This document shows positions 1 through 28,167 of a DNA stretch of 28,167 nt, one piece after another. The notes under the pieces are model-generated. The model was not told where the DNA came from. It searched no databases and was given only the letters and a program-made list of their open reading frames with translations. The DNA comes from a virus, in the IMG/VR virus record IMGVR_UViG_3300017748_000093, positions 1 through 28,167 of that record. One strand, 5' to 3'. A program made the position numbers and the translations under genes. Positions within the stretch are counted from its first letter, which is position 1; each line of letters starts with the position of its first letter.

Positions 1-448
1 CACCGAAAGATACACGACTTTGCCTCTCGTTATGGATCGGCATCGAGGGATGCTGTTCCCTCATTAGGTTTTCATCCACGGCTTTCATCTGGTTGCGGGT
101 CTGGTCCCGATAATATTCAGTTCTTTCCTCTACCGTTTCTTCTGGTATTCGTGCTAACATTAAACCGCCAACACCAATTACCCCTGCATTCTTTCCTTCA
201 TCAATTGTCGGATACATGTCTCCAGAATCTGGATACTCATCCGCTCTAACTGGTTCCCAACCTTCCCGAAGTCTTGAGTGCATATTCGTTTTATCATCCT
301 CACCTCTTAAATGAGTTCTAATCCAACGATGTTTGTACCCAGCGGGGGCATCTGGCATTGCCAGTTTTGATGGAGGTGCCCATGGTTTTCTTTTTCCTTG
401 GGTCTTTGCACGAGACTTGCTTTCTCGTGTAGTTCTGTCTATAGCCAT
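1..448 (-). CDS. Conserved phage protein, 3' part missing at window edge
   Basis: The reading frame starts at an ATG read leftward from 448 and runs off the window, giving at least 149 residues. It begins MAIDRTTRESKSRAK and has a basic, proline-containing start (KRKPWAPPSKL) followed by a mostly polar segment with a short hydrophobic stretch (GVIGVGGLMLARIP). I recall proteins of this type lying beside scaffold and capsid genes in uncultured marine phages, but I do not know a function. It is the next gene after the likely scaffold, separated by only 3 bases, so it belongs to the leftward virion operon. A capsid-associated role is inference from position only. Confidence 0.75.
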   Translation of the reverse strand, partial: MAIDRTTRESKSRAKTQGKRKPWAPPSKLAMPDAPAGYKHRWIRTHLRGEDDKTNMHSRLREGWEPVRADEYPDSGDMYPTIDEGKNAGVIGVGGLMLARIPEETVEERTEYYRDQTRNQMKAVDENLMREQHPSMPIHNERQSRVSFG

Positions 449-451
449 TTT

Positions 452-1375
452 TTACTCCTTAACATACTTAGCGTATTCTTCAAGCGGAACATTCAACCGT
501 TTCGCAATTGCTATTTGCGAAGGAGTCAATTTGACTGTTCTGCGTCCCTTTGGTGATACCGACTTTGAGGCAGTGGCTCCAGCAGAGGCGACTCTGGGGC
601 CAGAAGATTTTTTTATCTCTCCAAACTTATGTGGAAATTCAGTTTTAATCCTCGTATCTAGTTCAGTATAATACTCTTCTGTGTTTGGATCAAGACCCTC
701 TTCTTCAATTAATGACTTGTGTATACCAAAAGCGGCATATGTCATTGTTTGATCTTTTCCAAACCATTCGTTTTTATCTGCCCACTCTTCTGCCCTAGGA
801 TCTGGTTTAGGAGGCGGAGGAGTTGCAGCAGGTTGTTGAGGTGGAGAAGAACCATTAACTTCGGCAACTTTTGCTTGTTCTTCTCTTTGTTGTTTGAGTT
901 GATTTAATCTAGCTTCTTCCAATGCAATTTTAGAAATTGTCTGTTGAGCCTCATACATTGCATCAGCATCACCCGCTTCATAAGCTTTTCTATATGCTTC
1001 TTTTGCAGCTAATGCTTGAGATTGCACTCTTGTATCAAACTCACCAACATACGTTGTATCTAGTTTTTCTAATTTTGCTTTGAGTTCGTCATTTTGTTTT
1101 TTAACGGATTCTGCAAACTCTAGTGCTGCTGCTCTTTGTTTTTCTTCATCTCTGAATTTTTTAGTGAGCTTTGCAATTCGTTTTTTTACTGTATCCGAAT
1201 AATCAGAAAGATCGTCTTCTTCTTTCTTAACTTCAACAGCAGGTCTATTCTCATTAGATTCTGGTTGACCTTCTTCTACTTCTACTTTTTCTTCTACTTT
1301 TTCTTCTGCATCGTCTATTTCAATTAGTTGACCTTCCTCTTCTAGAGGTTCGGTCTTCTCGATGTTTTCTTGCAT
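452..1375 (-). CDS. Putative capsid scaffolding protein
   Basis: 307 residues. The first 60 are strongly acidic with repeated EE and EEKVE patterns. Residues about 60-170 are charged and heptad-like, predicting a long coiled coil. A proline-rich linker (PPQQPAATPPPPKP) follows, and the C-terminus is basic. This acidic, helical, low-cysteine design is typical of phage internal scaffolds, and the place next to a GroES-like gene and upstream of a gene that would sit near the capsid gene fits. GGAG in the end of the preceding gene is its ribosome site. I see no catalytic motif. It could also be another internal head protein; the scaffold call is from composition and context, not a recognised family signature. 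Confidence 0.6.
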   Translation of the reverse strand: MQENIEKTEPLEEEGQLIEIDDAEEKVEEKVEVEEGQPESNENRPAVEVKKEEDDLSDYSDTVKKRIAKLTKKFRDEEKQRAAALEFAESVKKQNDELKAKLEKLDTTYVGEFDTRVQSQALAAKEAYRKAYEAGDADAMYEAQQTISKIALEEARLNQLKQQREEQAKVAEVNGSSPPQQPAATPPPPKPDPRAEEWADKNEWFGKDQTMTYAAFGIHKSLIEEEGLDPNTEEYYTELDTRIKTEFPHKFGEIKKSSGPRVASAGATASKSVSPKGRRTVKLTPSQIAIAKRLNVPLEEYAKYVKE

Positions 1376-1377
1376 AC

Positions 1378-1803
1378 TTATACTCCGTATGTTTTGATGT
1401 CATCGGGATTAACAATAGTTGCAATGACTTCATCGTCATTGATTATCCTAACTTCTCCTCCTTCTATGTTGAATCGTGACCCAGCATAACGACCAATACA
1501 AACCCAGTCGCCTTCCTTACACCAAGGTCCCTCTTCTCCAAACTTATCAAGATCTTTATACGCAAGTGCCCCTAACTTAACAACAAAAGCAACAACTGTT
1601 GCTCTTGCCTCTTTTTCTCTAATAGAATCTGGTACATGAATACCACCTTCTGTCTTCTCTTTACCCATATAAGGCATGACTAGTATTCGCCATCCAGTGG
1701 GTTGAGGTACTCGTTCTGTTAAGGATTTGTTTTTTGCTTCTTTTTCAGCTTTTTCTTTAGCTTGTCTTTGTTTTAATACATATTCAGGTATTATCAAAGT
1801 CAT
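1378..1803 (-). CDS. GroES-like co-chaperonin (Cpn10)
   Basis: 141 residues. After a charged N-terminal extension of about 35 residues the protein follows the Cpn10 pattern: GWRILVMPY (37-45) as the first strand, then KTEGGIHVPDS, in which GGIHVPD (53-59) matches the GGI of the GroES mobile loop that docks on GroEL. Further on come GDWVCIGRYAGSRF and the closing VRIINDDEVIATI. Bacterial GroES is about 95 residues, so the extension is extra. By analogy with T4 gp31 it would replace host GroES in folding a phage capsid protein in the cytoplasm, which fits its place among head genes. The start at 1803 has GGAG about ten bases upstream and overlaps the previous gene by 20 bases. Confidence 0.8.
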   Translation of the reverse strand: MTLIIPEYVLKQRQAKEKAEKEAKNKSLTERVPQPTGWRILVMPYMGKEKTEGGIHVPDSIREKEARATVVAFVVKLGALAYKDLDKFGEEGPWCKEGDWVCIGRYAGSRFNIEGGEVRIINDDEVIATIVNPDDIKTYGV

Positions 1804-1987
1804 TGTCTGTTTTCTCCAGCAGGGTTCTTAGCTGTTCTAATGCGTAGGTTAGACCCTGGATTTCACCTACCATTGCTTTATAGTGACCAATATCAGAAGC
1901 ATTTCCACTCGTCAAGGAAATACTAATATCTTCTACACGGGTGTCTAATACTTTTTTGTATCTATGTAAAAAATCTGTTACTTGCAT
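1784..1987 (-). CDS. Small conserved phage protein, helical
   Basis: 67 residues, starting MQVTDFLHRYKKV. It is almost wholly amphipathic helix (IGHYKAMVGEIQGLTYALEQLRTLLEK) with no cysteine and no membrane segment. The start codon shares its A with the stop of the gene before it (TAATG), and the 3' end overlaps the GroES gene by 20 bases, so translation is probably coupled on both sides. Similar short helical proteins are common between head genes of marine phages; I do not recognise a function. A small head-assembly or adaptor role is only inference from position. Confidence 0.75.
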   Translation of the reverse strand: MQVTDFLHRYKKVLDTRVEDISISLTSGNASDIGHYKAMVGEIQGLTYALEQLRTLLEKTDNDFDNT

Positions 1988-2727
1988 TATATTTTTTGAC
2001 CATCAAAAGTCTCATATCCACCCATGGCTCTCTCTGCTTCTTGACCTTGAATCAAATCTAAAATACCTCTGGTTCCTTTAGTTACTGGTCTTGCACCACC
2101 AAATGTTATTTGTTCTATTCCTCTACCCAGTTGCCCCAACATACTTTGTGGACCTTGATATTCTGCACTGTTAGGATCTAAAGCAGGATCATAATTAATT
2201 CCTTGTTCTGCCATAAAATTAGGAGCTATGGCTTGTTCTTTTGTTCCTAAAAAAGATGTCATTGGACCTAAAGGACTAAAACCAAAAAGGCTTCTTGCCA
2301 TTGTTTCTCCAAAAGTTTGAGGTCTGTCTACCTCAATAACTCTTCCTAATCTTGTTAATTGTCCTTCAAGACCAGGCCTTATGGCTCCTTCATCATTTAA
2401 AGGATTCATATATCTATCACGATTAATTGCTCTTCTCTGAGCTATGTTAGCTAATCCAACATCCCCTCCACCAAACTGATCAACATAGCTAACATTTTCT
2501 ACACCAAACAATTGTGAAAAGAAAGAATTAGGAAATGGATTAGTTGCAGTGCCTCCACTTTGTGTATAAATTTCTTCTTTTACTTGTGCGGGTGTTAAGG
2601 CATTGTCATTGTCAGAACCTCCAGGCATACTAGGAGAAACGGAACCATAACCTACACCACTTCCTCCTTCAAAAGAGGGATCATCTCCTGCATAACTAGT
2701 ATCGTCTGTATCAAAGCCATTAGCCAT
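1987..2727 (-). CDS. Unknown virion-operon protein, Gly/Pro-rich
   Basis: 246 residues. The first 50 are rich in D, G, S and P (MANGFDTDDTSYAGDDPSF), likely disordered. The rest has many short hydrophobic patches without a clear membrane segment (GETMARSLFGFSPLGPMTSFLG; QSMLGQLGRGIEQITFGGARP). Both ends use TAATG overlaps with neighbours. I do not recognise the family. Composition and place between portal-proximal genes and the head chaperone suggest a structural or ejection-related protein, but this is inference. Confidence 0.7.
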   Translation of the reverse strand: MANGFDTDDTSYAGDDPSFEGGSGVGYGSVSPSMPGGSDNDNALTPAQVKEEIYTQSGGTATNPFPNSFFSQLFGVENVSYVDQFGGGDVGLANIAQRRAINRDRYMNPLNDEGAIRPGLEGQLTRLGRVIEVDRPQTFGETMARSLFGFSPLGPMTSFLGTKEQAIAPNFMAEQGINYDPALDPNSAEYQGPQSMLGQLGRGIEQITFGGARPVTKGTRGILDLIQGQEAERAMGGYETFDGQKI

Positions 2728-3197
2728 TAATAAACACCACTAAATTTTGTTCCTTGGACTGCTAATCCACCACCACGCATTTTAACAATCGCACCTTTTT
2801 TAGCCTTCATTGTTTTTGGTTTTGGTACTACGCCTCTACCTATAAGAACATCTTTCATAGTTGTTTTACCATCACCACTTAAATCTGGAAAACCACCACC
2901 TAATTTTTTACTTAAAACTATTTTTCTTATTTTATCTAAAGCATCCTTTTGACTTATCTTTCCAGCTGCCGCCGCGTTCTGAACATTTTTAAATTGATTA
3001 ACTTTTGCTTTGCCAGGGTTTTTAGTATCTAATTTGGTTATTTTACCTTTGTTTGCTTTAATTACTTTTGTTTTATTCATTGTGCTCTCCAATACAGAAG
3101 ATCCTCCATCCTTGAGTGCTCTTCCTTTTTTAACTAAATTGTTAGCTTGATTATATGACATACCCATATCTTTTGCAAACTGCTTAACCCTTGCCAT
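2727..3197 (-). CDS. Basic phage protein with EF-hand-like loop and RGG...GVY tail
   Basis: 156 residues, strongly basic. The N-terminus (MARVKQFAKDMGMSYNQANNLVKKG) has a helix-turn-helix-like rhythm. Residues 105-116, DLSGDGKTTMKD, fit the 12-residue EF-hand/dockerin calcium loop, with acidic or Ser ligands at positions 1, 3, 5 and 12 and Gly at 6. The end, KKGAIVKMRGGG followed by TKFSGVY, resembles the end of the unrelated 72-residue protein at 7446-7664 (KARGGTFKGTY). The start is an ATG at 3197 that overlaps the preceding tiny gene by 14 bases. I know of similar small basic proteins in marine phages but no assigned role; DNA binding in the virion is one possibility. Confidence 0.75.
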   Translation of the reverse strand: MARVKQFAKDMGMSYNQANNLVKKGRALKDGGSSVLESTMNKTKVIKANKGKITKLDTKNPGKAKVNQFKNVQNAAAAGKISQKDALDKIRKIVLSKKLGGGFPDLSGDGKTTMKDVLIGRGVVPKPKTMKAKKGAIVKMRGGGLAVQGTKFSGVY

Positions 3198-3309
3198 TTT
3201 CTTTGCCTTTCTTTAAAGTACTTTTCAATATTTTAACTTGTTTAGCATGTGACTTAGATGCCTTGGTTAAACCTTTAATAACTTTTTTAATTTTATTTTT
3301 TTTAGTCAT
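3184..3309 (-). CDS. Tiny lysine-rich protein
   Basis: 41 residues, MTKKNKIKKVIKGLTKASKS at the start, one long basic amphipathic helix with about a third lysine. The frame starts at the ATG ending at 3309 and stops at 3184, overlapping the next gene's start by 14 bases, the usual junction in this operon. Comparable short basic proteins occur at the same place in marine phage virion operons; function unknown. It could bind nucleic acid or act as a head-internal peptide. Confidence 0.65.
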   Translation of the reverse strand: MTKKNKIKKVIKGLTKASKSHAKQVKILKSTLKKGKENGKG

Positions 3310-3328
3310 TGTATGTATCCTTAAATGT

Positions 3329-3529
3329 CTAAATAGATCTTGCATTAAATTTTTTACAGTTATACTTTCTAGCAGAATACGTTGGTGTATTATTTTTTAT
3401 TTGTTCTTTAATTTCTTGTGCTCTAATTATACAATCAATTTCTCTTTTGTGAGGACCATTTAAATCTTCTAAAATAACACATTGAACTGGGTTAATTACT
3501 AAACACGCTAATACAAATAGTTCATACAT
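3329..3529 (-). CDS. Small exported or membrane-anchored protein with cysteines
   Basis: 66 residues. It starts MYELFVLACLVINPVQCVIL, a short hydrophobic segment that could act as a signal peptide or membrane anchor. The rest is polar with further cysteines (IDCIIRAQEI; YNCKKF). The regular cysteine spacing suggests a small disulfide-bonded domain facing the periplasm. It directly follows the holin gene, its start codon sharing a base with the holin stop, so it may belong to the lysis cassette, for example as a spanin-like or antiholin partner. That is inference; I see no lipobox and no known spanin pattern. The protein at 24892-25170 has a similar plan. Confidence 0.65.
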   Translation of the reverse strand: MYELFVLACLVINPVQCVILEDLNGPHKREIDCIIRAQEIKEQIKNNTPTYSARKYNCKKFNARSI

Positions 3530-3921
3530 TATTTCTTCTTAAACATCTTGGCGGCTTGTCCCACTCCCTTGATTCCAAAACTCGCACTAATTGCAATATA
3601 TAAAAGGTACTGATACCACTCTGGCAAAGTTGCCAATATATCAAATCCTTCCTTAACATATTCTTTCATCCCAGGTATGAAGACCAAAACTGCGGGAGCC
3701 AGTAGCACAACTAAGGCAAACTCGTCCTTCCAACTTTCATTTGTAGCGTCTGCCATTTTGCCTTCCCAAGCAACTTCGCCAGTAGCTACCTTCTCTGCAA
3801 CAGAAGCACGAGCTCTAGCCTCTGCAACTTTTGCTTGTCCTTCTGCTTTTGTCTTCTCAACTTTGTTTTCGAACCAAGTACCAGCTAAAGTAGCTATAGG
3901 TCCTATTAAAGCTTGAAGCAT
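3529..3921 (-). CDS. Holin, gene-transfer-agent 3TM type
   Basis: 130 residues. The N-terminal third is a charged alanine-rich helix (KAEGQAKVAEARARASVAEK). A conserved-looking W64-KDE leads into the first membrane segment (about 68-84, ALVVLLAPAVLVFIPG). A loop with WYQYLLYIAISASFGIKG (about 102-119) forms the next segment, and the end is basic (KMFKKK). This arrangement, DE before the first helix, FIPG, and LP-WY-YLL before the second, matches the holin family named from gene transfer agents (GTA_holin_3TM). Holins make the inner-membrane hole that times lysis. It is in the late operon, as expected. No endolysin is recognisable in the window, so it must lie elsewhere. Confidence 0.8.
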   Translation of the reverse strand: MLQALIGPIATLAGTWFENKVEKTKAEGQAKVAEARARASVAEKVATGEVAWEGKMADATNESWKDEFALVVLLAPAVLVFIPGMKEYVKEGFDILATLPEWYQYLLYIAISASFGIKGVGQAAKMFKKK

Positions 3922-3930
3922 ATTTATCTC

Positions 3931-4065
3931 CTACATACACAAATCTTCATATCTGAATCCACCATTAGATTTTACAGTATGAAGTCTGTGCTTAGATAAT
4001 TCTCTTTTAGAGGTAATACCCACTCTCTTATTGTAACTCAATAAATTTAATATCCACTTTATCAT
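3931..4065 (-). CDS. Tiny unknown protein
   Basis: 44 residues, starting MIKWILNLLSYNKRVGITSK. The ATG at 4065 overlaps the stop of the gene before it (ATGA), and AAAGG lies ten bases upstream. It has a short hydrophobic start followed by a basic polar part ending in RYEDLCM. No family recognised. Support is the reading frame, the coupled start and the tight packing between its neighbours. Confidence 0.55.
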   Translation of the reverse strand: MIKWILNLLSYNKRVGITSKRELSKHRLHTVKSNGGFRYEDLCM

Positions 4066-4184
4066 TTTTGAAACCTTTTATCTATCCAACATTTACCATA
4101 ATATAAGATAAAAAGCCAAAATGTAAATAATATTCCTTCAAAGTATGTCAGATCATTCCATGCATCTAGTATCATGTTTTCCAT
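4062..4184 (-). CDS. Tiny single-pass membrane protein
   Basis: 40 residues, starting MENMILDAWNDLTYFEG and followed by one strongly hydrophobic segment (ILFTFWLFILYYG, about 18-30) and a basic tail (KCWIDKRFQK). The topology is N-out/C-in by the positive-inside rule. The ATG begins directly after the stop of the 253-residue gene and its stop overlaps the next ATG. Being two genes ahead of the holin, it could be an antiholin or lysis accessory, but nothing in the sequence proves it. Confidence 0.55.
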   Translation of the reverse strand: MENMILDAWNDLTYFEGILFTFWLFILYYGKCWIDKRFQK

Positions 4185-4946
4185 TTATTTACCTTTCGTT
4201 GCATTGTTTAACGAATTAATTACATCATCAATGTTGGGTTCTTTACCCCAAGGATTATAAATACATTTATATTGCTTTGGGCACCAACTCTCAATCATCA
4301 TCTCATATGTTTGATTATTTCCTAGATAAATACAAGCCATTTGACCACTTCTTGATTTAATTCTTTTTTTTAAACGGCAAGTTGTATACTTCTTTTTCTC
4401 AATCTTGCCTTGATTCTCTAATTGTTGTTTAGTATATGGCTTTGGCACATATTTATAGTCATCAGCATATGATTTATTGGTAAACATACTAGCTAATAAA
4501 AGTAAAAAGCCACCTATAATGAGTATTAAAAATAACCAAGCTAATCCTTCGCCTAATTGTCTTCTCATCTGTTGTTGTTTGTATATTGTCTGCTGACGTT
4601 CTTTTCTTATTCGACCTTCCATCTGTAAAAGCTCATCATAAGCTCCAGGTCCGTGAGTAAGATTCAAAAATGTCTTGAGTTCGTACCTTTGTTCCTCAAG
4701 TTTCTTCTTGGCTGCATAGGCAGCCATAGCGGCTTCCTCGACAGAACCAGCTTTAAACAATTTACCAAACAATGGAGGATTTTTCGCTTGTTTTTCTGCG
4801 TTATCAACATCTGATACTGCTCCCATCCAACGTCCAATGTCACCCGACATCTGTTCAATGTCTCTTCCCATTGCGAAACCAGCCTTTATTGCAGAGAAAG
4901 CTTTACTCGCCACCCCCACAGCGACTGATATCGTAACTGGATCCAT
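4185..4946 (-). CDS. Conserved phage membrane protein, cytoplasmic helix plus exported Cys-rich tail
   Basis: 253 residues. Residues 1-130 are helical and amphipathic (SVAVGVASKAFSAIKAGFAM; then EEAAMAAYAAKKKLEEQRYE), probably a coiled coil. A single strong membrane helix follows at about 135-155 (LAWLFLILIIGGFLLLLASMF). The C-terminal 95 residues contain cysteines at TCRLKK, MACIYLG, ESWCPKQYKCIYNPWG, which would form disulfides if outside the membrane. I recall this type directly after the portal in marine phages, always as hypothetical. It starts 3 bases after the portal stop. A virion or ejection role, or a superinfection or lysis role at the membrane, are both open. Confidence 0.75.
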   Translation of the reverse strand: MDPVTISVAVGVASKAFSAIKAGFAMGRDIEQMSGDIGRWMGAVSDVDNAEKQAKNPPLFGKLFKAGSVEEAAMAAYAAKKKLEEQRYELKTFLNLTHGPGAYDELLQMEGRIRKERQQTIYKQQQMRRQLGEGLAWLFLILIIGGFLLLLASMFTNKSYADDYKYVPKPYTKQQLENQGKIEKKKYTTCRLKKRIKSRSGQMACIYLGNNQTYEMMIESWCPKQYKCIYNPWGKEPNIDDVINSLNNATKGK

Positions 4947-4948
4947 TT

Positions 4949-7318
4949 TTACTTACCTTTTAGTGAGGCTTGTGTGTTTATTCTATAAATATTTACATCA
5001 TTTCGATCATCTGCAATACTTTCTTGTAGCTGTGATCTTTGTTGTGCCAAATCAAACGATTGTTTTAGCTTTGCTTGATCAATTTGAAAGTTCATCTGAT
5101 CATTTGCCACTTTTCTCTGTATTTCAGCAGTGTCATTCTCTAATTCTTGTTGTCTAATCTGTACAAGAGGATCAACTTGCTGTTGTGGTTGTAGAGATGG
5201 CATAACTTCACTCAATATTTCACCAATTTGCTGTGCTATCGCAGCTTCTAGGGCGGCAGGGTCAATTTGAGGAACCATTTCACCTCTCGCTTGAGCCTCT
5301 TGCATAGAAATTTGAAAGAATTTAGTTACTTGGTCTCTTGCCATCAGTCCAACATGCTCTTGAACATGTGCTTGTAATGAAGCATACCCTTGTGGATTGA
5401 CTTGTGATGCTGGTGTAGCCAAAAATGCTACATGAGCACGGACATGTGCCTCATGATCTTGTTGTGGAAACACTTGAAGAGGTGCAGCTTTAATAGAATT
5501 ACCATTTTCTGTGGCTGGATCTACAGGCGCAGGCGGTTGTGGAGGAGGTAAAATACTATCAATGTTCTTTATATCGAGTGCATCGTACATTCTTCTAAAT
5601 GCTTCGTACTGATTATGTATCTGTGGTGCTTGTTGTGCCATTTGCAACTGTGTTTGTGCCAGTGACAAGCGTTGTGCCATAGAAAAAATGCTCGGATCAC
5701 TTACTGGAAGTATGTCAATGCGTCCATCGAAGTCTTGTTGCATTATTTCTGGTGCAATATTACCTACAGAATAAGGATATGGTACTGGATTCTCTGCAAA
5801 AATCTCTGCCAACATACGAAATTCTTGTTTTTGTCCGTAATGTAGTCGCTTGTGTATACTAGAAATAATTTTTGAGCCTTGCTCAATCAAAGCAACAGTT
5901 GTTCCTACGGGTGCTTGTGAGTTTACATCACTAATTTTAGCATCAGCAACTTGTGCAAAACGTCTACCAGAATCAACAACAACACTTAAAAGTTGTGCTA
6001 GTGTACCAGATGGTTCTTTATATGGCAGTGGGATGATGGAGTTTTTAAGATCTCCACCTGGGACATCGATATCTCTGAATTCCCCAGGATTAAGAGGCTC
6101 GTCATCATTACGAATACGAACACCCCTCGCTTTAAAACCTGCTGGAAGATTTGATAAAGTACCTGCATCAATTAATTGTCTTAAAATAGAAGTCGCAGCA
6201 CGAGAAAGACCTCCGATTGTGTGCAGTAACCCGAAACCATAAAAGCCAAATCCTGGTAAAAATTTAAAGTGTACAAAATATTGTCTCTTACGTCTTAACG
6301 GATCTTCTTCCCTATAGTTCCTAACCACCGATAAAACTTGACTGGAGTTTTCATCAATCGTGACAATATATGGTAACATGATTCCATTCGGATCTTCAAA
6401 ACCTTCCAAATCGAGATCCACATGGACTTCCAAAAGTGTGTATACATCATCAGAATAGTTCGGATGGAGTCCTTGAAGCTCATCAGTAGTTCCTTGGATA
6501 CTACTTTCATCTTCTCCAGAATCCGTTGTAGATAACTCAACATCTCTATACACTCCTGCTACTTGTAGTTTACGAATATCATTATACGTCATTTTAACTA
6601 CATGCGTAACCCTCTCTGCCGTCATTAAGTCTGACGCAGAATATGGAACAACTAAATCTTCGGCAGGTACAAATTTTGATACCGCTCTTTGTTTTGTTGT
6701 ATCAAAATAAACTTTTTTAAATGTAGACCCAGTTAACGGCAAATAAAATAACATTTGATCCGTATCAGCGTCATACTCTTCCATGACTTCCATTATCTGG
6801 TAGTTCATAAAATCTTTTACTCTTTGTGCTTGATCCTCTGTTTCTTTTGTAGGAACACCAAGAATATTTGTTTTTACAGGTCCACCACTTGGCAACATCT
6901 CTTTATAAGCCTGGGACTGAAACTGTGTTGTTGCCTCACTCAATAATGGATGAGTTACCCCACTTGCACCAAGAAAAGGATCACTTCTATCTTCGTAATT
7001 AATTCCTAATAAATTAAGTCCCTTGGCAATGGCTTCTTCCCAATCAGATCTTGACTCCATGTCTTCTCGAACTTTGTTTTGTAAGTCTGAAGATAAAGAT
7101 CCTAGTACACCCTCATCTAAAACTTCTGCCAAGTTCGCATCATGATTGTAAGGTTCTGCAACAACTTCTACCGCTTCGTCTGTAGCAAGTTCGATTCCTT
7201 CTGGTAAATCGTCAATGGTCGATGGTAACTCGATTTCAAGACTGTCTTCCTCTGGCATCATGCTGCCACCCGCGCCCATTGATCCCTCGACCATTCCTGC
7301 TATCTGTCGTTCTGCCAT
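4949..7318 (-). CDS. Portal protein, P22-like
   Basis: 789 residues, in the size class of P22 gp1 (about 725). The acidic N-terminus leads to RSDWEEAIAKGLNLLGINYEDRSDPFLGASGVTHPLL, then QMLFYLPLTGSTFKKVYFD and PAEDLVVPYSASDL, a pattern I associate with large podovirus-type portals. The middle has PGFGFYGFGLLHTIGGLSRAATSILRQLIDAG, the conserved core of the ring. The end is Gln-rich coiled coil (QQELENDTAEIQRKVANDQ), as in the long barrel of P22-like portals. It forms the dodecameric ring at the head vertex through which DNA enters and leaves, and docks the terminase encoded two genes upstream. The ATG shares a base with the preceding stop (TAATG), with GAGG eight bases upstream. Confidence 0.9.
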   Translation of the reverse strand: MAERQIAGMVEGSMGAGGSMMPEEDSLEIELPSTIDDLPEGIELATDEAVEVVAEPYNHDANLAEVLDEGVLGSLSSDLQNKVREDMESRSDWEEAIAKGLNLLGINYEDRSDPFLGASGVTHPLLSEATTQFQSQAYKEMLPSGGPVKTNILGVPTKETEDQAQRVKDFMNYQIMEVMEEYDADTDQMLFYLPLTGSTFKKVYFDTTKQRAVSKFVPAEDLVVPYSASDLMTAERVTHVVKMTYNDIRKLQVAGVYRDVELSTTDSGEDESSIQGTTDELQGLHPNYSDDVYTLLEVHVDLDLEGFEDPNGIMLPYIVTIDENSSQVLSVVRNYREEDPLRRKRQYFVHFKFLPGFGFYGFGLLHTIGGLSRAATSILRQLIDAGTLSNLPAGFKARGVRIRNDDEPLNPGEFRDIDVPGGDLKNSIIPLPYKEPSGTLAQLLSVVVDSGRRFAQVADAKISDVNSQAPVGTTVALIEQGSKIISSIHKRLHYGQKQEFRMLAEIFAENPVPYPYSVGNIAPEIMQQDFDGRIDILPVSDPSIFSMAQRLSLAQTQLQMAQQAPQIHNQYEAFRRMYDALDIKNIDSILPPPQPPAPVDPATENGNSIKAAPLQVFPQQDHEAHVRAHVAFLATPASQVNPQGYASLQAHVQEHVGLMARDQVTKFFQISMQEAQARGEMVPQIDPAALEAAIAQQIGEILSEVMPSLQPQQQVDPLVQIRQQELENDTAEIQRKVANDQMNFQIDQAKLKQSFDLAQQRSQLQESIADDRNDVNIYRINTQASLKGK

Positions 7319-7446
7319 TATGTAATCCTCGTTACTCTTTTTTTGCCTGGAGCTAGTATATCAGAAAATCTGTTTTTGACTAACCTCCCTTTTTTATGTG
7401 GCTTTTTATTTAACTTTTTTCTGATTTTTAAAAGTCTAGTAGTCAT
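7318..7446 (-). CDS. Tiny basic protein
   Basis: 42 residues, very basic (MTTRLLKIRKKLNKKPHKKG then KNRF and PGKKRVTRIT). Both ends overlap the neighbours by one base (TAATG at 7446 and at 7318), so it is translated as part of the terminase-portal operon. No family recognised; composition is that of a nucleic-acid-binding peptide. Confidence 0.6.
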   Translation of the reverse strand: MTTRLLKIRKKLNKKPHKKGRLVKNRFSDILAPGKKRVTRIT

Positions 7447-7664
7447 TAGTAAGTACCTTTGAACGTCCCACCACGAGCTTTCATTACCCCGCCCATGTTC
7501 ATTTTTTTAATGGTACCCCCAGCTTTCTTTTTAGTTACGATGCCAAGTGCCTCTGGATCAAATTTCACACCTTTTACTTTATCGCCAGATGCTTTTTTAA
7601 ACATTTCAAAACTTTTTCTGTTCTTTTTATATGCTTTTCTTCTGTCTATTTCTTTTGATGACAT
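7446..7664 (-). CDS. Small basic phage protein with RGGTFKGTY tail
   Basis: 72 residues, basic throughout, starting MSSKEIDRRKAYKKNRKSFE. The last 25 residues are glycine- and lysine-rich (KKKAGGTIKKMNMGG) and end KARGGTFKGTY, like the end of the 156-residue protein at 2727-3197. I recall tails of this kind on small proteins of many marine phages but no function. It begins nine bases after the large terminase stop with a good ribosome site, and is followed by a coupled gene. A small virion or packaging accessory protein is the most likely role, by inference. Confidence 0.7.
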   Translation of the reverse strand: MSSKEIDRRKAYKKNRKSFEMFKKASGDKVKGVKFDPEALGIVTKKKAGGTIKKMNMGGVMKARGGTFKGTY

Positions 7665-7673
7665 TTTCTACTC

Positions 7674-9149
7674 CTAATAATATTCTCTTGCTCTACGAGG
7701 AAACCAATCTTCTGGCTCTTCCTCACCCTTTAGTGATACAAAACCACCTTGCCTAAAACGCATAATAGCCATTGTCATACTATCACAATAGTCATCATGA
7801 TCGCCATTCGGAAATGAAGCAACCTCTTCTATAACTTCATCTGCAAACTTTGAGTTAGGATACCACACTTTTCCAGATTCGAAAATAGGAGATACCATAT
7901 GCATCCTCGTAACCTTATCTAAGTTACCCCCTTTGCGTCTGCCAGGACTAAATGTAACTACGGGTAAATTTATTAATCGCATCTCATCCGCTAATGATTG
8001 ACCAGATGCTTTTGCCTCAATCAACATCAAATCTGGTTCCCAATACTCATTCTGCTCTATCGCTATCTCTTTCAATTCTGGAAAATTCCAACGCCCCTTT
8101 GTCGCATCAAGCAATATAATATGCTGTTCACCATTCTCCTTCGGCTCGAAAATACCCCATGTCGTTACAGCACTATAGTCAGCACTCTCTTTTTTACTGT
8201 AAGCCGTATCGTAACTCTGAATAATATAGTCCAATCTCGGTGTGTCTTCCCGTTCCCATAACTGCCACCAATCACGCTTGACCATTGCCACTGCTTCAGA
8301 TGTAGGATTCTGCTGCCACTGAGCATTCCACTTGCCAATGGACAGTGAAGCCTTGACCTTTAACAATTCATCAACATTCCAAAATTCGGGCCATAACGCT
8401 TTTTCAGTAGGAAGTATCGCTGGAAACTCGACCACTTCCCATTGATCTGCCATAGTGTCTTTTGCTTGATCTGTAATTAATCTGCCCGTGAGGTCTTTCT
8501 TAGACCATCTTGTCTGCACAATTATGATGGTACCCCCCGGTTGTAATCTCTGTCTCGGTCCAGAAGTGTACCACTCATATGTATTGTCATACGCTGTCGA
8601 AGACAACGCATCTTGTTCAGAGTGTGGATCATCAATAATTAATAAATCAGCACCACGACCTGTCATTGCTGCACCCACCCCTGCGGCAAAATATTCCCCG
8701 CCACGGCTCGTTTCCCATCTTCCAGCCGCTTGGCTATCCTGTTTCAGGTCCGTATCTGGAAACACATCGCTATAGATAGGATCAGCTATGAGATCACGAA
8801 CCTTCCTTCCAAACCTTACCGCAAGTTCAGTGTTCATGGTAGCTTGTATTATTTTTAATTTAGGGTTCCTTCCTAAAAACCAAGAAGGCATAAGATAAGA
8901 GGCTAATTCAGACTTGGAATGTCTGGGGGGCATATTGATAATTAATCTTTTCAATTTACCATCGGCAATCGCCTCAAGCTTCTCAGCTATTATTCTGTGA
9001 TGCCGTCCTTCGATAAACCCCTCGTATACATGTTTGGCATACGCCATAAACTTGTCCCTTGCCAACTCACGAGTTTCAAGTTTTTTCTTTTGTTCTTCGA
9101 GTTGAAGAACTTGTTGTAACACTTCTTTTGGCAGCGAGTCTAGATTCAT
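7674..9149 (-). CDS. terL: Terminase large subunit
   Basis: 491 residues from the ATG at 9149. Walker A is PPRHSKS (74-80), the usual PPRHGKS with Ser for Gly. Walker B is LLIIDDPH (169-176). The C-terminal RNase H-like nuclease shows YIIQSYDTAYSKKESADYSAV (first acidic residue) and GDHDDYCDSMTMAI near residue 450 (last acidic group). The protein is the ATPase motor that drives DNA through the portal and the nuclease that cuts concatemers. An in-frame TTG two codons further upstream is possible; I prefer the ATG. It is first in the leftward virion operon and is separated from its small subunit by about 3.2 kb carrying plus-strand genes. Confidence 0.93.
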   Translation of the reverse strand: MNLDSLPKEVLQQVLQLEEQKKKLETRELARDKFMAYAKHVYEGFIEGRHHRIIAEKLEAIADGKLKRLIINMPPRHSKSELASYLMPSWFLGRNPKLKIIQATMNTELAVRFGRKVRDLIADPIYSDVFPDTDLKQDSQAAGRWETSRGGEYFAAGVGAAMTGRGADLLIIDDPHSEQDALSSTAYDNTYEWYTSGPRQRLQPGGTIIIVQTRWSKKDLTGRLITDQAKDTMADQWEVVEFPAILPTEKALWPEFWNVDELLKVKASLSIGKWNAQWQQNPTSEAVAMVKRDWWQLWEREDTPRLDYIIQSYDTAYSKKESADYSAVTTWGIFEPKENGEQHIILLDATKGRWNFPELKEIAIEQNEYWEPDLMLIEAKASGQSLADEMRLINLPVVTFSPGRRKGGNLDKVTRMHMVSPIFESGKVWYPNSKFADEVIEEVASFPNGDHDDYCDSMTMAIMRFRQGGFVSLKGEEEPEDWFPRRAREYY

Positions 9150-9441
9150 GCCCAAACGATAATATATTTGAATGAATTTATCAAGCTAACATGACATGAC
9201 ATGCCACATACTACACACCCCCGTTATATGGGTGGGAGGGGGTTATTGGATTGCAAAGTTAACATGTTAATTAAATCAGTAACCCCAACATAGTTAACAT
9301 GTTAAGTAATAACTCTAAGTAATTAGTTAACATGTTAATAAGAAAGTTAAAATAAATGCAATTAATTGTAATTAATTGTTTTACTTATTTAAAAAACCGT
9401 GATACTGTTTTTTTATAACTTAACAAAACGAGGGTAATAAA
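9150..9441. promoter_or_regulatory. Divergent control region between terL and the rightward genes
   Basis: About 290 bases with no gene. From left to right: an AT-rich stretch before terL with TATATT (minus) at 9161-9166; overlapping CATGACA repeats at 9189-9203; a G/C-rich inverted patch at 9217-9243 (CCCCC facing GGGGG); three exact TTAACATGTTAA palindromes at 9259-9270, 9294-9305 and 9327-9338, spaced 35 and 33 bases, about three helical turns; then CAATTAATTG at 9359-9368 and a TTGTTT with GATACT at 9401-9406 as possible promoter parts for the gene at 9442. The layout is that of a repressor- or activator-controlled divergent promoter pair. No transcription start is proven. Confidence 0.6.
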
Positions 9442-9873
9442 ATGAAAGATCAAATTACAAGAGAAAGTTTAGCTAAAGGAACTTTGGTAAGAGTTTATAG
9501 AAACTTAACTACAGATACTTTTAGTGTCCAAGTAAAAGTAAGAAGAGGTAATGGTAAACTTGGATGGATAGTTATTGGATATTGTGACCATATGAGACTA
9601 GACAATGCCCACTTTATTGTTGGAGAAAAAACTAGACAAAAAGTAATAGCAGAAAACAAAAAGTATGTTCATGCTTATGTGTCTGGTGAATGGTGTGACA
9701 CTTGGACATTATCTGGTGATCTAGAAACAGTTACATATAATCCTAGAAAGTCTAGATACTTTAGAACTACTACCTACTATGGCAATAGATCTATTGATCC
9801 AAAATGGAAAGGAACTGTTTATCTCCACAGAGATTCACAAAAAGGTTTAACTGTAACAAGGAAAGTGGCTTAG
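9442..9873 (+). CDS. Unknown basic protein
   Basis: 143 residues, rich in beta-forming and basic segments (LAKGTLVRVYRNLTTDTFSV; KVRRGNGKLGWIVIGY; KSRYFRTTTYYGNRS). No membrane segment and no recognised motif. GAGGG lies upstream of the ATG. It is the first gene of a short rightward unit of three that ends at a strong terminator near 10384-10412, and it follows a control region with three palindromic sites, so it is likely among the most tightly regulated genes here. I recall similar hypothetical proteins in marine phages; function unknown. Confidence 0.75.
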   Translation: MKDQITRESLAKGTLVRVYRNLTTDTFSVQVKVRRGNGKLGWIVIGYCDHMRLDNAHFIVGEKTRQKVIAENKKYVHAYVSGEWCDTWTLSGDLETVTYNPRKSRYFRTTTYYGNRSIDPKWKGTVYLHRDSQKGLTVTRKVA

Positions 9874-9899
9874 TGCCACTTCCTAGAAAGGATAATAAG

Positions 9900-10178
9900 A
9901 TGACTAAATTAACTCAATCTGAAAAACTTATTAATCATTACAAAAAACAAGCAGAGATTAGAGATAAGCATTTAGAGAAAACAAATAATAATGTTAGTGA
10001 TAAAATAGATATCACTCCTAATTGGATTACATGTGGGGAAATAATTATAATGGCATTGCAAAACCCTAATTTAGATCACAAGGGTTTTGAAAATGTTTTT
10101 GCTAATATTAGAGATATGGCAAAAAAAATGGATCATGCTAATAAAATAATTAAACAACTAAAATCAGAAAAAGGATAA
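9900..10178 (+). CDS. Unknown small helical protein
   Basis: 92 residues from the ATG at 9900 (MTKLTQSEKLINHYKKQAEI), with AGAAAGGA nine bases upstream. An in-frame codon further upstream would extend it into the previous gene, which I reject because of the good ribosome site here. It is nearly all helix, polar and charged, with a central IDITPNWITCGEIIIMALQNPN. No family recognised. Second gene of the three-gene unit. Confidence 0.65.
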   Translation: MTKLTQSEKLINHYKKQAEIRDKHLEKTNNNVSDKIDITPNWITCGEIIIMALQNPNLDHKGFENVFANIRDMAKKMDHANKIIKQLKSEKG

Positions 10179-10182
10179 TAAG

Positions 10183-10368
10183 ATGAATTGGTTTACATAT
10201 AGCAGTATCGATAACAATCTTAAAACTTATAATACAAGAGAAGTGAATTGTTTAGAATGTAAAGAAACATTAGTAACAAGAGACTATGAAGAAACATTTA
10301 AAGAATGTTATTACTGTGGATCTAATAAACTAGGAAATGAAAGAATAGTAATTAATCCAAACATATAA
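10183..10368 (+). CDS. Small zinc-ribbon protein
   Basis: 61 residues. Two CxxC pairs, C23-LE-C26 and C42-YY-C45-G, separated by 15 residues, form a zinc-ribbon pattern. The rest is polar. It starts four bases after the preceding stop with AAAGGA upstream and is the last gene before the terminator. Zinc ribbons of this size in phages often bind nucleic acid or a host polymerase; the actual partner is unknown. Confidence 0.7.
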   Translation: MNWFTYSSIDNNLKTYNTREVNCLECKETLVTRDYEETFKECYYCGSNKLGNERIVINPNI

Positions 10369-10383
10369 AGTTTTATCCTCGAA

Positions 10384-10412
10384 GAATGGGAGCATATGCT
10401 CCCATTTTTTTT
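10384..10412 (+). terminator. Rho-independent terminator
   Basis: A perfect stem ATGGGAGC/GCTCCCAT (extendable by AA/TT) with an ATAT loop, followed directly by eight T. It ends the unit 9442-10368. Confidence 0.92.
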
Positions 10413-10751
10413 GTGTTTGTTTTTTGTGTTTGTTAAAACGGTCATTAACACGCAAGACGCAAGACAATGAACATGTTCAATATATCCTCCAAGATGCAAG
10501 AACCATATTTAGTTAACATTGTTAACCAACTACGGTCGCTCCCTACGGTCGCAATAACGGTCATGACCTTCGGTCATGGCTCATGTACGGTCTTGCCTCG
10601 ATCGTTAACATGTTAATAGTTAACATGTTAAAGGCCTGGATAGTTAACATGTTAATTGATAGTTGTTATTTATTGCAATTAATTGTTTACTTATTCTTAT
10701 TTATAGGTTATTGTTTATTTATAAACAAAAACGATATGAAAGGATAAAAAA
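10413..10751. promoter_or_regulatory. Repeat-rich control region upstream of 10752
   Basis: About 340 bases without a gene. It holds a CGGTCA...(ACGCAAG)2 repeat at 10438-10465; palindrome TGAACATGTTCA at 10468-10479; an imperfect 13-bp form TTAACATTGTTAA at 10513-10525; a GC-richer block at 10531-10590 with five CGGTC copies, some facing each other; three exact TTAACATGTTAA at 10605-10616, 10620-10631 and 10644-10655; then CAATTAATTG at 10676-10685, TTGTTT at 10683-10688 and AT-rich DNA to the gene. The same ingredients recur at 11878-12041, suggesting duplicated regulatory modules. Confidence 0.65.
10619..10640 (+). repeat. 22-bp unit, copy 1 (operator plus AAGGCCTGGA)
   Basis: The operator palindrome with its preceding G is followed by AAGGCCTGGA. 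The same 22 bases recur at 11994-12015 and, inverted, at 15066-15087. Confidence 0.85.
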
Positions 10752-11087
10752 ATGACATATCAAAAAATAAATATCGAAAATGATTTAATACAAAGTGAGT
10801 TTAATTGTTATTCAATTGAGGATAGAAAAAAAGCAATTATTGCTATTCTTAAAATGTATGAATTATCAAAAGACAATAAAAAAGTTTATGAAGGTTTAAA
10901 GGATATGGAAAAAACAATTAAAGCTTTAATTGAGATAAACAAAGAAAAGGGTTTAAAATCTGGTAAAGCTAAAATTGTTAAAAGTAAAAAATATCTAGTA
11001 TTAAAAAAAGGTATACTAGACAGACTGAAAATTCATAATAGAGGATATTTCAAATATACTACTAGAGATTTATTCAAATACTTATAA
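10752..11087 (+). CDS. Unknown lysine-rich protein
   Basis: 111 residues, AT-driven Lys/Ile composition, mostly helical (KKVYEGLKDMEKTIKALIEI) with a basic C-terminal half (SGKAKIVKSKKYLVLKKG). The end, RGYFKYTTRDLFKYL, has a small beta-like pattern. AAAGGA precedes the ATG. It is followed by a perfect 12-bp hairpin and has its own operator-rich upstream region, so it is probably expressed alone. No family recognised. Confidence 0.65.
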   Translation: MTYQKINIENDLIQSEFNCYSIEDRKKAIIAILKMYELSKDNKKVYEGLKDMEKTIKALIEINKEKGLKSGKAKIVKSKKYLVLKKGILDRLKIHNRGYFKYTTRDLFKYL

Positions 11088-11094
11088 AACTAAT

Positions 11095-11125
11095 AACCCA
11101 TTGCAATTTATTGCAATGGGTTTAT
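11095..11125 (+). terminator. Perfect 12-bp hairpin, probable terminator
   Basis: AACCCATTGCAA faces TTGCAATGGGTT across a TTTA loop just after the stop codon of the gene ending at 11087. The following T tract is short (TTTATAATT), so efficiency is uncertain; it could also protect the 3' end. Confidence 0.6.
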
Positions 11126-11150
11126 AATTAACTTATTGGAGGATTAAAAA

Positions 11151-11780
11151 ATGATACAATTAAATAAAGAAGAAAAAAGTTATTATAAAAAAATGTTATC
11201 TAGTACGTCTAAACTTGGCGTTAAATCAATTTCATTAAATGCAAATCTTTGTAAAACTGGATCTAAACTAGCAAAAAAACCTGGAACAGTTTGCAATGGA
11301 TGTTATGCATTAAAAGGATGTTACGTTTTTCCAGTAGTTAAGGATGCAATGGCTAGACGTTTAGAGTTTTTTAACAGTAAAGATTTTATTCCAATTATGG
11401 TTTGGTTATTACAATCACAAACTAAAAAGTTTTTTAGATGGTTTGATTCTGGAGATATTCAAACTGTTTTTATGGGTTTAAATATTTTAGAGATTTGTAA
11501 ACAAACTCCAGATATTAAACATTGGATACCGTCAAAAGAATATAAAATGTGGAGACAAGTTTTAAAAATTGAGTCTTTACCAAAAAATGTTTGTTTAAGA
11601 ATCTCTTCGCCAAACATTGACCAAAAACCATTAGATGGATTTAACAATACATCTACAGTACATGAAAATAAAAAAGCTTTTGGTTTAGAATGTATTGCAT
11701 ATAAACAAGAAGGTAAATGTTTAGAATGTAAAGCTTGTTATAATCCAAAAGTAAAAAATGTTTCATATCCTTTACATTGA
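11151..11780 (+). CDS. GP88-family protein
   Basis: 209 residues. The start LGVKSISLNANLCKTGSKLAKKPGTVCNGCYALKGCY, with C34, C48, C51 (CNGCYA) and C57, followed by R-EFFN, then FFRWFDSGDIQ and VCLRISSP, and a late CLECKAC pair, fits the phage gene-product-88 (GP88) family as I recall it. The cysteine grouping suggests a bound metal or iron-sulfur cluster. The biochemical role of the family is not known to me. GGAGG precedes the ATG. The gene stands alone between a hairpin on the left and two hairpins on the right, with palindromic operators on both sides of that stretch. Confidence 0.7.
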   Translation: MIQLNKEEKSYYKKMLSSTSKLGVKSISLNANLCKTGSKLAKKPGTVCNGCYALKGCYVFPVVKDAMARRLEFFNSKDFIPIMVWLLQSQTKKFFRWFDSGDIQTVFMGLNILEICKQTPDIKHWIPSKEYKMWRQVLKIESLPKNVCLRISSPNIDQKPLDGFNNTSTVHENKKAFGLECIAYKQEGKCLECKACYNPKVKNVSYPLH

Positions 11781-11803
11781 TAATTTAACATGTTAAACAA
11801 ATA

Positions 11804-11826
11804 GTGAGCTAATCGGGATAGCTCAC
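11804..11826. repeat. 8-bp hairpin after the GP88 gene
   Basis: GTGAGCTA faces TAGCTCAC with a seven-base loop. No T tract follows on the plus strand. It sits between the operator at 11785-11796 and the strong terminator at 11840-11877. Confidence 0.6.
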
Positions 11827-11839
11827 TTATCAAGCTCTA

Positions 11840-11877
11840 GAGACTAGGAAATCCTCCCCTCCTAGTCTCTTTTTTTT
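11840..11877 (+). terminator. Rho-independent terminator
   Basis: GAGACTAGGA faces TCCTAGTCTC, a perfect 10-bp stem with a ten-base loop, followed by eight T. It ends the unit that carries the GP88 gene. Confidence 0.92.
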
Positions 11878-12037
11878 GTGATCGTTTTCGATCACAAACG
11901 GTCACAAGACGCAAGACGCAAGACCATGGTCAAGCATCTTTTATCGATGGTCAATTGACCATCGGTCATCAACACGCAAGACGCAAGAAAATAGTTAACA
12001 TGTTAAAGGCCTGGATTTCCAGGATTTAGTTAACATG
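11878..12037. promoter_or_regulatory. Repeat-rich space between convergent units
   Basis: No gene. It holds two CGGTCA/(ACGCAAG)n repeats at 11898-11925 and 11962-11989, a perfect 20-bp palindrome at 11945-11964 (centre GGTCAATTGACC), operators TTAACATGTTAA at 11995-12006 and 12030-12041, and CCTGGATTTCCAGG at 12010-12023. Since the flanking genes converge here, these are not upstream sites of either neighbour, which argues for a role other than simple promoter control, such as replication or terminating or insulating transcription. Confidence 0.55.
11994..12015 (+). repeat. 22-bp unit, copy 2
   Basis: Identical to 10619-10640 over all 22 bases; its end forms half of CCTGGATTTCCAGG at 12010-12023. 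Confidence 0.85.
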
Positions 12038-12412
12038 TTAACGGCTGCCAAAGATGGATTTTATTATTTCTTTTATGTCTTTTGTCTGTAAAATAGCCTT
12101 TGTCAAAAGACCATTGTCAGATAATTCAATGGCTTGAGACCCTTCAAATAAAAATAGGTCAGAGGTCAAGAGGTGCTTGACCAAGAAAAAAGATAACCCT
12201 TTTGAATTAAAAAGCGACATATTCCAAGCAATTTGTGATCTTTGTAATAAAATGTGGTTGTTTTTAGTTGTTTTTAATTCAACAAATACAGAAATACCAT
12301 TGTGACATAAAAAAGTGTCACACATTCCATTTGATACCCTATTTTCAATTCTTTGATAATGAGTTTTTGGAGGAAGATTTTTCTTCAATAGCAACCAAAG
12401 ATTTTTCTCCAT
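12038..12412 (-). CDS. Putative PD-(D/E)XK nuclease, VRR-NUC-like
   Basis: 124 residues. The start MEKNLWLLLKKNLPPKTHYQRIENR is followed by GMCDTFLCHNG and ISVFVELKTTKNN, giving the D...ExK catalytic core (GxxD then V-E-L-K) seen in VRR-NUC and related phage nucleases; the R-I-E after the first helix also fits. QRSQIAW follows, as usual in this group. Such enzymes cut branched or other structured DNA, such as packaging or recombination intermediates. The ATG at 12412 lies inside the small terminase gene in another frame, a 68-base overlap; the frame's N-terminal motif matches family members, so I accept the long overlap. The stop codon lies within an operator palindrome. Confidence 0.75.
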   Translation of the reverse strand: MEKNLWLLLKKNLPPKTHYQRIENRVSNGMCDTFLCHNGISVFVELKTTKNNHILLQRSQIAWNMSLFNSKGLSFFLVKHLLTSDLFLFEGSQAIELSDNGLLTKAILQTKDIKEIIKSIFGSR

Positions 12413-12881
12413 CGTCTTTTACTTTCTTAAATTGACCCTCTACAAAAGCATGAGGATAATCTGATCTGATTTGTTGAAGTCTAGCAATAATTTCTTCTCG
12501 ACTTAATTTATCAAGTTGATGAATATGGTTTTGTTCTCGTCTATCAACTGTTAATCCACCTAATGCCGATCTTGTTTTCTCTGCATTTATTGATGCAGAA
12601 AATTGTCCCTCTTCTTCTGCTCTATGAGATAATTCAGATAATCTTTTTAACTGACCAATCAATGTCACTCCATATTTTCTTTCTCTTTCATCTCGAAGTT
12701 CTTTTACATGTTCAGTAACTAAAGGAAAATCTTTTCCATTTAATAATTTAGATGCATGAAATTTTGCACTATCCTCTGCGTAACCACTTTTAATTGCACA
12801 TTGTTTTGCAGAATAAATACCTTCGACATAGTGTTTAGCAAACTCTCTTTGTCTAGGTGTTAGTTTTGATTTATTAGCCAT
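12345..12881 (-). CDS. terS: Terminase small subunit (Terminase_2 type)
   Basis: 178 residues. The N-terminal LTPRQREFAKHYVEGIYSAKQCAIKSGYAEDSAKFHASKLL is the helix-turn-helix of the Terminase_2 family, which recognises the phage packaging site. Then come a helical oligomerisation region (TEHVKELRDERERKYG; LKRLSELSHRAEEEGQFSASINAEK) and a polar tail rich in S and K. It would form a ring that loads the large subunit on DNA. The gene has no Shine-Dalgarno before its ATG; instead a good promoter (TTGATT, 16 bases, TATAAT) ends seven bases before the start, so its mRNA may be leaderless. It lies apart from terL with plus-strand genes between them. Confidence 0.88.
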   Translation of the reverse strand: MANKSKLTPRQREFAKHYVEGIYSAKQCAIKSGYAEDSAKFHASKLLNGKDFPLVTEHVKELRDERERKYGVTLIGQLKRLSELSHRAEEEGQFSASINAEKTRSALGGLTVDRREQNHIHQLDKLSREEIIARLQQIRSDYPHAFVEGQFKKVKDDGEKSLVAIEEKSSSKNSLSKN

Positions 12882-13194
12882 ATGGCTATTATAGGGATTT
12901 TCACAACCAAATCAATTTGGAAAAAACAAAATCTCGTGTGCGTTTTGGTAGTGATTTGAAAGTGTGTAAATGTGTATAAAGTGTGTAAATTATTTGAAGG
13001 TGGATAAAGGTTTTAGAACTGTTTACACACTTACACACTTACACGCCTATTTTCTCAAAAACTTTTTCAAATTTATTTTCGTTGTGAAAAACCCTATATA
13101 AGTAAAATAATTGTCATTAATTGCAATTAAATGTTTTTTTATTTTAATTTATGTGTTAGGCTCTTCTTAGGTTAAAAAATTATGGAGGATCAAA
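12882..13194. other. Candidate replication origin or switch region
   Basis: About 310 bases without a gene, between divergent genes. The left end is the terS promoter. The middle (12961-13047) has AGTGTGTAAA at 12961-12970 and 12980-12989, TGTGTATAA at 12971-12979 (complement TTATACACA, an exact TTATNCACA DnaA-box match), GGTGGATAA at 12999-13007 (one base off TGTGGATAA), then TTTACACAC and TTACACACTT facing back at 13022-13040. The 10-bp arms at 12980-12989 and 13022-13031 are perfectly inverted. AT-rich DNA follows, then TTGCAATTAA at 13121-13130 and the ribosome site of the gene at 13195. The origin reading is inference. Confidence 0.5.
12888..12915 (-). promoter_or_regulatory. Promoter of terS, sigma-70 type
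   Basis: Read on the minus strand: TTGATT at 12915-12910, a 16-base spacer, and TATAAT at 12893-12888. The predicted start of transcription falls at or next to the A of the terS ATG (12881). Confidence 0.7.
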
Positions 13195-13368
13195 GTGAAC
13201 ATTTATTTAACTAAAAAAGATCAAGAAGTTTTAAAGGCAATTTTAAGACAAGAACAAACTTCTCAAACATCTACATGGGAAGTTAATGGCGAAAGAAATT
13301 TTGTTGATGTCGATATTCTATTACAGAAGTTAACTACTAATTGGTTTAATTCGAAAGGAAATAAATAA
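13195..13368 (+). CDS. Tiny unknown protein, GTG start
   Basis: 57 residues, starting MNIYLTKKDQEVLKAILRQE. The GTG lies seven bases after TGGAGG; no ATG is usable because the nearest one hits a stop. It resembles a small helical domain with a Gln/Thr-rich loop. Its stop overlaps the next ATG (TAATG). It is the first gene of the long rightward operon, right after the candidate origin. Confidence 0.6.
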   Translation: MNIYLTKKDQEVLKAILRQEQTSQTSTWEVNGERNFVDVDILLQKLTTNWFNSKGNK

Positions 13369-13535
13369 TGTACGTTTTATTTTGTTACGGAGTTTATGGA
13401 TATTATGAGACTTATAATGAGGCTCTTTCCATGAAAAAAATCCTAGAGAAAAAAGGATACAAAGATGTTCTATCAATTGAAAAAATGGAGAACTATCAAG
13501 ATGCAGAAAAAATATATGCAAAGGGAGATGTGTAA
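13368..13535 (+). CDS. Tiny unknown protein
   Basis: 55 residues, starting MYVLFCYGVYGYYETYNEAL. It has an aromatic beta-like start and then a helix and a second strand (KKILEKKGYKDVLSIEKME), a small alpha/beta fold. Start coupled to the previous stop. No family recognised. Confidence 0.6.
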   Translation: MYVLFCYGVYGYYETYNEALSMKKILEKKGYKDVLSIEKMENYQDAEKIYAKGDV

Positions 13536-13536
13536 A

Positions 13537-13842
13537 ATGAAAAAAATAACTAGAACAACAATTAAAAGTTTTATCAAAAAGAATTTCGATGATCTTTATA
13601 TTTCTACAAGATCAAGATTTAATGGGATGATTGATTGTGTAGATAGATGTCATGATCAATCTTTTTATAAAGTTGAAAAAGATGAAAGAGAAAGATTTCA
13701 TGATAGTTCATTAGGAATTAAGAATGCTTATTTTGTTGGAAGTAGTAGAGATTATTTTCAACTATATGATCAAAATGGTTTTAAGGGTTATGAAATTTAT
13801 AACTGTGTTGGTTCTTTTATCTTAGCAACTAAGGAGGGTTAA
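13537..13842 (+). CDS. Unknown small protein
   Basis: 101 residues from the ATG at 13537, one base after the previous stop, with GGGAGA upstream. Starts MKKITRTTIKSFIKKNFDDL. Contains CVDRCHDQSFYKVEKDERERF and YFVGSSRDYFQLYDQNGFKGYEIYN, the latter a clear beta hairpin pattern. I recall similar phage hypothetical proteins but no function. A longer frame extending upstream exists; the ribosome site favours this start. Confidence 0.65.
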   Translation: MKKITRTTIKSFIKKNFDDLYISTRSRFNGMIDCVDRCHDQSFYKVEKDERERFHDSSLGIKNAYFVGSSRDYFQLYDQNGFKGYEIYNCVGSFILATKEG

Positions 13843-14235
13843 ATGGACAGTTATAAATCATTAACAAAATTATATAATAGATGGTTGTTAAGAAATAAAT
13901 ATAACCCTCTAATTAGTGCAGACGATCTCCTCTATGATCATCATGGAGGGGAGATAACTTTAACAAACATTCAAGAAAAATGGATTAGAAAATTCATAAA
14001 TGTTTGGGAAAAAGCAGAAGAACATGAATTTGAAAAAAGTAAAACTGATCAAGATAAGATTGGAGAATTGTGGAATGAATATCTTTACAAAGACAAGAGA
14101 TCATTCAACGAATATTTTTCCGAGGAGTTTGGTTTTACTCCAAACGAAGACATTACCTACAAGCAATTAAGATTATTGTGTGTAATGTTTTTTCATAACA
14201 AAAATGTCAAAGGTAATTTGTGGGAGGAAGTATAA
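13843..14235 (+). CDS. Unknown small protein
   Basis: 130 residues, starting MDSYKSLTKLYNRWLLRNKY. Helical, with DDLLYDHHGGEITLTNIQEKWIRKFI and a C-terminal EDITYKQLRLLCVMFFHNKN. It begins directly after the preceding stop with GGAGG in the end of that gene. No motif recognised. Confidence 0.65.
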   Translation: MDSYKSLTKLYNRWLLRNKYNPLISADDLLYDHHGGEITLTNIQEKWIRKFINVWEKAEEHEFEKSKTDQDKIGELWNEYLYKDKRSFNEYFSEEFGFTPNEDITYKQLRLLCVMFFHNKNVKGNLWEEV

Positions 14236-14432
14236 TGATCAATGGTCAATTGACAATGCTCAAGGATAGTGGGGCGACTTTACAATATGAATGTGAAGAA
14301 TGTGTTGGACATGGAAACATACCAATTAGTTGTGATGAAGTAATTACATGTCAATCATGTGGAGGTCGAGGATGGACTGAGAATTTATCCTCGATACCTC
14401 AAGATTTATTAATCAGAGTTGGGAGGAAATAA
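14235..14432 (+). CDS. Small DnaJ-type zinc-finger protein
   Basis: 65 residues. CEECVGHG and CQSCGGRG are two CxxCxGxG repeats, the zinc-binding module of the DnaJ central domain, 18 residues apart. No J domain is present, so it is not a full DnaJ. Single modules of this kind occur in phage and plastid proteins as zinc-bound binding units. Start coupled by TAATG. Binding of unfolded protein or of a host chaperone partner is possible but inferred. Confidence 0.7.
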   Translation: MINGQLTMLKDSGATLQYECEECVGHGNIPISCDEVITCQSCGGRGWTENLSSIPQDLLIRVGRK

Positions 14433-14626
14433 TGGCTAAATTTAAAAAAGTAAAATCAATTATTGATAAGAGAACTAAAATGGTAATGGAGATTGATTAT
14501 CTTTTTGGAAGAGTTAATGAAATTTTTGAACTCTATGACGAGGGAGAAATGAATGAGATTAAAGCACACAAACTTTTTAGAGAGTGTTGTGAGAATTTTT
14601 TAGGAGGAAAAAATGGAAGAGATTAA
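14432..14626 (+). CDS. Tiny helical protein
   Basis: 64 residues, starting MAKFKKVKSIIDKRTKMVME. All helix, with a hydrophobic face (IDYLFGRVNEIFELYDEGEM). TAATG-coupled start; overlaps the next gene by 14 bases. No family recognised. Confidence 0.6.
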   Translation: MAKFKKVKSIIDKRTKMVMEIDYLFGRVNEIFELYDEGEMNEIKAHKLFRECCENFLGGKNGRD

Positions 14627-14795
14627 ACCAAGTGTAATTCCTTTAGCAAAAGCATTGGAAGAATTTATTCATCACAATTTAGATGTCATTACAGATAGTG
14701 AATGGTTTCAAGAAAAAGTTGCAATAACATTGAAACAACATTTCGCAGATGAAGAAGTAAAAGAGACATTGAAACAATTAGGATTGGAGGAATAA
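14613..14795 (+). CDS. Tiny acidic helical protein
   Basis: 60 residues, starting MEEIKPSVIPLAKALEEFIH. Acidic amphipathic helices, no cysteines. TAGGAGG stands before the ATG. Small acidic proteins in an early phage operon can be DNA mimics or inhibitors of host enzymes; nothing more specific is visible. Confidence 0.6.
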   Translation: MEEIKPSVIPLAKALEEFIHHNLDVITDSEWFQEKVAITLKQHFADEEVKETLKQLGLEE

Positions 14796-14796
14796 A

Positions 14797-15063
14797 ATGA
14801 TAGGAATTTTAAATATACCTTATGTAATTGACGAGGCACATGGTTGGGCAATCGTAACAAGAGTTGATCTTCGTAAAGCCAGATTACATCCAGATGATTT
14901 TCCAAATGCATACAGAACAAAGAATGAAGAATTGTTTGCACTTGAGGAAGATTGTGAGATGCCCAAGTTACTTAACAAGTTAAATGATAATGGAGTTATC
15001 TTTCAGTTGAATGAAAAAAGAATTGCATATGATGATAAAGATAACCCTAGGAATTGGAAATAA
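14797..15063 (+). CDS. Unknown small protein
   Basis: 88 residues, starting MIGILNIPYVIDEAHGWAIV. Strand-turn-strand start, then RVDLRKARLHPDDFPNAYRT and a final NGVIFQLNEKRIAYDD. GGAGG stands eight to twelve bases before the ATG. It is the last gene before a short control region with an operator. No family recognised. Confidence 0.65.
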   Translation: MIGILNIPYVIDEAHGWAIVTRVDLRKARLHPDDFPNAYRTKNEELFALEEDCEMPKLLNKLNDNGVIFQLNEKRIAYDDKDNPRNWK

Positions 15064-15155
15064 CTTCCAGGCCTTTAACATGTTAACTAAATAATAGTTG
15101 CAATAAATTGTAAAATAATATCTAATCATAATGAACTTAATGGAGGTAATTTAAA
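15064..15155. promoter_or_regulatory. Short control region with operator
   Basis: Holds the inverted 22-bp unit at 15066-15087, then CAATAAATTG at 15101-15110, one base different from the CAATTAATTG element found upstream of 9442, 10752 and 21637, and GGAGG before the ATG at 15156. The order operator, AT element, gene repeats that of the two larger control regions. Confidence 0.55.
15066..15087 (-). repeat. 22-bp unit, copy 3, inverted
   Basis: The reverse complement of the unit at 10619-10640, placed three bases after the stop codon ending at 15063 and about 70 bases before the gene at 15156. Confidence 0.85.
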
Positions 15156-15407
15156 ATGAGCAGATTAAAAGATTTAGTTGTTAATGTAGAAAGCCATTTA
15201 GGTTTTCTACTCAATGACGAGGGATTGACGAATGACCAAGCATTGACAGTAATCGAGCAAGAAGAGTTCGTGGTCGGTGGTCAATCGTTCAAAGGCACAT
15301 TCATTCGTCAATGTGCAGAGCAGATCATTAACGAATGGACAGTTGATGATTTATATTACCAACCTTTTCTAAAACTTATCGGAGGAAATAAAAATGCAGA
15401 TAAATAA
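15156..15407 (+). CDS. Unknown small protein
   Basis: 83 residues, starting MSRLKDLVVNVESHLGFLLN. Mostly helical, with LTVIEQEEFVVGGQSFKGTF and INEWTVDDLYYQPFLKLIGG. First gene after the operator region, overlapping the next by 14 bases. No family recognised. Confidence 0.65.
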   Translation: MSRLKDLVVNVESHLGFLLNDEGLTNDQALTVIEQEEFVVGGQSFKGTFIRQCAEQIINEWTVDDLYYQPFLKLIGGNKNADK

Positions 15408-15909
15408 AATAGAAGTAAAAAATATTAGTCACTATGCAAGAGGTTCAGAAGAGACACCATGTTATAATGCAACAGTATATATCAATGGTAAGAAATCGAT
15501 TGAGGTATCGAATGATGGTCATGGTGGTTGTGATAGACAAGACACCTATCCTAACATTGAAGAACGAGGATTAGTGCAACAAGCAGATGAATGGTGCATT
15601 AAAACTTATGGCAAAAAAACTCATAAGTATATGAGTAATGGAAAAGAAAAATCTTTTGAAATTGAAATGGATTTAGAACATTTTTGTCATGATGCTTTAT
15701 ATGATTGGCTTGACAAAAAAACTCTCAAAAAAGATTTAACTACTAAGTTTTTATGCCAAGAAGATAAGGAACTTTTTGCCTACAAAAAACCTAAACATGC
15801 AGACGAAGATGAGTTTAGATCAGTTTTAAATCACAGACATCCGAAAGCGAAATGTTTAAATTTTATGCCTTTTGAAGATGCTCTTAAATTATATAGGGAG
15901 TATGCATAA
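15394..15909 (+). CDS. Conserved phage hypothetical protein
   Basis: 171 residues, starting MQINKIEVKNISHYARGSEE. The first half is beta-rich (CYNATVYINGKKSIEVSNDGHGGCDRQDTY) and the second helical with several Cys and His (EHFCHDALYDWLDKK; KAKCLNFMPFEDALKLYREY). I recall proteins with this SNDGHGG layout in other phages, always unnamed. TCGGAGG precedes the ATG. The conserved C/H residues could hold a metal, but they are not in a known order. Confidence 0.7.
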   Translation: MQINKIEVKNISHYARGSEETPCYNATVYINGKKSIEVSNDGHGGCDRQDTYPNIEERGLVQQADEWCIKTYGKKTHKYMSNGKEKSFEIEMDLEHFCHDALYDWLDKKTLKKDLTTKFLCQEDKELFAYKKPKHADEDEFRSVLNHRHPKAKCLNFMPFEDALKLYREYA

Positions 15910-16076
15910 TGAATGATTGTAAATTTATAGAGTTAGATAAATCTCTTCCCCAATTAATAGAAAAAGTTCTTGAATATGAAATTGATTGGGAAAGTGATGA
16001 AGACAGAAATCGATACTATGAGTTTAGAAATAGGGTCGAGGGTTTAATGGATAAATATTACCAAGGAGGAAGTTAA
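15909..16076 (+). CDS. Tiny acidic protein
   Basis: 55 residues, MNDCKFIELDKSLPQLIEKV at the start, acidic (EYEIDWESDEDRNRYYEF). Joined to both neighbours by TAATG overlaps, with GGAGG within its last codons serving the next gene. No family recognised. Confidence 0.6.
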   Translation: MNDCKFIELDKSLPQLIEKVLEYEIDWESDEDRNRYYEFRNRVEGLMDKYYQGGS

Positions 16077-16309
16077 TGGGTAGAAAATCTAAATGGGAAT
16101 TGGAGCAAGATAAAATAATGGCGATAAGAAAAAAAGGTATTAAGGGTCTAACAGAGACACAACTTCTTGCCATTAAAAAATCTCATGATGCTTTATATCT
16201 TGTAACCGAAAACATCAAAGATATGGAAGACCTTTATCTGTCTGACATAAGAGACATGAGTGAGGCAATGTGGAAACTTAAACATGAATTTAATTTGGGA
16301 GAAAAATAA
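16076..16309 (+). CDS. Tiny helical protein
   Basis: 77 residues, starting MGRKSKWELEQDKIMAIRKK. It has a basic first helix, then an alternating acidic coiled-coil-like part (LVTENIKDMEDLYLSDIRDM). TAATG at both junctions. No family recognised. Confidence 0.6.
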   Translation: MGRKSKWELEQDKIMAIRKKGIKGLTETQLLAIKKSHDALYLVTENIKDMEDLYLSDIRDMSEAMWKLKHEFNLGEK

Positions 16310-16701
16310 TGGGTAGATATTATCATGGAGATATTGAGGGCAAGTTTTGGTTTGGAGTTCAATCAAGTACTGATGCCGAGTATTTTGGAGTAGAGGGAAA
16401 TGCAAATTTCCTTCACTACTACTTCGATGAAGATAATAAAAAGGATGTTCATAAGGGTATGCTTGAATGCGATAGGACTTTGGGCAAGTATAGAAAACTC
16501 TTGGATGAATTCTTTGATACTCGTGAGAGTTATAATAATCAAAAACTCCAAGACTTTTTAGATGAAAAAGAACATCCTCATAAACATACCGAGGAGGGAG
16601 TTAGATATTATCTAGAGTGGTATGCAAGATTACATCTTGGGAAAAAGATTTATGATTGTATTATTGAAAATAAATCATGCAGTTTTGAGGCAGAGTTATG
16701 A
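16309..16701 (+). CDS. Unknown small protein
   Basis: 130 residues, starting MGRYYHGDIEGKFWFGVQSS. It has an aromatic N-terminal strand region, a helical middle (LGKYRKLLDEFFDTRESYNN) and several His (EKEHPHKHTEEG). I recall similar hypothetical proteins in phages starting GRYYxGDIEGKFWFAVQ, with no known function. Coupled start and an ATGA overlap with the next gene. Confidence 0.7.
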   Translation: MGRYYHGDIEGKFWFGVQSSTDAEYFGVEGNANFLHYYFDEDNKKDVHKGMLECDRTLGKYRKLLDEFFDTRESYNNQKLQDFLDEKEHPHKHTEEGVRYYLEWYARLHLGKKIYDCIIENKSCSFEAEL

Positions 16702-16922
16702 GTAGAAGAGGAGATAAAACTAATCAAAGAATAAGAGGTTCTCTTCTTGATGTATTTCTTGAAATTAAAAAAGTAAATAAAAAGAAGACAAGAGAAGAGT
16801 TAGGAGAGGATGAAAGATTTGAAGATCATCCTCATGCAGATAGAGATAAGGACATTGGTAGGGTAAAAAAGAAACCTACTTCAATGACCTACGTCATGAG
16901 AAAAGGAGGTTTACATGATTAA
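16698..16922 (+). CDS. Tiny charged protein
   Basis: 74 residues, starting MSRRGDKTNQRIRGSLLDVF. Highly charged, with DERFEDHPHADRDKDIGRVK. It ends MRKGGLHD, and its last codons contain AAGGAGG, the ribosome site of the methyltransferase gene, so its translation leads directly into it. No family recognised. Confidence 0.6.
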   Translation: MSRRGDKTNQRIRGSLLDVFLEIKKVNKKKTREELGEDERFEDHPHADRDKDIGRVKKKPTSMTYVMRKGGLHD

Positions 16923-18024
16923 TCATCTTGATTTGTGTAGTGGTATTGGTGGGTTTTCCCTTGGATTTAAATGGGCAAAGCTTTCCAAAACCATAGCATT
17001 CTGTGACTTTGACAAACCATGTCAAAAAGTCTTAGCAAAAAATTTTCCAAATGTACCAATATTTAACGATGTAAAGGAGTTAGCAAGTGATCCAAAAAAA
17101 TTTATTCAACAACCCATCGGAATCCTTAGTGGAGGATATCCATGTCAACCCTTCAGTACAAGTGGCAAAAGGCTCGGCACGGAAGACCCTAGACACATCT
17201 TTCCGTACATCCATGAAATTGTTAAACAAGTTAGACCCTCTTATTGCGTTTTCGAAAACGTTTATGGGCATGTCTCCATGGGACTTGACGAGGCATTGTT
17301 TACAATGGAAAACCTTAACTACCAAACGAGGACATTTGTTGTTTCGGCTTCAAGTATCGGAGCAAGGCACAAACGAGATCGAGTCTGGATCATCTGTAAA
17401 AACTTGGGCGACTCCTACTACCATGGATTATCTTCCTCCAAGATCGGAGGAGGGGACAAAGAGACTCCAAGAGGGTGCGAGGAAAGGTCGGAAGAGACCA
17501 AGCAATTTGAGGGAGCAAGTCGATCCCAAAACAATGGAGATGTATCCAACTCCGACAACCAAGGGATTCGGACATGCATCGGAGGGACAGACAATGATCT
17601 TCAGAAAGAAAGTGGAGAGGGGAGAATTGTCGGAGGACGAGGCACGATCTATGATGAATGGGGTAACTTTAAGACCACCGAGGATGGAAGAGTGGAAGTT
17701 TCCGACTCCGAACAGTGGACTAAAGAAACATTCATACAATGGCAACAATCAGTATTACGAAAAGCGATTGAGGGATGGGAGACAGATAGATCTGACTCAC
17801 AAGATATATCAAACGGAAGGAGATGCGAGGCTCAATTGCGATTGGACAGAGTGGCTAATGGGGTATCCTATTGGATGGACGAGCCTAGAGGAGTCCCAAG
17901 AATCACAGTCGAACAACAAAACAGAGCAAACAGACTGAAGATGTTGGGGAATGCAATAGTTCCTCAACATGCATATCATATTGGATTAGCAATTAAGGAG
18001 GATATAAAGAATGAAAAGAGATGA
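16915..18024 (+). CDS. dcm: DNA cytosine-5 methyltransferase with a dual-frame recognition region
   Basis: 369 residues. Motif I is DLCSGIGGFSLG (6-17), motif IV GGYPCQPFS with catalytic C77, motif VI FENV (113-116), motif VIII QTRTFVVSASSIGARHKRDRVWI (137-159), and motif X MLGNAIVPQ (343-351). All catalytic elements are therefore present in one frame. Residues about 162-333, where the target recognition domain lies, have odd Gly/Ser/Glu/Asn-rich composition in this frame. The +1 frame of the same DNA (17396-17938) carries what I recognise as normal phage methyltransferase sequence. No cognate restriction enzyme is next to it, so it is probably an orphan that protects phage DNA from host restriction. 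The ATG has a strong AAGGAGG. Confidence 0.85.
   Translation: MINHLDLCSGIGGFSLGFKWAKLSKTIAFCDFDKPCQKVLAKNFPNVPIFNDVKELASDPKKFIQQPIGILSGGYPCQPFSTSGKRLGTEDPRHIFPYIHEIVKQVRPSYCVFENVYGHVSMGLDEALFTMENLNYQTRTFVVSASSIGARHKRDRVWIICKNLGDSYYHGLSSSKIGGGDKETPRGCEERSEETKQFEGASRSQNNGDVSNSDNQGIRTCIGGTDNDLQKESGEGRIVGGRGTIYDEWGNFKTTEDGRVEVSDSEQWTKETFIQWQQSVLRKAIEGWETDRSDSQDISNGRRCEAQLRLDRVANGVSYWMDEPRGVPRITVEQQNRANRLKMLGNAIVPQHAYHIGLAIKEDIKNEKR
17396..17938 (+). other. Alternative (+1) reading frame inside dcm with family-like sequence
   Basis: Read one base later than dcm, this stretch is open for 180 codons and encodes TWATPTTMDYLPPRSEEG, then RKGRKRPSNLREQVDP, YPTPTTKGFGHASEGQTM, FPTPNSGLKKHS and finally LNCDWTEWLMGYPIGWTSLE. 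The repeated (W/Y/F)xTPT and the EWLMGYPIGWT motif are what I know from the recognition and C-terminal part of phage C5 methyltransferases. It lacks its own obvious ribosome site. It joins the dcm frame if one A is lost from the A5 run at 17398-17402, and the frame returns to motif X if one A is gained at the A4 run at 17918-17921. Whether it is translated is unknown. Confidence 0.65.
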
Positions 18025-18172
18025 ACTTAAATTAATTTATAAACTCATGGATGATTATGCAGATATTGTTTTTAATGATGTTCATGATCATAACAAACAA
18101 ACAACTATAGATTTAGTATATGCATTAAAAATATTGAAGAGGGATATTGGAGATGAATGGAAAAAAATATAA
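18011..18172 (+). CDS. Tiny acidic protein
   Basis: 53 residues, starting MKRDELKLIYKLMDDYADIV. Helical, with DVHDHNKQTTIDLVYALKIL. It overlaps the end of dcm by 14 bases with AAGGAGG inside dcm as its ribosome site. No family recognised. Confidence 0.6.
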   Translation: MKRDELKLIYKLMDDYADIVFNDVHDHNKQTTIDLVYALKILKRDIGDEWKKI

Positions 18173-18392
18173 TACTCAATTTATCAATTATAGTGAGGCA
18201 AGTCCTCACTATATTGAAATATTTGTTAATTTAAAAAGAACTGTTAGAATTAAAGCAACTACAGAAAAACAAGCTATAGAAAGAGCATTAAAAAAAGAAG
18301 AAAGAAAAACATGGGATAAGCTTGGTTACGAATATGTAGATTGTGATTATAATATAGGTAATGAAAAAGACTACAAATCTTATAGAGAGTAG
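18153..18392 (+). CDS. Tiny basic protein
   Basis: 79 residues from the ATG at 18153 (MNGKKYNTQFINYSEASPHY); an in-frame TTG two codons before is possible. It has strand-like first half (YIEIFVNLKRTVRIKATTEK) and a helix with KALKKEERKTW-like charge, ending in acidic DCDYNIGNEKDYK. Overlaps its neighbour by 20 bases. No family recognised. Confidence 0.6.
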   Translation: MNGKKYNTQFINYSEASPHYIEIFVNLKRTVRIKATTEKQAIERALKKEERKTWDKLGYEYVDCDYNIGNEKDYKSYRE

Positions 18393-18401
18393 GAGTAAAT
18401 C

Positions 18402-18572
18402 ATGTTAGAATCCATCCAGGAAAATAATATTGAATTAAAGGATGCAGTTAGTAAAGTTGCAAGGGTTATTGAAGACACTTGCATAGAGTACGAACAAAAG
18501 GGGCATCCTTATTATTCTAAATATTTAAGAGAAGCTTTTCAGAAAATAATTAAAGGAGTTGAATATGGATAG
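18402..18572 (+). CDS. Tiny helical protein
   Basis: 56 residues, starting MLESIQENNIELKDAVSKVA. Two amphipathic helices joined at EYEQKGHPYYSK. TAGGAG lies before the ATG. It overlaps the next gene by 8 bases. No family recognised. Confidence 0.6.
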   Translation: MLESIQENNIELKDAVSKVARVIEDTCIEYEQKGHPYYSKYLREAFQKIIKGVEYG

Positions 18573-18789
18573 TAATGAATGGAAACAAAAATACGGTCAT
18601 GATTGGCAAGACGCAAGAGACAATCGTTTAGATAATTCTAAACTTTATCAAGAAATAAAAACACATTGTATGCCTCGGTGTCCTAGATGCCAAGGAGCAT
18701 TACAAACAGTAAATATACATGGTCATGAGCAATGTGTTCTCTGTCATACAATTGTTGAAGATTGTTGCCAAGGCTCTCAATTAAAATGA
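18565..18789 (+). CDS. Small zinc-ribbon protein
   Basis: 74 residues from the ATG at 18565, six bases after AAAGGAG. C39-PR-C42-QG and C57-VL-C60 make a zinc ribbon, with further Cys at 35, 67 and 68. The N-terminus, YGHDWQDARDN, is encoded by DNA that resembles the intergenic CGGTCA...GCAAGACGCAAGA repeat. Role unknown; zinc ribbons of this kind bind nucleic acid or protein. Confidence 0.7.
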   Translation: MDSNEWKQKYGHDWQDARDNRLDNSKLYQEIKTHCMPRCPRCQGALQTVNIHGHEQCVLCHTIVEDCCQGSQLK

Positions 18790-19019
18790 GTGATAATATT
18801 ATAAACTTTGATTCGATACGCAAGACGAAAGACCCTATAAAAAAGGTCTGTGATCTTGCGTCAAAAGAATTTAAAGAGTTGATTATCATTGGAGAAGATA
18901 AAGAAGGCGAATTAAAGATGATAACGACTTTAGAGAATTATGCAGACATAAGTTACATAATTGATATAATTAAATTAGGAATAATAACCAAAGGGGCAGA
19001 TGATAATGGGGAGAAATAA
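18786..19019 (+). CDS. Small unknown alpha/beta protein
   Basis: 77 residues from the ATG at 18786, whose first bases overlap the previous stop (ATGA). Starts MSDNIINFDSIRKTKDPIKK. It has a strand pair (FKELIIIGEDKEGELKMITT) followed by a helix (YADISYIIDIIKLGI). I recall similar phage proteins with a KxxTxxxNYADxxYII end, without a function. Confidence 0.65.
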   Translation: MSDNIINFDSIRKTKDPIKKVCDLASKEFKELIIIGEDKEGELKMITTLENYADISYIIDIIKLGIITKGADDNGEK

Positions 19020-19248
19020 ATCTGAGACTTATATACAAGTAAGTTTAGATTCAGTTATATCTTATATTAGGGGAGATATGAACTTGAAAGAGGCAACAGA
19101 GAGACTTGAACAACTCGGACACGATAAAAAAAGTGCGATTAGAGTTCTCCGAAACACTGATAGAAATAACGTCTTCAGTTTTCAAACAAAATCCAGACTT
19201 GGCGATGATTCAAGCGAGGAGGATGTGGGAGATAAGCAAACCGATTGA
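19006..19248 (+). CDS. Tiny protein, possibly frame-shifted with the next
   Basis: 80 residues from the ATG at 19006, with AAAGGGG upstream, starting MGRNKSETYIQVSLDSVISY. The first 45 residues look like a normal small protein (DMNLKEATERLEQLGHDKKS). The part after an A7 run at 19126-19132 becomes Asn/Asp/Ser-rich, while the +1 frame of the same DNA looks more protein-like. It may therefore be joined to the next frame by frameshift or by a base error. Confidence 0.5.
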   Translation: MGRNKSETYIQVSLDSVISYIRGDMNLKEATERLEQLGHDKKSAIRVLRNTDRNNVFSFQTKSRLGDDSSEEDVGDKQTD

Positions 19249-19507
19249 AACGATTAGTCTTATGTGTGGGATAGAAATACCCGTACTAAGGATGTTAGCC
19301 GTTGGTTTGGAATGGAAGAGGGTCAAGAAAGAATGGTGGGAGATTAAATGGTTTGGACCTTATTTAACACCAGAAGAAATGAAAGAGTTTGATGAGGATT
19401 GGAGCGATCAAAATTTAAAAATAGTTCCAGACGATAATGAGGGGAGATATAAAAATAAATACACAATTAAAGATTCGGCTGCCTCGACTTTATCTTGGAT
19501 AGATTGA
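19106..19507 (+). CDS. Unknown protein, start uncertain
   Basis: Up to 133 residues from a TTG at 19106; the first ATG in frame is at 19205. The clear protein-like part is VRLEFSETLIEITSSVFKQN, MIQARRMWEISKPIETISLM, then LRMLAVGLEWKRVKKEWWEI and a polar end. The middle has a helix-turn-helix-like rhythm. It overlaps the previous frame by 143 bases, unusual for this genome, and no good ribosome site precedes either start. One A fewer in the run at 19126-19132 would fuse it to the frame starting at 19006. Confidence 0.5.
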   Translation: MNNSDTIKKVRLEFSETLIEITSSVFKQNPDLAMIQARRMWEISKPIETISLMCGIEIPVLRMLAVGLEWKRVKKEWWEIKWFGPYLTPEEMKEFDEDWSDQNLKIVPDDNEGRYKNKYTIKDSAASTLSWID

Positions 19508-19854
19508 TGAGCAAAAGTCAAAGTAGAAAGGTCAGTCAAACGCAACACAAAAGAAACAGAAGAAAATATTTCAACGAGAAAAAAACAAGTCTCGGTTGTC
19601 AGTTTATTCTTTTGAATTTGTTTGGGTATAAAGTTAGATGTGGATATGACGATAATCCACTTTATTTAGAATGGCATCATCCCAGGCCCAAAGAAAAATT
19701 TATTTGCAACAATGGTAAAAGAATATCAGTTGCAGAAATGATATCAAGAGGAATGAGCAAGGATGTAATTGAAGAAGAAATAAAAAAATGTGTTGTTTTA
19801 TGTAGAAGACATCACGCAGAAGTTGAGATGAAAGGGAGGAAAGATGAAATTTAA
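19507..19854 (+). CDS. HNH endonuclease-like protein
   Basis: 115 residues. CGYDDNPLYLEWHHPRPKEKF gives the H-H pair of the HNH beta-beta-alpha metal site, and MSKDVIEEEIKKCVVLCRRHHAEVE supplies the last helix with its His. Related proteins usually have a KCxxCG before the first part and LCxxCH at the end; here one Cys of each pair is replaced (KVRCG, LCRRHH), so the structural zinc is probably lost while the catalytic histidines stay. It could nick DNA near packaging or act as a small homing-type enzyme. Start codon overlaps the previous stop (TGATG); its end overlaps the helicase gene by 11 bases. Confidence 0.75.
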   Translation: MSKSQSRKVSQTQHKRNRRKYFNEKKTSLGCQFILLNLFGYKVRCGYDDNPLYLEWHHPRPKEKFICNNGKRISVAEMISRGMSKDVIEEEIKKCVVLCRRHHAEVEMKGRKDEI

Positions 19855-21301
19855 ATATAAGACAGTGCCATATCAACATCAAAAAGATGCTTTGATGCTT
19901 AGTTTTAATAAACCAAACTACGCATACTTCATGGAGATGGGATGTGGTAAGTCTAAAGTTCTGCTCGACAATATGGCATGGCTTAGACTTCAAAAACAAA
20001 TAGACTCTGCAATTATAGTGGCTCCCAAGGGAGTCTATAGAAATTGGGAATTGACAGAGATTCCGAAACATTTTTTGGATGAAGTTGAACACGAGGTTTT
20101 TACCTGGAGAGCTAACCCAACAAAAAATCAAAAGGATGATTTAGTTCGTGCAACAAAAGACAGATCAAAGTTTAGAATACTTTTAATCAATGTCGAAGGT
20201 TTTGCTACACCAAAAGTCAAAAGATACACTGATGCTTTTATAAAAAACTCAAACTTTTTATTAGCAGTAGATGAATCAACAACAATAAAGAATCATCAAG
20301 CTAAAAGAACAAAGGCATTAATCAATCTTGGTAAACAAGCAAGTTACAAAAGAATATTGACGGGATCTCCCGTTACAAGATCTCCAATGGATTTGTTTTC
20401 TCAATGTTTATTTATGGATCAAAACTTATTAGGCTTTGATTCTTTTTGGTCTTTTCAAGGACGATATGCAGTAACTAGAAGACAAAAGATGGGTGCCCAT
20501 TCTTTTAATCAAGTCATTGGTTATCGAAACCTGGAAGAACTAGCAGAAAGAATAAAAACTTTTTCGTTTAGAGTTACAAAAGAAAATGTTTTAAAAGATG
20601 TGCCACCAAAAATATACACAACTAGACAAGTAAGTTTATCAACAGAACAAATGCAACACTATCAGTCCATGAAGAAACATGCATTGACAGTGGTCAATGA
20701 TGAGTTGGTAAGTGCTACTGAAGTCATGACACAATTGATAAAGCTGCAACAGTTACTTTGTGGTTTTATTGTAACCAATGATGGTAAAACTATTGAAGTT
20801 AAAAACAATAGAATGAATTCTATGTTGGATGCTATTGAAGAGATGAGTGGCAAGGTTATAATTTGGGCAAGATTTAGGCACGATATTATTTCAATAACAA
20901 ATACATTAAGAAAAAAATATGGACATGTATCTACTGTAAATTATTTCGGAGACACATCTGAAACAGACAGACAACATGCAATAATAGGAATTGAGAACGA
21001 TCCTAAAGTAAGATTTTTTGTTGCTAATCCTCAAACGGGAGGCAGAGGTTTGACTTTGATCAAGGCAACAAATGTAATCTATTATTCTAATGATTTTGAT
21101 TTAGAAAAACGGATTCAATCTGAAGATCGTAATCATAGGTCGGGTCAGAAGAATCAAGTTGTTTATGTTGATTTGATAGTTAAAGGCACGATTGACGAGT
21201 ATATCGTTAAGGTTTTACAAAATAAAATTGTATTAGCAGGTAAATCTTTGAATGAAGAAGCAAAGAAATGGTTACAAGTTTCTCCAAAAAAAGATAATTA
21301 A
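19844..21301 (+). CDS. SNF2-like SF2 helicase
   Basis: 485 residues. Motif I is MEMGCGKSK (30-38), motif II DEST (143-146, in place of DEAD/DEGH), motif III LTGSPV (172-177), the C-terminal RecA lobe has KVIIWARFRHDI and FFVANPQTGGRGLTL (motif V), and motif VI is QSEDRNHRSGQ (425-435). The arrangement is that of the SNF2/DEXH translocases encoded by many phages. It lies in the replication block with a second helicase (25106) of another superfamily, so a role in origin opening, recombination or fork restart is likely. AAGGGAGGAAAG precedes the ATG. Full length for the phage type. Confidence 0.9.
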   Translation: MKFKYKTVPYQHQKDALMLSFNKPNYAYFMEMGCGKSKVLLDNMAWLRLQKQIDSAIIVAPKGVYRNWELTEIPKHFLDEVEHEVFTWRANPTKNQKDDLVRATKDRSKFRILLINVEGFATPKVKRYTDAFIKNSNFLLAVDESTTIKNHQAKRTKALINLGKQASYKRILTGSPVTRSPMDLFSQCLFMDQNLLGFDSFWSFQGRYAVTRRQKMGAHSFNQVIGYRNLEELAERIKTFSFRVTKENVLKDVPPKIYTTRQVSLSTEQMQHYQSMKKHALTVVNDELVSATEVMTQLIKLQQLLCGFIVTNDGKTIEVKNNRMNSMLDAIEEMSGKVIIWARFRHDIISITNTLRKKYGHVSTVNYFGDTSETDRQHAIIGIENDPKVRFFVANPQTGGRGLTLIKATNVIYYSNDFDLEKRIQSEDRNHRSGQKNQVVYVDLIVKGTIDEYIVKVLQNKIVLAGKSLNEEAKKWLQVSPKKDN

Positions 21302-21367
21302 TTGCTGAAAATTAAAACAAAATGATATATATAATAAGTGTGAGCAATAAATAACAAGGAGTTTAGG
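21302..21367 (+). promoter_or_regulatory. Promoter region of the ribbon-helix-helix gene
   Basis: A perfect TATAAT lies at 21330-21335, with no well-placed -35 (TTGCTG at 21302-21307 is 22 bases away). ATTGCT at 21301-21306 and AGCAAT near 21343-21348 are inverted and flank it, a possible operator. AAGGAG precedes the GTG at 21368. Confidence 0.5.
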
Positions 21368-21508
21368 GTGCAAAAATACAGAACAGTGGCTATCCCATTA
21401 GAGATTTTTGAAGATCTAAAAAAGATAGCCGATCAAGAAGGAAGATCATACGCAAGACAAATTAGTTGGATGATTAAAAATTATTTTGAAAAAAGTATTG
21501 ACAATTAA
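21368..21508 (+). CDS. Ribbon-helix-helix regulator, Arc/CopG-like
   Basis: 46 residues from a GTG at 21368 with AAGGAG six bases before it. KYRTVAIPLEIFEDLKKIAD is the beta strand and first helix, EGRSYARQISWMIKNYFEK the turn and second helix of the Arc/MetJ fold, with the alternating polar T-V-A-I strand that enters the major groove. Proteins this small are dimers or tetramers binding short palindromes, and usually control phage promoters. It follows its own promoter between the two helicase and SSB blocks. It is the only clear small DNA-binding regulator I see here, so it is a candidate for the protein that reads TTAACATGTTAA, though its own promoter lacks that site. Confidence 0.8.
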   Translation: MQKYRTVAIPLEIFEDLKKIADQEGRSYARQISWMIKNYFEKSIDN

Positions 21509-21526
21509 TTGCAAATGATTATCTTA
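21498..21526 (+). promoter_or_regulatory. Sigma-70-type promoter for the SSB/primase block
   Basis: A perfect TTGACA at 21498-21503, overlapping the end of the regulator gene, then 17 bases and a weaker ATCTTA at 21521-21526. CAATTAATTG at 21502-21511 lies inside the promoter. Confidence 0.55.
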
Positions 21527-21560
21527 AAAATATCCTTAAAAATTGGATATTGAAAAAAAT

Positions 21561-21629
21561 ATTCTCGGCAGTTTGTCACGGAGCTGCCGAGAGTAAAAAA
21601 ACCGAAGGGTATAACTTTAACAAAGGAGG
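21561..21629 (+). promoter_or_regulatory. 5' leader hairpin with possible pseudoknot over the ribosome site
   Basis: TCTCGGCAG (21563-21571) pairs with CTGCCGAGA (21584-21592), extendable by one wobble and one A-T pair; the loop is 12 bases. The first loop bases, TTTGT (21572-21576), are complementary to ACAAA (21620-21624), which is immediately followed by GGAGG (21625-21629), the ribosome site of the gene at 21637. This is the form of an H-type pseudoknot that hides the ribosome site, as in SAM-II and SAM-V riboswitches or in the T4 gene 32 mRNA. The ligand, if any, cannot be told from this. Confidence 0.6.
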
Positions 21630-21636
21630 TTCAATT

Positions 21637-22194
21637 ATGAACGAGTTATTTGAAACGATGGTTGCAGATGCGAGTGCGTTTGATAATGTTAACGCAAAAA
21701 AGGGGAGTGAATTATCCTCTCTAATTCGTCACAGTCAACAACTTTCAAATCAAATCAAAGAAGCCGAGCAACATCTTAAAGATCTCAAGGCAACGAGGCA
21801 TAAGACTGATACGGAATCTATTCCTGCACTAATGCAAGAAATGGGAATGGATTCTATTACTGTAGAAGGTAATAAAGTTCAGTTAAAACCTTTTGTACAT
21901 GCGAGTATACCTCAAGATCGAAAAGGTGAAGCATTTGATTGGTTAAGATCAATAGGCGAGAGTGACATTATTAAGAACGATGTCACTGTTAGTTTTAGCA
22001 TGGGAGAAGACAACATTGCTAAATCTGTTATTGCCGATCTCGAAGAGAAAGGTGTGAATCCAAGTTCAAAGACACACATACATCCAATGACTTTGAAATC
22101 TTGGTTATCTGATCGCATCAAAGAAGGTAAAGACGTAGACCTTGAAATGTTTGGTGCGTATGTTGGTACAACTGCTACAATTAGAAAGGGTTAA
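21637..22194 (+). CDS. Unknown replication-block protein with coiled coil
   Basis: 185 residues from the ATG at 21637 (MNELFETMVADASAFDNVNA), seven bases after GGAGG. A TTG frame extends upstream through the leader hairpin, which I reject. Residues about 25-55 form a coiled coil (LIRHSQQLSNQIKEAEQHLK), followed by a compact part with MGMDSITVEGNKVQLKPFVH, SDIIKNDVTVSFSMGED and HPMTLKSWLSDRIKEGKDVD. I recall similar phage proteins beside SSB-like genes, but no function. Translation may be controlled by the pseudoknot upstream. It is followed four bases later by the likely SSB. Confidence 0.75.
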   Translation: MNELFETMVADASAFDNVNAKKGSELSSLIRHSQQLSNQIKEAEQHLKDLKATRHKTDTESIPALMQEMGMDSITVEGNKVQLKPFVHASIPQDRKGEAFDWLRSIGESDIIKNDVTVSFSMGEDNIAKSVIADLEEKGVNPSSKTHIHPMTLKSWLSDRIKEGKDVDLEMFGAYVGTTATIRKG

Positions 22195-22198
22195 TACA

Positions 22199-23002
22199 TT
22201 GAAAACACAAGTAGTAGAGAAAAAAGAAGCAGGTCTACCTGCTAGTTTGATAAGTGAAATGGCAACCGATTCTGGCTTGGGACTATCTAACGTCACGGCA
22301 GATGATATGCAGATTCCTTTTTTAAGGATTCTACAAGCATTATCTCCACAGTTAGTTAAAACTAATTCGGGTTATATAAAAGGTGCAGAACAAGGCGACA
22401 TCTTCAATACTGTTACTCATCAAGTATGGAAAGCAGAAGAAGGTATTACTGTTGTACCTTGCTATTTTGAACAAAAATTACTTGAGTTCGTACCAAGATC
22501 TCAAGGTGGTGGTTTCGTACAAGAGTTATCAAAGGATCATCCAGATGTTTTAAATGTCAAGAGAGACAAAGAAACTAATATGGATATGTTACCTAGTGGT
22601 AATGAACTTGTAAGAACGGGTCAACATTATGTTAAGGTCTTAAATGAAGAACTTGGCATGTTAGAACCTGCTATCATCGACATGAAGAAGACACAAATCA
22701 GACGTTCAAAGATTTGGGTTACACAAATGTCAATGCAAACTATTAAGTTAGCAGATGGCAAATCAAAACCTGCTCCTATGTTCGCTAACAAATGGATACT
22801 TAAAACAGTAGCCGATGGTAACGACAAAGGATCTTGGTATTCCTGGCAGATAGAAAAGGTCGGGATGGTAGATACTCTTGACGTTTATAATGAATGTAAA
22901 GAGTTTCATAACAGTGTTGCAAGTGGAGAAATCAAAGGAACGGCAGTAGCCGATGAGATTGATCAAGCTCCAACTGTTAACGCAGATGAAGTGCCATTCT
23001 AA
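22199..23002 (+). CDS. Putative single-stranded DNA-binding protein
   Basis: 267 residues from a TTG at 22199, with AAAGGG eight bases upstream (MKTQVVEKKEAGLPASLISE). An in-frame ATG further upstream lies inside the previous gene and gives an unlikely N-terminus. The core, MQIPFLRILQALSPQLVKTN then YIKGAEQGDIFNTVTHQVWK and ITVVPCYFEQKLLEFVPRSQ, is a family I recall from many phages next to replication genes. The last residues, NADEVPF, form the acidic tip with final Pro-Phe found on bacterial SSB (DDDIPF), which binds partner enzymes. With the primase next, coating of single-stranded DNA is the best guess; I see no proven OB-fold pattern. Confidence 0.65.
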   Translation: MKTQVVEKKEAGLPASLISEMATDSGLGLSNVTADDMQIPFLRILQALSPQLVKTNSGYIKGAEQGDIFNTVTHQVWKAEEGITVVPCYFEQKLLEFVPRSQGGGFVQELSKDHPDVLNVKRDKETNMDMLPSGNELVRTGQHYVKVLNEELGMLEPAIIDMKKTQIRRSKIWVTQMSMQTIKLADGKSKPAPMFANKWILKTVADGNDKGSWYSWQIEKVGMVDTLDVYNECKEFHNSVASGEIKGTAVADEIDQAPTVNADEVPF

Positions 23003-23012
23003 CTTTTAAAAG

Positions 23013-23057
23013 TTTCGGGTAGAAGTTCCTCCAAAATCATTTTTCTTCTACCCGAAA
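23013..23057 (+). repeat. 13-bp hairpin between the SSB-like and primase genes
   Basis: TTTCGGGTAGAAG faces CTTCTACCCGAAA across a 19-base loop. No T tract follows, so it is not a classical terminator; it may stabilise the upstream message or set relative expression of the two genes. Confidence 0.65.
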
Positions 23058-23078
23058 ACCATCTGTGAGGAATAATTA

Positions 23079-24608
23079 ATGGACAATGGTCAAAGGTTTA
23101 TGGATGCTTTTGAGGGATTCTCGGAAGCACACGGAGAGACAAAGATTTCCCAGGAAAGACGACAAGGGAAACAAGCAGCTAATTCATATATAAAAAGAAC
23201 TCCTTTAACAATGGAACTTATCAACGGTCATCTTAACGGTGGACTTGGTGTAGGATCTATTCCAATAAATGAAAACAACATGTGTAAGTTCGGTGCATTA
23301 GACATTGATACATATCCTATTGATCATGTTGCATTAGACAAAAAATTATTGAAATTAAAAATACCTTGTATTGTATGCAGAAGTAAATCTGGTGGGGCAC
23401 ATATTTTTTTCTTTTTATCTGATTGGATGAGTGCAGGAGAATTTAGAGATAAAGCATCAGAGATTGCATCTGTAATTGGTTTTGGTAACTGTGAGATTTT
23501 TCCAAAGCAAGAGCAAATATTAGTAGAAAGAGGAGATGTAGGTAACTTCATAAACTTACCTTATCATAATCAAGAACAAACCATGAGGTATGCTTTCAAA
23601 GAAGATGGAGAGATGGCTACCTTCGAAGAATTTTTAGATTTAGTAGATAAAAGAAAAGTCAAACCAAATGATTTTTTTAAACTTCAAGTAGGAACAAAAA
23701 AGACAGAACCTTTTCCAGAGAGTCCACCTTGTTTAAATGTCATGGCATTAAACGGCATTGGAGAGGGGGCAAGGAACATGTCTTTGTTTAACTATGGTGC
23801 AATGTTTAAGAAGATGGATCCCGATAATTGGAAGGCGCTGCTAGAAAAATTTAATATTGATTATTGTTCTAGTCCATTATCTGCACAAGAAATAGTTCAT
23901 ATACAAAGTCAGTTAGATAAGAAAGAATATTTTTATACATGCAATCAAGAACCTCTTAAATCACATTGCAACAAGGCTTTATGCAAACGAAGAAAGTATG
24001 GCATTGGTGCAAATGTAGATGCAGTAGAGATAACAGGTATATCTATTGTTAAATCAGAACCAAGAGTATTCTTTGCAGACTTGGATGGTAGACGATTAGA
24101 GTTAACAAGTTTTGATTTACAATCACAATCTAAGTTTCAAATAGCATGTCTTGAGCAACAAAATTTTATGCCACCAAAGGTAAAAGAGGGCGATTGGCAG
24201 TTGTTAATTAACGGATTGTTAGCAGAGGCTAATGAAATAGAAGTGCCAGAAGAATTAACTTACAAAGGACATTTTAATCAACTGCTTGAGTCTTTCTGTT
24301 ATGGACGAGTACAAGCACAATCCGCAGAAGAACTTCTTATTGGTAAACCATGGATTATGGAGGGATTAGTCTATTTTAAAATAGACTCATTTATAGAATT
24401 TTTAAGGCAAAAAGGTTTTACACATTATTCTAAGGGTCAGATTCAAGAGAGAATTAAAGAAATAAACAATGGAGATAAGTGTAGTGAGGGAAAATCTTTT
24501 AAAACAACTGATGGAAAATGGAAAACTATTCGTGTCTGGTGGGTTCCTGAAGTAAAAGAAGATGTTGAAATACCTAAAGTAGAATTTGAAGAGGAGGTGC
24601 CGTTCTAA
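23079..24608 (+). CDS. Archaeo-eukaryotic-type primase (prim-pol)
   Basis: 509 residues. FGALDIDTYP holds the catalytic D75-x-D77; CRSKSGGAHIFFFL has the SGGxH108 motif; NFINLPYHN (156-164) is the third motif region. Together they are the AEP palm. A cysteine group further on (TCNQEPLKSHCNKALCKRRKYG) probably binds zinc, as in related primases. The C-terminus, VEFEEEVPF, is an SSB-like acidic tip nearly the same as that of the preceding protein. It would make primers for the family A polymerase encoded at 26963. There is no helicase domain in the same chain, so one of the two separate helicases must serve. The ATG has GTGAGGA upstream. Confidence 0.8.
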   Translation: MDNGQRFMDAFEGFSEAHGETKISQERRQGKQAANSYIKRTPLTMELINGHLNGGLGVGSIPINENNMCKFGALDIDTYPIDHVALDKKLLKLKIPCIVCRSKSGGAHIFFFLSDWMSAGEFRDKASEIASVIGFGNCEIFPKQEQILVERGDVGNFINLPYHNQEQTMRYAFKEDGEMATFEEFLDLVDKRKVKPNDFFKLQVGTKKTEPFPESPPCLNVMALNGIGEGARNMSLFNYGAMFKKMDPDNWKALLEKFNIDYCSSPLSAQEIVHIQSQLDKKEYFYTCNQEPLKSHCNKALCKRRKYGIGANVDAVEITGISIVKSEPRVFFADLDGRRLELTSFDLQSQSKFQIACLEQQNFMPPKVKEGDWQLLINGLLAEANEIEVPEELTYKGHFNQLLESFCYGRVQAQSAEELLIGKPWIMEGLVYFKIDSFIEFLRQKGFTHYSKGQIQERIKEINNGDKCSEGKSFKTTDGKWKTIRVWWVPEVKEDVEIPKVEFEEEVPF

Positions 24609-24892
24609 TGAAAAAAGATAAAATAGAATTATTTAAAGAATTTTCAGAGTTTGTAAGACATGAAAAAGCTTTAGAATTATTTATCAAAACGATTGATTTT
24701 TTAGAAGAATATGAACAAGACAGTGTAGAATTTGTAAGAGAACAAAGAAAGGCTCCTTATTCTCTTACCAAAGAAGAGAGAGCAGATTTAGTTCATAAAC
24801 AAGAATTGGCACGAAGTTTTAAGATAGTTAAGGATTATCTTATACAAAGACGAGAGTCTTTCATAGAAATGTTTTTTAAAGAGTATAAATAA
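24608..24892 (+). CDS. Small helical protein
   Basis: 94 residues, starting MKKDKIELFKEFSEFVRHEK. All helical and strongly charged (LEEYEQDSVEFVREQRKAPY; then KQELARSFKIVKDYLIQRRE). TAATG-coupled to the primase and to the next gene, so it is part of the replication unit. It could be a helicase loader or accessory subunit by position, but no motif supports that. Confidence 0.65.
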   Translation: MKKDKIELFKEFSEFVRHEKALELFIKTIDFLEEYEQDSVEFVREQRKAPYSLTKEERADLVHKQELARSFKIVKDYLIQRRESFIEMFFKEYK

Positions 24893-25170
24893 TGGAAGTA
24901 TTAATAGCTTTTTGCATCATCATAATAGAAGAATCAAGATACAAGGGAGGCAAATCAATTTGTAATTTTTGGAACCCTGGTGTTGTTTTTAAAACTTATG
25001 AAGAATGTGTGAAGGATAAAAAATTAATCGAAGACTATGTAGTGGAGGAGGCTTGGAGGATTCATCCAAAGGCAGTCAAAATATACGCAAAAGGAGTATG
25101 TGCTAATGAAAAACTTACAACAAAGAATCCCACAACAAGAAATAAAGGAAGAAGTCCTCAAAGAAAATGA
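24892..25170 (+). CDS. Small protein with hydrophobic start and cysteines
   Basis: 92 residues, starting MEVLIAFCIIIIEESRYKGG. The hydrophobic first 13 residues are too short for a clear membrane helix but could be a weak signal. ICNFWNPGVVFKTYEECVKD and KIYAKGVCANEK give three spaced cysteines, similar in plan to the protein at 3329-3529. The basic tail (TTRNKGRSPQRK) overlaps the next gene by 65 bases. Function unknown. Confidence 0.6.
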   Translation: MEVLIAFCIIIIEESRYKGGKSICNFWNPGVVFKTYEECVKDKKLIEDYVVEEAWRIHPKAVKIYAKGVCANEKLTTKNPTTRNKGRSPQRK

Positions 25171-26692
25171 GATTGCTATATATGGACCACCTGGCACGGG
25201 GAAAACAACTAAACTTTTAAATATTATAGAAGAAGCTATTGCAGATGGAGTTAATCCAGAAAGAATAGCTTTTTTATCCTTTACAAGAAAAGCTGCACAA
25301 GAAGCTATAGACAGAGCATCTTTGAAATTTAATTTAGATCAAAAGCATTTTCCACACTTTAGAACATTACATTCACTTGCATTTCGCTGGGTAGGGATGA
25401 GGTCAGAAGATGTTATGAAACCTGCCGACATGAGATTCTTAGCTAAAAAATTAGGAATTGTTTTTAGAAAAGAAGAGAAAATAAATATTGAAGATGGAGA
25501 TATGTATACAGTCGGATCTAGTGATGGCGATAAATATTTTCATATTATGAATATAGCTAGACTTAAACAAACAGATTATATGTATGAGTTTGATAAGTTT
25601 GGAGACATAAGTTTGTTCAGAGCTTATATGCCTCGTATTGTACAAGCATACAAAGATTACAAAAAAGCAAATCTTAAAGTTGATTTTACAGACATGTTAC
25701 TTCAATTTTTAGAACAAGGAACAGGTCCCGATTTAGATTTGTTAATTGTAGATGAGGCACAAGACTTAGTTCCAATACAATGGAGAATGGTCAAGAAATG
25801 TTTGTTACCTAATTCCAAAAAAGCATACTATGCTGGGGATGATGATCAATGCATCTTTAATTGGACAGGCGCAAACGTACATAATTTTTTAAACTGTGCC
25901 AAAGAATCCATAGTATTAAATCAATCTTACAGAGTTCCTTATTCTATTTGGTCTCTTGCAAGAGGAATAATAAATAAAGTTGAGACAAGAAAAAAAAAGG
26001 AATACAAACCAAAAGATGAAGATGGTTCTGTTTCTTATTATTTTGATGTTATGGATATAAATTTTAATGAAGGGGAGTGGTATGTATTGGCAAGAACAAA
26101 CAGAATACTTTCGATAGTTTCTGAAAAGTTACAAAACGAAGGATACTTATTCTGGAGAGAAGGTTCTGGTTGGTCTGTATCTGAAGATATTATTAACAGT
26201 ATAGAGGTGTGGTTACAATTATGCAAAGATCAAAGTCTAAAAGTAAAACAGTGGGTAGAATTTTCGAAGAAAACAAAAAAAGGTATCATTGGTCATGGTG
26301 GAAAAAGAAAAATAGAATCGTTGGATTCGGAAAGGACGTACACTTTAGAGGATTTATTAAAAAGCGAGATAGGACATCTTTTAAATTTAAAAAAGGAAAT
26401 GATGTGGTACGATGTAATTCAAATGACAGATCAACAACGAATATATATTACCTCGGCACGGAGAAGGGGAGAGTTTATTCTAACTAAAAAACCAAGGATT
26501 CGCATATCAACAATCCATAAAGCAAAAGGTGGAGAAGCTGACAATGTGGCATTAATGCTTGACTGCCCTAAGATAATAAAGGAAAAAGGGGACGCGGATA
26601 GTGAACATAGAGTCTTCTATGTGGGTGCAACTCGTGCAAGAAAATCATTACATATAGTAGAAAGAAGAGATGTGAATGGATATCAAATATGA
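25106..26692 (+). CDS. UvrD/Rep-like SF1 helicase
   Basis: 528 residues from the ATG at 25106; a GTG at 25100 is possible but too near AAGGAG. Motif I is GPPGTGKTT (27-35), Ia IAFLSFTRKAA, II LLIVDEAQDLVPIQW, III YAGDDDQCIFNWTGA, IV LNQSYRVPYSI, V STIHKAKGGEADNVAL and VI FYVGATRARKSLHI. All seven are present, so it should be an active 3'-5' single-stranded DNA translocase. Shorter than host UvrD (about 720), which is usual for phage forms lacking parts of the accessory domains. With the primase and polymerase beside it, it is a good candidate for the replicative helicase, with repair or recombination as the alternative. Confidence 0.92.
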   Translation: MKNLQQRIPQQEIKEEVLKENEIAIYGPPGTGKTTKLLNIIEEAIADGVNPERIAFLSFTRKAAQEAIDRASLKFNLDQKHFPHFRTLHSLAFRWVGMRSEDVMKPADMRFLAKKLGIVFRKEEKINIEDGDMYTVGSSDGDKYFHIMNIARLKQTDYMYEFDKFGDISLFRAYMPRIVQAYKDYKKANLKVDFTDMLLQFLEQGTGPDLDLLIVDEAQDLVPIQWRMVKKCLLPNSKKAYYAGDDDQCIFNWTGANVHNFLNCAKESIVLNQSYRVPYSIWSLARGIINKVETRKKKEYKPKDEDGSVSYYFDVMDINFNEGEWYVLARTNRILSIVSEKLQNEGYLFWREGSGWSVSEDIINSIEVWLQLCKDQSLKVKQWVEFSKKTKKGIIGHGGKRKIESLDSERTYTLEDLLKSEIGHLLNLKKEMMWYDVIQMTDQQRIYITSARRRGEFILTKKPRIRISTIHKAKGGEADNVALMLDCPKIIKEKGDADSEHRVFYVGATRARKSLHIVERRDVNGYQI

Positions 26693-26976
26693 AAAAAGAT
26701 AGAGAGTTTTTTTTAAAAGAGGCAGAGAAACTGATCAATGGACAGAGAGCCAAGGAGTATGGACCTGCAAAAAAGAATCATCAACGTATAGCCGATATAT
26801 GGACTATACTGTTAGATAAAAAATTAAATGGTGCAATCACTCCAGAGGAAGTTGTGGCTTGTATGATCGGTGTTAAAGTTGCTCGTCTTGCAGAAGATAT
26901 TTCAAAAGACGATTCTTGGACAGACGTTATAGGTTATGCTGCACTCGGCGGAGAAATAATAAATGACAAATCCTGA
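26689..26976 (+). CDS. DUF6378-like phage protein
   Basis: 95 residues. EKLINGQRAKEYGPAKKNHQRIADIW then ITPEEVVACMIGVKVARLAED and SWTDVIGYAALGGEII match the pattern of a phage family I know as DUF6378 (R-x-x-x-YG, N-x-x-RIA, ITPE-V, K-ARL, D-GYAAL). The helical acidic design resembles the all-alpha NTP pyrophosphatases such as MazG, so a nucleotide-hydrolysing role is possible but not shown. ATGA overlap with the helicase and 14-base overlap with the polymerase place it in the replication operon. Confidence 0.75.
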   Translation: MKKDREFFLKEAEKLINGQRAKEYGPAKKNHQRIADIWTILLDKKLNGAITPEEVVACMIGVKVARLAEDISKDDSWTDVIGYAALGGEIINDKS

Positions 26977-28167
26977 TCAATATCACTTTTTAGATCAAGA
27001 CATAAAAGATATGTCCTGGGGGAACATAGACTTTGATTGGTCTCCTCCAAGTGATTTCCCAGACTTAACTAAATCGACAAGAATAGCTGTTGACTTAGAA
27101 ACTAGAGATCCAAACTTAATAAAATTAGGGCCTGGATGGTGTAGAAAAGATGGATACATTATTGGTATAGCCGTGGCAGCGGGAGATTTTAAAGGATATT
27201 TTCCTATAAGACACTCGGCTGGAAACATAGATTCAAAAATGGTTTTTAAATGGTTTAAAAAACAAATGGATACTCCACATATACCAAAAGTTTTTCACAA
27301 CTCTTTGTATGATCTTGGTTGGTTACGAGCAGAGGGAATTGAAGTTAAGGGTCAGATATTAGATACAATGATTATGGCTCCTCTTATCAATGAGAATAGA
27401 AGATATTATAATTTAAATAGTTTGGTATCAGATTACTTACAAGAATATAAAAGTGAAAAAACATTAAGACATGCTGCGAGTGAGTTTGGTGTAGATCCAA
27501 AAGCAGAGATGTACAAATTACCTGCAAAATATGTAGGGGCATATGCAGAACAAGATGCAGCAGTCACTTTGAGATTGTATGATCATCTACTTCCTATATT
27601 AGAAAGAGAAGAATGTACAAGCATCTTTGAGTTAGAGTCTTCTTTGATTCCAGTGATGTTAGATATGAAAGCAAATGGTGTAAGAGTTGATTTAGATCAA
27701 GCAGAGCAAGTCAAAAAACAAATGGCATCTCAAGAAAAGAAATTACTTGATGAGATAGTCAAAACTACTGGTGTTGTGGTTGAACCTTGGGTCAGCACAT
27801 CTATAGCAAAGGTCTTTGACTTTTTTGGACTTGAGTATTCTCGCACAGAAAAGAGCAGGTCTCCCTCTTTCACAAAACAATTTCTTTCTCATCATCCTCA
27901 TCCCGTTGCAAAAAAGATTGTAAAGATTAGAGAACTTAATAAAGCGAATACTACGTTTGTTGAAACTATTCTTAATCATGCTCATAATGGTCGTATACAT
28001 TGTGATTTTCATCCCCTTCGTACCGATGATGGTGGTACAGTTACTGGACGCTTTAGTTCAAGCAATCCTAATTTACAACAAATACCATCTAGAGATTTAG
28101 GAATCAAGAAAGCAATTAGAGGATTGTTTGTCCCAGAAGAGGGATGTAAGTGGGGATCATTTGATTA
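26963..28167 (+). CDS. polA: DNA polymerase I-type (family A), 3' end missing
   Basis: 401 residues before the window ends. The proofreading domain has Exo I VDLET (D44, E46), Exo II FHNSLYDLGW (N113, D117) and Exo III YAEQD (Y194, D198), so it should be active. The polymerase domain begins with TVTGRFSSSNPNLQQIPSRD, the family A signature before the palm, then IRGLFVPEEG and WGSFD, the start of motif A. No 5' nuclease domain is present at the front, as in T7 and other phage enzymes. It is the replicative polymerase of this phage. The ATG overlaps the preceding gene by 14 bases. Confidence 0.93.
   Translation, partial: MTNPDQYHFLDQDIKDMSWGNIDFDWSPPSDFPDLTKSTRIAVDLETRDPNLIKLGPGWCRKDGYIIGIAVAAGDFKGYFPIRHSAGNIDSKMVFKWFKKQMDTPHIPKVFHNSLYDLGWLRAEGIEVKGQILDTMIMAPLINENRRYYNLNSLVSDYLQEYKSEKTLRHAASEFGVDPKAEMYKLPAKYVGAYAEQDAAVTLRLYDHLLPILEREECTSIFELESSLIPVMLDMKANGVRVDLDQAEQVKKQMASQEKKLLDEIVKTTGVVVEPWVSTSIAKVFDFFGLEYSRTEKSRSPSFTKQFLSHHPHPVAKKIVKIRELNKANTTFVETILNHAHNGRIHCDFHPLRTDDGGTVTGRFSSSNPNLQQIPSRDLGIKKAIRGLFVPEEGCKWGSFD

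Follow-up and report, generated by a model that had tools for sequence, protein, structure and literature searches.

Cluster A mycobacteriophages such as L5 and Bxb1 carry stoperators, many short intergenic copies of one site that are found at promoters and at gene ends and whose consensus differs by sublineage (PMC6550527). For pelagiphages, all early genes of HTVC027P are without assigned function (PMC12753301). Here we analyse a palindrome, TTAACATGTTAA, that is repeated ten times in the window, i.e., the whole 28,167-base IMG/VR virus record of an uncultivated marine phage, and that appears as a real operator family, strongly conserved, whose plausible regulon includes a new RNA. Phages of SAR11 rank with the most abundant viruses and, to our knowledge, the switch logic of those without an RNA polymerase of their own is not known.

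The left part of the window is a structural module read leftward (TerL, portal, GroES-like); the right part is read rightward and contains early/replication genes (helicases, primase, DNA polymerase A). Genes for lysogeny were not observed. The closest cultured relatives by TerL are the pelagiphages HTVC027P (58% identity) and HTVC023P (54%), yet neither contains any copy of TTAACATGTTAA, which is also absent from 023Pt_psg01 and DSL-LC04.

The palindrome and its position at predicted promoters

The sites of the window and the genes that surround them are located as follows (array and site coordinates without strand).

7674–9155 (−), terminase large subunit (TerL), phrog_38
9259–9338, array 1, sites 9259–9270, 9294–9305 and 9327–9338, flanked by the TerL (−) and 9442 (+) promoters, which diverge; same slot in relatives
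9442–9873 (+), early gene of the Phage_L5_gp82 family (PF25735), downstream of array 1
10605–10655, array 2, sites 10605–10616, 10620–10631 and 10644–10655, upstream of gene 10752; same slot in relatives
10752–11087 (+), small-protein gene downstream of array 2
11151–11780 (+), GP88 family gene (PF17338)
11785–11796, single site in the spacer/−10 of a predicted small-RNA promoter, 4 nt past the GP88 stop codon
11995–12041, two sites, 11995–12006 and 12030–12041, the second containing the stop codon of gene 12038–12412 (−)
12038–12412 (−), nuclease/helicase-like gene (phrog_2165), with its stop codon in site 12030–12041
12345–12881 (−), terminase small subunit (TerS), PF03592
15075–15086, single site upstream of gene 15156
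21368–21508 (+), 46-residue ribbon-helix-helix (RHH) protein, candidate binder

TTAACATGTTAA is a perfect palindrome of 12 letters with an N4 spacing in all ten exact copies. The first-pass annotation had reported ten perfect copies, with spacings of 35 and 33 bases in the array upstream of 9442 and of 15 and 24 bases in the array upstream of 10752; all copies were recovered and these spacings are correct. The expectation of far less than one copy also proved sound, the 12-mer being absent from 100 shuffled windows (0.00 expected vs 10 observed), and a tolerance of up to two mismatches adds just four further places in the window. The copies are restricted to about 6 kb (9.2–15.1 kb), the remaining 22 kb of the window being free of them, as are the first 30 kb of G001. 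All ten are intergenic, as had been claimed, and nine overlap no gene, whereas the copy at 12030–12041 runs with its last 4 bases into the stop codon that ends gene 12038–12412 on the minus strand. This distribution is not due to chance, since intergenic DNA accounts for 6.1% of the window and 24% of positions 9156–15155. Within the arrays, the site-to-site spacing is irregular and without helical phasing. Sites 11995 and 12030 are located at gene ends, with no obvious promoter nearby. The CtrA box is TTAA-N7-TTAA; it was rejected as an identity for the palindrome, the spacing being N4 and not N7 in every copy. A literature search with the 12-mer gave nothing relevant.

Candidate core promoters can be placed next to the arrays and to the site at 15075, along with a second element, GCAATTAATTG.

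9156–9184 (−), predicted TerL promoter, TTGATA-N17-TATCGT, also in relatives with other operators
9358–9408 (+), GCAATTAATTG (9358–9368) and predicted core promoter of gene 9442, TTTACT (9380–9385)-N17-TACTGT (9403–9408)
10675–10714 (+), GCAATTAATTG (10675–10685) and predicted core promoter of gene 10752, TTTACT (10686–10691)-N17-TATTGT (10709–10714)
15098–15126 (+), predicted core promoter of gene 15156, TTGCAA-N17-TCTAAT

The proximal site is upstream of the −35 box at the promoters predicted for 9442, 10752 and 15156, and sites at predicted mRNA promoters lie at about −52 to −82. GCAATTAATTG follows the proximal sites by 19, 19 and 13 bases, respectively, in line with the second AT element described earlier at 12–19 bases from the arrays; the fixed layout deduced from it holds only inside the window, because the distance between site and GCAATTAATTG ranges from about 13 to 43 bases in relatives. 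In 30 distinct predicted promoters of the lineage, the distances between site centre and −10 cluster around 40, 50, 60 and 70 bp. The corresponding helical phasing is R(10.5) = 0.60 vs 0.17 in shuffles (p < 0.001), homologous promoters not being independent in this comparison; over 15 distinct distance states, the Rayleigh p is about 0.02–0.04, and 0.06 against uniform. These promoters are predicted, and simple promoter scans in AT-rich DNA match no more often than in shuffles. The phasing is treated as a lead towards a regulator that would touch RNA polymerase.

Distribution among relatives and the second palindrome of sister lineages

All viral contigs were scanned for arrays, defined as two copies 10–40 bases apart, using as control the reversed palindrome, which has the same composition and is also palindromic. 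The scan detected 55 stretches with TTAACATGTTAA vs one with the control, and nearly all of the 55 come from one phage lineage, with the same TerL as the window. The handful of matches in unrelated phages (vs one for the control) may be due to chance; among them is a pair of sites immediately upstream of an RHH gene in the unrelated phage L024/L006. In the relatives, the slots are kept (TerL promoter region, early operons and the space between convergent genes) and the intervening genes differ. The sites are therefore neither equally frequent inside genes nor absent from the intergenic regions of close relatives, the two observations that the first-pass annotation had named as speaking against an operator family, and this reading is supported.

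Two groups of the 80 TerL relatives have arrays, namely the main A clade and the second A group (L092, L048, L059, L007, L044 and L030), and relatives with 79–87% TerL identity mostly lack TTAACATGTTAA. L071 is a member of the A clade without the upstream motif; once it was dropped, the TerL monophyly test for A gave a borderline result (p 0.048). On the structural side, a site is found as well in L016 and L023. In 50 contigs, chosen because they hold arrays, we counted 264 exact copies and 36 copies with one mismatch, those with two mismatches being at background (60 vs 56 in shuffles). Thirty-two of the 264 are apparently located in genes, nearly all of which are either short ORFs that the motif itself creates (they read VNML) or genes extended at their upstream end. 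The flank preference is symmetric (left TAG, right CTA, over 174 distinct contexts), so that the full site approximates the extended consensus TAGTTAACATGTTAACTA, a palindrome of 18 bp.

Two sister clades (L112/L113/L115/L109 and L114/L116/L118) carry upstream of TerL arrays of another palindrome, GTCA-N6-TGAC (sister operator sequence TGTCAATTATTTGACA). A second array of this palindrome is located about 1.0–1.2 kb further upstream in L113, L116 and L118, the two positions corresponding to the slots of arrays 1 and 2 of the window, and all seven GTCA-N6-TGAC copies of the 55.7-kb sister contig G022 are in those two arrays. On the TerL tree, these two clades fail to form one group (AU p 1e-4), and their operator is found in both AT-rich and GC-rich phages. 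The slot is kept and the sequence swapped, which fits operator divergence among related phages and is the most telling evidence for operators here. No protein tracking GTCA-N6-TGAC was found across its two clades.

The candidate small RNA and the candidate binding proteins

The site at 11785 is adjacent to a conserved structured element, a candidate small RNA.

11771–11799 (+), small-RNA promoter predicted from the sequence, TTTACA (11771–11776)-N17-TAAACA (11794–11799)
11804–11876 (+), two-hairpin RNA of conserved structure ending in an intrinsic terminator, with UCCUCCCC in the loop of hairpin 2

The 18 pairs of this structure are all kept (162 of 162 pair cells in nine distinct sequences), including four that are changed on both sides and are thus compensatory. 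A covariance model finds the RNA at E 1e-17 or better in 26 of the sources searched, all belonging to the main A clade, with no match of that strength outside them; no Rfam family matches it and the phage record collection contains no match. The gap between the site and the first hairpin is 7 nt in 25 of the 25 loci examined. In these loci, TTGACA or TTTACA precedes by about 17–18 nt the TAAnnA that closes the site (the −35 being TTGACA instead of TTTACA in many relatives), so that site 11785 would lie within the spacer/−10 of a likely promoter. The loop of hairpin 2 (CCUCC) carries UCCUCCCC or a shortened form; it resembles an anti-Shine-Dalgarno sequence and may act as such. In the second A group, the corresponding slot carries this loop too, but on a stem that is unrelated, and the site is missing.

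The 46-residue RHH protein, which the first-pass annotation had named for binding assays, is encoded by an existing, conserved ORF. It matches the profile RHH_5 with an E-value of 1e-5, just below the Pfam cut-off, and its model (pLDDT 85) matches CopG and Arc in Foldseek with a probability of about 1.00 and E-values above 0.05. The gene is syntenic in 17 genomes, between a SNF2-type helicase and phrog_2378, and the beta-strand KY[RK]TVAIP is present in all A-type copies (five A-type genomes covering the region). RHH type follows operator type in the A-type genomes but fails to do so for GTCA-N6-TGAC: the RHH protein of G021, without GTCA arrays, is 84% identical to that of G022, which has them, whereas those of two genomes with GTCA arrays are only 51% identical. 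Either the RHH protein is therefore not the binder or specificity resides elsewhere. Its status as proven binder was rejected on the basis of these sister lineages, and the idea that it binds the site is weakened; we retain the protein as the leading candidate in the A-type lineage, a tentative choice, a protein not recognised by profiles being just as likely. Pfam scans of the small genes of the window, G001 and G022 identified no clear HTH regulator. The slot of gene 10752 holds one of two small protein families, only in genomes with the site. As a regulator, the 10752 protein was rejected: its model combines a coiled coil with beta strands, without PDB match or DNA-binding fold, and the two slot families are unrelated by profile. 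Several early proteins (RHH, primase, UvrD helicase, phrog_2378, phrog_2402 and TerS) of one A group resemble those of the other more than those of other lineages, which is not the case for TerL and portal, indicating that the operator travels with the early module.

The proposed regulon and its comparison with known systems

We propose, with a probability of about 0.6, that TTAACATGTTAA is the operator of a phage-encoded DNA-binding regulator with two-fold symmetry. This regulator would occupy arrays of one to four sites around the junction between TerL and the early genes. At 9442, 10752, 15156 and the divergent TerL promoter, the protein would be positioned upstream of the core promoter, touching RNA polymerase or altering upstream DNA. 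The small-RNA promoter (11785) would instead be blocked, the protein covering its spacer/−10. Overall, the regulator would switch the phage between two states, an early small RNA/early operon one and a later one. The recurrence of the sites at the same promoters and at the RNA gene makes a co-regulated set plausible, and the sites probably control the early genes and the small RNA. We regard as rather unlikely the more elaborate proposal of a lytic pelagiphage regulon in which one operator would act by position, upstream of early operons and inside the small-RNA promoter, the RNA would act on translation and sister lineages would have changed the specificity of the operator at its original position, in the manner of immunity groups.

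The sites could instead be bound by a replication, partition, genome organisation or packaging protein (iteron, parS/matS-like or TerS sites), their link with promoters being secondary. Their clustering within 6 kb beside terS/terL would agree with such a role, as would the fact that RHH proteins include MatP and partition proteins, MatP also being one of the folds that the RHH model matches, and that TerS and primase co-vary with the operator (A1 vs A2, 83% vs 60% and 82% vs 57%, respectively). However, the sites are found at several promoters and have a fixed position in the small-RNA promoter, their irregular spacing is unlike that of iterons, and the second A clade has TerS on the opposite side of TerL, with the arrays still upstream of TerL. 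This explanation is thus unlikely, and a TerS/pac site was rejected, since TerS moves and the arrays stay.

It is quite unlikely that the phage exploits sites that are targets of a host transcription factor, even if phages of this type rely on the host RNA polymerase and TTAACATGTTAA is as AT-rich as the host genome. An array search of 84,980 prokaryote species genomes (257 Gb) gave 15 scattered matches, and none of the Pelagibacterales contigs searched has an array; the array is therefore not a host one, and on this array-level result a host regulon was rejected. Moreover, operators differ among sister phage lineages, the second one being shared by phages of contrasting base composition. A spreading REP-like repeat, selected for spread and not for function, could explain why three copies have 24 identical bases in common (TAGTTAACATGTTAAAGGCCTGGA) and why CGCAAGACGCAAGA/ACGGTC repeats accompany some of the copies, but most copies are alike only in the 12-mer and TAG/CTA, the slots are kept across divergent genomes, and sister lineages have another palindrome in these same slots, making this origin highly improbable.

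The reading preferred here would provide a defined operator, a defined promoter set and a candidate small RNA, all amenable to direct test. As in phage operator arrays in general, multiple intergenic copies of one palindrome are present at promoters, with conserved position. The location of sites upstream of the core promoter, with distances that suggest steps of about one turn, recalls class I activator sites (CRP-type, −61.5/−71.5/−82.5); the −52 class, the sites over the small-RNA −10 and those at gene ends differ from this scheme, and the signal is weak when homologous promoters are collapsed. As for the Arc/Mnt repressors of phage P22 and for CopG, the sites are palindromic, and the phage encodes an RHH protein for which modelling gave CopG and Arc as matches, but here this protein is only a candidate binder and its variation does not follow the operator in sister lineages. 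Stoperators of Cluster A phages lack symmetry, have one predominant orientation and are spread along the genome, whereas the site described here is a perfect palindrome with symmetric flanks and without orientation, confined to about 6 kb; an HTH immunity repressor such as these phages encode was recognised neither in the window nor among the small genes of G001, where part of the genome may be unseen. The palindrome swap at the same loci offers a natural experiment on the joint change of operator and regulator in phages that are seemingly not temperate. As with stoperators, the sites described here are intergenic, located at promoters and gene ends, and their consensus varies between sublineages.

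Elements around the palindrome and the early promoters

Repeated and conserved elements of the window are as follows.
10439-10468, 11898-11927 and 11963-11992: CGGTCATYAACACGCAAGACGCAAGA repeat and ACGGTCGCTCCCTACGGTCGC blocks, adjoining some palindromic sites
11804-11876, + strand: conserved two-hairpin RNA with the loop UCCUCCCC
9358, 10675, 13116, 21297 and 21504: GCAATTAAT element
12957-13043: a separate set of repeats, AGTGTGTAAAT and its inverse TTTACACACTTACACACTTACACG, between the terminase small subunit gene (TerS) and gene 13195

The CGGTCATYAACACGCAAGACGCAAGA and ACGGTCGCTCCCTACGGTCGC blocks are likewise carried by three related viral contigs (L214, L232 and L035). Most predicted early promoters have GCAATTAAT nearby, whether the palindrome is present or absent, and its position relative to the −35 box is variable (in L035, it lies within the spacer). 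The two-hairpin RNA corresponds to no family in Rfam; its loop is retained, on an unrelated stem, in a second group of relatives with the same palindrome (L044, L055 and L092). AAGTGT clusters resembling the repeats next to TerS are present in L098, L120 and L121, and this repeat set could correspond to origin iterons or to a TerS operator.

A gene slot linked to the palindrome

One gene slot (10752-11087 in the window, 2883-3113 in the contig L010) is occupied by either of two unrelated families of small proteins, both present only in genomes carrying the palindrome.

Palindromes in other phages

Members of a further sister group (L122, L127, L129 and L121) present another repeated palindrome, ACCTGCGnACGCAGGT, located ~0.7-1.4 kb upstream of the terminase large subunit gene. 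Two exact copies of the window palindrome, 25 bases apart, are found in an unrelated GC-rich phage (L024, 6178-6214), immediately upstream of a gene beginning with a ribbon-helix-helix-like domain.
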